In this document: piece by piece, positions 1 through 64,000 of the stretch
Layout of the letters: each line of letters begins with the position of its first letter
Position numbering within the stretch: position 1 is the stretch's first letter
Assembly: GCF_003121705.1 (NCBI RefSeq)
Contig: NZ_PYHR01000002.1
Coordinates: 2,852,001-2,916,000, forward strand
Direction: 5' to 3'
DNA from: Serinibacter arcticus
Lineage (GTDB): Bacteria; Actinomycetota; Actinomycetes; Actinomycetales; Beutenbergiaceae
DNA: 64,000 nucleotides
The notes under the pieces: model-generated
The model's database searches: none
What the model was told of the DNA's origin: nothing
Seen by the model: only the letters and a program-made list of their open reading frames with translations
Position numbers and translations under genes: made by a program

Positions 1-325
1 CCGGGCGGTTGCTGCCGCCGGCGTCGATGCAGAAGATCCGTCGCTCGTCGGCCCACGCCAGCACGGCCACGTCGGTGACGGAGTCGCCGGTCGCGGTGTG
101 GACGAGCCAGCAGCCGTCGAGGTCGCACGGCTCGACGTCGCGCCGGTGCAGCGTCACCTCGCCGGCCAGGGCGAGGTCGCGCAGCGTCTCGCAGACGTCG
201 GGGGCGACGACGGTGACGGCGGCGCCGTCGGCCAGCAGGGCCTGCGCGCGGCGGGCGGCGACGGGCCCGCCGCCGACCACCAGCACGTCCCGGCGGGTGA
301 GGTCGAGGCCCATGAGGGTGGTCAC
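1..325 (-). CDS. cysG: Sirohaem synthase, N-terminal part (partial at window edge)
   Basis: Runs off the left edge, so only about 108 N-terminal residues are visible. They form a Rossmann NAD-binding domain with VLVVGGGPVAARRAQALL at about residues 14-31, then VTVVAP and a segment ending DAGGSNRP. This matches the precorrin-2 dehydrogenase/sirohydrochlorin ferrochelatase part of sirohaem synthase, which would supply the sirohaem cofactor of NirB. The GTG start overlaps the nirD stop as GTGA, indicating translational coupling; an in-frame ATG at 313 is the alternative. Whether a uroporphyrinogen methyltransferase domain follows (true CysG) lies outside the window. Confidence 0.85.
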   Translation of the reverse strand, partial: MTTLMGLDLTRRDVLVVGGGPVAARRAQALLADGAAVTVVAPDVCETLRDLALAGEVTLHRRDVEPCDLDGCWLVHTATGDSVTDVAVLAWADERRIFCIDAGGSNRP

Positions 326-798
326 GACGCGCTCCCCTCGGTGGCGACCGCGGCCGGTGCGACGCTCGGGGTCCCGACCTCGACCACGCCGTCGACGACC
401 CGGACCGGCCAGGTGCGCAGCCCGCCCTCGCCCGGCAGCGGTTCCTTGCCGGCGGCGTCGAGGCACTCCCCGGTCCGCAGGTCGTACACCTGCTTGTGCA
501 GCGGCGAGGCCAGCGTGGGCACCTCGACGCCGTCGACCAGGCGCGAGCCGACGAGCCCGCGGGCCATGACGTTCGCCCCGGTCACGGGGTCGCGCTGCTG
601 GACGGCGAACACCGTGTCCCCCACGACGCGGACGAGAGCGATCTGGGTGCGGTGCGGCTCGCCGTTGATCGTCTCGTCCAGCAGCGCGGCCGCGCCGCGC
701 TCGGGGGTGAGGTCGGTCAGCGCGCAGATGGCGCGGTGCTCGACGGCGGTGGTGGCGTCCGCGACGGCGGAGCCGGCGGTCCCGATCACGGTGCTCAC
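322..798 (-). CDS. nirD: Nitrite reductase (NAD(P)H) small subunit
   Basis: A 158-residue protein of the NirD family, the small subunit of cytoplasmic assimilatory nitrite reductase (nitrite to ammonium). It has the Rieske-like fold signature of the family (VFAVQQRDPVTG, then LASPLHKQVYDLRTGECLD) but no Rieske Cys/His cluster ligands, as is normal for NirD. It starts at GTG, overlapping the nirB stop by four bases (GTGA), and its own stop overlaps the cysG start the same way. The tight nirB-nirD-cysG chain shows one transcription unit. Family length is normally 100-160 residues, so it is complete. Confidence 0.93.
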   Translation of the reverse strand: MSTVIGTAGSAVADATTAVEHRAICALTDLTPERGAAALLDETINGEPHRTQIALVRVVGDTVFAVQQRDPVTGANVMARGLVGSRLVDGVEVPTLASPLHKQVYDLRTGECLDAAGKEPLPGEGGLRTWPVRVVDGVVEVGTPSVAPAAVATEGSAS

Positions 799-3401
799 GA
801 GCGGACCTCCAGGGTGGCGGGGGCGACGAGGACGGCGCCCTCGCGGCGCTCGGCCGCGGTGGCCGGGCGCATCTGGCCGCGGACGGGGACGTACTGCAGG
901 TCGGGGTCGCTCACGCCGGGCGCGTTCACGAACGGGGCGAACTTTCGCAGCTTCTCGGGGTCCTCCAGGGTGGCTCGCCACTCGTCGACGTACTCCGCGA
1001 CGTGGGCGTCCATCTCGGCGTCGAGATCCGCGGCGATGCCGAGGGAGTCCTCCAGGACCACGGCTCGCACCGTGTCGAGGCCGCCCTCGAGGTCCTCGAT
1101 CCACGGGGCCGTGCGCTGCAGCCGGTCGGCGGTGCGGACGTAGTAGAGGAGGAAGCGGTCGATGACGCGGATGAGGGTGTCGGTGTCGAGGTCCTCGGCG
1201 AGCAGCTGCGCGTGCCGCGGCGTGAAGCCGCCGTTGCCGCCGACGTAGACGTTCCAGCCGTTGTCGGTGGCGATGACGCCGACGTCCTTGCCGCGGGCCT
1301 CGGCGCACTCGCGGGCGCAGCCGGAGACGCCGAGCTTGATCTTGTGCGGCGAGCGCAGGCCGCGGTAGCGCAGCTCCAGAAGCACGGCGAGGGCGACCGA
1401 GTCCTGCACCCCGAACCGGCACCAGGTCGAGCCCACGCACGACTTCACGGTGCGCAGCGACTTGCCGTAGGCGTGGCCGGACTCGAAGCCGGCGTCGATC
1501 AGCCTGGCCCAGATCTCGGGCAGCTGGTCGATGCGGGCGCCGAACATGTCCACGCGCTGGCCGCCCGTGATCTTCGTGTAGAGGCCGTAGTCGCGGGCCA
1601 CCTCACCGATCGCGATGAGCCCCTCGGGCGTCACCTCGCCGCCCGCCATCCGCGGCACGACCGAGTAGGAGCCGTCCTTCTGGATGTTGGCCATCACGTG
1701 GTCGTTGGTGTCCTGCAGCGAGGCGCGCTCGCCCTCGAGGACGTGCGCGGGCGCCGTCGTCGCGAGGATCGAGGCGACCACCGGGCGGCAGATGTCGCAG
1801 CCGCGGCTGCCCGTGCGACCGAACCGCTCGACGATCTCGCTGAAGGTGCGGGTGCCGGCCAGCCGGACGGCGTCGTAGAGCTGGGCGCGGGAGAGGGCGA
1901 AGTGCTCGCACAGCGCGGTGCTGACGGTGATGCCGAGGCGGGCGAGCTCGGTGCCGACGAGCTTCTTCACCAGCGGCAGGCAGGAGCCGCAGCTCGTCCC
2001 GGCCTTCGTGCACGCCTTCACGGCACCGATGTCGGTGCAGGCGTGCTCGGTGACGGCGGCGCGGACCTCGCCGGCGGAGACGTTGTTGCACGAGCAGACG
2101 GTCGCGCTCTCGGGCAGCTCGAGGTCGGGGGCGCCGCCGGTGCCCTCGGGAAGCAGGTAGGCCGAGGGGTCGCCTGGGAGCTCGGCGCCGACCATCGGGC
2201 GCAGCGACGCGTACGCCGAGGCGTCGCCGACGAAGACGCCGCCCAGCAGGGTGCGCGCGTCGTCGGACATCACGAGCTTCTTGTAGACGCCGGCGACCGG
2301 GTCGGCCCAGACGATCTCCATCGAGCGCTCGGTGGTGCCGAACGCGTCGCCGAAGCTCGCGACGTCGACGCCCGAGAGCTTGAGCTTGGTGGCCGTGTCG
2401 GCGCCCGGGTAGGTCGCCTCGCCGCCGAGCAGGCGGTCGGCCACGATCTCCGCCATCGCGTAGCCGGGGGCGACGAGCCCGACGCAGGCGCCGCGGATGC
2501 TGGCGACCTCGCCGATCGCCCAGACGTGCGCGACGTCGGTGGCGCACGTGTCGTCGACGACGACGCCGCCGCGCGGCCCGATCTCCAGGCCGGCGGCCCG
2601 GGCGACCTCGTCGCGCGGGCGGATGCCGGTGGCCAGGACGACGACGTCGACGTCGAGCCGCGTGCCGTCCGTGAAGTCGAGCCGCCCGACGCTGCCGGTG
2701 CGCCGCGAGGCGACCATCTTCTCCGTCGCGGTGTCGACACGGACGCCGACCTCCATGCCGTTGATGAGGCGCTTGAGAGCCTCGCCGCCGCCGAGGTCGA
2801 TCTGGGCGTTCATGAGGTGGGAGCCGAACTGGATCACGGTGGCCTGCGCGCCCAGGGCCCGCAGCGCGCCGGCGGCCTCGAGCCCGAGCAGCCCGCCGCC
2901 GATGACGGCGCCGCGCACGGGGCGGTCGTAGGACGTCCCGCGGCCCGCCTCCTCGCGCTCGGCGACCCAGCCGCGCAGCGCGGCGACGTCGTCGATCGTG
3001 CGGTAGACGAAGACGCCGGGGAGGTCGGCGCCGGGGATCGGCGGGACGGCGGCCGAGGAGCCGGTCGCGAGCACGAGCTCGTCGTAGCGCGTGACGCGGC
3101 CGAGGTCGTCCGTGACCGTGCGCGCGTCGGTGTCGATCTCCGTCACCGGGGTGCCGGTGTGCAGCGTGACGAGCTCGTCGGCCCACAGCGCGTCGTCGCC
3201 GAGGGAGAGCTCCTCCGGGTCGCGCCTGGAGAAGTACGACGTGAGCGCGACGCGGTCGTAGGGGCGGCGCGGCTCGTCGGCGAACACGGTGATCCGCCAG
3301 CTGCCGGCGGTGTCGCGGGAGCGCAGCGCCTCCACCAGCCGGTGGGCCGTCATGCCGCCGCCGACCACCACGAGGTGGCGGGGTTCGGACGTCTGGGGCA
3401 T
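795..3401 (-). CDS. nirB: Nitrite reductase (NAD(P)H) large subunit
   Basis: An 868-residue sirohaem nitrite reductase that reduces nitrite to ammonium with NAD(P)H in the cytoplasm. Domains in order: FAD/NAD-binding oxidoreductase (HLVVVGGGMTAHR near residue 9; second dinucleotide motif VIGGGLLGLEAAGALRALG near 165-185); a BFD-like [2Fe-2S] domain with C436-x-C438 and C471-x2-C474; and the sirohaem/[4Fe-4S] domain with C655-x5-C661 and C695-x3-C699, all cluster ligands present. The ATG has a strong ribosome site (GGAGG, 6 bases upstream). It is first in the nirB-nirD-cysG unit. A GlnR-like half-site pair lies 92 bases upstream. Confidence 0.97.
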   Translation of the reverse strand: MPQTSEPRHLVVVGGGMTAHRLVEALRSRDTAGSWRITVFADEPRRPYDRVALTSYFSRRDPEELSLGDDALWADELVTLHTGTPVTEIDTDARTVTDDLGRVTRYDELVLATGSSAAVPPIPGADLPGVFVYRTIDDVAALRGWVAEREEAGRGTSYDRPVRGAVIGGGLLGLEAAGALRALGAQATVIQFGSHLMNAQIDLGGGEALKRLINGMEVGVRVDTATEKMVASRRTGSVGRLDFTDGTRLDVDVVVLATGIRPRDEVARAAGLEIGPRGGVVVDDTCATDVAHVWAIGEVASIRGACVGLVAPGYAMAEIVADRLLGGEATYPGADTATKLKLSGVDVASFGDAFGTTERSMEIVWADPVAGVYKKLVMSDDARTLLGGVFVGDASAYASLRPMVGAELPGDPSAYLLPEGTGGAPDLELPESATVCSCNNVSAGEVRAAVTEHACTDIGAVKACTKAGTSCGSCLPLVKKLVGTELARLGITVSTALCEHFALSRAQLYDAVRLAGTRTFSEIVERFGRTGSRGCDICRPVVASILATTAPAHVLEGERASLQDTNDHVMANIQKDGSYSVVPRMAGGEVTPEGLIAIGEVARDYGLYTKITGGQRVDMFGARIDQLPEIWARLIDAGFESGHAYGKSLRTVKSCVGSTWCRFGVQDSVALAVLLELRYRGLRSPHKIKLGVSGCARECAEARGKDVGVIATDNGWNVYVGGNGGFTPRHAQLLAEDLDTDTLIRVIDRFLLYYVRTADRLQRTAPWIEDLEGGLDTVRAVVLEDSLGIAADLDAEMDAHVAEYVDEWRATLEDPEKLRKFAPFVNAPGVSDPDLQYVPVRGQMRPATAAERREGAVLVAPATLEVRS

Positions 3402-3492
3402 GGGATCCTCCGGGCCTGCCGTCGATCGCCGGGCGGTCGCTCGGCTCGTCGACGACGCTACGAGGGCCGTGTCTCGGCCCGGAACCGCGCCG

Positions 3493-3508
3493 GTTACGAG
3501 CCGGGAAC
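3493..3508. promoter_or_regulatory. Possible GlnR-type nitrogen-control site upstream of nirB
   Basis: The sequence reads GTTAC-GAGCCG-GGAAC. This matches the actinobacterial GlnR a/b-site arrangement (GTnAC, six bases, GAAAC) except for one base in the second half. A further GGAAC lies just upstream at 3481. GlnR is known to control nirB in streptomycetes and mycobacteria; the assignment here is inference from spacing and sequence only. Confidence 0.45.
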
Positions 3509-3580
3509 AAGTGGTGCACAGGGGGCGGTTCGGCGCTGTGAGGTTCCGGTGATCTGGAGGCGGCTCTCGTCGACCGGCCG

Positions 3581-3608
3581 TAACTAGACAAACAAGTTTG
3601 TATAGTTA
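3581..3608. promoter_or_regulatory. 28-bp palindromic operator upstream of the NmrA-like gene
   Basis: The arms TAACTAGACAAAC and GTTTGTATAGTTA are reverse complements at 12 of 13 positions around a central AA. It is A+T-rich in a very G+C-rich neighbourhood and ends 49 bases before the ATG at 3658. The size and symmetry suit a TetR- or HxlR-type repressor sensing an electrophile or quinone. No such regulator gene lies in the window, so the protein is unknown. TATAGT inside the right arm could be a -10 element, so binding would block the promoter. Confidence 0.7.
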
Positions 3609-3657
3609 AGACGCCGGCGGCTGCCGACCCGACCACCCACCGAAGCGGAGAACCTCC

Positions 3658-4503
3658 ATGAGCACACCGTCCCCGAGCTCGCCCACCGTCCTCGTCACCG
3701 GAGCCACCGGCAAGACTGGTCGACGCGTCGTTCCCCTGCTGCGGGCTCGTGAGGCCGCGGTGCGCGAGGGGTCGCGACGGACCGAGCCGCCGTTCGACTG
3801 GGACGACGCCGGCACCTGGGGCGCCGCGCTCGCCGGCGTGGACGTCGTCTACGTCGTGATGCCCGACCTGGGCGACGGCGCCGCCGTGGAGCGGACCGCC
3901 GCGTTCGCACGGCAGGCGGCGGCCGCCGGCGTCGGTCGGGCCGTCCTGGTCTCGGTCCCGGCCGGTGGCGGGATGGACGACGGCGTCGTCGCCGCCACCG
4001 AGGACGGGTTCACCGACGCCGGGCTCGCGCCGACCGTGCTGCGCCTGAGGTCGTTCTTCCAGAACTTCACCGAGGACTTCTTCGCCGACGCCGTCGCCGA
4101 GGGGGTGCTCCGCGTCCCCGCCGGCCAGGGACGCGAGGCGTTCGTCGATGCCGACGACATCGCTGCGGTGGCCGTCGAGGCCCTGCTCGACCCCACCCAC
4201 GCAGGACGCTCCTACGAGATCACCGGGCCGCAGGCGTTCTCCTTCGCGGACCTGGCCTCGACGATCAGCGAGCAGACCGGTCGCGCCACGACCTACGAGG
4301 CGCTCAGCCCCGAGGAGTACGTCGACGACCAGGTCTGCCACGGCGTCCCCGTCGAGCTCGCCGAGTTGCTCGGCGGGCTGTACGAGCAGATCGCGGCCGG
4401 GGCCCTCGACTCGGTCTCGGGCGACGTGGAGGCGGTCCTCGGCAGGCCGCCGCGGACCTTCGCCGCCTTCGCCCGCGCGGAGATGGCCCCGGTGGTCGCC
4501 TGA
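3658..4503 (+). CDS. NmrA-family NAD(P)-binding protein
   Basis: A 281-residue atypical short-chain dehydrogenase. The N-terminal dinucleotide motif VLVTGATGKTGRRVVPLL (residues 11-28) is of the GATGxxG type seen in NmrA/azoreductase-like proteins. The catalytic Tyr-Lys pair of classical SDRs is not evident, and the central segment FVDADDIAAVAVEALLD is the usual NmrA substrate-domain signature. Substrate is unknown; relatives are NAD(P)H:quinone or azo reductases or redox sensors. A GGAG lies 8 bases before the ATG. It is the only plus-strand gene inside the nitrate cluster and sits behind the palindrome at 3581, so it is probably separately induced by stress. Confidence 0.85.
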   Translation: MSTPSPSSPTVLVTGATGKTGRRVVPLLRAREAAVREGSRRTEPPFDWDDAGTWGAALAGVDVVYVVMPDLGDGAAVERTAAFARQAAAAGVGRAVLVSVPAGGGMDDGVVAATEDGFTDAGLAPTVLRLRSFFQNFTEDFFADAVAEGVLRVPAGQGREAFVDADDIAAVAVEALLDPTHAGRSYEITGPQAFSFADLASTISEQTGRATTYEALSPEEYVDDQVCHGVPVELAELLGGLYEQIAAGALDSVSGDVEAVLGRPPRTFAAFARAEMAPVVA

Positions 4504-4512
4504 CGGGTCGGG

Positions 4513-6069
4513 TCAGACCCCGGCCGCGTCCCTCGCGGGAGCCGACGCCTGCTCCGGATCGGACTCCCGCAGCCACTCGACCACCCCGCCGACGGCGTCG
4601 GCGCACCCGCCGCAGCCCGTCGTGGCCCGCGTGCACGCCGCGACGTCGCCGACCGACCGCGCGCCGTCGCGCCACGCGGCCACGACCTGGCCCTTGGTGA
4701 CGCTGTTGCAGCGGCAGAGCGTGGCGGAATCGGGCATCCGCAGCGGTGAGTCGGTGGTCACGGCGGCGCCCGCGACGGGCCGGAGCAGCAGCTGGGCGGG
4801 GTCGGCGGGCACGAGGGTGCCGCGGGTGTAGGCCGCCACGAGGTCGGAGGCCACCCGGCCGCCGCCCACGCACGTCGCCCCGACCACGCGTCGGTCGAGG
4901 ACGACGAGCTCGAGGTACCGGCCGCCGTCGGGGTCGGCGAGCGCGAGTCGCCGCGCGCCGTCGGGCCGGTGCGTGCCGCCGCTCACGCCCATGCTCACGA
5001 CGTCGATCCCCGCGCCCTTGACGCGCACGACGTCCGTGCCGCCCGCCGGAAGGGGGAGCTCGCCGCCGTCGGCCGGGTCGATCGGGTCGGTCGGGTCGGA
5101 CTCCGCCACGGGCGGCTCACCGGAGGTGAGCGCCGCGCGACGGCGCTCGATCACGACGGCGAGGCGCCGCGCCTGCTCCCAGCCCTGCGCCACGAGCCCG
5201 GTCGAGCCCTGCGGCGGCTGCGCGCAGTCGCCGACGGCGAACACCCGCGGGTCGCCGGGGCTCGCGAGGTCGGCCCCGACGACGATCCCGCGGCTCACCG
5301 GCAGGCCGGCGGCGCGCGCGAGGTCGACGTCGGGCTGCGTGCCCGCCGCCAGCACCACCAGGTCGGTGAGCAGCTGGCTGCCGTCGGCGAGGGTCAGCGA
5401 GGTCACGCGCCCGTCGCGGTGCCCGACGGCGGTGGGCCGGGCCCCGGTGCGGACCCGCACCCCCGCGGTCTCGAGCGCCCCCGCGGCCGCGGCCCCGGCG
5501 GCCGGGCCGAGCTGCCGGTCCATGACGGTGTCGCCGCCGTGCACGAGCGTGGTCGCCAGGCCGTGCCCGACGAGGGCGAGGGCGATCTCCAGGCCGAGCA
5601 CGCCGCCGCCGACGACCGTGGCCCGGCGGGCGTCGTGCACCTGCGCGAGGATCCCGACGGCGTCGTCCACCCCGCGCAGGACGTGGACGCCGGCGTCGGC
5701 CAGGAGCGGCAGGTCGGCGAGGCCCTCGACGTCGGGCACCCGTGCGGAGGCGCCGGTCGCCAGGATGAGCGCGTCGTACGGGTGGGACTGCCCGGCGTCG
5801 TCGACCACCAGCCGCGCGGCCCGGTCGAGGTGGACGGCACGGCGCCCGGTGAGGATCCGTCCGCACCGCTCGCCCAGCGCCGGCAGCCGGATCGAGGAGG
5901 GCGCGTAGCGCCCGGCGACGACCTCAGAGAGCAGCACCCGGTTGTACGGCTCGGCCTGCTCGGCGCCGAGGACGACGACGTCGTCGACGTCGCCCGCCGG
6001 CCGGTGCGCGGCCAGCTCGTCCAGGACCCGGTGCCCGACCATCCCGTGACCCACGACGACGACGCGCAT
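4513..6069 (-). CDS. FAD-dependent oxidoreductase, electron-transfer subunit of assimilatory nitrate reductase
   Basis: A 518-residue flavoprotein resembling the N-terminal half of NirB. It has an FAD-binding motif (VVVVGHGMVGHRVLDEL) at the start, an NAD-binding motif (TVVGGGVLGLEIALALVG) near residue 155, and a C-terminal BFD-like [2Fe-2S] domain with C452-x-C454 and C486-x2-C489. This architecture is typical of the NAD(P)H-oxidising partner of assimilatory nitrate reductases (called NasB or NasC depending on species). Its ATG overlaps the stop of the nitrate reductase gene by one base (TGATG), so the two are co-translated. It ends 9 bases from the convergent NmrA gene. Confidence 0.85.
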   Translation of the reverse strand: MRVVVVGHGMVGHRVLDELAAHRPAGDVDDVVVLGAEQAEPYNRVLLSEVVAGRYAPSSIRLPALGERCGRILTGRRAVHLDRAARLVVDDAGQSHPYDALILATGASARVPDVEGLADLPLLADAGVHVLRGVDDAVGILAQVHDARRATVVGGGVLGLEIALALVGHGLATTLVHGGDTVMDRQLGPAAGAAAAGALETAGVRVRTGARPTAVGHRDGRVTSLTLADGSQLLTDLVVLAAGTQPDVDLARAAGLPVSRGIVVGADLASPGDPRVFAVGDCAQPPQGSTGLVAQGWEQARRLAVVIERRRAALTSGEPPVAESDPTDPIDPADGGELPLPAGGTDVVRVKGAGIDVVSMGVSGGTHRPDGARRLALADPDGGRYLELVVLDRRVVGATCVGGGRVASDLVAAYTRGTLVPADPAQLLLRPVAGAAVTTDSPLRMPDSATLCRCNSVTKGQVVAAWRDGARSVGDVAACTRATTGCGGCADAVGGVVEWLRESDPEQASAPARDAAGV

Positions 6070-8257
6070 CAGGCGACCGCCCCGCCCGCGAGGACGGACT
6101 CGTCGAGGAGCGACACGTCGTCGAGCACGCCGTCCGGACCGTCCCACCGCTCGACGGCGACGGCGCACACCTTGAACTCGGGCATCCCGGAGATCGGGTC
6201 GGTCGCGTCGGTGGTGAGGCGGTTGGCGCTGCTCGCGCCGCTCCAGTGGAACGGCAGGAAGACGGTGTCGGGGCGGACGTCGGTGGTGAGGTGGGCGCGG
6301 GCGACGGCGCTGCCGCGGGGGGTGGTGAGGCGCACGAGGTCGCCGGGCTCGACCTCGAGGAGGTCGGCCAGGAGCGGGTGGATCTCCAGCAGCGCCTCCG
6401 GGGCGCTCGCGACCAGCTCGGCCACGCGCCGGGTCTGCGCGCCGGACTGGTAGTGCGCGAGCACCCGCCCCGTGACGAGGTAGGTCGGGGCCCCGGGATG
6501 GACGTCCTCGGTCGGGCCGACGTGCTGGACGGGGACGAGCCGGGCCCGGCCGTCCGGCCACGGGAAGCGGTCGAGGAACAGGCGCGGGGTCCCGGGGTGC
6601 GGGGATTCGCCGTCGCGCGCGGCGGGGACGGGCCAGAACAGGTCGTCCTCGGCGTCCAGGCGCGCGTGCGAGAGGCCGGAGTAGTCCGCGCGGCCGCCGG
6701 CCGAGGCGCGGGCCAGCTCGTCGAACACGAGCGCGGGGTCGGTGGGGAAGGCGACGTCCGAACCGAGGCGGGCCGCGAGCTCGGCCAGCACCTCGAGCTC
6801 GCTGCGGACCCCGGGCGGGGGAGCGATCGCGCGGCGGCGGCGCAGCACGCGCCCCTCGAGCGACGTCATCGTCCCCTCCTCCTCCGCCCACTGCGTGACG
6901 GGGAGCACGACGTCGGCCAGCAGCGCCGTCTCCGACGGCAGGAAGTCGCAGACCACCAGCAGGTCGAGGGCGGCCAACCGGTCCCGGACCGTGCGCGCCG
7001 CTGGCGCGCTGACCACCACGTTCGAGCCGTGCACGAGCAGGGCCCGCGGGCCGCCGGGGTGCCGAGGCGCTGCAGCAGCTCGACGGCGGGGACCCCGGAG
7101 CGCGGCAGCGTCGCGGGGTCGACGCCCCAGACGGCCGCGACGTGGGCGCGCGCGGCGTCGTCCTCGATCGAGCGGTAACCCGGCAGCTGGTCGGACTTCT
7201 GGCCGTGCTCGCGGCCGCCCTGACCGTTGCCCTGGCCGGTGATGGCGCCGTAGCCCGACCCCACCCGGCCCGGCAGCCCCAGGAGGAGCGACAGGTTGAT
7301 CGCCGCGGTGACGGTCGCGGTGCCCTGCGAGCTCTGCTCGACGCCGCGGCCGGTGAGCACGTAGGCGCCGGCACCGCCCCGCGCGGGGGACGCGGCGGCG
7401 AGCAGGCGGGCGAGCTGCCGGAGGGTGGGGACGTCGACGCCCGTGACCTGCTCGGTGCGCTCGGGCCACCAGGCGGCGACGCTGCGGTAGAGCTCGTCGA
7501 CGCCGGTCGCGCGGTAGGAGAGGTAGTCGAGGTCGGCGAGGTCCTCGGCCAGCACGAGGTGCGCGAGGCCGAGCAGGAGCGCCAGATCCGTGCCGGGGAC
7601 GAGCTGGACGTGGAGGCCGGCGCCGTCGGCGGTGAGCGCCGCCGTCGCGCTGCGCCGGGGGTCGACGACGACGAGGCCGCCGCGCGAGCGCACGCCCGCG
7701 AGGTGCTGCACGGCGGGCGGCATCGTCTCGGCGACGTTGGAGCCGAGCAGGAGCACGGCCTGCGCGCCGCCCAGGTCGGCGAGCGGGAAGGGCAGGCCGC
7801 GGTCGACGCCGAGCGTCCGGTTCGCGCCGGCCGCCGCGCTCGCCATGCAGAACCGGCCGTTGTAGTCGATGAAGCGCGTGCGCAGCACGGTGCGGGTGAA
7901 CTTCCCCAGGGCGTAGGCCTTCTCGTTGGTCAGCCCGCCGCCGCCGAAGACGGCGATGGTGTCGGTGCCGCTCTCCGCCTGCAGCGCGGTGATGCGCGAG
8001 GCCACGAGGTCGAGAGCCTCGTCCCACGTGGCCGGGTGGAGCTCGCCGTCGTCGCCACGGACGAGCGGGGTGCGCAACCGGTCGGTCGCCGTCAGGACGG
8101 AGCCGCTGGTCCAACCCTTCTGGCACATGCCGCCGCGGTTGGTGGGGAACTGGCGCGCGGTCACCGTGACGGGGCCGGTCGGGTCGCCGGGCGTGGCGTC
8201 GAGCTGCTGCGCGCACTGGAGGGCGCAGTACGGGCAGTGGCTCGCCGTCGTCGTCAT
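6069..8257 (-). pseudogene. nasA: Assimilatory nitrate reductase catalytic subunit, frameshifted (probably a sequence error)
   Basis: A molybdopterin-dependent nitrate reductase of about 729 residues when one missing base is restored. It has N-terminal [4Fe-4S] ligands C8, C11, C15 and C45, and a likely Mo ligand C137 in NGRFCMASAAAG, typical of Nas/NarB cytoplasmic enzymes. Frame is lost at 7051-7060, in CCCC-GGCGGCC: upstream frame reads ELLQRLGTP and the next frame resumes GGPRALLVHGSNVVVSA without loss of sequence. The C-terminal molybdopterin-binding domain (VTGRVLAHYQSGAQTRR) is intact. It lies 3 bases after narK and overlaps the flavoprotein gene. Confidence 0.9.
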
Positions 8258-8260
8258 GCG

Positions 8261-9679
8261 TCAGACCACCGTCGTGCCGAACGCGCTGCCGCGTCGGGCG
8301 TAGGTCCACCAGGTCACGAGCGCCATCACGGCGTACAGCCCGATGAAGGCGAGGAGCGCGGCCTGGATGGAGCCCGTCGACGAGGTGGAGGCGGCGAAGG
8401 CGCGGGGGACCGCGAACCCGCCGATCGCGCCGACGGCGCCCGCGATGCCGATGCACCCGGCCGCCGCCCTGGCCCGCTGGGCGCGCTCGGCGTCGTCGGT
8501 CGCACCGTGCCGGAAGACGACCGGGATCATGCGGTAGACCGACCCGTTGCCGATGCCGGTCGCGGTGAACAGGACGAGGAACGATCCGAAGAACAGCACG
8601 ACGTCGCGCTGCCGGAGCGCGAGGACGGCGCCGGCCGCGCCGGCCGCGATGAGGGCGAACGCAGCGACCGTCACGCGGGCGCCGCCGAGCCGGTCCGCGA
8701 CCATGCCGCCGAGCGGGCGGGCGACGGAACCGACCAGCGCCCCGAGGAAGGCGAGGGACAGCGACACCTCGGGGAAGGTGGCGGCGAGCAGCGTGGGGAA
8801 CGCGCCGGAGAAGCCGATGAACGAGCCGAACGTGCCGATGTAGAGGAACGAGATCACCCACGTGTGGCGGTGGTTCGCGGCCTTCGCGTAGGCGCGGGGG
8901 TCGGAGGAGGCGTCGGTGAGGTTGTCCATGAAGCGCCAGGCGAGCATCGCGGCCAGGAGGATGAACGGCACGAACATCAGGCCGGCGCGCTCGAGCTGCA
9001 TGCCGGCCGCGCCGACGATGACGAGCGGCACCGCGAGCTGCACGACGGCGGTGCCCAGGTTGCCGCCCGCGGCGTTGAGGCCGAGGGCCTTGCCCTTCTC
9101 CGCCTGCGGGTAGAAGAACGAGATGTTGGCCATCGAGGAGGCGAAGTTGCCGCCGCCGAAGCCGGCGAGCGCCGCGATCGCCACCATGACGCCGAACGAC
9201 GTCTCGGGCCGCTGCAGCACGATCGCCATCGCCACGGTGGGGATGAGGAGCAGCAGGGCGGACACGATCGTCCAGTTCCGGCCGCCGACCAGTGCGACGG
9301 CGAACGTGTACGGGATCCGCAGCGCCGCCCCCACGAGGCTCGGGATCGCGATCAGCCAGAAGCTCTGGTCGACCGTGAGGGCGAAGCCCGCGGCCGACAG
9401 CTGGGGCACCACGATGCTCCACGAGGCCCAGACGGCGAACCCGAGGAACTCGGCGAAGACGCTGAGCCCGAGGTTGCGGCGGGCGATCCGGCGTCCGCCG
9501 CCCTCCCACTGGGCGTGGTCCTCGGGGTTCCAGCCGTCGATCCACCGGCCGCGGCGGGTGGTGAGGGGGCGGGTCGCTGCGGGCGGGGTGGTCGCGGGGG
9601 GTGCGGCGGGGGGTGCGGGCGCGACGTCGAGCGTGGCGGCGGGGGCGAGCCGGGGATCCAACGGGGCCGGGGCGGTCAT
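8261..9679 (-). CDS. narK: NarK-type nitrate/nitrite MFS transporter
   Basis: A 472-residue major-facilitator protein with about 12 membrane segments. Family signatures include FLGFAVWASWSIVVPQL near residues 78-94 and the glycine-rich nitrate signature AALAGFGGGNFASSMANISFFYP. The first 43 residues are a Pro/Ala/Thr-rich cytoplasmic extension, longer than usual. It is the first gene of the narK-nasA-flavoprotein unit and should import nitrate for the enzymes that follow. The ATG has a good ribosome site (GAGGAG). The group may be co-regulated with nirB. I cannot tell nitrate uptake from nitrite export by sequence alone. Confidence 0.92.
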   Translation of the reverse strand: MTAPAPLDPRLAPAATLDVAPAPPAAPPATTPPAATRPLTTRRGRWIDGWNPEDHAQWEGGGRRIARRNLGLSVFAEFLGFAVWASWSIVVPQLSAAGFALTVDQSFWLIAIPSLVGAALRIPYTFAVALVGGRNWTIVSALLLLIPTVAMAIVLQRPETSFGVMVAIAALAGFGGGNFASSMANISFFYPQAEKGKALGLNAAGGNLGTAVVQLAVPLVIVGAAGMQLERAGLMFVPFILLAAMLAWRFMDNLTDASSDPRAYAKAANHRHTWVISFLYIGTFGSFIGFSGAFPTLLAATFPEVSLSLAFLGALVGSVARPLGGMVADRLGGARVTVAAFALIAAGAAGAVLALRQRDVVLFFGSFLVLFTATGIGNGSVYRMIPVVFRHGATDDAERAQRARAAAGCIGIAGAVGAIGGFAVPRAFAASTSSTGSIQAALLAFIGLYAVMALVTWWTYARRGSAFGTTVV

Positions 9680-9847
9680 GGCGGGTCTCCTCGTGCCGGG
9701 TCTGCGTCGGGGCTGCGCAGCGCGGTTGACCCGACGCTAGGAGCGCCGTGTTTCCCGGGACGTGCCCCCGCGTCACATCCGTGGTGCATCTTCCGCACAG
9801 GCGACGCGGGCCCGTTGTGAGCCGGAGGTCGCGGGCCGGTTCGTCAC

Positions 9848-9853
9848 TAGGGT
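9848..9853 (+). promoter_or_regulatory. -10 box of a leaderless fdhD transcript
   Basis: TAGGGT ends 6 bases before the ATG, placing the transcription start at or next to the start codon. No Shine-Dalgarno sequence is present. The same TAGNNT arrangement precedes five other genes in the window. Confidence 0.55.
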
Positions 9854-9859
9854 GACGGG

Positions 9860-10708
9860 ATGGCCCGAACCACGCAGCGCCGACCGGTGACGCGACTGCG
9901 CGTGGGGCGCGCCGCCGTCGTGCGCCCCGACACGCTCGCGGCCGAGGAGCCGCTGGAGATCCGGGTCGCGGGACGCGCGTTCGCCGTCACGATGCGCACC
10001 CCGGGGCACGACTTCGAGCTCGCGGCGGGGTTCCTGGTGTCCGAGGGCGTGATCGCCCGCCGCGAGGACTTCGCGGCCGCCGACTACGCCCCCGGCCGGC
10101 TCGCGGACGGCTCGAACACGTTCAACGTCGTGGACGTGGCGCTCGCGGCCGGCGTGGCGCCGCCGGCGCCGGAGCTGACGAAGGCGTTCTACACGACGTC
10201 GTCGTGCGGGATCTGCGGCAAGGCCTCGATCAGCGCGGTCCGGACGGTCTCGCAGCACGCCGTGGTGGGCGACCCGGTCACCGTCGAGCTCGAGCGCCTG
10301 CTGTCCTTCCCCGACCTGCTGCGCGAGCGCCAGGCGATCTTCGACAGCACGGGCGGGCTGCACGCGGCCGGCCTGTTCGACGCGGCGAGCGGCGAGCTGC
10401 TCGTGCTGCGCGAGGACGTCGGGCGGCACAACGCCGTCGACAAGGTGGTGGGGTGGGCGCTGCTGAACGACCGCCTGCCGCTCACGGGGTGCGTGCTCCA
10501 GGTGTCGGGGCGCGCGAGCTTCGAGCTGGTGCAGAAGGCGTCGATGGCGGGGATCCCGGTGCTGTCGGCGGTCTCGGCGCCGTCGTCGCTCGCGGCGGAT
10601 CTCGCCGACGAGATCGGGCTGACGCTGGTCGGCTTCGTCCGGGGCGAGTCGGCCGTCGTCTACACGCGCCCCGACCGGATCCTGGCCCTCGACGCCCCGG
10701 CCCCCTGA
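9860..10708 (+). CDS. fdhD: FdhD/NarQ sulfurtransferase for molybdoenzyme maturation
   Basis: A 282-residue FdhD-family protein that transfers sulfur to the molybdenum cofactor before insertion into formate dehydrogenase or nitrate reductase. The persulfide-carrying CxxC is C116-G-I-C119 in TSSCGICGK, and the [16 protein letters not shown] signature follows at about residue 178. It diverges from narK and precedes the molybdate genes, so it probably serves the nitrate reductase here; no formate dehydrogenase is in the window. No ribosome site is visible, but TAGGGT at 9848-9853 lies 6 bases before the ATG, indicating a leaderless transcript. Confidence 0.95.
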
Positions 10709-10710
10709 TC

Positions 10711-10841
10711 CGCGAGGGGTTTCCGCACCGCCGGCGAGGGGGTTCTGGCGAACTGTCGCCGAAAACCCCTCGCGGGTGGTGCAGAACCCCCTCGCGGGTG
10801 GTGCAGAAACCCCTCGCCGGAGTGCTCAAGCCCCTCGCGGA
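10711..10841. repeat. Intergenic array of 22-bp-period units in both orientations (array A)
   Basis: The fdhD-regulator spacer contains two units in one orientation (GAGGGG at 10714 and 10736, spacing 22). Four follow in the opposite orientation (CCCCT at 10766, 10788, 10810 and 10831; spacing 22, 22, 21). The unit reads approximately AAACCCCTCGCGGGTGGTGC. The opposed arms could fold into a long hairpin. The same unit family occurs in array B at 37431-37546. No gene is visible in this spacer. Confidence 0.85.
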
Positions 10842-10900
10842 TGCGGGGCGACGGCGGGGTCCGGCGCGCAGGTGCGGCTGGGGAGTGGTTCAGTGGGCGC

Positions 10901-11317
10901 ATGACGACGCGCGACATCAAGGTCTCCGAGGCTGCAGCCCTGCTCGGCGTCAGCGCCGACACCGTCCGTCGGCGGGCCGCGGCGGCCGGGATCGAGCCGA
11001 GCACGACGGCGGGCGTCACCGTCTACCCGGCCGCCGCCGTCGCGCAGCTCGCCGCGCAGGAGGCGGCCGCCGCCGCGACGCAGCGGGACGACCTCGGCGA
11101 CCTCACGCCGTCGTCCGCCCGCAACCGCCTGCGCGGCATCGTCACGCGCGTGGTCCGGGACGGCGTGATGGCCCAGGTCGAGGTCCAGGCCGGCCCGTAC
11201 CGGCTCGTCTCCCTCATCTCGCGCGAGGCCGCCGACGAGCTCGGGCTCGAGGAGGGCTCGCTCGTCGCCGCCACGGTGAAGGCGACCAACGTGGGCATCG
11301 AGGGTCTGGGCCGCTGA
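10901..11317 (+). CDS. Molybdate-responsive HTH-TOBE protein
   Basis: A 138-residue protein with an N-terminal helix-turn-helix (VSEAAALLGVSADTVRRR, residues 8-25) followed, from about residue 68, by a single TOBE/Mop domain (NRLRGIVTRVV to VKATNVGIEG). TOBE domains bind molybdate or tungstate; joined to an HTH this is probably a regulator or molybdate buffer. It lies just upstream of modABC, whose ATPase lacks its own TOBE domain. The ATG at 10901 is chosen because the HTH begins immediately after it; an in-frame upstream ATG at 10841 would add 20 low-complexity residues reaching into the repeat array. Confidence 0.85.
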   Translation: MTTRDIKVSEAAALLGVSADTVRRRAAAAGIEPSTTAGVTVYPAAAVAQLAAQEAAAAATQRDDLGDLTPSSARNRLRGIVTRVVRDGVMAQVEVQAGPYRLVSLISREAADELGLEEGSLVAATVKATNVGIEGLGR

Positions 11318-11348
11318 CTCCCCGCGCGACCGCCTAGGCTCCCGAGTC

Positions 11349-12118
11349 GTGCCCTTCACCCTCGCCCACCCGGCGGCCGTCCTGCCGCTGCGGCGCGGCC
11401 CGCTCGTCACCGCCGCGCTCGTCGCCGGCGCGCTGAGCCCGGACGTCCCCTACTTCCTCCCGCTGCCGCGCTACGCCGGCGCCTGGTACGAGCCGTTCGT
11501 CAACGCGACGACGTCGCACGCCTGGCCCGGCGCCCTCACCGTCGCGGTGCCGACGGCGGCCGTGCTCCTCGCCGTCTGGTGGTTCGTGCGGGCGCCGCTG
11601 GCCGACCTCGTGGGGGTCGACGGCGGGGCGCCCGGTCGCGGGCCCCGTCGCCGGGGGTCGGGCGGATCGGCTGGGCGGGCTGGATCGTCGCCTCCCTGGC
11701 GATCGGCGTCCTCACCCACGTGGTCTGGGACTCCTTCACGCACGGCGACGGGTTCGTCGTGCAGCACGTCGCGTGGCTGCGCGAGCCCCTGCTCGGCGAC
11801 CTGACGGCGGCCCGCGTGCTGCAGCACGCCAGCACCGTCCTCGGCCTCGCCGCGCTGGCGGCGTGGGGACTCGCCGGTGTCCGGCGCTGGATCGCCTCGG
11901 GGACCTGGCGCGTCGGACGACGCCGCGCGCTGCTGGTCGCCGCGCTCGCCGCCGCCGGGGTCGTCGGCGCCGTGGTCGGCGTGGTGACGCTCCTGGGCGA
12001 GAGCGCCTCTCCCGGCCTCGAGAGCGTGCTGTCCGCGGCCGCGAAGACGGGGGGTACGACGGCGGTGGCGGCCGTGCTCCTGTACGCGGCGGTGTGGTGG
12101 GTCATCCGACGCGATTGA
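11349..12118 (+). pseudogene. DUF4184 membrane protein, frameshifted (probably a sequence error)
   Basis: With one base restored this encodes about 256 residues of a DUF4184 integral membrane protein. The N-terminus MPFTLAHPAAVLPL and the segment ALSPDVPYFLPL are diagnostic of the family, whose function is unknown. Frame is lost somewhere between 11615 and 11665, in a run of G/C repeats, and resumes as RIGWAGWIVASLAIGVLTHVVWDSFTHGDGF, with further membrane helices to 12118. Start is GTG with TAGGCT 8 bases upstream (leaderless). It separates the HTH-TOBE gene from modA but has no evident molybdenum role. Confidence 0.8.
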
Positions 12119-12174
12119 GGCGTCAGCCCAAACTTGAAGTCGCAGATGCGGCTCCACCGTGGTTGTGTAGGCGC

Positions 12175-13023
12175 ATGAGCGAGATCACCGCACCCCGTTC
12201 CTCCCGCCGCCGGGCCGTGCTGACGACGGCGGTGCTCGCCGCCGTCGCCCTGCTCGCCTCGTGCGCCGGCCCGGACGCGGGGTCGGACGCGTCGCCGTCG
12301 GACACCGATCCGTCCGCGTCCGCCTCGGAGTCCACGGCCTCAGCCGTCGAGCAGGTCACCGGCGACCTCGTCGTCTTCGCCGCGGCCTCCCTCCAGGGAG
12401 TCTTCGAGGAGCTGGGAACCACGTTCGAGGAGCAGCACCCCGGCGTCAGCGTGACGTTCAGCTTCGCCGCGAGCTCGGCCCTGGCCGAGCAGGTCAACTC
12501 CGGCGCCCCGGTCGACGTGCTGGCCACCGCGAGCGCCTCGACCATGGAGCAGGCCGCCGCCGAGGTGACCGACCCGGTCACCTTCGCGAGCAACACGCTC
12601 GTGATCGTCTCGCCGACCAACAGCCAGGGCGGCGTCACGGGGCTGGCGGACTTCGCGAACCCCGACCTCACGCTGGCCGTCTGCGCCGTCGAGGTCCCGT
12701 GCGGGGCGGCGGCCTCGACGGTGTTCGAGGCCGCGGGCGTCACGCCGTCGGTGGACACCTACGCCGAGAACGTCACCGCCGCGCTGAACCTCGCGGCCTC
12801 CGGTGAGGTGGACGCGTCGCTCGTCTACGCTACGGACGCCCGCAGCGCCGGAGACACCGTCACGACCATCACGTTCCCGGAGGCCGCCGAGGCCGTGAAC
12901 GACAACCTCATCGCGGTCGCCACTGCGGCCCCGAACCCCCACGCGGCCCGGGCGTGGGTCGACCTCGTCCTGTCGGCGGAGGGCACCGCCGTGCTCGAGG
13001 CGGCGGGCTTCGACCTGCCGTGA
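12175..13023 (+). CDS. modA: Molybdate ABC transporter substrate-binding lipoprotein
   Basis: A 282-residue ModA. It has a type II signal with twin arginines and lipobox LLASC (lipidated Cys30), a Ser/Asp/Thr-rich linker to about residue 60, then the mature fold starting LVVFAAASLQGVFEELG, the ModA signature containing the oxyanion-binding serines. FSFAASSALAEQVNSGAPVDV follows. It binds molybdate or tungstate outside the membrane and hands it to ModB. The ATG at 12175 is placed directly before the signal peptide. It stands 7 bases upstream of modB in a modABC operon. Confidence 0.95.
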   Translation: MSEITAPRSSRRRAVLTTAVLAAVALLASCAGPDAGSDASPSDTDPSASASESTASAVEQVTGDLVVFAAASLQGVFEELGTTFEEQHPGVSVTFSFAASSALAEQVNSGAPVDVLATASASTMEQAAAEVTDPVTFASNTLVIVSPTNSQGGVTGLADFANPDLTLAVCAVEVPCGAAASTVFEAAGVTPSVDTYAENVTAALNLAASGEVDASLVYATDARSAGDTVTTITFPEAAEAVNDNLIAVATAAPNPHAARAWVDLVLSAEGTAVLEAAGFDLP

Positions 13024-13030
13024 CCCACCC

Positions 13031-13861
13031 GTGAGCACACCGACCGACCCCCTCCCGCGCGCCGCCCGCCGCCGTCGCCCGCCGCTCGCCCTGCTGCTCC
13101 CGGGGCTGGCGGCGCTGGCGTTCCTCGGCCTGCCCCTGCTGGCGCTGCTGCTGCGCGCCCCGTGGTCGGAGCTGATCGCCCTCGTGGCGACCGGTCCGGT
13201 CGCCCAGGCGCTGTGGCTCTCGCTCCGCACGGCGGCGACGGCGACCGCGATCAGCCTCGTGCTCGGCGTGCCGCTCGCGTGGCTGCTCGCGCGCGGTCGG
13301 CTGCCGGGCGGAGGCGTCATCCGCGCCGTCGTCACCCTCCCGATGGTGCTGCCACCGGTGGTCGGCGGCGTCGCGCTGCTGAGCCTGCTCGGCCGCCGTG
13401 GGCTGGTCGGGCAGCACCTCGAGACGTGGTTCGGGTTCACGATCCCGTTCACGACGACGGCGGTCGTCCTCGCGCAGACGTTCGTCGCGCTCCCGTTCCT
13501 CGTGCTGTCGGTCGACGGCGCCCTGCGCGGGCTCGACCGCCGGTTCGAGGACGTGTCCGCCACGCTCGGCGCCTCCCGCTGGACGACCTTCCGCCGCGTC
13601 ACGCTCCCGATGGTGGCTCCGGCGGTCGGTGCCGGCGCGGTGCTCTGCTTCGCGCGGGCGCTCGGCGAGTTCGGCGCGACGATCACGTTCGCCGGCAACT
13701 TCCCCGGCACCACGCGCACCATGCCCACCGCGATCTACCTGGCGATGGAGCAGAGCCCCGACGCCGCCGTCGCCCTCTCGATCGTGCTCGTGGTGATCTC
13801 GGCGGCCGTGCTGATCCTGCTGCGCTCGCGCTGGCTCACCGCGTTCGGGGGGACGCCGTGA
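13031..13861 (+). CDS. modB: Molybdate ABC transporter permease
   Basis: A 276-residue inner-membrane permease with about six hydrophobic segments. The ABC-permease EAA loop lies in the stretch RFEDVSATLGASRWTTFRRV, where it contacts ModC, followed by LPMVAPAVGAGAVLCFARALGEFGATI, the ModB signature. Length matches the family (220-280). The start is GTG at 13031, and the stop overlaps the modC start as GTGA, indicating coupling. Confidence 0.95.
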   Translation: MSTPTDPLPRAARRRRPPLALLLPGLAALAFLGLPLLALLLRAPWSELIALVATGPVAQALWLSLRTAATATAISLVLGVPLAWLLARGRLPGGGVIRAVVTLPMVLPPVVGGVALLSLLGRRGLVGQHLETWFGFTIPFTTTAVVLAQTFVALPFLVLSVDGALRGLDRRFEDVSATLGASRWTTFRRVTLPMVAPAVGAGAVLCFARALGEFGATITFAGNFPGTTRTMPTAIYLAMEQSPDAAVALSIVLVVISAAVLILLRSRWLTAFGGTP

Positions 13862-14505
13862 GCGGCCAGGTAAGCGGCACGCTCGAGGTGCGCGACGCCG
13901 TCGTGCGCCGCGGCGAGTTCGAGGTGCGCCTCGACCTGCGGATCGGGCCGGGGGAGGTCGTGGCCCTCACCGGCCCGAACGGGGCCGGGAAGTCCTCGCT
14001 GCTGGGCGCCGTCGCCGGCCTCGTGCCGCTCGTCTCCGGGGAGGTGGCGCTGGGCGGTGCGGTGCTCGACGGCGAGGCGGCCTTCGTCCCGCCCGAGCGG
14101 CGCGGCGTGGGGCTGGTCCCGCAGCAGCACCTGCTGTTCGGGCACCTCACCGCGCTGGAGAACGTCGCCTACGGGCTGCGGGCGCGCGGCGTCCACCGGC
14201 GCGAGGCGCGCGCGGAGGCGGGGGAGTGGCTCGACCGGCTGGGCCTCGCCGACCGCGCCCAGCTGCGCGCCGACCGGCTGTCGGGCGGGCAGTCGCAGCG
14301 GGTGGCCATCGCGCGCGCGCTCGCCTCGCGGCCTCGCGCGGTGCTGCTGGACGAGCCGTTCGCGGCGCTGGACATCCGGGTGCGCGACGACGTCCGTCGC
14401 CTCGTCCGCGACGCCCTGGTCGAGCTCGGGGTCCCGGCGCTGCTGGTCACGCACGATCCGGCCGAGGTGGACCAGCTCGCGACGCGTGAGGTGCGGCTGG
14501 CCTAG
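13858..14505 (+). CDS. modC: Molybdate ABC transporter ATPase, short form without TOBE domain
   Basis: A 215-residue ABC ATPase. Walker A GPNGAGKS is near residues 40-47, the Q-loop lies in LVPQQHLLFGHLTALENV, the signature is LSGGQSQRVAIARAL, Walker B is VLLDEPFAALD, and the switch histidine is in THDPAE. Usual ModC is about 350 residues with a C-terminal TOBE domain sensing molybdate; that domain is absent here and the frame ends cleanly. The separate TOBE protein at 10901 may take over sensing. Start is GTG overlapping modB. Confidence 0.92.
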   Translation: MSGQVSGTLEVRDAVVRRGEFEVRLDLRIGPGEVVALTGPNGAGKSSLLGAVAGLVPLVSGEVALGGAVLDGEAAFVPPERRGVGLVPQQHLLFGHLTALENVAYGLRARGVHRREARAEAGEWLDRLGLADRAQLRADRLSGGQSQRVAIARALASRPRAVLLDEPFAALDIRVRDDVRRLVRDALVELGVPALLVTHDPAEVDQLATREVRLA

Positions 14506-14698
14506 GGCTCAGGGTCCCTCGACCTCAGGATCTCTTATGTCGGGGATCGAAGAAAGTTTGCTTTTGCAGAGCGGAACCTCTGGACCTGACGACGCAACCG
14601 TGTTTTGCTGGCGACGTTAGTACGCGGCGACGACGGCGGAGACGGCGTCGTCCCGCGCGGCTGATGACTGTCCCCCCAGTGAGATCCCAGGAGCAACG

Positions 14699-17600
14699 AT
14701 GCCCTCAGCACGTCCCCCAGCCCTGCGACGGAGCGGCCTGCGCCGCACCGTCGGGCTGTTCGCCCTCAGTGCCCTCGTCGGCACCGCCGCCCTCGCGGGC
14801 GGCGCCGTCTCGGCGACGGCGGCCCCGGTCGACCCGGGCGCCCTCCCGCCCCAGGAGCCCGGCGTCACGCTGCGCACCTTCCAGGTGCCGCCCGGCATCA
14901 GCCAGCTCTGCACCCTGCGGGGTGGCACCACGCCGAACGTCGACAAGCTCATGCCGGTCGTGGACTTCACGACGGACGACGACTTCGGGCTCGTGGACAA
15001 CTTCCTCACGCACGTGCGGGCCAACCTGATCGTGCCCGAGGCCGGCAGCTACGGCTTCCGCGTCACGAGCGACGACGGTTCGCGCGTCACGCTCGACGGC
15101 CAGCAGATCCTCGACAACGACGGCTTCCAGGACTCGACCTCGGTCGAGACCGCCGTGACGCTGGAGCCGGGCGCGCACGAGCTGTTCGTCGAGCACTTCG
15201 AGGGCGGCTACGGACAGCGTCTGCTGCTGCAGTGGAAGCCCCGGGCGCGGCCGACTGGGCCACGATCCCCAGCACCAACCTCAGCACCGACGCCGGTGTG
15301 GTCCGCGTGACCGCCCCCGGCACGAAGTACTGCGAGGGCGCCGAGGACACGGCCGGCGACGGCCTGCAGCTCGACTCGGTGAACCCCAACTACACGCTGA
15401 CCGACCTGCGCCCGGCCGACTTCGAGCCCAAGGTCTCCGGCCTCGCGTTCAACGACGCGGACCAGCTCCTGGTCACGACCACCGGCTCCGTCAGCGCCGG
15501 CGGCTGGGTCCCCGACGCCGAGCCGGGCGAGGTCTTCCTCCTCGACAACGTGGTGGGCGAGACGAGCGCCGAGGAGGTCGTGCACACGAAGATCGCCACC
15601 GACCTGCTCAACCCCATGGGCATCGACGTCATCGACGACCTCATCTACGTCTCCGAGCGCCACCAGCTCACCGAGCTCAGCGACCCGGACGGCGACGGCT
15701 TCTACGACACCCACCGCACCGTGGCCGAGTGGCCCGACGGCGGCAACTTCCACGAGTTCGCGTTCGGCCTGATCCACGACGAGGAGAACTTCTACGTCAA
15801 CCTGTCGGTCGCGATCGACAACGGCGGCGCGACGACGAACCCGCAGCCCGCCGAGGGCCGCGGCACCACGCTCCGCATCGACCGTGAGACCGGTGAGGTC
15901 GAGGTCGTCGCGGGCGGCCTGCGGACCCCGAACGGCATCGCGTTCGGCCCCGAGGGCGAGATCTTCGCGATGGACAACCAGGGCGGCTGGCTCCCGAGCT
16001 CCAAGTTGGTGCACGTCGAGGACGGCCGGTTCTTCAACCACTACACGAACCCGGCCGGTCCGTTCGACGACGAGCCCGTCACCCCGCCGGCCCTGTGGAT
16101 CCCGCAGAACGAGATCGGCAACTCCCCGAGCACGCCGATCCTGCTCGACGAGGGTCCCTTCGCTGGCCAGATGGTCTTCGGCGACGTGACGTACGGCGGC
16201 CTCCAGCGTGCCTTCCTCGAGGAGGTCGACGGCGAGTACCAGGGCGCCGTCTTCCGCCACACCGCCGGCCTCGAGGTCGGCGTCAACCGCGTCATCACCG
16301 GCCCCGACGGCGCGCTGTACGTCGGCGGCACGGGCGAGGGCGGCAACTGGGGCGAGTCCGGCAAGCTGGTATACGGCCTGCAGAAGCTCAGCCCGGTCAA
16401 CGAGAGCACGTTCGACATGGCGTCAGTCGCCGTCGTCGAGGGTGGCTTCGAGATCACCTACACCGAGCCGATCTCGCAGGAGACGGCCGACGCGATCGCG
16501 ACCGCCTACCGCGCGGAGCAGTGGCGCTACGTGCCCACGGCCGCCTACGGCGGTCCGAAGGTCAACGAGCAGATCCTCAACGTCACCTCGGCCACCGTGT
16601 CCGAGGACCGCACCACCGTGACGCTGCAGCTCGACGGCCTCGAGCCCGGCAACGTCGTGCACCTGCGCTCCCCGCGTCCGTTCGAGTCGGAGTCGGGCCA
16701 GGAGCTGTGGAGCACCGAGGCCTGGTACACGCTGAACTCGCTCCCCGGCTACGAGGCCCCGGCCGACCGCGGCTGGTACGAGGCCGAGTACGGCCAGATC
16801 ACCGGCAGCGCCGGGATCGACCGCGAGCACAACGGCTACTCGGGTGACGGCTTCGTCGACAGCTTCGACACGGTCGGCGCCGGTGTCACCTTCCCCGTGA
16901 CGGTCGACGAGGCCGGCACCTACCCGCTCAACCTCCGCTACGCCAACGGTCCGAACCCCTACCAGGGTGACAAGGACGTCTCGCTCTACGTCAACGGCGA
17001 GAAGGTCGGGCCGTGGACGCTGCCCGACACCGGCGCCTGGAACAGCTGGGGCACCGACACCACCGAGGTCGCGCTCCGCGCCGGCGTCAACGCCGTGAAG
17101 CTGCAGTACGACACGGGCGACGACGGCAACGTCAACCTCGACCTGCTCACCGTCGGCGACGGGCTCGACATCTGCGCCCCCGCCGAGCTCGAGGACGGCT
17201 ACACCGGTCTGTTCGACGGCACGCTCGCCAGCTTCGAGGACTGGAACATGGCCGGCCCCGGCTCGTTCGGCCGTCAGGCCGACTGCAGCCTCCGCGGCGA
17301 CGGCGGCATGGGTCTGCTCTGGCACGGCGAGGAGCTCGGCGAGTACAGCCTCAAGCTGGACTGGAAGCTCATCAAGGACGACAACGGCGGCGTGTTCGTC
17401 GGGTTCCCGGACCCGGGCACCGACCCGTGGGTCGCCGTCGACGAGGGTTACGAGATCCAGATCGACGCGACCGACGAGGACGACCGCACCACCGGTGCGA
17501 TCTACACCTTCCAGGGCGCCGACCTCGAGGCGGTCGAGGCCAACCTCAACCCGGTGGGCCAGTGGAACGCCTACGAGATCGTCGTGCAGGACCAGACCAT

Positions 17601-20220
17601 CAAGGTCTTCCTCAACGGCGCGCTGGTGAACGACTTCACCAGCACCGACCCGGCCCGCGACCTGGCCTCGGGCTTCATCGGTCTCCAGAACCACGGCGGC
17701 GGCGAGGCGGTCAGCTACCGCAACGTCCGCGCCCTGGACCTGGCCGAGCGCACCGCCGTCACCCCGGCGGCCGTGACGTTCGCCGACGTGAGCGGCACCG
17801 ACGACGACACGTTCACCGTGCCGGCGGTCGAGGGTGTCGCCTACCTCGTCGACGGCGACGTCGTGGAGGCCGGGACCTACCCGGGCACCGGCACGGTCAC
17901 CGTGACGGCGCGCGCCACCGAGGGCTTCGTGCTCGTCGGCGGCGTCGACCCGCAGTGGGTGTACACGTTCGACGACACCGTGAGCAACGTCGTCATCCCG
18001 TCCGAGCAGGTCTCGATCGGCATGTACTCGCTCAAGCCGTGGGTGGACGAGGTGGGCGTCGAATCCGTCGTCGACCGCCTCTCCTCGATCGGTCTGGAGA
18101 ACATCGAGCCCTACGGCGAGACGTTCGGCGACTACACGGCGCTGGAGTTCCGCAACCTCGCCGACGAGCTCGGTCTCGCCGTCCCGTCCTCGCACTACGA
18201 CGTCGCGGAGGACACGTTCGAGGACACGCTGGACTTCGTCTCCACGCTGGGACAGTCCTACGTCGGTTCGGGCGGGTTCCCCGCACCGGGCCTGGGCGGC
18301 TTCGACCGGGAGCCGACCTACGACGAGGTCGTCCAGACCGCGGCCGCGATGGACCGGCTCGGCAAGCGCTCCGTCGAGGCGGGGGTGGGCAAGTTCTTCG
18401 GCCACAACCACTCGTGGGAGTTCACCACCTCGTTCGTCGAGGACGGCGTGACGAAGACGGCCTGGGAGATCCTGGTCGAGAAGACCGACCCCGACTACGT
18501 CACGTTCCAGCTGGACGTGGCCTGGGCCGCTCACGCCGGCATGGACGTGGTCGACCTGCTCGACCGCTACGACGACCGCGTGGAGCTGCTCCACGTCAAG
18601 GACGCCACGGGCCTGACCACCCAGCCGTGGCCGACGTTCGTCAACCTCGGTGAGGGTGACGTTCCGCTGCAGGCGATCCTGGCCAAGGGCCAGGAGATCG
18701 GCGTGGACTACTTCGTCATGGAGTACGACCTCGCGCCCGACGGCGAGGACTTCGTCGCCGAGGGCTTCGAGTACCTCACCGGCGTCCCCGCCGGCGAGCC
18801 GAACGATCCCGAGCCCACCGACCCGGTCGTCGTGCCGGTGGAGGACGTCTCGATCGGGATGTTCTCGCTGTTCCCGTGGACGAACCAGGTCGGCGTCGCG
18901 CCGGTCCTGGAGCGCATGTCCTCGATCGGTTTCCAGAACGTGGAGCCGTTCGGCGCGAACTTCACCGGCTACACGGCCCCGGAGTTCCGGGCGCTCACGG
19001 ACCGCCTCGGTCTGAACGTGCCGACGTCGCACTACAACACCAAGGTGGACACGTTCGACGAGACCCTGCAGTTCGTCGGGACCCTCGGGCAGCGGTACGT
19101 CGGTTCGGGCGGGTTCGCCGACCCCGGCATCACGTCCTACGAGAACGTGCTGGCGACGGCGGCCACGATGAACCAGCTCGGTCAGCGCTCCGTCGACGCG
19201 GGGGTGGGCAAGTTCTTCGGCCACAACCACGACGGCGAGTTCACGACGACGTACGAGCACGAGGGCGAGGTGCGCTCGGCCTGGGAGATCCTGGTCATGG
19301 AGACCGAGCCCGAGTGGGTGACGTTCCAGGTGGACGTCGCGTGGGCCACGCACGCCGGTGTGAACGTCGTCGAGCTCCTCGAGGAGCACGGTGAGCGGAT
19401 CGATCTGCTCCACGTCAAGGACGCCGTCAACCTCGGCGGCACGCCCGCGAAGGCGAGCCCGACGTTCGTGAACCTGGGCGAGGGCAGGGTCCCGCTGCAG
19501 GCGATCCTGACCGAGGCGCAGGAGCAGGGCGTCGAGCTGTACACGATCGAGTACGACCTCGCGCAGGACGGCGAGAGCTTCGCGGCCGAGGGCTTCGAGT
19601 ACCTGACCGGTCTCGAGGCCGGCGACCCCACGCCCGTGCCCTTCGTGGACGTGCCCGTGCTCACGCAGTTCTTCGACGAGATCTCGTGGCTGTTCGAGAA
19701 CGAGATCTCCACCGGTTGGGAGACGGAGGCGGGGCGCGAGTTCCGTCCGCTGACCCCGATCGCGCGTGACGCGATGGCGGCGTTCCTCTACCGCCAGGCG
19801 AACTCCCCGGAGTTCACGGCGCCGACGGTCTCGCCGTTCGCGGACGTGTCCACCGACAACCAGTTCTACAAGGAGATCACCTGGCTGTACGAGGAGGGCA
19901 TCTCGACCGGATGGGTGAACGCCGAGGGTCGTGAGTTCCGTCCGCTCGAGCCGATCGGTCGCGACGCGATGGCGGCGTTCCTGTACCGGATGGCCGACTC
20001 GCCGTCCTTCACCGGACCGGTGGTCTCGCCGTTCACCGACGTGGCTCCGTCCACGCAGTTCTACAAGGAGATCACCTGGCTGGTGAGCGAGGGGATCGCG
20101 ACGGGGTGGGTCGGCAACGACGGGACGGCGGAGTACCGCCCCGTGAGCCCGATCAACCGTGACGCGATGGCCGCGTTCCTGTACCGCTACGACGACGCGG
20201 GCTTCTCCGACGTCGGCTAG
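14699..20220 (+). pseudogene. Secreted multidomain sugar-processing protein (PA14, NHL, CBM, DUF1080, two epimerase barrels, SLH-like), frameshifted
   Basis: About 1840 residues if one base is restored at the CCCC run 15239-15242 (frame A ends LLLQWKP, frame B resumes PGAADWATIP). Order: signal peptide (cleavage near 42), PA14-like 60-180, NHL/sorbosone-dehydrogenase-like propeller about 245-567, beta-sandwich linker, CBM35/CBM6-like 690-820, DUF1080 (3-keto-disaccharide hydrolase-like) 832-1013, two xylose-isomerase-like TIM barrels about 1103-1367 and 1382-1640, and three SLH-like repeats 1647-1840 (each with AMAAFLYR). The parts suggest sugar oxidation, keto-glycoside cleavage and isomerisation on one cell-surface chain; this function is inference. 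A terminator follows. The preceding 193 bases hold no gene. Confidence 0.82.
18007..19620 (+). repeat. Tandem internal duplication of an isomerase/epimerase barrel
   Basis: Two copies of a roughly 260-residue TIM-barrel segment follow each other inside the secreted protein (18007-18800 and 18845-19620). Both start VSIGM-(Y/F)-SL and contain AGVGKFFGHNH, FQ(L/V)DVAWA-(A/T)-HAG and LLHVKDA. Identity is visible at nucleotide level, for example a shared run around 18382 and 19198, so the duplication is recent or gene-converted. Confidence 0.85.
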
Positions 20221-20235
20221 TCCCAGGTAGCTCGC

Positions 20236-20270
20236 CGCCGCCCCCGGGCCCCTCGGACCCGGGGGCGGCG
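20236..20270 (+). terminator. Rho-independent-type hairpin after the secreted protein gene
   Basis: Perfect 13-bp stem (CGCCGCCCCCGGG with its complement) around a 9-base loop, 16 bases after the stop codon. No U-tract follows, as is common in actinomycetes. Confidence 0.7.
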
Positions 20271-20283
20271 TGCGTCCCGCCGC

Positions 20284-20344
20284 CGTTGCGCGCACGGATG
20301 GTCGGTTCCGGGACGCCGAAGCGACCACCGGCGCGCGCAACGCG
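20284..20344. repeat. 61-bp hairpin repeat, copy 1
   Basis: Imperfect palindrome: the left arm begins CGTTGCGCGCACGGATGGTC and the right arm is nearly its reverse complement, giving a stem of about 25 bp. A near-identical copy lies at 20881-20941, so the two bracket the small lipoprotein gene 20368-20832. Confidence 0.85.
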
Positions 20345-20367
20345 CCGCCGGCCGCGAGGATGGATGC

Positions 20368-20832
20368 ATGACGCGCCACGCCCGCACCGCAGCCTGGGCC
20401 GCCGTGGTGCTGGTGGGCGCCGTCGGGCTGACCTCCTGCGCGGGGATCACAAACGGCGCGTGCACGGCGATCGGGTGGTCGAACGTGCTGACGGTGCAGC
20501 TCGACGGCGAGGCGTCCGACCTCGCCGAGGTCGCTGAGGTAGCGCTGTGCGTCGGCGACGAGTGCGTCACGGGCGAACCGGAGAGGACGCCCCCGGCCAC
20601 CCTCGGGACGTCCTGGGCCGTTCTCGGGGCGGTGTCGCTCTTCCCGCGGGACGACGACGACGGGCCTTGGCTCTACGCGATCGACGGACGGCCGGAGGAG
20701 CTCACGGTCCGGGCGAGCGCCGCCGACGGCACGGTGCTGACCGCCACCCCGGTGACCCTCGACTGGAAGCGGGTGGGCGGCAGCGCCAGGTGTGGCGGCC
20801 CCCACGAGGCGTCGGTCGCGGTCGATCTCTGA
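20368..20832 (+). CDS. Small hypothetical lipoprotein
   Basis: A 154-residue protein with a signal peptide ending in lipobox LTSC (lipidated Cys24). The mature part has cysteines at the pair ALCVGDECV and near the C-terminus (SARCGG), suggesting disulfides outside the cell. I recognise no family. It is flanked on both sides by near-identical 61-bp hairpin repeats and stands alone between the secreted protein terminator and kdp. No clear ribosome site precedes the ATG. Confidence 0.7.
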   Translation: MTRHARTAAWAAVVLVGAVGLTSCAGITNGACTAIGWSNVLTVQLDGEASDLAEVAEVALCVGDECVTGEPERTPPATLGTSWAVLGAVSLFPRDDDDGPWLYAIDGRPEELTVRASAADGTVLTATPVTLDWKRVGGSARCGGPHEASVAVDL

Positions 20833-20880
20833 CCCGGCCTGACCCGGCCTGACCCGGCCCGGCCCGGCCCCCGCGCCCGC

Positions 20881-20941
20881 CGTTGCGCGCACGGTTGGTC
20901 GGTTCGGGGGCGCCGAAGCGACCATCGGTGCGCGCAACGCG
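20881..20941. repeat. 61-bp hairpin repeat, copy 2
   Basis: Second copy of the palindrome at 20284, differing at only a few positions (for example ACGGTTGGTC for ACGGATGGTC, with a matching change in the other arm), in the same orientation. Just upstream, 20831-20866 holds a short GACCCGGCCT run. Confidence 0.85.
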
Positions 20942-20947
20942 GCGTCC

Positions 20948-21023
20948 CGACCTGACCGACGGCGCCCGACCTGACCGGCGGCGCCCGACCTGACCGGCGG
21001 CGCCGGACCTGACCGGCGGCGGG
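20948..21023. repeat. 19-bp tandem repeat, four copies, upstream of kdp
   Basis: CGACCTGACC recurs at 20948, 20967 and 20986, with GGACCTGACC at 21005: an exact 19-base period, each followed by a GGCGGCGCC-like segment. It lies about 100 bases before kdpF. The remaining spacer to 21122 shows no gene and no recognisable riboswitch. Confidence 0.8.
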
Positions 21024-21122
21024 CGCCCCGCCGTCGGGATGCCGTCAGGGAATCACGCCCGGCCGTATGGGTTCCGTGAGGATGGCTCACCCGCCCCCGG
21101 CGACGGGTGTGGAGTCGGAGCC

Positions 21123-21212
21123 GTGATCATCTTCCAGACCGTCGCGGCCGTCCTCGGCGTCGCCGCGCTCGGCTACCTCGTCCTCGCCCTCCTCACGCCC
21201 GAGCGGTTCTGA
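21123..21212 (+). CDS. kdpF: Potassium-transporting ATPase small subunit
   Basis: A 29-residue single-span membrane peptide (start GTG, then [20 protein letters not shown] and ending LTPERF) directly before kdpA. Size, hydrophobicity and position match KdpF, which stabilises the KdpABC complex. Its stop overlaps the kdpA start by one base (TGATG). GGAG lies 9 bases upstream of the GTG. Confidence 0.9.
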
Positions 21213-22885
21213 TGAACCCGGCCCTCGCCGCCCTGCTCCCGGTCGCGGTCCTCGCCGTCGCCCTCGCCGCGATCCACCGCCCGCTCGGCGACCACCTCGC
21301 CCGCACGTACACCTCGGGCCGCGACCTCGCGCTCGAGCGCGGCCTCTACCGCCTCACCGGCGTCGACCCGCGCGGCGAGCAGACGTGGCGCGCCTACCTG
21401 CGCGGCGTGCTCGCGATCTCCGTCGTCGGCATCGCGCTGCTGTTCCTGCTGCAGCGCACCCAGGCGATCCTCCCGTACGCCCTCGGCCTGCCGGCCGTCC
21501 CGGCGGACCTCGCGTTCAACACCGCCGTCTCGTTCGTCACGAACACGAACTGGCAGTCGTACTCGGGCGAGCTCACCCTCGGCTACACGGTCGCGATGCT
21601 CGGCCTCGCGGTGCAGAACTTCGTCTCCGCCGCGGTGGGACTCGCGGTCGCGATCGCCCTGGTCCGCGGCTTCGTCCGCCGCCGCAGCGGCACGCTCGGC
21701 AACGTCTGGGTGGACGTCACGCGCAGCATCACGCGCGTCCTGCTCCCGCTGTCGATCGTCGCCGCGCTGGTCCTCGTCGCCGGTGGTGTGGTGCAGAACC
21801 TCACCGGGTTCACCGAGGTCACCACCCTCGCGGGCGGGACGCAGCAGATCCCGGGCGGGCCGGTCGCGAGCCAGGAGGCGATCAAGCTGCTCGGCACCAA
21901 CGGCGGCGGCTTCTTCAACGCCAACTCCGCCCACCCGTTCGAGAACCCCGGCGCGTGGATCAACCTGCTGCAGGTGTTCCTCATGCTCGCGATCCCGTTC
22001 AGCCTCCCGCGCACCTTCGGCACGATGCTCGGTCAACCGCGTCAGGGCCGCACGATCCTCGCCGTCATGGCGGGCCTCTTCCTCGCCTCGCTCGCCCTCA
22101 CCACGTGGCTGGAGCTGCGCGGTGCCGGCGCAGCCCCCGAGCTCGCCGGTGCGGCGATGGAGGGCAAGGAGCAGCGGTTCGGGATCATCGGCTCGGTCCT
22201 GTTCGCCGCCACCGGCACCCTCACCTCCACGGGCGCCGTCAACTCGATGCACGACTCCTACACCTCGCTGGGAGGCATGCTCCCGCTCGTCAACATGATG
22301 CTCGGCGAGATCGCGCCCGGTGGGGTGGGCTCCGGCCTCTACGGCATGCTCGTGCTCGCCGTCGTCGCGGTGTTCCTGGGCGGCCTCATGGTGGGCCGCA
22401 CGCCGGAGTACCTCGGCAAACGGCTCGGCCCTCGCGAGCTCACGCTCGCGAGCCTGTTCATCCTCGTGACGCCGCTCCTCGTCCTCGCCGGCACCGCGCT
22501 GAGCTTCGCGATCCCCGCGGTGCGGGCCGACGTCGAGGCCACCTCGATCGCCAACCCCGGCATCCACGGCCTCACCGAGGTGCTCTACGCGTTCACCTCG
22601 GCCGCGAACAACAACGGCTCCGCGTTCGCCGGACTCACGGCGGACACGCCCTGGTTCAACCTCGCGCTCGCCGCGGCCATGCTGCTCGGCCGGTTCCTCC
22701 CGATCGCGATCGTGCTGGCGCTGGCGGGATCGCTCGCCGCGCAGGACACCGTCCCCGCCACCGCCGGGACCCTCCCCACGACGAGGCCGCTCTTCGCCGG
22801 CCTGCTCGGCGGCGTGACCCTCGTGGTCACCGCCCTCACCTACTTCCCCGTCCTGGCCCTCGGGCCCCTGGCTGAAGGCCTCTGA
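21212..22885 (+). CDS. kdpA: Potassium-transporting ATPase channel subunit
   Basis: A 557-residue membrane protein with about ten helices. It carries the four selectivity-filter-like loops of KdpA, for example [13 protein letters not shown] near residue 110 and [19 protein letters not shown] near 230, the latter the family hallmark. It forms the high-affinity K+ pore coupled to the KdpB ATPase. Start ATG overlaps kdpF and its stop overlaps kdpB (TGATG), so the operon is translationally coupled. Length is normal for the family. Confidence 0.97.
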
Positions 22886-25079
22886 TGTCCCCGACCACCC
22901 TGCGCCCGACGGCGCCCACCCCCTCCGACCCGACCCCCTCCGACCCGACCTCCACCGCCCCCGCGCCCCGCAGCCGGAAGCGGCGCGCCCTGACAGCCGC
23001 GCAGGTCCGACAGGCCCTCCCGGTGGCCCTGCGCAAGCTCGACCCGCGCGAGCTCTGGCACAACCCCGTGATGCTCGTCGTCGAGGTCGGCGCCGCGTTC
23101 ACGACGGCGCTCGCGATCGCCGAGCCCTTCCTGGGCGGTCCGCAGGACTCCGGCGGTGCCCCGATCCCCGCCGCGTTCACCGCGATCATCGCCGCGTGGC
23201 TCTGGCTGACGGTGCTGTTCTCCACCCTCGCGGAGGCCGTCGCCGAGGGGCGCGGGAAGGCCCAGGCCGACAGCCTGCGCGCCACCCGCAGCACGACCCC
23301 CGCCACCGTCGTGCGGGTCTACGACGCGGTCCACGACCCGGCGGCCGGGAGGGCCGCCACGACCCAGGAGCCGTCCTCCGACCTCGTGGTGGGCGACGTC
23401 GTCGTGGTCGTGGCGGGCGAGCTGATCCCGGGCGACGGCGACGTCGTGCACGGCATCGCCTCGGTCGACGAGTCGGCGATCACCGGTGAGTCCGCCCCGT
23501 GGTGCGCGAGAGCGGCGGCGACCGCAGCGCCGTCACCGGCGGCACCCGGGTGCTGAGCGACCGCATCGTCGTCCGCATCACCAGCAAGCCGGGGGAGACG
23601 TTCGTCGACCGGATGATCGCGCTGGTCGAGGGAGCCTCGCGGCAGCGCACACCCAACGAGATCGCGCTGAACGTCCTGCTCGCGAGCCTCTCGGTCATCT
23701 TCCTCGTCGTCACCCTGACGCTGAACCCGATCGCCTCCTACGCGGCGGCACCCGTGAGCCTCACGGTTCTGGTGGCGCTGCTGGTGTGCCTCATCCCGAC
23801 GACGATCGGCGCTCTCCTGTCGGCCATCGGCATCGCCGGCATGGACCGCCTCGTGCAGCACAACGTGCTGGCGATGTCGGGCCGCGCCGTCGAGGCGGCG
23901 GGCGACGTCACCACCCTGCTGCTCGACAAGACCGGCACCATCACCTACGGCAACCGCCGGGCCACGGACGTCGTCCCGCTCACCGGTGTCACCCGCGAGG
24001 AGCTGCTGCGGGCCGCCGCGCTCGCGTCGCTGGCGGACCCGACGCCGGAGGGCGCCTCGATCGTCGTCCTCGCCCGGGAGGAGGGCCACACGCATCTCGA
24101 CGGCGACGCCCCCGCCGGCGAGGTCGTCCCGTTCACGGCGCAGACCCGGATGAGCGGCCTCGACCTCGCCGACGGGACCCGGTTGCGCAAGGGCGCCGGC
24201 TCCGCCGTCGCCGCCTGGGTCGCCGACGCGGGCACCGACCTGCCGCCGGCCACCGCCGCCGAGCTCGACGGCGCCGTCGCGGCGATCTCCGCGAGCGGCG
24301 GGACCCCGCTGGTCGTCGCCCACCAGGCGGGCGGTGCGGCGCGCGTCCTCGGCGTCGTCCACCTCAAGGACGTGGTCAAGGCCGGCATCACGGAGCGCTT
24401 CGCCGAGCTCCGCTCGATGGGCATCCGCACCGTGATGATCACGGGTGACAACCCCCTGACGGCCGCTGCGATCGCGGCGGAGGCCGGCGTCGACGACGTC
24501 CTGGCCGAGGCCACGCCCGAGGACAAGATGGCCTACATCCGCAAGGAGCAGGCCGGCGGCAACCTGGTGGCGATGACCGGCGACGGCACGAACGACGCCC
24601 CCGCGCTGGCGCAGGCGGACGTCGGGGTCGCGATGAACACCGGCACCTCGGCCGCCAAGGAGGCCGGGAACATGATCGACCTCGACTCCGACCCGACCAA
24701 GCTCATCGACATCGTCCGCATCGGCAAGCAGCTCCTCATCACGCGCGGCGCGCTGACCACCTTCTCCATCGCCAACGACGTCGCGAAGTACTTCGCGATC
24801 ATCCCCGCCATGTTCATGGGGGTCTTCCCCGGCCTCGCGACGCTCAACGTCATGCAGCTCGCCACCCCGGCCTCGGCCGTGCTCTCGGCGGTCGTCTTCA
24901 ACGCTCTCGTGATCATCGCGCTCATCCCGCTGGCGCTCCGGGGGGTGGCCTACCGGCCCGTGTCCGCCTCGGCGCTGCTGCGCCGGAACCTGCTCGTCTA
25001 CGGCCTCGGCGGTGTCGTCGGGCCGTTCGTCGGCATCAAGATCGTCGACCTTCTCGTCAGCCAGCTGCCCGGCTTCTGA
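22885..25079 (+). pseudogene. kdpB: Potassium-transporting ATPase ATP-binding subunit, frameshifted (probably a sequence error)
   Basis: A P-type ATPase of about 731 residues once one base is restored near 23499. Upstream frame reads [12 protein letters not shown] and the next frame resumes with [21 protein letters not shown], a seamless join inside the actuator domain. Downstream are the phosphorylation motif [11 protein letters not shown], the nucleotide-binding domain, and [16 protein letters not shown]. The N-terminal 40 residues are Pro/Thr-rich. The hydrolytic subunit drives K+ uptake through KdpA. The single missing G in a GG pair, with no other damage, argues for a read error. Confidence 0.92.
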
Positions 25080-25101
25080 CCCCCAGAACTGGAGATCACT
25101 C

Positions 25102-25694
25102 GTGTCCACCCTTCGCCAGTACGGCGTCGCCCTGCGGTTCCTGCTCGTCGCCACCCTCGTGCTCGGCCTCGGCTACCCGTTGCTCGTGACCGGCCTCGCC
25201 GCCGTCGCGCTGCCCCACCAGGCGGCCGGCTCCCTCGTCCGCGTCGACGGCCAGGTCGTGGGCTCGTCCCTGATCGGCCAGTCGTTCGCGGGTCCCGACG
25301 GCGCGCTCCCGGGCTACTTCGCCCCCGGCCGTCAGCCGCCGGGGACGGGTACGACGGCGCCGCCTCCTCCGGCTCCAACCTCGGCCCCGAGAACCCCGAC
25401 CTCGTCGCCGCGATCGCCCAGCGGCAGGCGGAGATCGCCGAGCGCGAGGGGGTCGCCGTCGCCGACGTCCCCGCCGACGCGGTCACCGCCTCGGCCTCCG
25501 GGCTCGACCCCCACATCAGTCCCGCGTACGCGCTGCTGCAGGTGCCGCGCGTCGCCGCCGAGCGCGACCTGCCCGAGTCCGAGGTGGAGGCGCTCGTGCG
25601 GTCTAGCATCGCGGGGAGGGACGCCGGCTTCCTGGGCGAGCCCCGCGTGAACGTCCTCGCGCTCAACCTCGCCCTGGACGAGCAGCAGGCGTGA
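25102..25694 (+). pseudogene. kdpC: Potassium-transporting ATPase C subunit, frameshifted (probably a sequence error)
   Basis: About 197 residues when a base is restored in the CCCCC run at 25322-25326. The N-terminal membrane helix and SLIGQSFAGPDG are in the first frame. The second frame resumes RPSAAGDGYDGAASSGSNLG and runs through LDPHISPAYALLQVPRVA, the KdpC signature, to 25694. KdpC is a membrane-anchored chaperone of the KdpB-KdpA complex. Start is GTG at 25102 with GGAG 7 bases upstream. This is the second broken gene in one operon, by the same kind of lesion. Confidence 0.92.
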
Positions 25695-25713
25695 GCCCGA
25701 GGAGAACGACCGC

Positions 25714-28281
25714 ATGAGCAGCACCGACGGCCACCGCGGGCGAGGCACGCTCCACGTCCTCCTCGGCGCGGCCCCCGGCGTCGGCAAGACGGTCGCGATG
25801 CTCGAGGAGGGCCACCGGCTGCGGGAGGCGGGCTCCGACGTCGTCGTCGCCCTGGTGGAGACGCACGGACGGACGGCGACGGCGGCCGCGCTCGGTGACC
25901 TCACCCTCGTCCCGCGCCTGACCGTCGGGCACCGCGGCGTCACGCTGAGCGAGCTCGACGTCGACGCGGTGATCGCCCGCGCGCCCGACGTCGCCCTCGT
26001 GGACGAGCTCGCCCACAGCAACGCGCCGGGGTCGCCCCGGGCCAAGCGGTACGAGGACGTCGCCCTGCTGCTCGACGCCGGGATCGACGTCCTCACCACC
26101 GTCAACATCCAGCACATCGACTCGCTCAACGGCGTCGTCGAGCAGATCACCGGGGTGGCGCAGCGGGAGACCGTGCCGGACGCGGTGCTGCGCGGCGCGG
26201 ACCAGGTCGAGCTCGTGGACGTCGCGCCCCCGACGCTGCAGGGCCGCCTCGCGCAGGGGAAGGTCTACCCCGCCGAGCGGGTCGACGCGGCGCTGTCGAA
26301 CTACTTCCGGCTCGGCAACCTCACCGCGCTGCGCGAGCTCGCGCTGCTGTGGCTCGCCGACGAGGTCGACTCCTCGCTGCGCTCCTACCGCGACGCGCAC
26401 GCGATCTCCTCCACGTGGCAGGCGCGCGAGCGCGTCGTCGTCGCTCTCACCGGGGGCGCCGAGGGCGAGACGCTGCTGCGGCGGGGAGCCCGCATCGCGG
26501 CGCGCACGGCCGGCGGTGAGCTGCTCGCGGTGCACGCCATCGCCGCCGACGGGCTGCGGTCCGCGTCCCCGGGCACGCTCGCGGAGCAGCGCACGCTGGT
26601 GGAGAGCCTCGGGGGGTCGTTCCACCAGGTCGTGGCCGAGAACGTCGCGAGCGCTCTGGTGGAGTTCGCGCGCGGGGTCAACGCGACCCAGCTCGTCATC
26701 GGTCTCAGCCGCCGGGGACGGCTCCGCTCGATCCTCGGCGGACCCGGCGTCGGCCGCACGGTCATCGGCGAGGCGGGCTCGATCGACGTCCACATCGTCA
26801 ACCACGACGCCGCGGGAGGCGGGCTGCGGCTGCCGCGCCCGGCCCGCGGCGTGGGTGGACTCTCCGGCGGGCTGACGGCTCGCCGACGGCTCCTCGGCCT
26901 TGCGGTCTCCCTCCTCGGTGGACCTCTGCTGACCTGGGCGATGATCGGGTGGCGCTCGCCCGAGTCGATCATCGGCGACGTCCTGCTCTACCAGCTCCTC
27001 GTCATCGTGGTCGCGCTGGTCGGCGGGCTGTGGCCGGCGCTGCTCACGGCGGTCCTGTCGGGCATGACGCTCGACTTCTTCTTCATCGAGCCGTTCCACA
27101 CGATCACCGTGGCCGAGCCGCTCCACGTGCTGGCGCTCGCGCTCTACGTGGTCAACGCCATCCTGGTGAGCTACGTCGTCGACACCGCCGCGCGGCGCTC
27201 GCGGACGGCGCAGCGCGCCGCGGCCGAGTCGGAGCTGCTCGCGGGGGTGGCGGGCAGCGTGCTGCGCGGGCAGGACGCGCTCGAGGCGATCCTCGGGCGC
27301 ACGCGCGAGGCGTTCGGGCTCGCCGCCGTGCGCGTCGTGGTGGACGGCGAGGTGCTCGCGGCGTCGCCCGCGCGAGGGACCGGCACGGCCGCGACGGCGA
27401 CGGCGGAGGTCGCGACGGCGGAGGTCGCCGTCGGGGAGCGGGGCGTGCTGGAGGTCGTGGGCCGCGTCCCGACCCCGTCCGAACGCCGGCTGCTCGGCGT
27501 GATCGCCGCCCAGGTCGACGTCGCCCTGGAGCACACCGACCTCGAGCGCACGGCGCGCTCGCTCGCCCCGCTGGCCGAGACGGACCGCGTGCGCAGCGCG
27601 CTGCTGTCGGCCGTCAGCCACGACCTGCGGCGGCCGCTCGCCGCCGCCGTCACCGCCGTCGGGGCGCTCCGCTCCACGGACGTGGCGTGGTCCGAGGCGG
27701 ACCGTCGCGAGCTGCTCGCCACCGCCGACGAGAGCCTCGGGACGCTCACGTCGCTGGTGACCGACCTGCTGGACGTCACCCGCCTCGAGGCGGGGGTGCT
27801 CGCCGTCGCGACCGCGCCGACCTACCCGGGCGACGTCGTCGTCGCGGCGCTGGACGAGCTCGGGCTCGGCCCGGGCGACGTCGAGCTCGACCTGGCGCTG
27901 CCGGCCGTACCGCTGCTCGCCGATCCGGCGCTGCTGCAGCGCGTGGTGGTCAATCTGCTCAGCAACGCGGTGCGTCACCACGGGGCGGCCGCGGGCGCCG
28001 TCCGGATCACGACGTCGCTGCTCGGCGAGACCGGCCAGATCCGGGTGATCGACCGCGGCCCGGGCATCCCACCCTCCCAGCGCGAACGCGTCTTCGTGCC
28101 GTTCCAGCGGCTCGGCGACACCGACAACGCGACGGGTCTCGGGCTCGGGCTGGCGCTGTCGCAGGGGTTCGTCGAGGGGATGGGTGGCACGCTGGAGGTC
28201 GAGGACACCCCGGGTGGCGGGGTGACGATGGTGGTGGGCCTCGCCGTCGCCGATCGGTCGAGCAACCAGGAGCACGCGTGA
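25714..28281 (+). CDS. kdpD: Sensor histidine kinase of the Kdp system
   Basis: An 855-residue KdpD. It has an N-terminal KdpD domain with Walker A GAAPGVGKT near residues 15-23 and DELAHSNAPGSPRAKRYEDV near 95-115, a universal-stress-like domain about 235-370, four membrane helices about 395-500, a GAF-like segment, then the kinase core with phospho-acceptor His636 (VSHDLRRPL) and ATPase motifs to the C-terminus (GLGLGLALSQGFVEG). It senses low K+ or osmotic state and phosphorylates KdpE. The ATG has GAGGAG upstream and lies 19 bases after kdpC; its stop overlaps kdpE (GTGA). Confidence 0.96.
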   Translation: MSSTDGHRGRGTLHVLLGAAPGVGKTVAMLEEGHRLREAGSDVVVALVETHGRTATAAALGDLTLVPRLTVGHRGVTLSELDVDAVIARAPDVALVDELAHSNAPGSPRAKRYEDVALLLDAGIDVLTTVNIQHIDSLNGVVEQITGVAQRETVPDAVLRGADQVELVDVAPPTLQGRLAQGKVYPAERVDAALSNYFRLGNLTALRELALLWLADEVDSSLRSYRDAHAISSTWQARERVVVALTGGAEGETLLRRGARIAARTAGGELLAVHAIAADGLRSASPGTLAEQRTLVESLGGSFHQVVAENVASALVEFARGVNATQLVIGLSRRGRLRSILGGPGVGRTVIGEAGSIDVHIVNHDAAGGGLRLPRPARGVGGLSGGLTARRRLLGLAVSLLGGPLLTWAMIGWRSPESIIGDVLLYQLLVIVVALVGGLWPALLTAVLSGMTLDFFFIEPFHTITVAEPLHVLALALYVVNAILVSYVVDTAARRSRTAQRAAAESELLAGVAGSVLRGQDALEAILGRTREAFGLAAVRVVVDGEVLAASPARGTGTAATATAEVATAEVAVGERGVLEVVGRVPTPSERRLLGVIAAQVDVALEHTDLERTARSLAPLAETDRVRSALLSAVSHDLRRPLAAAVTAVGALRSTDVAWSEADRRELLATADESLGTLTSLVTDLLDVTRLEAGVLAVATAPTYPGDVVVAALDELGLGPGDVELDLALPAVPLLADPALLQRVVVNLLSNAVRHHGAAAGAVRITTSLLGETGQIRVIDRGPGIPPSQRERVFVPFQRLGDTDNATGLGLGLALSQGFVEGMGGTLEVEDTPGGGVTMVVGLAVADRSSNQEHA

Positions 28282-28949
28282 AGATCCTCGTCGCCGACGA
28301 CGACCCGCAGATCCTCCGCGCGCTGCGGATCACCCTCCGGGCGCGGGGCTACGACGTCGTCACGGCTGCGGACGGCGCGGGGGCGCTGAACGCCGCCGTC
28401 GAGCACACCCCCGACCTCGTGATGGTCGACCTCGGGATGCCGAACCTCGACGGGCTCGAGGTCATCCAGGGGATCCGCGGCTGGTCGAGCGTGCCGATCC
28501 TCGTGGTGTCCGGGCGGACGGGGTCGGCCGACAAGGTCGAGGCGCTGGACGCCGGCGCCGACGACTACGTGACCAAGCCGTTCGCCATCGACGAGCTGCT
28601 CGCGCGGATCCGGGCCCTGTCGCGGCGCGTGCAGCACGAGGTCGTCGAGCCGACCGTGACGTTCGGGGACGTGGTGGTGGACCTCGCCGCCACGACCGTG
28701 CGGCGCGACGGCGCGGCGGTGCGCCTGACCCCGACGGAGTGGCTGTTCCTGGAGCTCCTGGTGCGGAACGAGGGGCGCCTGGTCACCAGGCAGCAGCTGC
28801 TGCAGGAGATCTGGGGCAGCGAGCACGTGACCGACACCGGCTACCTGCGCCTGTACGTCTCGCAGCTGCGGCGCAAGCTCGAGGCGGATCCCGCCCAGCC
28901 CCGCCACCTCCTCACCGAACCCGGCATGGGGTACCGCTTCCAGCGGTGA
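28278..28949 (+). CDS. kdpE: Response regulator of the Kdp system
   Basis: A 223-residue OmpR/PhoB-type regulator. The receiver domain has acidic residues ADDDP at 6-10, phospho-acceptor Asp51 (VMVDLGMP) and the lysine of VTKPF near 103. The C-terminal winged helix contains LTPTEWLFLELLVRNEGRLV and YLRLYVSQLRRKLE. It should activate kdpFABC. Start GTG overlaps the kdpD stop. The 141-base spacer that follows contains a GC-rich inverted repeat near 29000 but no gene. Confidence 0.96.
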   Translation: MKILVADDDPQILRALRITLRARGYDVVTAADGAGALNAAVEHTPDLVMVDLGMPNLDGLEVIQGIRGWSSVPILVVSGRTGSADKVEALDAGADDYVTKPFAIDELLARIRALSRRVQHEVVEPTVTFGDVVVDLAATTVRRDGAAVRLTPTEWLFLELLVRNEGRLVTRQQLLQEIWGSEHVTDTGYLRLYVSQLRRKLEADPAQPRHLLTEPGMGYRFQR

Positions 28950-29090
28950 GGGGCCGCGCGGGCACCCGGCACGGGCGTCCACGGTGCGGACAGCCCGTCG
29001 CCCCGGGGTGCGGGGCCCTCGGGGTGCGCGTTACGGTGCGGGCGCCCGCCCACTGACCTGGGCCTCACCCATCTGACCAGGGAGCACCTC

Positions 29091-29492
29091 GTGACCACGC
29101 TCGACATCCTCGCCTCCGGCAGCTCGACCGACTTCTCGGCCTACACCTCGGGCCCGGCGATCGGCGGTGGCCTCGTCGGCTACCTCATCGGCGCGATCTT
29201 CCTCGGCCTCGTCTTCAAGAAGGCCGGCGAGCCGCTCTGGAAGGCGTTCGTGCCGTTCGTCAACGCCTACACGCACGTCAAGCTCGCCGGTTTCAACGGC
29301 TGGCTGTTCCTGCTCCTCATCATCCCGGTCGTGAACGTCGTGTTCCTGATCATCGTCTCGCTGCGGATCGGGAAGGCCTTCGGGAAGGGCGGCGTCTTCA
29401 GCTTCTTCCTGCTGTTCCTGTTCTCGCTGATCGGCTACATCGTGCTGGCGTTCGACGACTCCCGCTACGACCGCTCGCAGCTCCCCGCCTGA
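29091..29492 (+). CDS. DUF5684-type small membrane protein
   Basis: A 133-residue membrane protein with about four hydrophobic stretches. The core FKKAGEPLWKAFVPFVNAYTHVKLAG and IPVVNVVFLIIVSLRIGKAFGKG match the DUF5684 family (function unknown, often near signal-processing genes in actinomycetes). GTG start with GGGAG 6 bases upstream. It ends 19 bases from the convergent gene at 29512. Confidence 0.75.
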   Translation: MTTLDILASGSSTDFSAYTSGPAIGGGLVGYLIGAIFLGLVFKKAGEPLWKAFVPFVNAYTHVKLAGFNGWLFLLLIIPVVNVVFLIIVSLRIGKAFGKGGVFSFFLLFLFSLIGYIVLAFDDSRYDRSQLPA

Positions 29493-29511
29493 GCCTCGCC
29501 CCGTGCGCGGC

Positions 29512-30150
29512 TCAGGCCGCGCGCGGGCCGAACAGGGCCACCGGCTCCAGCAGCCCGACGCCGTCGGAGACGCGCGCGATCTGCTCCGTCGAGCGCCGCG
29601 AGAACAGGATCCGCAGCAGCTCGTAGTCGTCGCCGTCCAGCGTCACGAGGGCGGTCGGCACCCCGACCCGCCACGACGCCTGGGTGGTGCGCACCTCGAA
29701 GCCTCGCACCCGCGGCCGGCCGCCGATCACGGCGACGACGAGCGGGAGCAGCAGCTCCCACGTCGCGGCCGGTGCCCGCGGCAGGTCCAGCGCCTCGCGC
29801 AGGTCGGCCTCGTGCGTCAGCAGGTCCCACACCGGCGTCGGGCCCGCGGCCGTGAGCGTCCCGGCGGGCATCCGCCCGGCGGAGGCCCGCAGCTCGGACG
29901 CGAGCTCCGCCGTCGTGCGCGAGCGCCGCTCGACCACCTGTCGGTTGGTCCACGACCGCCCCGGGGAGCCGTCCAGCCGGCCGTCGACGACGTCGGTCGC
30001 CGCGCCCGCGAGGTGCCCCAGCAGGTCGTGCACGGTCCAGGCCGGCGTCGCGGGCACGGCTCGTCGGCCGACCCGCTCGTCCACGCCCGCGGCCAGCGTG
30101 GCGACGCGCTCGACGGCGTCGGCGTAGAGGCCGGGGAGGTCGGGAGTCAT
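29512..30150 (-). CDS. Maleylpyruvate-isomerase-type (MDMPI/DinB) family protein
   Basis: A 212-residue protein whose N-terminal half has the four-helix DinB-like fold signature of mycothiol-dependent maleylpyruvate isomerase relatives: PATPAWTVHDLLGHLAGAATDVVDG near residues 33-57, supplying a putative metal-binding His, and DLLTHEADLREALDLPR near 110. Specific substrate is unknown; most members are presumed mycothiol-dependent transferases or resistance proteins. It is monocistronic or follows the SDR gene at 30192, 41 bases upstream on the same strand. Confidence 0.75.
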   Translation of the reverse strand: MTPDLPGLYADAVERVATLAAGVDERVGRRAVPATPAWTVHDLLGHLAGAATDVVDGRLDGSPGRSWTNRQVVERRSRTTAELASELRASAGRMPAGTLTAAGPTPVWDLLTHEADLREALDLPRAPAATWELLLPLVVAVIGGRPRVRGFEVRTTQASWRVGVPTALVTLDGDDYELLRILFSRRSTEQIARVSDGVGLLEPVALFGPRAA

Positions 30151-30191
30151 GTCCGTGCAACGCCCTCGGGCGGCTTCGCGATTCCCGGGGG

Positions 30192-31223
30192 TCAGCCCAG
30201 TCGCTTCTGGAACGCGTCGATCGCTCCGGTGATCCGCGAGACGATGCCCGAACCGCCCTCGGCCCAGTCCGGGTCCTGGGGCAGCGGACCCATCGGGTCG
30301 GCGGTCGCGGGGTCGGCGTCGGGATCCTTGTCCGCCAGCGCGCGTCGGATCGACTCCTCGAGGCCGACCAGGCGGTGCCCGGCGGGCAGCAGCTCGCGGA
30401 CGAAGTCGTCGTCGGCCGCGACCATGTCGTGGCTCAGGCTGTCGACCAGGGCCTCGACGGTCGCGGTCGGCACGTCGGTCAGCCGGGCCGCGATCGCGCC
30501 GACGGCACCCTCGGGCAGCAGCGGGAGCGGGATCTGCGGGCGCGGCAGCTCGGTGATCCGCGCGTAGGTCGCCAGGAGGTCGGGGTAGGGCAGGCGGTCG
30601 GGACCGCCGACGTCGAAGACGCGCGACCCGTCCCAGCCCACGGCCCCCACGAGGGCGGCCACGGCGTCGACCACCGCGATGGGCTGGATCTCGGAGTGCA
30701 TCCAGGTCGGGATGGTCTGGAGGGGGAGGCGCTCGGAGATCTGCCGGATGATCTCGAACGACGTCGATCCGGAGCCGAGCAGGACGGCGGCGCGCAGCGA
30801 CACCGTGGGGATGCCCGAGTCGCCCAGCGCCTCCTCGACCTCGAGCCGCGAGCGGATGTGGTCCGACAGGTCCTCGCGCGGCACGTCGGGCACGATGCCC
30901 GAGAGGTAGACGATCCTGGCGACGCCGGCGGCCCGCGCGTGGCGTGCCATCCGCTCGGCGGCCTCGCGGTCCTTGCGGACGAAGTCCTCGGCGTCCAGAC
31001 CGTGGATGAGGTAGACGACCGTCTCGACGCCGGCGACCGCCTCGCGCACCTGGTCGTCGTCGTCGACGTCCATCGCGACGTGCTCGGCCCGGTCGCCCCA
31101 CCACAGGGAGTCCAGCTTGCCGGCGGAGGAGGCCGAGGCCCGCACCGCGTGGCCGGCCTCGAGGAGGGCCGGCACGAGCCGGCTCCCCACGTATCCAGTC
31201 GCACCTGTCACCAGAACAGTCAT
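30192..31223 (-). CDS. NAD(P)H-binding epimerase/dehydratase-like SDR protein
   Basis: A 343-residue atypical SDR. It begins MTVLVTGATGYVGSRLVPAL, the GxxGxxG cofactor motif, and contains RIVYLSGIVPD and a C-terminal helical extension (residues about 250-343) with an acidic, Pro-rich tail. Relatives are annotated as NmrA-like or complex-I NDUFA9-like NAD-binding proteins; substrate unknown. The ATG at 31223 is preferred because GGGAG lies 7 bases upstream; an in-frame upstream start at 31289 would add 22 residues without a family match. Confidence 0.8.
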   Translation of the reverse strand: MTVLVTGATGYVGSRLVPALLEAGHAVRASASSAGKLDSLWWGDRAEHVAMDVDDDDQVREAVAGVETVVYLIHGLDAEDFVRKDREAAERMARHARAAGVARIVYLSGIVPDVPREDLSDHIRSRLEVEEALGDSGIPTVSLRAAVLLGSGSTSFEIIRQISERLPLQTIPTWMHSEIQPIAVVDAVAALVGAVGWDGSRVFDVGGPDRLPYPDLLATYARITELPRPQIPLPLLPEGAVGAIAARLTDVPTATVEALVDSLSHDMVAADDDFVRELLPAGHRLVGLEESIRRALADKDPDADPATADPMGPLPQDPDWAEGGSGIVSRITGAIDAFQKRLG

Positions 31224-31349
31224 GGGGCCACTCCCGCCGTCGCGCATCGCTGCCGCCGGCACACCGCCTGACTGCTTGTCGAGTATCACCCCGTGCCGGG
31301 TGGACCGACCCGTCGGGTTCTGCTCGGGTTTTCTGCCGGATCCCTCCGC

Positions 31350-31880
31350 TCAGCCCTCGAGCGGGCGGACCTCGGCCCAGGCGCCGGTGCGGTAGGCCAG
31401 CGGGGGAGCCTCCGGCCGGTGTCCGCCGTGGTCGGTCGCGGCGATCGCGACCAGGTGGCTGGAGCCGAGCGGCACCCGCGTCAGCACGGTGCCGCGCACC
31501 CACTCGCGCGCGCCGTCGACGACCGGTTCGCCGCCCGGGAGGCGCGACCAGCCGCCGTCGGCGAACCGGTCGACGCCCCGCGCGGCGAACCGCTCGGCCA
31601 GGGCCGCCTGGTCCAGGGCGAGGAAGCTGACCGCCACGGAGCGCGCGACGGCGAGGGCCGGCCACGACGAGGAGCGCCCCGAGACGCAGAACGCCAGGAC
31701 GGGCGGGGTCGAGGACACGGACACGACCGAGGAGGCCGTGAAGCCGACCGGGGCACCGCCGTCGTCCGTGAGCGCGACCACGCAGACCCCGGCGGGGTGG
31801 CGGCCGACCAGCGCGCGGAAGGCGGCGGTGTCCATCGGTTCGTCGGCGGGGTGGTCGGCGGGGTGGTCAGCAGCGCTCAT
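31350..31880 (-). CDS. Flavin reductase-like domain protein
   Basis: A 176-residue protein of the flavin reductase/FMN-binding split-barrel family. Evidence is MDTAAFRALVGRHPAGVCVVAL followed by VGFTASSVVSVSSTPPVLAFCVS, the FMN-contacting segment, and FAARGVDRFADGGW. Such proteins supply reduced flavin to two-component monooxygenases; no monooxygenase is adjacent. The N-terminus carries a repeated DHPADHPADEP, and the start could instead be at MDTAAF (residue 16). Size is normal for the family. Confidence 0.88.
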   Translation of the reverse strand: MSAADHPADHPADEPMDTAAFRALVGRHPAGVCVVALTDDGGAPVGFTASSVVSVSSTPPVLAFCVSGRSSSWPALAVARSVAVSFLALDQAALAERFAARGVDRFADGGWSRLPGGEPVVDGAREWVRGTVLTRVPLGSSHLVAIAATDHGGHRPEAPPLAYRTGAWAEVRPLEG

Positions 31881-31923
31881 GCCACCATCCTGCGCTCCCG
31901 GCCTGGGCTCGGACGGCGTGGGT

Positions 31924-34251
31924 TCAGACCACGTCGAACGTGCCCGTCAGCAGGACCTCGTTCCGTGAGGACGGCCCCACGAGCAGGGCGAACGAACCCG
32001 GCTCGACGATCCGCTCGCCGTCGGCGTCCACGATCGTGCACGCGGCGACCGGCAGCTCGAGGTCGACGACGGCGGACTCGCCCGGCTCGAGCCACACCTG
32101 GCGGTGCGTCTTGAGCTCCTTGTCGGCCCACGTCACCGAGGTCACGACGTCGCGCACGTAGACCTGCACGGTCTCGAGCACGCGGCGTGCCCCCGTGTTG
32201 GCGACCGTGACCGAGGCCCGGACGACGTCGCTCCTCCCCACGACGGGGGTCGATACCCGCAGGTCGGAGTACGCCACCGACGAGTAGGACAGCCCCTCGC
32301 CGAAGACCCACGCGGGGTCCTGCGTGAGGTCGGCGTACCGGGTCCCGTGCTGGCTGGTGATCTGGTTGTAGAAGATCGGCTGCTGGCCGACGTGACGCGG
32401 CCACGACAGCGGCAGCCGTCCGGTCGGCTCGATCCGGCCGAGGACGAGCTCGGCCACGGCGTGGCCCCCCTGCATGCCCGGGTTGGCCGCCCACACGATC
32501 GCGTCGGCCGCCTCGACGGACGGCGGCAGCACGTGCGGCTTGCTCGCCAGGACGACGACGACCAGGGGCGTACCGGTCTCCCGCGCCACCTCGGCCAGGG
32601 CGTCGAGCAGCGCGACCTGTCCGCCGACGAGCTCGAGCGTCGCCGTCGAGCGGCCCTCGCCGACCAGCTCGATGCGGTCGCCCACGACGGCCACCACGAC
32701 GTCGGACGCCCGGGCGGCCGCGACCGCGTCCGCGATCAGCGCCTCGTCCGGCGGGGTCGGCACCACGATCTGGGGCCGCGGCTGGCCGTCGGAGAACGTC
32801 GCGCCCAGCGGGTCGTTCTCCAGGGTGAGGATGTCGGCGCCGCGTGCGTGCAGGACCTCCCAGCCGTCGGGCACCTGCGCACGGAAGCCGTCCAGCACCG
32901 TGGTCGTCATCTCGCGCGGGTGCCCGTCCATCAGCCACGGGGCCTGGCCCGACGCCCCGGCCCAGTCGCCCAGGATCGTGTGCTCGTCGTCGGCGTTCGG
33001 GCCGACGACGGCGACCGTGCGCGGTGCGACGTCGGGCGAGGCGTCCAGCGGCAGCACCCCGCCGTTGCGCAGCAGGACGAGCGAGCGGCGCGCGACCTCG
33101 AGGTTGAGCTCGGCGTGCTCGTCGCTGCCGATCACCGCGGCCTGACCGGCCACGTCCGGGCGACGCGCGTCCTCGAACAGCCCGAGCGCGAACTTCACCT
33201 GCAGGATGCGCCCGACGGCGGCGTCCACGGCCTCGATCGGGAGGGTCCCCTTCTCCACTGCCTCCTGCGCGCCGGCGAAGAACTCCGGCGTCGTCATGAT
33301 CATGTCGTTGCCGGCGAGCACCGCACGGGCGGCGGCGTCGGCGAAGTCGGGGCTGATCCGCTGGATCCGCACGAGCTGGCCGACGTTGTCCCAGTCGGTC
33401 ACGAGCATGCCGCCGTAGCCCCACTGCTCGCGCATGACCTCGCCCAGGAGCCAGGTGTTGATCGTGATGGGCACACCGTCGGTCGACTGGTAGCCGAGCA
33501 TGAAGGTGGCGCAGCCCTCGCGGGCGACGCGCTCGAACGGCGGCGTGTACCAGGACAGCATCTTGCGGCGGGAGACGTCGGCCTCGCTGGCGTCGCGGCC
33601 GCCCTGCGTCTCGGAGTAGGCGGCGAAGTGCTTCGCGGTGGCGAGGATCGCCGTCGGGTCCTCGAGCCCGTCGCCCTGGTAGCCGCGGACCATGGCGCTC
33701 GCGAGCTCGCCGATGAGGTGGGGGTCCTCGCCGAAGGTCTCGGAGACGCGGCCCCAGCGCAGGTCGCGCGCGATGCACAGCACGGGGGAGAAGGTCCAGT
33801 GGACGCCGGTGGGCGCGACCTCGACGGCGGTGGCCCGCGCGACGCGCTCCACGAGAGCGGCGTCCCAGGTCGCGGCCATGCCCAGCTGGGTGGGGTAGAT
33901 CGTGGCGCCGCGGAAGAAGCTGTGGCCGTGGATGCAGTCCTCGCCCACCAGCAGCGGGATCTGCAGCCGTGTGGTGGCGACGAGGTCGTGCGCCTCCTGG
34001 AGCTGCTCGGGGGAGGCGTGCAGGATCGAGCCGACCGCCATGTCGACGACGATCGAACCGAGGTCGGCGTCGACCCCGTACCCCGCCCCCGCGGGGAGCT
34101 GCATCATCTGGCCGACCTTCTCCGCGAGCGTCATGCGCCCCACGAGGTCGGCCACCCGCTCCGTGATCGGGAGGCGAGGGTCGGTGTACGGCGCTGCCGG
34201 TGAGGTGCCGGTCCGGGCGTTCTCGGGGGAGGAGGGGGTCGCAGAGGTCAC
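31924..34251 (-). CDS. Glycoside hydrolase family 3 (beta-glucosidase/beta-xylosidase type)
   Basis: A 775-residue cytoplasmic GH3 enzyme with no signal peptide. The N-terminal (beta/alpha)8 domain has KHFAAYSETQGGRDAS and the nucleophile Asp286 in MLVTDWDNV. The alpha/beta sandwich domain has VVGPNADDEHTILGDWAG, the PA-like insert contributes little, and a C-terminal fibronectin-III-like domain (residues about 655-770) is present. It should remove terminal beta-linked glucose or xylose from imported oligosaccharides; exact substrate cannot be read. GTG start at 34251 with AGGA upstream. It diverges from the SMP-30 gene across a perfect inverted repeat at 34310. Confidence 0.93.
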   Translation of the reverse strand: MTSATPSSPENARTGTSPAAPYTDPRLPITERVADLVGRMTLAEKVGQMMQLPAGAGYGVDADLGSIVVDMAVGSILHASPEQLQEAHDLVATTRLQIPLLVGEDCIHGHSFFRGATIYPTQLGMAATWDAALVERVARATAVEVAPTGVHWTFSPVLCIARDLRWGRVSETFGEDPHLIGELASAMVRGYQGDGLEDPTAILATAKHFAAYSETQGGRDASEADVSRRKMLSWYTPPFERVAREGCATFMLGYQSTDGVPITINTWLLGEVMREQWGYGGMLVTDWDNVGQLVRIQRISPDFADAAARAVLAGNDMIMTTPEFFAGAQEAVEKGTLPIEAVDAAVGRILQVKFALGLFEDARRPDVAGQAAVIGSDEHAELNLEVARRSLVLLRNGGVLPLDASPDVAPRTVAVVGPNADDEHTILGDWAGASGQAPWLMDGHPREMTTTVLDGFRAQVPDGWEVLHARGADILTLENDPLGATFSDGQPRPQIVVPTPPDEALIADAVAAARASDVVVAVVGDRIELVGEGRSTATLELVGGQVALLDALAEVARETGTPLVVVVLASKPHVLPPSVEAADAIVWAANPGMQGGHAVAELVLGRIEPTGRLPLSWPRHVGQQPIFYNQITSQHGTRYADLTQDPAWVFGEGLSYSSVAYSDLRVSTPVVGRSDVVRASVTVANTGARRVLETVQVYVRDVVTSVTWADKELKTHRQVWLEPGESAVVDLELPVAACTIVDADGERIVEPGSFALLVGPSSRNEVLLTGTFDVV

Positions 34252-34309
34252 GGGTCGTCCTGACGTCGATGGCGGGCGTAGGTCGAGGCTACCGAGGCGC
34301 ACGAGGTCC

Positions 34310-34325
34310 GTCGAATCGCTTCGAC
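34310..34325. promoter_or_regulatory. Inverted repeat between divergent GH3 and SMP-30 genes
   Basis: GTCGAA-TCGC-TTCGAC, a perfect 6-bp inverted repeat with 4-base spacer in the 126-bp divergent promoter region. Size and position suggest a repressor site controlling both genes; the cognate regulator is not in the window. Confidence 0.5.
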
Positions 34326-34365
34326 GGCGAGGGCGGCGTCCCGCCCGGGTCGACGGCGCTGCGCT

Positions 34366-34371
34366 TAGGGT
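34366..34371 (+). promoter_or_regulatory. -10 box of a leaderless SMP-30 transcript
   Basis: TAGGGT lies 6 bases before the GTG start at 34378, with no ribosome site between. The same arrangement precedes fdhD. Confidence 0.55.
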
Positions 34372-34377
34372 TGACGG

Positions 34378-35307
34378 GTGACTGAGCGATACGAGGTACG
34401 TCTCGACGTCGTCGACCCGTCCGTGCGTGGCCTCGTGGCCCCGGGTGCGCGCCTGAAGGAGATCGCGTCCGGCGGCGAGTGGTTCGAGGGCCCGGCCTGG
34501 CTCGGCGACACGCTCGTGTGGAGCGACGTCCGCGGCAACCGGCTGCACGCCTGGGACTCCGGCCGCGGAGCGCGGGTGTGGATCGCCCCCTCCCACCACC
34601 AGAACGGCCACACCGTCGACCACGAGGGTCGCCTCGTCGCCGCGGCGAGCGGTGAGCGCGCCGTCCTCCGGCGCGAGCACGACGGCCGCTGGACGATGCT
34701 CGCGGACTTCTACGACTGGAAGCGGTTCAACTCCCCGAACGACGTCGTGGTGGCCGCCGACGGCGGGATCTGGTTCACCGACCCCACCTACGGCCTCACG
34801 CAGCCCACCGAGGGCTTCGACCCCGAGGGTGCGGTCAGCGAGATCGGTGGCCAGCACGTCTACCGGATCGGGGCGCGCGGGCTGCGCGACGGCACCCGGT
34901 CGATGACCGCCCAGCTGCCCGCCATGCGTCAGCCCAACGGCCTGGCGTTCGGCGCCGACGAGACCGTCCTCTACGTCACGGACTCCGAGGCGCGCCACAT
35001 CCTCGGCTTCCGCGTGCGGATGAGCCTCGACGGTCCCGAGCTGCGGCAGCCGTGGATCGTGCACCGCACGTTCGAGGGCAGCCCGGACGGTCTGCGGGTC
35101 GACCCCGCGGGACGGATCTGGTCCTCGAGCGCCGCCGGGATCGAGATCCTGCGGCCCGGGCTGCCCGGGGAGCAGGCGCGTCACCTCGGCACGATCCGGG
35201 TGCCGCAGGAGACCTCGAACCTCGCCTTCTCTCCCGACCTCAAGCGGCTCGCGATCACGGCGTCGTCGTCGGTCTACCTGCTGAAGCTCGGCGACGTCAC
35301 CCGCTGA
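34378..35307 (+). CDS. SMP-30/gluconolactonase-like protein
   Basis: A 309-residue six-bladed propeller of the SMP-30/lactonase family. Metal-site signatures are EWFEGPAWL near residue 34 (Glu ligand), NSPNDVVVAADGGIWFTDPTYG near 118 (Asn ligand) and QPNGLAFGADE with TDS near 185-207. It should hydrolyse a sugar or other lactone in the cytoplasm; specificity unknown. It faces the GH3 gene and may share its inducer. GTG start follows a leaderless-type -10 box. Array C of the 22-bp repeats begins 12 bases after its stop. Confidence 0.9.
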   Translation: MTERYEVRLDVVDPSVRGLVAPGARLKEIASGGEWFEGPAWLGDTLVWSDVRGNRLHAWDSGRGARVWIAPSHHQNGHTVDHEGRLVAAASGERAVLRREHDGRWTMLADFYDWKRFNSPNDVVVAADGGIWFTDPTYGLTQPTEGFDPEGAVSEIGGQHVYRIGARGLRDGTRSMTAQLPAMRQPNGLAFGADETVLYVTDSEARHILGFRVRMSLDGPELRQPWIVHRTFEGSPDGLRVDPAGRIWSSSAAGIEILRPGLPGEQARHLGTIRVPQETSNLAFSPDLKRLAITASSSVYLLKLGDVTR

Positions 35308-35318
35308 CCCACCGCTCG

Positions 35319-35383
35319 CGAGGCCTTTCGGGTGTGTCGGCGAGGCCCTTCGGGTGTGGTCGCGAGGCCTTTCGGGCGTGACA
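35319..35383. repeat. Intergenic array of three 22-bp units (array C)
   Basis: CGAGG recurs at 35319, 35341 and 35363, an exact 22-base period. The unit reads GCGAGGCCTTTCGGGTGTGG with small differences between copies. All three copies point the same way. The period and the GCGAGG opening are shared with arrays A, B and D/E, but the rest of the unit is a different sequence family. Confidence 0.85.
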
Positions 35384-35411
35384 CCCGCGCCGGATGCGGC
35401 ACGATCTCCCC

Positions 35412-36794
35412 GTGACCCCCACCCAGCGGCGCGTGCTCGTCGTCGCGATCCTCGCCTCGTTCGTCTCGTTCCTCGACGGGAGCGTCGTCAACGTCGCCCT
35501 GCCGGCGATCTCCCGCGAGCTCACGACCGGGCCGCTGACCGGCCTGCCCCTGCAGCAGTGGGTCGTCGACTCCTACCTCGTCACGCTCGGGGCGCTCATC
35601 CTCCTGGCGGGCTCGCTCTCGGACGTCCTGGGCCGCCGACGCGTGCTGATCGCCGGACTGGTGGGCTTCGCCGTCGCGAGCGTCCTGTGCGCGATCGCGC
35701 CGAGCGGCGTGCTGCTCGTCCTCGCCCGCGCGCTGCAGGGCGTGGCGGGCGCGCTGCTCGTGCCGTCGTCGCTCGCGATGATCATCGCCGCGTTCTCCGG
35801 CGCCGCGCAGGCACGGTCCATCGGGGTGTGGACGGCGTGGACGGGCACCGCCTCGATCGCGGGACCGTTGCTCGGCGGCCTGCTCGTGGACCACGCCACC
35901 TGGCGCTGGGTGTTCTGGATCAACGTCCCCGTGCTCGCCGTGACGCTGTGGCTCACCCGCGGCGTGCCGGTCGAGACGGTGCCGGTCGTCCGTCGACGGC
36001 TCGACGTCGTGGGGGCGACGATCGCCGCCGTCGCGCTCGCGGCCGGGGTGCTCGGGCTGATCGAGCAGGGACGCCTCGGCTGGACCCACCCGGTGGTGGT
36101 CGGCGGCCTGGTGATCGGCGTCGTCGGGCTGGTCGCGTTCGTGTGGTGGGAGCGGCGGGTCGCCGACCCGATGCTCCCCCTGCGCCTGTTCGACAGCCGC
36201 AACTTCACGTGGGGCAACGTCGCCACGGCCGCGATCTACGCGGCGCTGTACTTCGGCGGCCTCGTCATCACGCTGTTCCTCCAGGAGGTCGCGGGGTGGA
36301 GCGCGACGGCGGCCGGCCTGTCCCAGCTGCCCATCACCCTCGTCATGCTCGCGCTCTCGGCGCGGTTCGGGGCGCTCGCGGGGCGGTTCGGCCCGCGCGT
36401 GTTCATGACGGTCGGGCCGATCGTCGGCGGCGTGGGCTACCTGATGCTCCTGGGCGCCCGCGAGGACGTCGTCTACTGGACGCAGCTGCTGCCCGGGCTG
36501 GTGGTGTTCGGCCTGGGGCTCGCGATCACGGTCGCCCCGCTGACGGCCGCGATCCTCGGTGCGATCAGCCCCGACGACGCCGGCATCGGGTCAGCCGTGA
36601 ACAACGCGGTCGCGCGCGTGGCCGGGCTCGTCTCGATCGCGCTGCTCGGCGCGATCGTCGGCGGGGTGCTCACGGTCGAGGGCTTCCACCGCGGACTGCT
36701 CGTGACGGCGGGGCTCCTCGTCGTGGGCGGCGTGGTCAGCTGGTTCGGGATCCGCAACCCGGTGGTTCACCAGCCGCGGTCGATCCACTCCTGA
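35412..36794 (+). CDS. DHA2-type MFS drug exporter
   Basis: A 460-residue transporter with about 14 membrane segments. The first helix contains FVSFLDGSVVNVALPAI, the DHA2 (14-TMS) signature, and SLSDVLGRRRVL is the loop 2-3 MFS motif. It should export a cationic or hydrophobic compound by proton antiport; the substrate is unknown and no regulator gene is adjacent. GTG 35412 is preferred; an in-frame ATG at 35394 adds six residues. Its 3' end overlaps the convergent MBL gene by 28 bases. Confidence 0.88.
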   Translation: MTPTQRRVLVVAILASFVSFLDGSVVNVALPAISRELTTGPLTGLPLQQWVVDSYLVTLGALILLAGSLSDVLGRRRVLIAGLVGFAVASVLCAIAPSGVLLVLARALQGVAGALLVPSSLAMIIAAFSGAAQARSIGVWTAWTGTASIAGPLLGGLLVDHATWRWVFWINVPVLAVTLWLTRGVPVETVPVVRRRLDVVGATIAAVALAAGVLGLIEQGRLGWTHPVVVGGLVIGVVGLVAFVWWERRVADPMLPLRLFDSRNFTWGNVATAAIYAALYFGGLVITLFLQEVAGWSATAAGLSQLPITLVMLALSARFGALAGRFGPRVFMTVGPIVGGVGYLMLLGAREDVVYWTQLLPGLVVFGLGLAITVAPLTAAILGAISPDDAGIGSAVNNAVARVAGLVSIALLGAIVGGVLTVEGFHRGLLVTAGLLVVGGVVSWFGIRNPVVHQPRSIHS

Positions 36795-37399
36795 CGGTGG
36801 ACGGCCTCGGCGCCGATCGTGGTGTCGGGGCCGTGGCCCGTGTGGACGACCGTGTCCTCGGGCAGGGTCAGCAGGTTCTCGGTGATCGACTCGACGATCT
36901 GCGGGAACGAGGAGTACTCCCACCGCGTCGCCCCCGGGCCGCCCTCGAACAGGGTGTCGCCCGTGAAGACCGCGCCCAGCTCGCTCGCGACGACGACGCT
37001 CGCGCCCGGCGTGTGGCCGGGGGTGTGGCGCACCTCGAGGTGGGTCCCCGCGACGGTGACCGTCTGGTGGGCGGGGAGCCCCGCCGTCGGGACGGGGATC
37101 TCGGGGTGCGCGGCCTCCCAGAGCTCGGCGTCGGCCGGGTGCAGCCACACCGGACCGCCGGTGAGGCGCTCGAGCTCGGGCGCGCCACCGATGTGGTCGC
37201 GGTGGCCGTGGGTCAGCAGGATCCCGACGACGCGGCGCCCGCCGATCGCGTCGGCGATCACCTGCGGCTGGTGGGAGGCGTCGATGACGACGACCTCGGT
37301 GTCGTCGCCGACGATCCAGACGTTGTTGTCGAGCTCGACCTCCCGCCCGTCGACCGGGTGGGTGCCGTGGGTGAGGACGCGTTCGATGCGGGCCGTCAT
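36767..37399 (-). CDS. Metallo-beta-lactamase-fold hydrolase (glyoxalase II-like)
   Basis: A 210-residue MBL-fold hydrolase. The zinc-binding motif is THGHRDHIGG near residue 62, a further His lies in RHTPGHTPGASVVV, Asp in FTGDTLFEG and His in VHTGHGPDT. Relatives are glyoxalase II-like thioesterases, in actinomycetes probably acting on S-acyl-mycothiol; this is inference. Start ATG 37399 sits just before the family-conserved N-terminus; extending upstream would run into repeat array B. Its last 28 bases overlap the convergent MFS gene. Confidence 0.9.
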   Translation of the reverse strand: MTARIERVLTHGTHPVDGREVELDNNVWIVGDDTEVVVIDASHQPQVIADAIGGRRVVGILLTHGHRDHIGGAPELERLTGGPVWLHPADAELWEAAHPEIPVPTAGLPAHQTVTVAGTHLEVRHTPGHTPGASVVVASELGAVFTGDTLFEGGPGATRWEYSSFPQIVESITENLLTLPEDTVVHTGHGPDTTIGAEAVHRQEWIDRGW

Positions 37400-37430
37400 C
37401 GTTCCACCGTACGCGGGCGGCCCCGCGAGG

Positions 37431-37546
37431 TGCAGAAACCCCTCGCCGGTGGTGCAGAAACCCCTCGCCGAGGGCACGTGCCGCCGGCGAGGGATTTCTG
37501 CACCACCGCCGAGGGGGTTGCGCACCGCCGGCGAGGGGTTTCTGGC
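37431..37546. repeat. Intergenic array of 22-bp-period units in both orientations (array B)
   Basis: Two forward units (CCCCT at 37439 and 37461, spacing 22) face three reverse units (GAGGG at 37489, 37511 and 37533, spacing 22, 22). The unit is GCGAGGGGTTTCTGCACC in the reverse sense, the same family as array A some 27 kb away. The arms could pair into a long hairpin with CACGTG in the loop region. It fills the gap between aztD and the MBL gene. Confidence 0.85.
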
Positions 37547-37551
37547 GTAGG

Positions 37552-38887
37552 TCAGCCGCTGACGACGACCATCTCGTTCGGGGTCTGCGGCAGCTCGACG
37601 GACTTCCAGACCTCACCCGTGGTGTAGTCCACGACGTGCAGCTCGTTCGTCGCGGGCTCGGTGATGTAGGCCATGCCGTCCATCACCTTGATCGCGGGCT
37701 GGGCCTGCTGCCACTCCTCGGGCACCTCCCAGGCGTCGATCACCGGGGCGGTGCGGACGATCTCGCCCGTGGTCGGGTCGATGACGCGCAGCGCGCCGTC
37801 GGTGCCGAGCACGAGGGCCGTGTCGTCGTCGCCGCGAGCGAGGTTGCGGAAGGTGTACTGCGAGCCGATGTCGACGATCTGGATCGTCTCCGCCTCGGTG
37901 TCGATGAGCGAGACCGACGTGAGAATGCCCTCGGGGTCGGTCTTGTAGTCGCCGAGCACGACGGCGGAGCTCTCGGTCCCGAACTGGTTGCCGATGCGGC
38001 CGTAGGCGTCGGGGAGGCGACCTTGTGGAAGTGGTCGCCGTGGAGGATCAGCACGCCGTCCTCGCAGCCGAGCACGACCGTCTCCTCGCCGGCGACGGTC
38101 TCGCCGTGCACGCCCGGGCACTCGGCGCTGGCGTCGAGCTCGGCATCGGCGGCCTCGAGGAGACGGGCACCCGTGCGGCCCTCGTCCGTCCCCTCGGTCA
38201 CCACGAGGTGCCCCGCCTGCGTGGCGACGGCGACGCCGTGGTGTGCGGACGGCGTCGTGAACGTGCGGGTGGGCTCGACCTCGTCGTGCTCGAGCGCCTC
38301 GGTCCAGCCGTCGGCCGGGACGACCGTGATCTCGCCGGTGCCGTCGTCGAAGAGCGCGGTCAGGCCGTCGTGGACGACGACGTGGCCGGGTGTCTCGGCG
38401 GCGACCAGCACGTCGTGGAGGGCGGGCTCGGCCGTGTAGTAGTGCGAGTGGTCGCCGTGCGCCTGGCTCCAGGTGCCGGCGTCGAGGAACGCCCAGCCGC
38501 CCTGCGTGGAGACGGCCACGTGGCGGCCGTCGCCGGCGTCGGACAGGCGGTTGAAGCCGTCGAGCGGGAGGTCGGCCTCGACGTCGAGCGACGTGGCGTC
38601 CAGCACGAGCACCCCGCCGTCGTAGGTGAGGGCGACGCGGGGGTCCGGGCGGCGGCCTCGGTGGCCCCGGCCTCGTGCTCGTGGCCGTCCTCGGCGTGGT
38701 CGCCGTCGGTCTCGGCGGGATCGGCGGACTCGGTCGACCCGGCCGTCTCGCTGGAGGCCTCGTCGGTGGGCGAGGCGGAGTCGCCGGAGCCCGGGCTGCC
38801 GCAGGCGGAGAGCACGAGCGCGAGGGCCGCGAGGGAGGCGCCCGCCGCGAGAGCGCGGCGAGGCGTGGTGGCGGTGGTGCTGGACAT
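37552..38887 (-). pseudogene. aztD: Zinc metallochaperone AztD-like lipoprotein, two frameshifts (probably sequence errors)
   Basis: About 445 residues if two bases are restored. The signal peptide ends LSACGS (lipidated Cys), followed by an acidic His-rich zinc-binding stretch (DGDHAEDGHEHEAGA). After the first frameshift in GGGGG 38639-38643 the frame resumes RVALTYDGGVLVLDA and runs through QAHGDHSHYYTAEPA, an AztD hallmark, and LHGDHFHKVASP. The second, at GGGG 38011-38014, resumes DAYGRIGNQFG to the stop. It is a beta-propeller periplasmic-type zinc chaperone. A Zur box lies upstream at 38956. The AztABC transporter genes are not adjacent. Confidence 0.85.
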
Positions 38888-38955
38888 GGAGTTCCTGGCC
38901 CGGGTGGGCGCGCCTTTCGTGGAGGGGTGATTGCTGGTGGTGACGATAACGACTA

Positions 38956-38970
38956 TGAGAACGGTTATCA
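38956..38970. promoter_or_regulatory. Zur box upstream of aztD
   Basis: TGAGAACGGTTATCA, a near-perfect 15-bp palindrome matching the actinobacterial Zur consensus TGAnAATnATTnTCA in its outer arms. It lies 69 bases before the aztD start, between aztD and the end of the CobW-like gene, so aztD probably has its own zinc-repressed promoter. Confidence 0.8.
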
Positions 38971-38978
38971 AACTGCGG

Positions 38979-40097
38979 TCAGGCTGCGGCGTCGCCCCGG
39001 TAGAGGTCGGCGGGGGAGCCGAGGTAGGGCTCGAACGGGTCCTCCCGCCCGAGCCACGTCGCCGGCCCCGCGGCCATCTCGACGTCGTCGAGCAGCGCGC
39101 GCTCGAAGGCGCGCCGGACGGCCTCGGCGCCCGGTCCGACGCCCGTGACCTGCAGCGCCGTGCTCGGCTCGGCCTCGTCCCACGTGCCCGCGACGCCGAC
39201 GCAGACCGTGCCGCCGAGCGCCTCCCACCCGCACACCGCATCGGGGCGGTTCGGGAGCCAGAAGCGCCCGCGGCTCACCGTTCGAGCGGTGGCGAGCTCG
39301 CTCATCGTCGCGAGGACGCGGTCGGGGTGGAAGGGGCGCGAGCTGTGGAGGTCGAGGGTCCACACGTCGGCGGGGCCGGCCTCGAGCGGGGGCGTCGCCG
39401 GGGCGGTGGCCGTGAACCGATCGGCGGGATCGAGCGTCGCGGGGTCGTGACGACGGTCGAGGTCGACGGGGTCGTGGCTCCCGGCCAGCGCAGCGTCGAG
39501 CCAGGGGTGGCAGAGGTCGTCGTGACGGGTGGAGCGCGCCCAGCGCAGGGTGTCCGCGAGGGCGGCGCCCTGCGCGGAGGCGGCCGGGGCGTGCGCGGCC
39601 GGGGACTCGTGGTCGAGCAGGATGATGTCGGCGGAGACGAGGTGGGACAGGAGGGCGTCGTCGCCGTCGAGGAGGTCACCCTCGATCTCGGCGGCGTTCA
39701 CGACGGCGACGGTCGCGCCCAGCCGCACGCCCGCCAGGGGTCCGTCGGGTCCGGCGTGCCCGTGCAGGATCCGCGTGGCCGGCAGGATCTCGGCGCCCAG
39801 CGGCAGGGCGAGGACGATGCCGCGCGGTTCGCGCGCCAGCAGGTCGGCGATCGCCGGGATCGCGTCCTCACGCAGGGCGCAGCCGGCGCACGCGTGCTCC
39901 ATCGGGATGATCTCGTCGCTCCCGGGGCCGCGCGGATCGACGACCCGGCGTCGCAGGACGACGTCGTCGCCCCGCTGCTCCAGGTCGTGGACCACGGCGA
40001 GGACGTCCGGGTGGTCGAGCAGGGCGGTGACGAGCGCAGCCTCGCGCTCCGCGGGATCGGTCGCGGCGAGGACGACGACGGTGGTGGGGGAGGTCAT
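38979..40097 (-). CDS. CobW-like (COG0523) zinc-associated protein lacking the P-loop
   Basis: A 372-residue COG0523-type protein. The metal motif region is [20 protein letters not shown] near residue 77, and the C-terminal CobW domain ([28 protein letters not shown]) is intact. The N-terminal Walker A (GFLGAGKTT in true COG0523 GTPases) is replaced by [12 protein letters not shown], so GTP hydrolysis is unlikely. From memory, mycobacterial Rv0106 is a similar P-loop-less, Zur-linked protein. It diverges from the zinc-free ribosomal protein operon across the Zur box at 40118 and should be expressed under zinc starvation. ATG at 40097. Confidence 0.85.
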
Positions 40098-40113
40098 GCC
40101 GTGAGCGTAACCC

Positions 40114-40143
40114 TTGACGAGAATGATTATCAATATCTAGTAT
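40114..40143 (+). promoter_or_regulatory. Zur-controlled promoter of the C-minus ribosomal protein operon
   Basis: TTGACG (-35, 40114-40119), an 18-base spacer and TAGTAT (-10, 40138-40143), ending 6 bases before the rpmB ATG, so the transcript is probably leaderless. The Zur box CGAGAATGATTATCA (40118-40132) sits between the two elements, where repressor would block polymerase. It also lies 20 bases upstream of the divergent CobW-like gene and can control both. Confidence 0.8.
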
Positions 40144-40149
40144 CGAGGC

Positions 40150-40386
40150 ATGACAGCAACCTGCCAGCTCACGGGTGCCGCCCCCTCCTTCGGGAAGCAG
40201 GTGTCGCACTCGCACGTGCGCACCTCCAGGCGGTGGGACCCCAACCTCCAGCGCAAGCGCTACGTGGTGCCCTCCCTCGGGCGCACCGTCACGCTCACCC
40301 TCTCGGTGCGGGCCATCCGGCTCATCGACCGCATCGGTATCGAGGCCGCCGTCGTCCGCATCCGCGCCCGGGGAGGGAAGGTCTGA
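40150..40386 (+). CDS. rpmB: 50S ribosomal protein L28, zinc-independent paralogue
   Basis: A 78-residue L28 ([15 protein letters not shown], then [20 protein letters not shown]). Only one cysteine remains, so the zinc-binding set of C-plus L28 is absent. It replaces the zinc form when zinc is scarce. It is the first gene of the Zur-controlled cluster; its stop overlaps rpmG (TGATG). Confidence 0.95.
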
Positions 40387-40556
40387 TGGCCGGCCGTTCC
40401 CAGGACGTGCGACCCGTGATCAAGCTGCGGTCCACCGCGGGCACGGGCGTGACCTACATGACCCAGAAGAACCGGCGAACGACGCCGGACCGGCTCGTGC
40501 TGCGCAAGTACGACCGCGTGGTGCGGCGCCACGTCGAGTTCCGCGAGGAGCGCTGA
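40386..40556 (+). CDS. rpmG: 50S ribosomal protein L33, zinc-independent paralogue
   Basis: A 56-residue L33 ([32 protein letters not shown]). It has no cysteines, so it lacks the two CxxC zinc ligands of the C-plus form. Start and stop overlap rpmB and rpsN by one base each (TGATG), making one coupled unit. Confidence 0.95.
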
Positions 40557-40861
40557 TGGCCAAGACGTCGAAGGTCGCTCGCAACCTCCAGCGCCAGGAG
40601 GTCGTCGCCCGGTACGCGGACGTCCGCCGCGAGCTCAAGCGCGCGAGCGTCGACCCCGCGCGTCCGGCGGCCGAGCGGGAGGCCGCGATGCGGGCGCTCC
40701 ACCGGCTGCCCCGGGATGCGAGCCCCACGCGGGTGCGCAACCGGGACGTCACCGACGGTCGTCCGCGCGGCTACTACCGGAAGTTCGGGCTCTCGCGGGT
40801 CTCGCTGCGCGAGCGCGCGCTGCGGGGCGAGCTGCCCGGTGTCACCAAGTCGAGCTGGTGA
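40556..40861 (+). CDS. rpsN: 30S ribosomal protein S14, zinc-independent paralogue
   Basis: A 101-residue S14 of the long, zinc-free type ([22 protein letters not shown]-terminal [18 protein letters not shown]). The short zinc-binding S14 is about 61 residues with four cysteines; none are present here. It is translationally coupled to rpmG. Confidence 0.96.
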
Positions 40862-40900
40862 GTCGCATCCGTCTCGCCGGCGTTCTCACGAAGGATCCCC

Positions 40901-41179
40901 ATGAAGAAGGACATCCACCCCCCGTACGGCGACGTCGTCTTCCGTGACGTCTCCGTGCCCGAGGGCACCCCTGGTCGCGAGTTCCTCACCCGCTCGACCG
41001 CTGCTGCGTCGACGACCGCCACGATCGAGTGGGGCGACGGCCGAACCTACCCGCTCGTCGAGGTGCAGATCTCCTCGGTGAGCCACCCGTTCTACACGGG
41101 CCGCCAGAAGATCCTCGACACCGCCGGCCGGGTCGAGAAGTTCAACCGCCGGTACGGCCGAACGGGGGCCGCCTCGTGA
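40901..41179 (+). CDS. rpmE2: 50S ribosomal protein L31 type B
   Basis: A 92-residue type B L31 ([39 protein letters not shown]) without the CxxC zinc motif. In Bacillus and mycobacteria the homologue replaces L31 on ribosomes during zinc starvation and frees zinc. GAAGGA precedes the ATG by 7 bases, the only independent ribosome site in the cluster, after a 39-base gap from rpsN. The stop overlaps rpmJ (GTGA). Confidence 0.96.
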
Positions 41180-41298
41180 AGGTGAGGGCGTCGTTGCGGT
41201 CGCTCGCGCAGAAGGACGGCTCGATCGTGGTCCGTCGCCGAGGTCGCGTGTTCGTGATCAACAAGAAGAATCCGCGCTGGAAGGGCAGGCAGGGCTGA
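41176..41298 (+). CDS. rpmJ: 50S ribosomal protein L36, zinc-independent paralogue
   Basis: A 40-residue L36 starting at GTG ([20 protein letters not shown], ending NPRWKGRQG). It lacks the Cys/His zinc ligands of the normal 37-residue L36. Overlaps rpmE2 by four bases and rpmF by one. Confidence 0.95.
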
Positions 41299-41468
41299 TG
41301 GCGGTTCCCAAGCGGAAGCTCTCGCGCTCCAACACCCGGTCGCGCCGGTCGAGCTGGAAGGCGACGCCGGTCGACCTGGTCCCCGTGCGGGCGGCCTCGG
41401 GGGAGTGGGTGCGAGTGCCGCGACGCCTCGCCCGGGCCGTCCAGCGTGGGCTCGTCGTCCCGGACTGA
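41298..41468 (+). CDS. rpmF: 50S ribosomal protein L32, zinc-independent paralogue
   Basis: A 56-residue L32 ([20 protein letters not shown]) with no cysteines, so the zinc ribbon of the C-plus form is missing. It is the last gene of the cluster, with start overlapping the rpmJ stop (TGATG). No clear terminator follows before the Nudix gene. Confidence 0.92.
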
Positions 41469-41519
41469 ACCGCTCTCCGACCCGGGGGTGGTCGCCGTGC
41501 TCTGGTTAGCCTGGAGCGC

Positions 41520-42044
41520 ATGGCCACCCCCGAGTTCATCCTCGAGCTGCGCCGGCACATCGGCACGGCGCCGCTGTGGCTCACCGGTGTGACCGCCGTC
41601 GTCCTCCGCGAGCGGGCGGGCGATGGTGGCGACGCCGTGGGTTCCGACGGCGGACCGCGCGCCGCCGGCCTCGAGGTGCTGCTCGTGCGGCGGTCCGACA
41701 CCGGGGCCTGGACCCCGGTCACCGGCATCGTCGATCCGGGTGAGGAACCCGCCGTCGCCGCAGCTCGCGAGGTCCTCGAGGAGGCGGACGTCGTCGCGAC
41801 GGCGCAGCGTCTCGCCTCGGTCTCGGTCACCGCTCCCGTGGTCTACGGCAACGGCGACCGGACCCAGTACATCGACCTCACCTTCCGGTTCGGATACGTC
41901 TCGGGCGATCCTCACCCCGCCGACGGAGAGAACACCGACGCCGCCTGGTTCGACGTCGCAGTCCTTCCGCCGATGTCCGACGGCATGCGCGCCCGGATCG
42001 ACGACGCCCTGCCGGAACGAGGTGAGGCGCTCTTCGCCGTCTGA
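41520..42044 (+). CDS. Nudix hydrolase
   Basis: A 174-residue Nudix protein. The Nudix box GIVDPGEEPAVAAAREVLEE (about residues 75-94) has all catalytic residues, including the REVLEE metal-binding helix. Substrate is a nucleoside diphosphate derivative not identifiable from sequence; close relatives in actinomycetes are annotated as ADP-ribose or dNTP pyrophosphatases. TAGCCT ends 7 bases before the ATG, giving a leaderless start. It ends 52 bases from the convergent HNH gene. Confidence 0.9.
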   Translation: MATPEFILELRRHIGTAPLWLTGVTAVVLRERAGDGGDAVGSDGGPRAAGLEVLLVRRSDTGAWTPVTGIVDPGEEPAVAAAREVLEEADVVATAQRLASVSVTAPVVYGNGDRTQYIDLTFRFGYVSGDPHPADGENTDAAWFDVAVLPPMSDGMRARIDDALPERGEALFAV

Positions 42045-42096
42045 CGTGCCGGAGTCGCATCGCTGTCTCGCCGCGCCGAAACCCTGGCGACGCGAG

Positions 42097-43794
42097 CTAC
42101 CAGAGCGACGCGGGCTCGCCGCCGCCGGGTGGTGGCCGACCCGATCGGTCCACGGTCGTCCGGGAGGTGGGGGCGGCCGGTGCCCGAGGCCCGTTCGTGC
42201 CGGCCCGCCGATCGTCGGTCCCTCGACCACCGGTGGGACGACCGCCGCTGGTCTCCGCGCCGCCACCGATCCGTTTCGTGCGGGGGACGAGCAGGGCGTC
42301 GGCCAGGCGTGAGGTCGCGCCGATGCGACGACCGTCGGCAGCGGCGAAGACGAACCCGCCTCGGACGGGCAGCACCGAGATGTTGTGCCGGTGGACCTGG
42401 TGGTGGTGTCGCGAGCACAGGGTGACGCCGTTCTCCAGCGAGGTCGGCCCGTCGTTCGCCCAGTGGTGGATGTGGTGCACCTCGCACCAGGTCGCCCGCA
42501 GGCTGCAGCCAGGGAACTGGCAGTGCCGGTCGCGGGTCAGGATCGCCCTCCGGAGGTCGCCCTCGAAGGTGCGCATCGACTGTCCGACGTCGAGGGGTGA
42601 GCCGTCGGCGTCCAGGGCGACACGCTGCAGCAGGGCGTCGCACGCCAGCACGTCCAGTGCAGCGAACGGGATCAGCGTTCCGTCCTGCAGCTGGGCGAGC
42701 GGCGGTTCGACAGTCAGCCCGGAGGCGCGGAACGCGGTGCCCGAGCGCCCGGCGCCGTCTCCGACCGCCCCGCCCGCGTCCGCCACCGCGGCCGCTCCAG
42801 CCTGCGCCGCGAGGCCGGCCTCCCGCTGCCCGCACATCAGGCGCCGACGTTCGGTCAGCAGGAGCCAGGTCGCGATCGGGACGAGGATCGACAGGTGGGG
42901 TCGCACCTGGGCGCCGCCCTTGTGCGATCCGCACGACAGCGCATGGTCGGCGAGCCCCGCGAGAGCGTCGGCGCGGCGCTGGTCGGGCGAGCGGTCGTCG
43001 TCGCCGGCGGGTACGGGGGTGACGGCGTCGAGCGCGGTGCGGAGGGTCTCGCCGGCGACCACGTCGAGCAGCCCCTCGATCCGGATGCCGCCCTCGCGCG
43101 GACTCAGCCGGACGAAGCGTCGCCGCTGCACCTCCTCGTGGCCGTGGTCGGCGGAGTCGGCCTCCAGCGAGGCGACGAGCGCTCGCAGCTGCTTGCGCGT
43201 CTCCGGTACGGACAGGGTCGACGCCGCCTCGACGATCTCCTTGCTCGCTGTGAGCACCCGCTCCCGGGCTCGCTCCGACGCCTCGCCGAGCACGTCCCCG
43301 ATCGCGCGGACGTGCTCGATGCTGACCGCGCCCGCCGCGGCGGCCTCGCGGATCGCCGGCAGCTGCACGAGCGTCTCCGCCGTGCGCTCCTCGCCGATCG
43401 ACGCCCCGCGACCCTGGCGCGACGTCCGCCCGCGCCACTCGGTGTAGGTCACCCCGGCGTCGCTGCCCTCCCAGGCGCCGGCCCGCTGGATCCGCGCGGC
43501 GAGGTCGGCGCGTGCGAGGCCGATGACCGTCGCGGTCTCGTCCAGCAGCCCGAGCGCCTCGCGCAGCTCCGCCGCGCTCCCGGCGCCCCCACCATCAGCT
43601 CCACCCCCGCGAACCGCCCCGGCCACCTCGCCGGCCGCATCCTTCGCGCGACGGGCCGTCCTCAGGACCGCACCCGGAAGCGGAACCAGCGCCCTCACGA
43701 CCTCCGCCACCACCTCAACCACCCCCGCCCCGTCGTCCGCCGAAACCCGCCCGACTCGAACTGATGTTGTAACGCTACGCCCGACCACCGACAT
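42097..43794 (-). CDS. DUF222 and HNH endonuclease domain protein
   Basis: A 565-residue protein with a DUF222 domain over about residues 65-400 and a C-terminal HNH nuclease module at about 420-475 (RHCQFPGC with C425 and C430; WCEVHHIHHWANDG; LCSRHHHQVHRH). The tail after 500 is Pro/Gly/Arg-rich and disordered. This family (13E12-like) is multicopy in many actinobacteria and sometimes linked to mobile DNA; its biological role is unclear. No partner gene or terminal repeat is visible. ATG at 43794. Confidence 0.9.
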   Translation of the reverse strand: MSVVGRSVTTSVRVGRVSADDGAGVVEVVAEVVRALVPLPGAVLRTARRAKDAAGEVAGAVRGGGADGGGAGSAAELREALGLLDETATVIGLARADLAARIQRAGAWEGSDAGVTYTEWRGRTSRQGRGASIGEERTAETLVQLPAIREAAAAGAVSIEHVRAIGDVLGEASERARERVLTASKEIVEAASTLSVPETRKQLRALVASLEADSADHGHEEVQRRRFVRLSPREGGIRIEGLLDVVAGETLRTALDAVTPVPAGDDDRSPDQRRADALAGLADHALSCGSHKGGAQVRPHLSILVPIATWLLLTERRRLMCGQREAGLAAQAGAAAVADAGGAVGDGAGRSGTAFRASGLTVEPPLAQLQDGTLIPFAALDVLACDALLQRVALDADGSPLDVGQSMRTFEGDLRRAILTRDRHCQFPGCSLRATWCEVHHIHHWANDGPTSLENGVTLCSRHHHQVHRHNISVLPVRGGFVFAAADGRRIGATSRLADALLVPRTKRIGGGAETSGGRPTGGRGTDDRRAGTNGPRAPAAPTSRTTVDRSGRPPPGGGEPASLW

Positions 43795-43874
43795 CGACCT
43801 GGCGGGCCCTCGACCCTGTGGACAACAGGCGTACCGTGAGCCATCCGCTCGACCCTCCGCGACGAACTACGGAC

Positions 43875-45569
43875 ATGGACACGACCCGACCCCAGCGCGA
43901 CGGCGACAGCGACGCCTCCCCGTCAGCCCCGCCCCCCACCTCGACGATCTGGCTGCCGGGCCGGTGGCTCGGTGCGCTCACGGGCGTGGTCGTGGTCGGA
44001 CTTGCGCTCGCCGTCGCCGAGCTGCTCTCGATCCTCGGCGACCGGGTGCAGCTGCTGAACCAGTTCAGCTCGCCGCTGCTGGCCGTCGGCGCCGCCTTCA
44101 TCACGCTCACGCCCGAGTGGCTGAAGCAGTTCGCGATCGCCACGTTCGGCGAGCAGGACAAGGTCGCGCTGCAGGTCGGCATGGGCGTCACGGTGCTGAT
44201 CGCCGCCGCCGTCATCGGTCTGGTCGCGCGCCGCAGCCCGAGGGTTGCGGCCGTCCTGCTGGCCGCGTTCGTCGCGATCTGCGGAGTCGCCGTCCTGACC
44301 CGCCCCGCCGCGGTCGGGGTCATCGACCTGCTGCCCTCGATCGTGGGCGGCGTCGTCGGCGTCCTGGTGCTGGGCTACCTCTTCCGTCGTCGCGAGGTCG
44401 CGGCCCCCGCCGCACCGGTCGACCCCGATGTTGAGCCCACCCCCCAGGACTACCCGTCCCGCCGCACCACCACGCCGGTGATGGACAGCGCGCTCGGTCG
44501 CCGTCGCTTCCTCAGCCTGGTCGGCATCACCGCGGCCGCGGCCACCGCCGCCACCGCGATCGGCCGCTTCCTCCCCAGCTACGCCGACGTCCAGGCGAGC
44601 CGCGACGCCCTCCAGGTCCCGTCCGCCACGCCGCAGAGCTTCCCCGACGGCCTCACCCTCGACACCATCGAAGAAGCCGTCGACGGTCAGGGCGCGTTCC
44701 TCACGCCGAACGAGGACTTCTACCGCGTGGACACCGCGCTGACCCTGCCGAACATCACGGCTGACGACTGGTCGCTGAAGATCCACGGCCTCGTCGACCG
44801 CGAGCGCACGCTCACCTACGACGAGATCGTCAACCTCCCGCTCGTCGAGCGCACGATCACCCTCACCTGCGTGTCCAACGAGGTCGGTGGCGGGCTCGTG
44901 GGCACCGCGACGTGGATCGGCACGCCGATCAAGGACCTGCTCGAGGACCTCGGGCCGAGCTCGGACGCCGACTGCGTGCTCTGCACCAGCATCGACGGCT
45001 TCACCCTCACCGCCCCGCTCGAGGCGCTCGTCGACGGCCGGGACTCGCTCCTCGCCGTCGCCATGAACGGCGAGATCCTCCCGCAGCGCAACGGCTTCCC
45101 GGTGCGCATGGTCGTGCCCGGCCTGTACGGCTACGTCTCGGCGACGAAGTGGATCGTCGACATGAAGGTGAGCAGGTTCTCCGACGAGGTCGCCTACTGG
45201 ACCCAGCGCGGCTGGGCCGAGCAGGCGCCGATCAAGACCGCCTCGCGCATCGACGTCCCGCGCGGCTTCAACCAGGCCGCCGTCGGCGACGAGGTCGTCA
45301 TCGCGGGTGTCGCGTGGGCGCAGCAGCGCGGGATCGAGAACGTGGAGATCCAGATCGACGACGGCGAGTGGCAGCCCGTGGAGCTCTCGCCCGCGCTCTC
45401 GAACGACACGTGGCGCCAGTGGCGCACGACGTGGGTGGCCGAGCAGGGCGTCCACACCATTCGCTGCCGCGCGTACGACGGCACGGGCGAGCTGCAGACG
45501 GAGGAGATCGCACCCCCGATCCCGAACGGCTCCTCCGGCTACGACGCCCGGAGCATCACGGTCTCCTGA
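43875..45569 (+). CDS. Membrane-anchored sulfite-oxidase-like molybdopterin oxidoreductase
   Basis: A 564-residue protein (from ATG 43875). Residues about 25-165 form four membrane helices, followed by a Pro-rich linker and a second, twin-arginine-like signal ([20 protein letters not shown]). The Moco domain of the sulfite oxidase family has the molybdenum ligand Cys332 in [11 protein letters not shown], and the dimerisation Ig-like domain ends the chain ([18 protein letters not shown]). It faces the outside and probably oxidises or reduces a small oxyanion or sulfoxide; substrate unknown. It needs the molybdate made available by modABC. An in-frame ATG at 43818 adds 19 residues. Confidence 0.88.
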
Positions 45570-45737
45570 GGGGGCCACCAGCACCCAGCACCACCGAGGG
45601 CGATCCTGTCGCCGTCGCCGATCCACCCAGGATCGTCACGACGGCGGAGGGTCGCCCTCACTGCTGTCCCCACCGTGCGTGGTGGCGGCGGCCCGACGCC
45701 GGCCGTCCCTCGTCAGGACGGCGTCCGCCCCTGTGTC

Positions 45738-45777
45738 CAGGGGAGGACACCACTCTCTGTACAGGGGAGGACACCAC
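45738..45777. repeat. Short direct repeat in the spacer before the fasciclin gene
   Basis: CAGGGGAGGACACCAC occurs at 45738 and 45762, 24 bases apart. It lies in the 389-base spacer between the molybdoenzyme and the fasciclin lipoprotein gene. The rest of the spacer contains an A-run at 45862 close to the expected promoter and no gene. Confidence 0.7.
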
Positions 45778-45958
45778 CCGTCTCCCGCCGTCAGCACCCG
45801 CATCACCACGGCCCACCACCCGCGCCGATGCACGGTTCCGCCCTCCCGAGAACCCGCTCAGAAAAAATCTCGCGATCCGACCCATCCGTATTCCCCACCA
45901 CGTCGAACTACTCGTGAGACCGGCCACCAGGCCGCACCCGTCACGAAGGAGCTTGACA

Positions 45959-46672
45959 ATGTTCACCACCCGGAAGACCTTCACCTCGATCGCCGCTGTT
46001 GCCGCTCTCGCGCTCACCCTCTCCGCCTGTGGCGGTTCGGGTGACGAGGACATGACCGAGGAGTCCAGCCCCACGATGTCCGAGTCCGAGACGGCGTCGC
46101 CGTCGCCCTCGGAGACCGAGACCGAGTCGGCCTCCCCCTCGGAGACCGAGTCCGCGACCGACGACATGGCTGACCCGGCCGCGAACCTCGTCGGCGCCGG
46201 CTGCGCCGCCTACGCCGAGGCCGTTCCGGACGGCGCCGGCTCCGTCGGTGGCATGGCGCTCGACCCGGTCGCCACCGCTGCGTCCAACAACCCGCTCCTC
46301 ACCACGCTGACCGCGGCCGTCTCCGGCGGGCTCAACCCGGGCGTCGACCTGGTCAGCACGCTGAACAGCGACGAGTTCACGGTCTTCGCGCCGGTCGACG
46401 AGGCCTTCGCGGCCGTCGACCCCGCCACGATCGAGACGCTCAAGACCGACAGCGAGCTCCTCACCACGATCCTGACCTACCACGTGGTCCCCGGCCAGCT
46501 CGACCCGACGGCCGTCGTCGGCGAGCAGACCACCGTCCAGGGTGGGACCGTCGAGGTCACCGGTGAGGGCGACAACCTCATGGTGAACGGCGCCAGCGTC
46601 ATCTGCGGTGGCGTCCAGACCGCCAACGCCACGGTGTACCTGATCGACTCGGTCCTCATGCCCCCGATGTGA
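45959..46672 (+). CDS. Fasciclin-domain lipoprotein
   Basis: A 237-residue lipoprotein (lipobox LSAC, lipidated Cys24) with an acidic Ser/Glu/Thr-Pro linker (residues 30-70) and one FAS1 domain. Signatures are [30 protein letters not shown] and [12 protein letters not shown], closely resembling mycobacterial MPT70/MPT83. It is a surface adhesion-type protein; its partner is unknown. AAGGAG precedes the ATG. It follows the membrane molybdoenzyme, an association seen in other actinomycetes, and ends before a strong terminator. Confidence 0.93.
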
Positions 46673-46760
46673 TCAGCACCTCCCCCTCTAGGCCATCGCA
46701 GGGCCGACAGACTCCCGGTGTCTCACGGTGCCGGGTGGCCGGTTGAGGGACCGGTGGGCC

Positions 46761-46794
46761 GATGCCCCGCCTCCGATCAGGGAGGCGGGGCATC
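46761..46794 (+). terminator. Terminator hairpin after the fasciclin gene
   Basis: Perfect 14-bp stem GATGCCCCGCCTCC with GGAGGCGGGGCATC around a 6-base loop, 88 bases after the fasciclin stop. Confidence 0.75.
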
Positions 46795-46886
46795 GCGCTG
46801 TCTCGGGAACGGGTCGCGCATCTCGCGATGCGGACGCCCGCTCCGAACGATGGACGCCCCCCGCGCGTCCCCGCTACTCTCCTAGA

Positions 46887-46989
46887 ACCATCCAGAGCGG
46901 CCGAGAGATCTGGCTCGACGACGCCGCAGCAACCCCCAACGGAAGCCTCCCGCGGGAAGGGTGCTCACGCCAGGACCGATGGAGAGAGC
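46887..46989 (+). ncRNA. SAM riboswitch (S-box type) upstream of metF
   Basis: The first stem CCATC pairs with GATGG at the end. Between lie CAGAGCGGCCGAGAGATCTG, the conserved GCCGCAGCAACC segment, and AGGGTGCTCACGCCAGGACC, matching the SAM-I core in order and spacing. It precedes the metF ATG by about 46 bases and should shut off metF when S-adenosylmethionine is high. SAM-IV, also found in actinomycetes, is a less good match. Whether it also controls metE depends on read-through. Confidence 0.85.
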
Positions 46990-47034
46990 AATGCGGGCAC
47001 CACTCCCGCGGAGCACGGCACGGGGGAGGCGGTC

Positions 47035-48048
47035 ATGACGACCTCCGACCTGTACCGTCCGCCGCGACCGACGATCAGCTACGAGCTGTACCCCCCACGC
47101 ACACCCAAGGGCGAGACCCAGGTGTGGGACACGGTCACCCAGCTCGCCGACCACGTCGCCGACTACTTCTCCGTCACGTACGGGGCCTCGGGCTCGACGG
47201 CGTCGACGTCGCAGGCGCTCGTCGAGCGCATCATCAACGAGACGTCCGTCCCGGTCATCGCCCACCTCACGTGCGTGGGTCGGACGGCCGAGCAGCTCCG
47301 CGAGGTCGTCGGAGCCTTCCTCGACGCCGGCGTCCGCAACTTCCTCGCGCTGCGCGGCGACCCGCCCGAGGGTGTCGTGGACTGGAAGCCCGCGCCGGGC
47401 GAGGTCGGCCGCGCGTGCGACCTGGTGACGCTGATCCGTGAGGTCGAGGCCGAGCGCTTCGGCTCCCGCGGGCTCGACCCGATCTCCCGGCTCGCCGACC
47501 ACCGCAGCCGCCGCACGGCGGTGAGCATCGCCGTCGCCGCCTACCCGGGCCTCGAGCGTGCCGGTGCCGCGCCCGACGGCGGTCACCCCGCCGGCGGCGT
47601 GACCGACGGCGCGGTCGCCGGGGCCAGCCGGTTCCGCGTCCGCGAGGACGAGCTCGTCGCGCTGCGCGCCAAGCAGGACGCCGGCGCCGACTTCGCGATC
47701 ACCCAGCTCTTCTTCGACGCCGCGGCCTACCGCGAGCTGCTGGGCGCGTCCCGGGCGGCCGGGATCAGGCTGCCGCTGGTGCCCGGGATCCTGCCGCTGA
47801 CGGACCCCGCCCGCATCCGTCGCCTGTGCGACCTCAACGGCATCGCCCACCCGGCCGAGATCCTCGGCACGCTCGACGCCACGACCGACCCGGAGGAGCG
47901 CCGTCGGATCGGCCTCGAGGCGACGACGTCGCTCGTCCGCGACGTCCTCGCGGCCGGCGCCCCCGGGCTGCACCTGTACACGTTCAACAAGGCCGACGGC
48001 GTCACCGCCCTCCTGGAGGACGTGCTCGCCGAGCGAATGCCGGCCTGA
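47035..48048 (+). CDS. metF: Methylenetetrahydrofolate reductase
   Basis: A 337-residue MetF that reduces 5,10-methylene-THF to 5-methyl-THF for methionine synthesis. Family landmarks: ISYELYPPRTPKGE near the N-terminus (catalytic Glu), FSVTYGASGST, HLTCVGRT, NFLALRGDPP (FAD binding) and QLFFDAAAYRELL. A segment at about residues 180-200 is Gly/Ala/Pro-rich and longer than usual. GGGGGAGG precedes the ATG. It lies under the SAM riboswitch and is followed by metE. Confidence 0.95.
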   Translation: MTTSDLYRPPRPTISYELYPPRTPKGETQVWDTVTQLADHVADYFSVTYGASGSTASTSQALVERIINETSVPVIAHLTCVGRTAEQLREVVGAFLDAGVRNFLALRGDPPEGVVDWKPAPGEVGRACDLVTLIREVEAERFGSRGLDPISRLADHRSRRTAVSIAVAAYPGLERAGAAPDGGHPAGGVTDGAVAGASRFRVREDELVALRAKQDAGADFAITQLFFDAAAYRELLGASRAAGIRLPLVPGILPLTDPARIRRLCDLNGIAHPAEILGTLDATTDPEERRRIGLEATTSLVRDVLAAGAPGLHLYTFNKADGVTALLEDVLAERMPA

Positions 48049-48130
48049 TCCCGACGGCGGAGCACGCCTCCGCCGCCCCGCCCGACCCCCGTCGGGCCCC
48101 ACGCCGATCCGACACGGATCCGTACGAAGC

Positions 48131-48212
48131 GTCGCAAGCCGGAGCCCCGCGCGACGTGACCATCCGCAGCACCCGACACACCGACGTCGCAAGCCGGAGC
48201 CCCGCGCGACGT
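48131..48212. repeat. 27-bp direct repeat in the metF-metE spacer
   Basis: A 27-base unit starting GTCGCAAGCCGGAGCCCCGC occurs at 48131 and 48186 (period 55). Each unit begins GTCGC and ends GCGAC, so it can fold. The intervening 28 bases resemble the 28 bases after the second copy, so this is a 55-base tandem duplication. No gene or second riboswitch is evident in the 222-base spacer. Confidence 0.8.
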
Positions 48213-48270
48213 CGCCCCTCCGCACACCGTGATGTCGCCCGCGACGTCAACAACGCCCCAAGGAGACGCC

Positions 48271-50649
48271 ATGAGCGCCACCACCCAGCACCACGAGCTC
48301 CCCACCGCCACGATCCTCGGCTACCCCCGCATCGGGCCCCGCCGCGAGCTGAAGAAGGCGGTCGAGTCCCACTGGGCCGGCCGGACGACCGAGGCCGAGC
48401 TCGAGCAGGCGGCGGCCGAGCTGCGCCGCCGCACCCTCACGCACCTGCGCGACCTCGGTCTCGCCGTTGAGGACTCCTCGATCCCGCTCGACTTCTCCTA
48501 CTACGACCAGGTGCACGACGTCGCCGTCGCGCTCGGGGTCGTCCCGGAGCGGTTCGCGGACCTGCGCGCCGCGGACGGCACGATCGACCTCGCCGGCTAC
48601 TTCACGCTCGCCCGTGGCGAGGGTGATCGCGTCCCGCTCGAGATGACGAAGTGGCTCGACTCCAACTACCACTACCTCGTGCCCGAGATCGGCCCGGCGA
48701 CGGCGATCTCCTACGCCGGTTCGCGTCGCGTCCAGGAGGTGCGCGAGGCCGCCGATCTCGGCATCACCGGGCGCCCGGTGCTCATCGGGCCCGTGACCCT
48801 GCTGCTCCTGGCCAAGGCCGCCGACGGCTCGCCCGAGGACTTCTCGCCCCTGGATCGGCTCGACGACGTCGTGGCCGCCTACGCCGCGCTGCTCGCCGAC
48901 CTGCGCTCCGCCGGCGCCTCGTGGGTGCAGCTCGACGAGCCCGCGCTGACCAGCGACACCTGGGCGACGCCGACGGCGGAGGTGGCCTCCGCCGTCGCCC
49001 GCGCCTACGGGGTGCTCGCGTCCGCGCCGGTGGGCGCCGCCTCGGACGACGGCGACGCCGCCCGCCCGGCGATCCTCGTCACCGCCGGTTACGGGAGCCT
49101 CGGCGACGCCGTCGACCCGCTGCTCGCCGCCGGCGTCGAGGCGATCGCGCTGGATCTGGTCAAGGGCGCCGTGCCCGCGACCCGGGCGCCCGACGGCGGG
49201 GCCCGCGACTTCTCCCACGTCGCCCTGGTCGGTGGCGTCGTCGACGGCCACAACGTCTGGCGCACCGACCTCGACCGCGCCGCCGGTCGGCTCGAGGAGC
49301 TGGGGGCGCTCGGCGCCGCGGCGACCGGCGTCACGACGTCGACCTCGCTCTTCCACGTGCCGCACACCGTGGCCGACGAGGCGGGCAACCCGGAGCTGCC
49401 GGCCGCCGTCGCCGGCTGGCTCGCGTTCGCCGACGAGAAGGTGGGCGAGGTGCTGGCGCTGGCTGCCGGACCGGACGGTGCTGCCGAGGTGTTCGCCGCC
49501 TCGCGCGCCGTCGTGGCCGACCGGGCCGCCGCGCCCGGGGTGCGCCGCGGCCAGGTGCGCGAGCGGGCCGCGGGACTTCCGGCGTCGGCGTTCACCCGCG
49601 AGGCGTACGCCGAGCGGCAGGCCGCGCAGGACGCCGTCCTGGACCTCCCGGCGCTGCCGACCACGACGATCGGCTCGTTCCCGCAGACGGGCGAGCTGCG
49701 CCGGGCGCGCGCCGAGCTGCGGGCCGGGACGCTGGACGAGGCCGCCTACGCCGAGGCGATGCGGGCCGAGGTGGCGCGCGTCATCGCGCTGCAGGAGGAG
49801 CTGGGCCTGGACGTGCTGGTGCACGGCGAGCCCGAGCGCAACGACATGGTGCAGTACTTCGCGGAGAACCTCGACGGGTTCGCCGTCACGCAGCACGGCT
49901 GGGTGCAGAGCTACGGCTCGCGCTGCACGCGCCCGTCGATCCTGTGGGGCGACGTTTCCCGCCCGGCGCCGATCACGGTGCCGTGGGCCACGTATGCGTC
50001 CTCGCTGACCTCGGCGCCCGTGAAGGGCATGCTGACCGGTCCGGTGACGATCCTGGCGTGGTCCTTCGTCCGCGACGACCAGGGCCTGGGCGAGACGGCC
50101 AACCAGGTCGCGCTCGCGCTGCGGGACGAGATCGCCGACCTCGAGGCGGCCGGGATCGGGATCATCCAGGTCGACGAGCCGGCGCTGCGCGAGCTGCTCC
50201 CGCTGCGTCGGGCCGACCACGAGGCCTACCTCGACTGGTCGGTGGCCTCGTTCCGTCTCGCGACCTCGGGCGTGGGCGTGACCACGCAGATCCACACGCA
50301 CCTGTGCTACTCGGAGTTCGAGGAGGTGTTCGGGGCGATCGACGGTCTCGACGCCGACGTCACCTCGATCGAGGCCGCCCGCTCGCGCATGGAGATCCTG
50401 CCGGCCGTGGCCGAGGCGGGGTTCGAGCGGGGCATCGGCCCGGGCGTCTACGACATCCACTCGCCGCGCGTTCCGTCGCAGGAGGAGGTCGTCGAGCTGC
50501 TGCGCGGGGCGCTCACCTCGGTCGGGCCGCGCACGCTCTGGGTGAATCCGGACTGCGGCCTCAAGACGCGGGGCTACGACGAGACGACGCGGTCGCTGAC
50601 GAACCTCGTGGCGGCGGCGCGCGAGGTGCGTGGGTCGCTCGTGGGCTGA
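48271..50649 (+). CDS. metE: Cobalamin-independent methionine synthase
   Basis: A 792-residue MetE that transfers a methyl group from 5-methyl-THF-polyglutamate to homocysteine. The N-terminal half has ILGYPRIGPRRELKKAVE. The catalytic C-terminal half has TTTIGSFPQTGELRRAR and the zinc ligands His677 and Cys679 (IHTHLCYSEF) and Cys762 (NPDCGLKTR). AAGGAGA precedes the ATG. It is slightly longer than E. coli MetE (753). It lies downstream of metF; a long hairpin terminator follows. Confidence 0.97.
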   Translation: MSATTQHHELPTATILGYPRIGPRRELKKAVESHWAGRTTEAELEQAAAELRRRTLTHLRDLGLAVEDSSIPLDFSYYDQVHDVAVALGVVPERFADLRAADGTIDLAGYFTLARGEGDRVPLEMTKWLDSNYHYLVPEIGPATAISYAGSRRVQEVREAADLGITGRPVLIGPVTLLLLAKAADGSPEDFSPLDRLDDVVAAYAALLADLRSAGASWVQLDEPALTSDTWATPTAEVASAVARAYGVLASAPVGAASDDGDAARPAILVTAGYGSLGDAVDPLLAAGVEAIALDLVKGAVPATRAPDGGARDFSHVALVGGVVDGHNVWRTDLDRAAGRLEELGALGAAATGVTTSTSLFHVPHTVADEAGNPELPAAVAGWLAFADEKVGEVLALAAGPDGAAEVFAASRAVVADRAAAPGVRRGQVRERAAGLPASAFTREAYAERQAAQDAVLDLPALPTTTIGSFPQTGELRRARAELRAGTLDEAAYAEAMRAEVARVIALQEELGLDVLVHGEPERNDMVQYFAENLDGFAVTQHGWVQSYGSRCTRPSILWGDVSRPAPITVPWATYASSLTSAPVKGMLTGPVTILAWSFVRDDQGLGETANQVALALRDEIADLEAAGIGIIQVDEPALRELLPLRRADHEAYLDWSVASFRLATSGVGVTTQIHTHLCYSEFEEVFGAIDGLDADVTSIEAARSRMEILPAVAEAGFERGIGPGVYDIHSPRVPSQEEVVELLRGALTSVGPRTLWVNPDCGLKTRGYDETTRSLTNLVAAAREVRGSLVG

Positions 50650-50673
50650 CGCGCTCCGAACCGACCTGAGGAG

Positions 50674-50710
50674 CGGGCCGACACCCACCGGGGAGGTGGG
50701 GGTCGGCCCG
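50674..50710 (+). terminator. Terminator hairpin after metE
   Basis: Stem CGGGCCGACACCCACC with GGTGGGGGTCGGCCCG (one mismatch) around a 5-base loop, 25 bases after the stop. The rest of the 498-base spacer to 51147 is less G+C-rich than average and holds a LacI-type operator at 50891 but no gene. Confidence 0.8.
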
Positions 50711-50890
50711 TTCGTCGTGGGGTGGATCGGGGGTGCGCGTCGGGGCTCGTGCGAGTGGGTTGTGGGGGCGGGGGAATTCATCGCGGGGAATTGCTGTCCT
50801 GAGCAAGACCTGACGCGTTATCAACCGAATGTTCTGGGCCGGCGCCGAGGCCGATCTGTCCCGTTCTGCGGGGGCTGACGGGCCCGGGTG

Positions 50891-50904
50891 TGGGAGCGCT
50901 TCCA
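50891..50904. promoter_or_regulatory. CebR/CelR-like LacI-family operator upstream of the sugar transporter
   Basis: TGGGAGCGCTTCCA differs at one position from the 14-bp cello-oligosaccharide operator TGGGAGCGCTCCCA of Streptomyces CebR and Thermobifida CelR. It lies 244 bases before the substrate-binding protein gene. The regulator gene is not in the window, and the sugar recognised is inference. Confidence 0.7.
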
Positions 50905-51147
50905 AGCTGGCGGGTCGACATCGTTCGGAAGTGATCGTTAACACGGGTGTAAACAGTGACAAACGATGCGTTCAGCACCGCAAGGAAGGTGAAAATGAGA
51001 CGCAAACGTTACCCTCATCGAATCGTTTCGGCGCTTGCGGGAGGGGGGAGCGGGGGGTTGTATCAGCACGTCGCCGCGACGGTTTGGCGAACGCTGGTGC
51101 CCACGTCGGCATCGGATGCACCACGGAGCTGTGGAGGAAAACAGCAG

Positions 51148-52542
51148 ATGACTTCTTCAATTCGCATTCGCAAGCGTGGAAGCGCCGCCATCGTGGCGAC
51201 CGCCGCGCTCGCGCTCGTGCTTTCTGCATGTTCCGGCGGGGACTCCGGCGGCGGCGACAGCGGTGACGGTGGCGACGGCGGGGATGCCGCGGCCACCGAG
51301 ATCGACTGCGCCCCGTACGAGGAGTTCGGCGACCTCGAGGGCACGACGGTCTCCGTCTACACCTCGATCGTCGAGCCCGAGTCGGACACCCAGATCGAGT
51401 CCTACAAGCCGTTCACGGAGTGCACCGGCGTCGAGATCGCGTACGAGGGTTCGCGCGAGTTCGAGGCCCAGCTCCTCCTGCGCATCCAGTCCAACACGCT
51501 GCCGGACATCGCGTTCCTGCCGCAGCCGGGTCTGCTCCGCACGATCGTCGCCGAGTACCCGGACGCGATCAAGCCCGCCCCCGAGGCCACGACCGCGATG
51601 GTCGAGGAGTACTTCAACGGCGCGTGGAAGGAGTACGGGTCGGTCGACGGCACGTTCTACGCCGCGCCGCTCGGCTCCAACGTGAAGTCGTTCGTCTGGT
51701 ACTCCCCGTCGATGTTCGAGGAGGCCGGTTACGAGGTCCCCGAGACGTGGGACGACATGATGGCGCTCTCCGAGGAGATCGCGGGCGCCGGTGGCGCCCT
51801 CCCGTGGTGCGCGGGCGTCGAGTCCGGTGACGCCACCGGCTGGGCCGGCACCGACTTCATCGAGGACGTCGTCCTCCGCTCGGCCGGCATCGACGTGTAC
51901 GACCAGTGGGTCACGCACGAGATCCCGTTCAACGACCCGGCGATCGTCGAGGCGTTCGACACGGCCGGCGAGATCCTCAAGAACCCGGACTACGTCAACG
52001 CCGGTCTCGGTGGGGTCGACTCCATCGCCACCACCCCGTGGGGCACCGCCGGTCTCGGTGTGCTCGACGGCACCTGCTGGATGCACCGCGCGGCGAACTT
52101 CTACGCCACGCAGCTCCCCGAGGGCACGAACGTCGCCCCCGACGGTGACATCTGGGCGTTCTACCTCCCGGGCGACGGCGAGACCTCGCCGGTGCTCGTC
52201 GGTGGCGAGTTCACCGCCGCGTTCGCCGACCGTCCCGAGGTCCAGGCCTTCCAGACCTACCTCGCGTCGGCCGACTGGGCCAACGCCAAGGCGATCGCGA
52301 CCCCCGACGGCGGCTGGATCAGCGCCAACCAGGGCCTCGAGCGCGACAACCTGACGCAGGAGTTCGACCTGCTCTCCTACGACGCGCTCAACGCCGACCC
52401 CGAGGCCCAGCGCTTCGACGGTTCCGACCTCATGCCGGGCAACGTCGGCGCCGGCACCTTCTGGACCGGCATCGTGAACTGGCTGACCGGTTCCTCGACG
52501 GAGGACGTCGTGGACACGATCGAGGCGTCCTGGCAGGACTAG
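51148..52542 (+). CDS. Sugar ABC transporter substrate-binding lipoprotein (alpha-glucoside AglE-like)
   Basis: A 464-residue lipoprotein with lipobox LSAC (lipidated Cys28), a Gly/Asp/Ser-rich linker and a large solute-binding domain containing YTSIVEPESDTQIESYKPF and PDIAFLPQPGLLRTIV. The long form with these motifs resembles AglE-type alpha-glucoside binding proteins. GGAGG lies 9 bases before the ATG at 51148; an in-frame ATG at 50956 would add 64 residues with no signal peptide and is rejected. A strong hairpin at 52553 separates it from the permease genes and should raise its level over theirs. Confidence 0.92.
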   Translation: MTSSIRIRKRGSAAIVATAALALVLSACSGGDSGGGDSGDGGDGGDAAATEIDCAPYEEFGDLEGTTVSVYTSIVEPESDTQIESYKPFTECTGVEIAYEGSREFEAQLLLRIQSNTLPDIAFLPQPGLLRTIVAEYPDAIKPAPEATTAMVEEYFNGAWKEYGSVDGTFYAAPLGSNVKSFVWYSPSMFEEAGYEVPETWDDMMALSEEIAGAGGALPWCAGVESGDATGWAGTDFIEDVVLRSAGIDVYDQWVTHEIPFNDPAIVEAFDTAGEILKNPDYVNAGLGGVDSIATTPWGTAGLGVLDGTCWMHRAANFYATQLPEGTNVAPDGDIWAFYLPGDGETSPVLVGGEFTAAFADRPEVQAFQTYLASADWANAKAIATPDGGWISANQGLERDNLTQEFDLLSYDALNADPEAQRFDGSDLMPGNVGAGTFWTGIVNWLTGSSTEDVVDTIEASWQD

Positions 52543-52552
52543 CCCCTCGGTG

Positions 52553-52588
52553 AGTGGGGGCCCATCCGTGATCGGGTGGGCCCCCACT
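52553..52588 (+). terminator. Intercistronic hairpin between binding protein and permease genes
   Basis: A 15-bp stem AGTGGGGGCCCATCC with GGGTGGGCCCCCACT (one G-T pair), 6-base loop, followed by TTT. It starts 10 bases after the binding-protein stop. It probably acts as a partial terminator or 3' stabiliser within the operon. Confidence 0.8.
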
Positions 52589-52685
52589 TTCCCGTGACAT
52601 CCGTCTTCACCGGGGTGGGCTCGCCCCCGTCCCGTCACCACAGAGCTGCGGCGGCAACGACGCCGCCGCAAGAGGGGAGTTCTCC

Positions 52686-53675
52686 ATGGACTGGCTGCTG
52701 AGGCCCGACGACACAGCGGGCAAGCTGCTCGTGATGGTGCTGGCCATCCTGCTGTTCGCCGGCGTGATGGCCCTGATCCTGTTCGCCGTCGACCGCTCGT
52801 CCCGGACGCCCCGGTGGGTTCTCGCCACCGCGTTCGTCGGACCCGCGATCCTGCTGGTGAGCGTCGGCCTGGTCTACCCGGGCATCCTCACCATTCTCAA
52901 CTCGTTCAAGAACACCAACGGCACCGAGTGGGTGGGCTTCGACAACTACGCGACCGCCTTCGGCGAGGGCGCGTTCCAGCTGGTGCTGCGCAACAGCGCG
53001 ATCTGGGTGATCGCCGTCCCGCTGGTGGCCACCGCGATCGGCCTCATCTACGCCGTCCTCGTCGACCGCACCCGGTTCGAGAAGCTCGCGAAGGCGCTGA
53101 TCTTCCTGCCGATGGCGATCTCGATGGTCGGTGCCTCGATCATCTGGAAGTTCGTCTACGAGTTCAAGCCCGACCAGCCCGGCGTCAAGCAGACCGGTCT
53201 GCTGAACCAGCTGCTGGTGTGGGTCGGCCTCGAGCCGCAGCAGTTCCTCATCACGCAGCCGTGGAACACGTTCTTCCTCATCGTCGTGATGATCTGGATC
53301 CAGACCGGTTTCGCGATGACGGTGCTCTCGGCCGCCATCAAGGCGATCCCCGACGACATCATCGAGGCCGCGCGTCTCGACGGTGTCAAGGGTGTCGGCA
53401 TGTTCCGCCACATCACGATCCCCAGCGTGCGTCCCGCCCTCGTCGTCGTCATGACCACGATCGCCATGGGAACGCTGAAGGTGTTCGACATCGTCCGCAC
53501 CATGACGGGTGGCCAGTTCGGCACCTCCGTCATCGCGAACGAGTTCTACACGCAGCAGTTCCGGCAGGCCAACCAGGGTCTGAGCTCCGCGCTCGCCGTG
53601 ATCCTGTTCGTGCTCGTGATCCCGATCGTCGTCTACAACATCGGTCAGATGAAGAAGTCGGAGGAAGTGCGATGA
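52686..53675 (+). CDS. Sugar ABC transporter permease (AglF-like)
   Basis: A 329-residue MalF-type permease with about eight hydrophobic segments, including an extra N-terminal pair typical of AglF. The EAA loop is IIEAARLDGVKGVGMFRHITIP, the contact with the ATPase. GGGGAG precedes the ATG by 6 bases. The stop overlaps the next permease gene (ATGA). No ATPase gene follows, so a shared MsiK-type ATPase elsewhere is likely needed. Confidence 0.92.
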   Translation: MDWLLRPDDTAGKLLVMVLAILLFAGVMALILFAVDRSSRTPRWVLATAFVGPAILLVSVGLVYPGILTILNSFKNTNGTEWVGFDNYATAFGEGAFQLVLRNSAIWVIAVPLVATAIGLIYAVLVDRTRFEKLAKALIFLPMAISMVGASIIWKFVYEFKPDQPGVKQTGLLNQLLVWVGLEPQQFLITQPWNTFFLIVVMIWIQTGFAMTVLSAAIKAIPDDIIEAARLDGVKGVGMFRHITIPSVRPALVVVMTTIAMGTLKVFDIVRTMTGGQFGTSVIANEFYTQQFRQANQGLSSALAVILFVLVIPIVVYNIGQMKKSEEVR

Positions 53676-54616
53676 GCTACCCCTCGATCGAGTCGACGTC
53701 CGTCGTCGACGACGAGGCGCCGGAGCCCGGTCAGAAGTCCACGGGTCGGGCCAAGCGCGCCAAGGTGGTCGAGCGCGCGGAGTCGGCCTCCTCACGACTG
53801 TCCTCGCCGTGGGCCTCGGGCGCGGCCATCCTCATCGCGATCCTGTGGACCGTCCCGTCGCTCGGCCTCCTCGTGACGTCGTTCCGGCCGGAGATCGACA
53901 TCAAGCGTTCCGGGTGGTGGACCGGCCTCGCCGGCCCGTTCACGATGAGCAACTACGAGAACGCGCTGTCGGGCTCGGGCGGGCTCGGGGCGTTCTTCCT
54001 CAACTCGTTCGTGATCACGCTGCCCGCCGTGGTCATCCCGATCACGATCGCGCTGCTCGCGGCCTACGCGTTCGCCTGGATCGACTTCAAGGGCCGCAAC
54101 CTGCTGTTCGTGGCCGTGTTCGCGCTCCAGGTCGTGCCGCTCCAGGTGGCCCTGGTGCCGCTGATCAAGGCGTTCGTGAGCCTCGGCGTCGAGGGCACGT
54201 TCTGGGCGGTGTGGGCGTCGCACGCGATGTTCGGCCTCCCGCTGGCGATCTTCCTGCTCCACAACTTCATGAAGGACATCCCGCCGGCGCTCGTCGAGGC
54301 CGCCCGGGTCGACGGCGCCGGTCACGTGAAGATCTTCTTCCAGGTCCTCATGCCGCTGCTGGTCCCGGCGATCGCCTCGTTCGCGATCTTCCAGTTCCTG
54401 TGGGTGTGGAACGACCTGCTCGTCGGCCTGACGTTCACCAACTCGGGCAGCCGTCCGATCACGGTGGCGATCGCCGAGCTCGCGGGCTCCCGCGGCGGCC
54501 AGTGGCACCTGCTGACGGCCGGCGCGTTCATCTCGATGATCGTCCCGATCGTGGTGTTCGTGGCGCTGCAGCGGTTCTTCGTCCGCGGCCTCCTCGCGGG
54601 CTCCGTCAAGGGCTGA
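53672..54616 (+). CDS. Sugar ABC transporter permease (AglG-like)
   Basis: A 314-residue MalG-type permease with six membrane segments after a 45-residue charged N-terminal extension. The EAA loop is LVEAARVDGAGHVKIFFQVLMP, and FLWVWNDLLVGLTF is the C-terminal family motif. Its ATG overlaps the stop of the first permease gene (ATGA), so the two subunits are coupled. A long hairpin terminator follows at 54641. Confidence 0.93.
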   Translation: MSYPSIESTSVVDDEAPEPGQKSTGRAKRAKVVERAESASSRLSSPWASGAAILIAILWTVPSLGLLVTSFRPEIDIKRSGWWTGLAGPFTMSNYENALSGSGGLGAFFLNSFVITLPAVVIPITIALLAAYAFAWIDFKGRNLLFVAVFALQVVPLQVALVPLIKAFVSLGVEGTFWAVWASHAMFGLPLAIFLLHNFMKDIPPALVEAARVDGAGHVKIFFQVLMPLLVPAIASFAIFQFLWVWNDLLVGLTFTNSGSRPITVAIAELAGSRGGQWHLLTAGAFISMIVPIVVFVALQRFFVRGLLAGSVKG

Positions 54617-54640
54617 CCGCCACGCACGACCCAGCACGAC

Positions 54641-54674
54641 GAGGGCCCCCGACCGCACGCGGCCGGGGGCCCTC
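54641..54674 (+). terminator. Terminator hairpin after the sugar transporter operon
   Basis: Stem GAGGGCCCCCGACCG with CGGCCGGGGGCCCTC (one mismatch) and a 4-base loop, 24 bases after the stop. Confidence 0.85.
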
Positions 54675-54696
54675 GCTCCGCGCCCCCTGCCCCCTC

Positions 54697-54838
54697 GAGG
54701 GGGTACTTCCTGCCCTTCGAGGGGGTACTTCCGGACGTTCGCGGGGGTACTTCCTGCCCCGCGAGGGGGTATCCGTACGTTCGCGGGGGTACTTCCTGTC
54801 CCGCGAGGGGGTACTTCCGGACGTTCGCGGGGGTGATC
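54697..54838 (+). repeat. Seven-unit 22-bp-period array (array D), left of the AbiEi/PD-(D/E)XK gene
   Basis: GGGGGTACTTCC recurs at 54699, 54721, 54743, 54785 and 54807, with degenerate units at 54765 and 54829. Spacings are 22, 22, 22, 20, 22 and 22. Each unit opens TCGAGG, TCGCGG or GCGAGG, then GGGTACTTCC and a variable end (TGCCC or GGACGT alternating). Orientation is opposite to array E at 56061. It lies in the 323-base convergent spacer after the sugar transporter operon. Confidence 0.9.
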
Positions 54839-54939
54839 GCTGCCCTCGCGAGCTCTCGCTGGGGGTTGAGTCCTTGTCCTCACGACGGCGGAGGGTCACG
54901 TCCGCGGGGACGTGACCCTCCGCCGTCGTCACCCCGTCG

Positions 54940-55851
54940 TCACCAGGTGCGAGGGCGCACCGGGTAGCCCAGGGCGCGGCCGATCGACTCCTCGAACGAC
55001 GTGTCCTCGCCGATGATGCGCTCTCGAGTCGCGATCTCGAAGGCGATCGAGTGCACCCTCGAGATGTGGGTCCGGCGGTCGTCGTCGTGACGGCGATCGG
55101 CCTCGACCGAGTGGTGACGTCGGCCGTCGTACTCGACGGCGAGCCGGATGGCTTCGTAGAACGCGTCGAGGCGCCACTCCTGGCCACCGGCCTCTTGCAG
55201 GGAATGGTTGAGCGCGGGAAGCGGGAGCCCGGCGTCGAAGATGCGACAGCGCATCCACGACTCCCCGTGACGATCCGCGGCGCCGTCGAGGATGGGGGCC
55301 AGGTCCCGAGCCTGACGGAGCCGGGGAACTCGACGGAGTGAGGCGAGGTAGTCCAGGACCGGCTCGACGTCGACGGCTCGGGCACGGACCATCGCGTCCC
55401 CGGCGGCCAGCGCGTAGGGCCGCCAGAGGCGACGGAGCAGGTCCGACGTCGTTCGCACGGGTGAGGTCAGGGCCACGCCGTGGATGACGCGGGCGTCGTC
55501 GTCGGGCAGGTTGGTCTGCCGGACGGAGACGAGGGACGACGTCGGCCTCGTGCCGTTGTGGGGAACGAGGCAGTGGACGCGACCGTCGTGCAGGACGCCA
55601 GGGGGTCGGGTGTCTGCACCGTAGACCCAGGCGGCGGTGTGGTCGCTGATGACAGCACCGGCGGGGAGGACGAGCGCGACCGCCGTCAGGCGAAGAATCA
55701 GGTCGTCAGGTGCGCGAGAGTCGACGACGACGCCGCGCAGCATCCGGCGGACGGCCCCGCCGTCGTGCGCGTCACGCAACTGCCGCGGGCTGAGCCCGAC
55801 GTCGCTGCTGCGGCTGGTGGCGAACGGGAGGCCGTTGTTGATCAGTGCCAT
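54940..55851 (-). CDS. AbiEi-like winged-helix protein with C-terminal PD-(D/E)XK (DUF559/Vsr-like) nuclease domain
   Basis: A 303-residue protein. Residues about 15-60 resemble the AbiEi antitoxin winged helix (VGLSPRQLRDAHDGGAVRRML, RGVV), and the middle has the usual AVISDHTAAWVYGAD segment. The C-terminal domain carries the nuclease-type signature RLDAFYEAIRLAVEYDGRRHH, with Asp229 and Glu240-Tyr-Asp242. Such AbiEi-DUF559 fusions are frequent solitary genes in actinobacteria with no proven function. No AbiEii toxin gene is beside it. It is bracketed by two repeat arrays of the same family in opposite orientations. ATG at 55851. Confidence 0.82.
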   Translation of the reverse strand: MALINNGLPFATSRSSDVGLSPRQLRDAHDGGAVRRMLRGVVVDSRAPDDLILRLTAVALVLPAGAVISDHTAAWVYGADTRPPGVLHDGRVHCLVPHNGTRPTSSLVSVRQTNLPDDDARVIHGVALTSPVRTTSDLLRRLWRPYALAAGDAMVRARAVDVEPVLDYLASLRRVPRLRQARDLAPILDGAADRHGESWMRCRIFDAGLPLPALNHSLQEAGGQEWRLDAFYEAIRLAVEYDGRRHHSVEADRRHDDDRRTHISRVHSIAFEIATRERIIGEDTSFEESIGRALGYPVRPRTW

Positions 55852-56060
55852 GCCGCAGGATTGCGGTCGCGTGGGACGTGCGGTCGACCGCCGCGGAGAT
55901 CGGGGGAGACCGGGGCCGGCGGTCGAGGCTGGGGACAGTCGACGGTCCGAGAATGCTGGGGCAGAGACCGGCTGGTCGAGGAGCTGTGCAGCACGGCCGG
56001 GGGCGGCGTGGGACCGTCGTCGGGCAGGGGTGGGGGCGGACGTCGCCCCCTGAAGGGGCG

Positions 56061-56161
56061 GGAAGTACCCCCCCCTCAAGCGACGGGAAGTACCCCCTGG
56101 TGGGGCGGGAAGTGCCCCCTCGAACGGCAGGAAGTGCCCCTCGAGGGCGGGAAGTACCCCC
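56061..56161 (-). repeat. Five-unit 22-bp-period array (array E), right of the AbiEi/PD-(D/E)XK gene
   Basis: GGAAGTACCCCC or GGAAGTGCCCCC starts at 56061, 56086, 56108, 56130 and 56150, with spacings of 25, 22, 22 and 20. This is the reverse complement of the array D unit, so the two arrays form an inverted pair about 1.2 kb apart around the gene. The spacer 55852-56060 has no gene. Confidence 0.9.
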
Positions 56162-56184
56162 TGGTGGGCCTGAGGGACTGGGGG

Positions 56185-59100
56185 CTAGGGGCTGGGGTGG
56201 GCCGTGGCCATCAGGCGTCGGAAGGCGCCGAGGTCGGCGAGGGCCTGGCCGCCGTGGGGGAGCGCGTCCGTGAGGCCGGGGGAGTGGACGACGTAGGCCG
56301 CCCACTTGGCCCGGGAGATCGCCACGTTGAGGCGGTTCCGGTTGAGCAGGAACTCCAGACCGCGCGGAGCGTCCGTCGCCGAGGACGCGGCGAGCGTCAC
56401 GATCGCGACGGCGGCCTCCTGCCCCTGGTACCGATCCACGGTCCCCACCCGCACCTGCGTGAGCCCGACGGCGTCCAGCGCCGTTCGCACGCACGCCACC
56501 TGGGCGTTGTACCCGGCCACGACCATCACCTCGGTCATCGGCAGCGGCACGTGAGGCGCGAGCGCGTGCTCGTCGCCACCCGGCGTCCACGCCCGCCCGA
56601 GGACGTCCTGCACGATCCGCACGACCTCGTCCGCCTCCTCGGGGCTCGCCGTCGAGCTGCCGCGGTGCGACACCAGCCGTCGGTGCACGCCGGGCGCGAT
56701 CCCGTCGAGATGGCGCCGCTGCGTCACCACCGGCTGCGGCAGAAGCCGGCCGTCGTAGCTGAGCGCCGAGACGGCGGAGCACAGGTCGGGGTGCAGCCGC
56801 CACGTCCGCTCGATGAAGTAGCCGCGGTCGGCGGGCATCGTCGCGGCCCCGCCCGCGATCCAGGACAGGGCGGACGTGTCCACGGCCTCGTCGTGCGACC
56901 CCTGCGTCACCTGAGGGAGCTGCTGCGGATCCCCGAGCAGCAGCAGTCGCTGCGACGCGGTCGACGCGGCGAGCGTGTTCGCGAGCGAGAACTGCCCCGC
57001 CTCGTCCACGACGAGCAGGTCGAGCTCGCGATCACCGATGCGCTTGCGGTTGGTCAGGTCCCACACGGTGCCGCCGAGCACGCAGCCGTCCTCGGCGTGC
57101 TCGGCCAGGAACCGGGCGTAGTCCGGCTTCGGCACGATCGTCCACGGCGGCGGAGCGATGCCGTTCGTCACCGTCGGCAGGTCCTTCGGCATCTTGCCCA
57201 CGCGGGCCTTCTCGAGCCCGGCCGCGATGACCTCGTCGAGCAGGTTCTCCACGACGGCGTGCGACTGCGCGACGACGCCGATGCGCCAGCCCCGCTCGCG
57301 CACGAGGCGCGCGATGACGCGCGCCCCGACGTAGGTCTTGCCGGTCCCCGGCGGTCCCTGGACGGCCAGCGTCGCGGAGTCGAGCCGCGCCGTCGCCTCC
57401 GTGATCGCCGCGACGTAGTCGCCGTCGACGACCGGCGGCAGCCCACCGCCACCGGTCAGCCGCGGTCGCCCGCGGCGCAGCAGCTCGACCCCGCAGCGCG
57501 GTTCCGCGCCCAGCCGCCCTCGGACCGCACCCGGGTCGACGGCGAGGCGCACGCGCGCGTCGTCGACGTCGTCGCCGTTCTCACGACCGGACGCCGCCGC
57601 CACGAGCTCGCCCCCGGTCACGCCGGCGACCTCCTCGGCCAGGTGCTCGAGGACCTCCTCGATCGACCGCGTCGGGATCGGTGGCCCCGGGACGAGCGCG
57701 ACCGGCGTCGCCGTCAGTCCGTCGGGGCCGAGCGCGAACGGCGCCGGCGCGCCCTCGCGCACCACGACAGCCGCCCGGGTCCCGTCGGCCGAGACCTCCA
57801 CCTCCTCGACGTTCGCGCGGGTCGTCGCGTAGGCGGCGCCCGACCCGACGACGAGCCCCTCGGCCTCCCGCACCGCGTAGACCAGGAAGCCCTCGCGCAG
57901 CCCCTCGGGGGAGCTGCCCGGCCCGAGGTCGCCGGTCAGGCGCAGCGTGCGTGACTGCCGCGTCGATCCCCCGGACCACCCGGTGAGCGTCTCGCAGCCG
58001 ACCGGGGAGTCGTCGACGACGAGCACGTCCCGCGTCTCGGCCCACCAGTCGAGCGGCAGCGTGAGCCGGTCGAAGTGCGCCCGCCAGACGGGGGCGTCCT
58101 CGCGTCGGTGGTAGTCCAGCGCGGCCGCGAGCAGGGCGAGCGCCTGGTCGTCGGCGTCCTCGCGCGGTCCGGGCCCGGCCGCGTCGCGCAGCACCCCGGC
58201 CAGCCGCTGGCGCGGCGTCGGCTCGAACGGGTGCGCCTCGTCGAGGATCCCCGCGACGTCGGACTCGCGCACGGGGGCAGCGGCCGCCGCACCTCGCGGG
58301 GCTCCACGACCTCGAGCCCCGGCTCTCCCACGGCCTCGGCCGCGTGCCGACCGTGCGCGAGCGAGCGCAGCCACTGCACCAGCCGCCGCGTCGAGACGCA
58401 GTCGTAGCGGTTGTAGCTCGCGAGCTCGTCCATCACGTGGGCGAACTCGGCCTCGTCGCCTGCCGCGCGGGCCGCCGTCGCCTCGGCGTAGCGCGCCACC
58501 GAGTCGCCGCCGGTCGTGACGCCGTCGAGCTCGCGCAGCTCCTCGCCCATGTAGAGAGGCTCGAGCTTCTTGATCGAGTAGCTGGCCTGCGAGACGGCGA
58601 CGGCGTTGCGCACCACCGGGAACAGGTCCACCAGGACCCCCTCGCGCGCCAGGGTCAGCACCGCCTCGAGACCCTCGCCGTGACGCTCGGCCAGGCGCTC
58701 GAGCGCCACCCGCTCGTAGTTGGCGTAGTGGTAGATGTGCATGTCCGGGTGCAGTGCGCGCCGGGCCCGCACGTAGGACAGGAAGTCCACCAGCGCGGCC
58801 TTCTCCTCCGCGCGGTCGTGCGCCCAGAACGTCACGTACCGCTCGGCCTCGTCGCCGTCCGCCGGCTCCTCGATCAGCCCGAACAGGTACTCGAGGCCAC
58901 CCTCCATGCCGCCGGAGACCGACCACATCGGATCGCCCTCGAAGTCGAAGTAGACGTCCCCCGGCGACGGCTCGGGCAGCGCCCGCAGCGACGCCGGATC
59001 CACCACCTCGTAGCGCACCACCGGCTCGATCCCGCGCGCCACCTCGGCCGCGGCACCGTCGGGCGCCGAGCCGTCAGCCCCCACCAGACGCATCCCGGGG

Positions 59101-60155
59101 CCGGCGACGAGCCCGTGGGCCGCGGCCTCGTCGAGCCGGGCCAGCTGCCCCGCCTGCAGCCGGGCCTGCCGCGTCAGGCGTGCCTGGACCGGCGGCGCGA
59201 CACGGGGGACCGGGTGCGCCAGCGCGGCGAGATCCGCCACCGTGCGCACCCCGGCCCCCATCAGCCGGGTGCGCTGGACGGCGCGGATCCCGTGCACGAG
59301 ACGGACGTCGCGGCTGCGCTCGACCTCGGGTCGGCACGCGTCGCACCGCCCGCACGCGCGGCGGCCGAGAGCGACGTCGTCGGGCAGCGCCGCGAGCACC
59401 GCCGGCGTCCCCGCGGGGTCGGCCCACTCCTCCCACGCCACCGGCACCCCGGACGCGACGTGCGCGTCGATCAGCGCCTCGACCGTCCGGCGCTCACCGC
59501 GGTAGACCTCGAGCAGGTCCTCCAGCAGCTGGTCGCTGCGCTCACCGTTGCCGTGGTGCACGGTCACGCGGTTGGCGACCGGCACGCCGGCCGCGAGCAG
59601 CTGGTCGGCGTAGGCCGCCATCTGCAGCAGCGCGCTCGCACGCACGTGGTTGGTCAGCTTGGTGTCGACGACGGCGTAGACCGGGCCCTCGACGCCGTCG
59701 CCCCGCCCGCCGAGGACGGGCCGGGGGCCGGCCTCCGCCGTCGCGCCGGCACGCTCCTTGAGCAGGAAGTCGGCGCGGCCGTAGAAGCGGCCGTCGAAGA
59801 AGGTCGCCTGGAACACCACGTCCGCGCCGGCCGCGATCGCCGCGAGCGTGGCGTCGCGCGCCGGGACCATGCCGCGCCGAAAGGCCTCGGGCCCCTCGCC
59901 GTCGTCCACGATCTCGGCCACCCCGCGCTGCGCGGCGCCGTCGAACGGGCCGAACTCGGCGCGGTAGGCGGCCAGCACCCGCTCCTCGTGCGCGTCACCC
60001 ATCGTCGCGGCGCGGCGCATCATCGGGTCGGGCTCGACCTCGAGCGCCTCCGCCCGGCCGAGCTTCACGTCCAGCGTCCGCAGCAGCTCGTACGGGCACG
60101 CGGCCAGCGTGATGTCGGTCGGTGAGTAGACGACCACGTCGTCGAGCAGGAACAT
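56185..60155 (-). pseudogene. TM0106-family RecB-like nuclease fused to a DNA2-type helicase, frameshifted (probably a sequence error)
   Basis: About 1323 residues if one base is restored in GGGGG 58273-58277 (frame one ends EVRRPLP; frame two resumes PVRESDVAGILDEAHPF). Order: RecB-like nuclease (YSPTDITLAACPYELLRTLD; Asp164 and Lys166 in VVDTKLTNH; CGRCDAC), an RNase-H-like segment (VYFDFEGDPMWS), then a superfamily 1 helicase with Walker A GPPGTGKT (Lys about 940), VVDEAGQF, LLLGDPQQLPQV, VGTVDRYQGQE and NVAISRAKW. It is a cytoplasmic DNA-processing enzyme; its pathway is unknown. It ends 24 bases from array E. Confidence 0.88.
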
Positions 60156-60224
60156 CGCACCCCTTCGGAAGACTGTCCCCCGAGGCTATGCCGACCCACC
60201 GACATCGGCCCGTGCGTCAGCCCC

Positions 60225-61322
60225 TCACGCCACCGTCCGCGCGTGCGCGCGCCGCACCACCGTCGCCAGCGACCCCGACTGCGCGAACCACTCGCGCTGC
60301 ACCCGGGCCCCGTTGGTCTCCGCGAGGTGCGCGACGCCGTCGCGCACCACCGCGGCGTCGCCCGTCTCCTCGAGCGCCTCGCCCACGTGCTCCAGCAGCT
60401 CGGCCACCACCGCCGACGCCGGCAGCGGCCGGAACGTCACGGGCGAGACGAGCTGCTCGGCGATCCCGCTCCGCGCGGCACGCCACCCCATCAGGCGCAG
60501 CACCTCCATCCGGACGGGCGACGGCGGCTCCTCCGAGCGCGCCGCCGTCGTCACCAGGGCGCGAGCCAGGCCCGCGAGCGTGACGGCGTGCTCCGCCTCG
60601 AGCATCACGTCGCCCACCCGCACCTCGACGGTCGGGTAGCGCGCCGAGAGCCGGGCGTCGAAGTAGACCATCGCCTCGTCGAGGATCGCGCCGCTCGCCA
60701 CGAGGCCCTCGACCACCGCGTGGTAGGTCGCGGCGTCGCCGAAGAGCTCGGTCGGTCCCGTGCTCGGCCAGCGCCCGAACACCGAGCTGCGGTAGCTCGC
60801 GTACCCGGAGTCCTCGCCCTGCCAGTACGGGGAGTTGGCGCTGAGAGCGGTGAGCACGCTGAGCCACGGGCGGATCCGGTCGATCACGCGGACGCCCTCC
60901 TCGTCGTCGGCGACCCCCACGTGCACGTGCGTCCCGGAGGTCAGCTGTTCGCGCGCGGACAGCGCCAGGAGCTCCTTGATGCCGTCGTAGCGCTCGTTGG
61001 ACCGGATCTGCACCGTGACCGGGAGGGGTGAGGTCCCGACGGCGACGATGTCCGCCCCCACCCGCTCGGCCGCCGCCTGCGTGCGACGTCGCGCGGCCCG
61101 CAGCTCGACGCCGATGTCGGCCAGCTCGGTGCACACGGGCGTCGAGGTCTCGATCTGCTGCTCGACGAGCTCGCCCTCGATGTCGCCGCCCGGACCGCCG
61201 TCCCCCGAGGGACGGTGCCCCTCGACGGCGTCGCCCAGCGCCAGCGCCGCACTCGCCCGGGCCACGGGCGAGCCGTCCGACCCCACGAGCACGTACTCCT
61301 CTTCCACACCCACGGTCCGCAT
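60225..61322 (-). CDS. Carboxylate-amine ligase, glutamate-cysteine ligase 2 (YbdK) family
   Basis: A 365-residue GCS2-type ATP-grasp-like ligase. MRTVGVEEEYVLV begins the chain, QQIETSTPVCTEL, TSGTHVHVGVADDEEGVRV and SANSPYWQGEDSGYASYRS are family landmarks, and EVRVGDVMLEAEHAV follows. It has weak glutamate-cysteine ligase activity in E. coli; the real substrate in actinomycetes, which use mycothiol, is unknown. ATG 61322 matches the conserved N-terminus; GTG 61346 would add eight residues. Confidence 0.92.
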   Translation of the reverse strand: MRTVGVEEEYVLVGSDGSPVARASAALALGDAVEGHRPSGDGGPGGDIEGELVEQQIETSTPVCTELADIGVELRAARRRTQAAAERVGADIVAVGTSPLPVTVQIRSNERYDGIKELLALSAREQLTSGTHVHVGVADDEEGVRVIDRIRPWLSVLTALSANSPYWQGEDSGYASYRSSVFGRWPSTGPTELFGDAATYHAVVEGLVASGAILDEAMVYFDARLSARYPTVEVRVGDVMLEAEHAVTLAGLARALVTTAARSEEPPSPVRMEVLRLMGWRAARSGIAEQLVSPVTFRPLPASAVVAELLEHVGEALEETGDAAVVRDGVAHLAETNGARVQREWFAQSGSLATVVRRAHARTVA

Positions 61323-61449
61323 CGCCCCAGCGTGCACGAGGTCCACCCGGATCCGGTAGAACGATGTGCGACCACCGGGTCACCCGGCCGCCCCACGCCC
61401 GGAGTTCGGCCACCCGACACGTTGCGCGCCGCGGCGCCCTCCGGTCAGG

Positions 61450-62517
61450 ATGCACGTCGTGCCCTCCCCCTCAGACCTTCGCCGCTGGCGCGCCTACCTG
61501 GCCGACGAGCGTGCCGAGGCCGCCGTCTACCGCGACCTCGCGAGCCGTCGCGACGGCGAGGAGCGCGCCATCCTGCTCGATCTCGCCGAGGCCGAGAAGC
61601 GGCACGAGCAGCACTGGCTCGACCTGCTGGGCGACGACGTCGGCAAGCCGCGCAGGGGCGCGCTGCGGACCCGCTGGCTCGGCTTCCTCGCCCGCCGGTT
61701 CGGTTCGGTGTTCGTGCTCGCGCTCGCGCAGCGCGCCGAGGCCCGCGCCGTCTACGCCGACGAGCGCGACGCCACCCCGCAGATGGTCGCCGACGAGCGC
61801 ATCCACGAGGAGGTCGTCCGCTCGCTGGCCGCGCGCGGTCGCGCCCAGCTCTCCGGCTCGTTCCGGGCCGCCGTCTTCGGCATGAACGACGGCCTCGTCT
61901 CCAACCTCGCCCTCGTGCTCGGCATCGGGGCGACCGGGGTGAGCACCGGCGTCGTGCTCGCGACCGGCATCGCCGGCCTCCTCGCCGGCGCGCTCTCGAT
62001 GGGCGCGGGGGAGTTCGTCTCGGTCCGCAGCCAGCGCGAGCTGCTCGAGGCCTCGACTCCGGACCCGCTCGCCCGCACCGCCTTCCCGCACCTCGACCTC
62101 GAGGCCAACGAGCTCGCGCTGGTCTACCGGGCGCGCGGCGAGAGCCACGAGGAGGCGCAGGCGCACGCGCTCCGCTCGATCCGCTCCTACCGGCCCGACC
62201 AGGTCCAGCCGCGCCGCAGCGGTGCCGAGTACGAGGAGATCGGCAGCGCCTGGGGGGCCGCGCTCGCGAGCTTCGGCCTGTTCTCGGGCGGCGCGATCAT
62301 CCCCGTCCTGCCCTACCTGGTCGGTCTCTCCGGCACGACGGCGGTGCTCGTCTCCGCGGGCCTCGTGGGACTCGCGCTGCTGGTCACCGGGGCGATCGTC
62401 GGCATCCTGTCCGGCGGTCCGCCGCTGCGCCGGGCGCTGCGCCAGCTCGCGATCGGCTGGGGCGCCGCCGCCGCGACCTACGCCCTCGGCCTGCTCTTCG
62501 GTGCGAACGTGGCCTGA
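61450..62517 (+). CDS. Ferritin-like/VIT1 fusion iron transporter (MbfA-like)
   Basis: A 355-residue protein with a rubrerythrin-like di-iron domain at residues about 10-130. It has Glu/His in YLADERAEAAVYRDLA and AEKRHEQHWLDLL, a second helix pair with QRAEARAVYADE, and VADERIHEEVV. A VIT1/CCC1 membrane domain follows (AVFGMNDGLVSNLALVLGI, five helices, with a charged metal-binding loop around RARGESHEEAQAHA). The arrangement matches MbfA, an inner-membrane iron or manganese exporter. ATG at 61450 is chosen; in-frame GTG at 61459 also possible. Confidence 0.92.
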   Translation: MHVVPSPSDLRRWRAYLADERAEAAVYRDLASRRDGEERAILLDLAEAEKRHEQHWLDLLGDDVGKPRRGALRTRWLGFLARRFGSVFVLALAQRAEARAVYADERDATPQMVADERIHEEVVRSLAARGRAQLSGSFRAAVFGMNDGLVSNLALVLGIGATGVSTGVVLATGIAGLLAGALSMGAGEFVSVRSQRELLEASTPDPLARTAFPHLDLEANELALVYRARGESHEEAQAHALRSIRSYRPDQVQPRRSGAEYEEIGSAWGAALASFGLFSGGAIIPVLPYLVGLSGTTAVLVSAGLVGLALLVTGAIVGILSGGPPLRRALRQLAIGWGAAAATYALGLLFGANVA

Positions 62518-62563
62518 GGCCGCGTTCGGCGCAAGGATCGGAGTCGTGGTGACAGAGACAGGT

Positions 62564-63481
62564 ATGGACACGACCCGGTGGTTCTCGACCGGACGACGAC
62601 GCCCCGCGCCCGCCGTCGCCCTCCTCGCCGCCGCGGCCCTCGCCGTTCCCGCCCTCGCGGCCTGCGGCCAGCGCCTCGACCTGCCGACCGGCGCCGGCGC
62701 CGCCTGCGGCGATCCGCTCCCGGCCGCGGACCTCACGCTCGAAGGCCTCGGCGAGGGCGAGATCCTGCTGGTCGAGTCGGCCCTCGGGTTCGAGGAGGTC
62801 GTCGTCTACCGCGACGGCCGGGTCGTCGTGGTGGGTGGCGACGAGGCCGCGTGGGAGCGGTCGTTCGAGGACGACGGCGAGGACGGCGACGCCGACGCGT
62901 CAGCCGCCGCGCAGCCCAGCTCCGCGCAGCTCAGCGCGGCGCACCTCACCGCGGCGCACCTCACCGCCGCGCAGCCCACGCCCGCCTCCGCCGTCGTCGT
63001 CCCGGCGATGGCCTGGACGCCGCACCCCTCCTCGCCCCTCCTCCTGCTCGGTCAGCTGCCCGAGTGCGCGCTGGCGGAGCTCGACGGCCTCGCGGGCGAG
63101 CTCCGCGAGATCCTCGACCGCACCGACGGCGACCTCGGGTTCCCCCAGATCACCGACCAGTCGACCAGCGCGTTCGACTACCGCGGCGCGAACGCCCTGA
63201 CGGCGAGCGCCTACGCGCTCCACGACGACTACGAGGACGGCCTCACGAGCGACGAGCGCACGGGCCGCGACCTGCTCCGCTCGATGGAGGACGTCGTCGC
63301 GTGGAACCTGCCCGACGTCGTCGCCGCGACCCCGGAGACCTTCGAGACCTATCCGGACGGCGGGTTCGAGTGCGCACCGCTCACCGGGGCGGCCGAGTTG
63401 ACCGCCATGCTCGAGGAGTTCGAGCGCACCGGGGAGTCGACGGCCCGCCCCGTCCCTCCGGGGTTCGAGCCCTGCGACTGA
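62564..63481 (+). CDS. Hypothetical lipoprotein with internal short repeats
   Basis: A 305-residue lipoprotein (lipobox LAAC, lipidated Cys34), family not recognised. After a short globular start it has an acidic stretch (DDGEDGDADA) and a repeat segment SAQLSAAHLTAAHLTAAQ encoded by imperfect 15-base repeats at about 62920-62985. The C-terminal part has cysteines in QLPECALAEL, FECAPLTG and at the end. ATG 62564 has no ribosome site; in-frame GTG 62549 with GGAG 5 bases upstream may be the true start, adding five residues. It lies 46 bases downstream of the MbfA-like gene, same strand. Confidence 0.72.
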   Translation: MDTTRWFSTGRRRPAPAVALLAAAALAVPALAACGQRLDLPTGAGAACGDPLPAADLTLEGLGEGEILLVESALGFEEVVVYRDGRVVVVGGDEAAWERSFEDDGEDGDADASAAAQPSSAQLSAAHLTAAHLTAAQPTPASAVVVPAMAWTPHPSSPLLLLGQLPECALAELDGLAGELREILDRTDGDLGFPQITDQSTSAFDYRGANALTASAYALHDDYEDGLTSDERTGRDLLRSMEDVVAWNLPDVVAATPETFETYPDGGFECAPLTGAAELTAMLEEFERTGESTARPVPPGFEPCD

Positions 63482-63548
63482 TCACGACGACGGCTCCACC
63501 CGCCACGACCCCGGGGGACGCCGACCCCGCGGAGTAGCGTGGACCCAC

Positions 63549-64000
63549 GTGCCCCGCGTCCTCCTCGACACCCGCCCGCTGCGGGTCTCGCCGGCCTACC
63601 GCCGGATGTTCTGGGGACTGGGCGTCTCCCAGATCGGCACGCAGGTCAGCCTCGTCGCCGTCGGGCTCGAGGTCTACCACCTGACCGGTTCGACGTTCTC
63701 GGTCGGGCTGCTCGGGATCGCTGCGCTCGTGCCGCTGGTCGTGCTCGGCCTGTACGGCGGGGCGCTCGCGGACGCGTTCGACCGCCGCACGATCGCGCTG
63801 GCCTCCGCGTCGGTGATGTTCCTCGCGACGGCGGGGCTCGTGGTCCAGGCCGCGCTCGGCCTCGAGTCCGTCACCCTGCTCTACGCGCTGATCGCGGTCC
63901 AGTCGGCCGGGATGGCGGTCAACACCCCGACCCGGATGGCGATCATCCCGCGGCTCATCGGCATCGAGCTGCTCCCGGCCGCCAACGCCCTCGGGGCGCT
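63549..64000 (+). CDS. MFS transporter (EntS-like, partial at window edge)
   Basis: The first 150 residues of an MFS permease run off the right edge. Visible parts are YRRMFWGLGVSQIGTQVSLVAV, the loop motif GGALADAFDRRTI, and IPRLIGIELLPAANALGA. This matches the MFS_3/EntS-type efflux group, whose substrates include siderophores and macrolides. GTG start with TAGCGT 8 bases upstream, suggesting a leaderless transcript. An iron-related role is only hinted at by the MbfA-like gene nearby. Confidence 0.85.
   Translation, partial: MPRVLLDTRPLRVSPAYRRMFWGLGVSQIGTQVSLVAVGLEVYHLTGSTFSVGLLGIAALVPLVVLGLYGGALADAFDRRTIALASASVMFLATAGLVVQAALGLESVTLLYALIAVQSAGMAVNTPTRMAIIPRLIGIELLPAANALGA

Follow-up and report, generated by a model that had tools for sequence, protein, structure and literature searches.

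Architecture of the locus

The region under study lies in Serinibacter arcticus (assembly GCF_003121705.1, contig NZ_PYHR01000002.1), in a stretch of 64,000 nucleotides (positions 2,852,001 to 2,916,000 of the contig, forward strand) hereinafter called the window. Here a solitary gene for a probable nuclease is located between two arrays of a short repeat in mutually inverted orientation, with the following features:

53672-54616, + strand: left neighbor, an ABC transporter permease gene (BPD_transp_1), which ends 82 bp before the first core of array D
54695-54842, + strand: array D, seven units (five exact cores) of the family-1 22-bp repeat, after the permease gene and in its sense
54882-54929, no strand assigned: perfect 22-bp-stem hairpin, terminator-like, between array D and the gene (z of -9.6 as RNA)
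54940-55851, - strand: gene for a 303-aa protein with an AbiEi-like part and a predicted Vsr-like nuclease part
56046-56161, - strand: array E, five units of the same repeat in inverted orientation, after the stop of the helicase-like gene and in its sense
56185-58272, - strand: right neighbor, an AAA_11/AAA_12 helicase-type ATPase gene, convergent, which ends about 24 bp from array E

In array D, the cores at 54699, 54721, 54743, 54785, and 54807 are exact matches to GGGGGTACTTCC on the + strand, and degenerate units near 54765 and 54829 bring the total to seven, with spacings of 22, 22, 20, 22, and 22 bp. Array E comprises five units on the - strand at 56061, 56086, 56108, 56130, and 56150, with spacings of 25, 22, 22, and 20 bp. 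The window contains 9 matches with at most one mismatch, against 0.15 expected from shuffled sequence. The two arms match each other in inverted orientation with a local-alignment score of 85, compared with maxima of 30 and 31 in two sets of controls. Gene prediction, based on a simple codon-usage script, called only one gene between the arms. Thus, the arrays described in the initial annotation are real.

Predicted domains of the protein

The N-terminal ~190 residues of the protein match AbiEi, the antitoxin of the type IV toxin-antitoxin system AbiE. Although the Pfam AbiEi_1 model scores below its cutoff (14.2 versus 22.2 bits), PADLOC AbiEi models match (best E value, 1.6e-9), as does the predicted fold: the AlphaFold model (mean pLDDT, 95.2) retrieves AbiEi of Streptococcus agalactiae as its best PDB match in Foldseek (E value, 1.2e-5), followed by Rv2827c (4.2e-5). 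However, the TM-scores to AbiEi over the whole model are modest (0.32 by query, 0.46 by target). The assignment of the C-terminal part as a nuclease rests on predicted structure and conserved residues, as Pfam MTES_1575 is likewise below its cutoff (14 versus 38.2 bits). The C-terminal 114 residues (pLDDT, 90.7) resemble the Vsr-like nucleases PvuRts1I, AbaSI, and I-Bth0305I, with a TM-score of 0.68 by target for the last (probability, 0.82), but the E values are weak (0.44 for I-Bth0305I), with none below 0.001 and the best, 0.025, being for a mitoribosome chain. Residues E197, D229, E240, and H247 are invariant in 24 of 24 rows of the nuclease alignment and D242 nearly so; that these are catalytic is inferred from Vsr-like motifs. 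No intron or partner methyltransferase was noticed, though these were not searched for as such. AbiEi binds two 23-bp inverted repeats and Rv2827c binds four (PMC7319586). No adjacent AbiEii toxin was found among the neighbors scanned: both neighbors of the window gene, both of the Aeromicrobium homolog described below, both of one of the two closest homologs in the genome, and one of the other have other Pfam domains.

Three repeat families in one genome

The 4.06-Mb genome contains 84 cores with at most one mismatch to GGGGGTACTTCC, 45 of them exact, against 20 for the reversed control. In the stretches retrieved they form 21 arrays, and the scanned neighbors are ordinary genes, among them those for ribosomal protein S20, DNA polymerase III delta, TsaD, and SufE. 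The 22-bp consensus is close to GGGGGTACTTCCCGCCCCTCGA. Among 97 units, which were picked by positions 1 to 12, positions 14 and 16 are nearly invariant, whereas 13 and 21 are free. A possible stem within the unit is broken by G at position 17 in 26 of these 97 units. Searches for the exact family-1 pair pattern recovered it in almost no relative: 1 of 3 genus, 2 of 24 family, 2 of 396 order, and 2 of 394 class genomes, with the genome itself included each time and the other two hits being single and likely due to chance. These surveys missed the phenomenon because the unit differs from homolog to homolog.

Indeed, the two closest homologs in the same genome (50 to 51% identical; loci L101 and L102) have no GGGGGTACTTCC nearby, but a tandem-repeat search of their flanks showed that each sits between inverted 22-bp-period arrays of another sequence, CGGCGAGGGGTTTCTGCACCAC for L101 (family 2) and TCGCGAGGCC(C/T)TTCGGGTCC for L102 (family 3). 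Both of these units are also dispersed, with 113 pair hits in this genome and none for the reversed control; in the other 23 family genomes, there are only 6 hits in G023, which represent its own variant unit, and 1 in G002. Hence, this genome has three repeat families and three close homologs, each beside its own family. Dispersed copies of families 2 and 3 also occur within the window:

10712-10838, no strand assigned: facing pair of family-2 units
35318-35377, + strand: array of family-3 units, about 10 bp after a stop codon
37430-37547, no strand assigned: family-2 arrays, here pointing outward

In a 400-kb sample of the genome, placed by hand away from stretches already retrieved, tandem-repeat search found three intergenic 22-bp-period arrays within 3 mismatches of a known unit, all of family 2, while one 22-bp call (L322) and a few 21-bp calls (L311 and L312) fit none. 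Another 22-bp-period array of unknown family (TCCCCGCCCGGCCGCCCGACCC, about 6 copies) is found in G002 (L094:11287-11415). More distant DUF559-type genes in the S. arcticus genome (at about 3840726, 1393279, 2967331, and 3602605) are also flanked by matching repeats (scores of 47, 79, 62, and 63; a further one, L008, scores 35), but these are of another type, most looking like compact 54- to 72-bp palindromes, one on each side, closer to classical REPs, although their dispersal was not shown.

Association of the homologs with inverted repeats

A scan of GTDB contigs for the family-1 pair yielded five stretches, of which two belong to one Aeromicrobium MAG that lies outside the family, not being among the 24 family genomes surveyed. 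The other three (L029, L032, and L033) are AT-rich and come from an Ignavibacterium MAG and Aquiflexum; they share the core but are 21-bp palindromic arrays like GGGGGTACTTCNGAAGTGGAGG and were treated as a probable coincidence. The Aeromicrobium MAG has 40 cores with at most one mismatch, 10 of them exact, against 21 for the control, several as facing pairs. Several of these pairs are compact, bounded by sequences like CGCTGA...TCAGCG, with arm distances near 30, 52, or 74 bp, i.e., in steps of 22. One pair of arrays lay about 1 kb apart, and we predicted that a homolog would lie inside; the DNA between the arms was then found to code for an AbiEi-Vsr homolog of 316 aa that is 45% identical to the window protein.

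A profile of nine homologs matched 88 of 394 class genomes at E values of 1e-30 or below. We examined 91 homolog loci, namely, the window, the MAG, nine from the family, and 80 from the class; the last were picked by hand mainly from the top of the match list, leaving out some contig-edge and fragmentary matches, and hence are not a random sample, and orthologous loci among them are not independent. The local-alignment score between the left flank and the reverse complement of the right flank exceeds 40 in 75 of 91 loci (10 of 11, followed by 19, 19, 14, and 13 of 20 down the list), or 76 after correcting the gene bounds of a broken copy (L100), which then scores 64. In contrast, this was seen in 0 of 19 places 30 to 40 kb away (maximum, 30), 0 of 21 other convergent-flanked genes (maximum, 31), and 0 of 77 other genes, the last two sets being drawn from the same retrieved loci and so not fully independent of the 19. 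Of the 76 matches, 74 lie outside predicted genes, but 15 of 91 loci lack a clear inverted match even after the boundary correction. Among cross pairs of loci, 116 of 8190 exceed 40, and those above 45 include orthologous loci with homologous neighbor genes and loci with alike units; for the same reason, the own right flank is the best partner of the left flank in only 50 of 91. Further, the facing arrays at two loci, L272 and L277, enclose ordinary genes without homology to this one.

Regular arrays on both sides were recognized in 42 of 89 loci (two loci, L099 and L100, were not included in the motif search) and in 0 of 19 controls. The periods are 22 (24 loci), 21 (4 loci), 31 to 34 (11 loci), 26, 38, and 53 bp. 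In most long-period arrays, the spacer columns are poorly conserved while the spacing is fixed, an exception being L153, with 27 of 33 columns conserved. Although the first 14 columns in this analysis are biased by the seed, the spacing is not, and this is the pattern expected of sites phased near whole turns of the helix and not of a recent duplication. A homolog with a 32-bp period (L183, in genome G560) has a unit containing GGGCACTTCCGGCCCCG, close to the unit of the window, i.e., similar letters with different spacing. No homolog was found on plasmid (E limit, 1e-15) or phage (E limit, 1e-5) records.

Genomic context of the arrays

Of the 75 homologs with inverted-repeat flanks, 61 lie between convergent genes, 11 are in tandem and 0 in divergent settings, and 3 are at contig edges. 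For background genes, which include loci some of which carry these arrays, the split is 47 convergent, 149 tandem, and 49 divergent of 245. Of 96 arrays in the retrieved DNA of three genomes (S. arcticus, the MAG, and G023), 74 lie 3' of a gene in its sense (P value, 9e-8), at a median of 13 bp from the stop and with 57 within 30 bp; 43 are in convergent, 50 in tandem, and 3 in divergent gaps. The bias is clear for family 1 in S. arcticus (18 of 21), family 3 (27 of 36), and the MAG (11 of 12) but is not significant for family 2 (12 of 19) or G023 (6 of 8); some exceptions are the second arm of a facing pair in a tandem gap. The preference of the homologs for convergent gaps raises the remote possibility that convergent gaps simply collect repeats and that the gene is a bystander. 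However, the 21 other convergent-flanked genes have no matched arms, and the units differ from homolog to homolog, which disfavors this reading at the sample size used.

The 3' and sense location could also point to RNA-level terminators or mRNA stabilizers of the neighboring genes that have nothing to do with the nuclease. Family-1 arrays fold somewhat better than shuffled sequences (z of -2.6 and -3.2), and a facing pair of family 2 folds into a long hairpin (z of -7.8). Nevertheless, the seven other single arrays tested fold no or little better than shuffles (z of -1.5 to +1.1), and this explanation does not account for the association with one protein family in 75 of 91 loci. Hence, we rejected RNA hairpins as the general function and consider this alternative very unlikely.

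Concerted change of the two arms

Three groups of orthologous loci were compared, namely, the slot just after rel (RelA/SpoT by Pfam in the MAG; seven genomes; loci L296, L137, L138, L141, L144, L148, and L152), the L102 site (four genomes), and the permease-helicase gap (two genomes). Left and right arms match each other at every locus (scores of 40 to 111; 13 of 13), whereas corresponding arms of orthologs mostly score 10 to 31, with three closer pairs (L137/L296 on one side, L141/L138, and L099/L102), although neighbor proteins in the first two groups are 38 to 94% identical. Unit sequence therefore turns over while both arms stay in step. The element is present in S. arcticus and G002 but was not called in G006 and G023 at the permease-helicase gap, and an array of G002's own unit lies after metE, where S. 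arcticus has none.

Presence and absence at one site would be compatible with a cut-and-paste transposon whose ends are multisite arrays, like those of Tn7, which carry inverted arrays of TnsB sites with 22-bp repeats (PMC8649781). However, there is one close gene per unit family in this genome, the genes often stay at the same site in related genomes, most copies are gene-less arrays, and neither neighbor of the window gene matches a transposase in Pfam. Accordingly, this alternative appears unlikely.

To identify the part of the protein that might read the repeat, we compared unit similarity with protein identity across 40 loci. Unit similarity follows identity over residues 63 to 190 after controlling for the nuclease part (partial Mantel r of 0.23; P value of 0.002, the floor of 500 permutations), and the nuclease part adds nothing after controlling for residues 63 to 190 (r of 0.03; P value of 0.25), pointing to the AbiEi part as the reader of the unit. 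The N-terminal 62 residues correlate only weakly with the unit given the nuclease part (partial r of 0.10; P value of 0.02), and the nuclease part still correlates given those 62 (r of 0.11; P value of 0.008).

A proposed repeat-associated nuclease system

Several parallels are suggested by REP elements and their RAYT (REP-associated tyrosine transposase) genes: a solitary gene is flanked by inverted copies of a short repeat that is dispersed between genes, and gene and repeat coevolve (PMC2817692). The initial annotation had proposed a REP/RAYT-like layout with an unrelated protein fold, and this is supported and generalizes to the homologs. The GGGGGTACTTCC arrays are genome-wide, and only the window copy is beside this gene, but REPs behave in this way too. 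One point of that proposal needs to be changed: within this genome, the unit does not cluster near the other close homologs, because each has a unit of its own. The system is not a member of the REP/RAYT class, as the protein combines an AbiEi-like and a predicted Vsr-like part and the repeats are phased tandem arrays, here not palindromes with a GT(A/G)G head; single arrays of families 2 and 3, like the family-1 unit, gave no support for a palindrome. Moreover, the Y1/HUH transposase domain (PF01797) was found in neither of the two genomes carrying this unit (S. arcticus and the MAG), whereas the same search was positive in 5 of 14 control genomes. We found no description of such a system in the open-access papers searched, subscription papers and preprints being largely outside that search.

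Taking these findings together, the association of gene and inverted repeats is established by comparison, and we propose, with moderate confidence, that this locus is one member of a large family of repeat-associated nuclease elements, in which the gene lies between two inverted arrays of what is probably its protein's own binding site. No binding, cutting, or transposition was observed, no target-site duplication was established, and the mechanism is therefore inferred: the AbiEi part might bind each unit, with a spacing of about 2 or 3 helical turns letting protomers stack on one face of each arm, while the nuclease part might nick or cut at bound arms, with repair of these breaks copying arms between sites. 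Such copying would homogenize the two arms and the dispersed arrays and would plant new arrays at gene 3' ends, where insertion does little harm. Dispersed arrays would then be nonautonomous copies served in trans by the single gene. Against this reading, the gene itself seems to move rarely.

A less likely alternative is that the protein is a resident regulator or insulator that binds the arrays as an AbiEi-type operator system, either for autoregulation or as a roadblock between convergent genes, with the nuclease acting in defense and the arrays spreading by ordinary recombination and not by the protein. In its favor, AbiEi relatives autoregulate through 23-bp inverted repeats (PMC7319586), the genes stay at the same site across genomes, and few arrays (3 of 96) lie in divergent, i.e., promoter, gaps. 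However, an operator needs few sites upstream, not arrays on both sides plus dozens of dispersed ones after unrelated genes, and the concerted change of both arms needs a copying process.

In its strongest form, which we regard as about as likely as not, our proposal would imply a new class of self-spreading repeat system, common in Actinomycetia, in which AbiEi-Vsr nucleases each bind their own helically phased site and, by cutting and templated repair, copy arrays of it to gene 3' ends. In this case, protein and repeat would evolve together fast enough that orthologous loci in related genomes carry different units, and a single genome could run three such systems side by side without cross talk. 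Dispersed short repeats are common in bacteria, and RAYT is probably the main case in which an enzyme has been tied to them. A second, unrelated enzyme with the same layout would show that repeat-tending nucleases arose more than once and would put a candidate role on a group of DUF559/AbiEi-like proteins that the NCBIfam models did not name in the 5 proteins scanned. Dozens of natural protein-site pairs with differing units and spacings would also make the DNA recognition code of the AbiEi fold directly testable.
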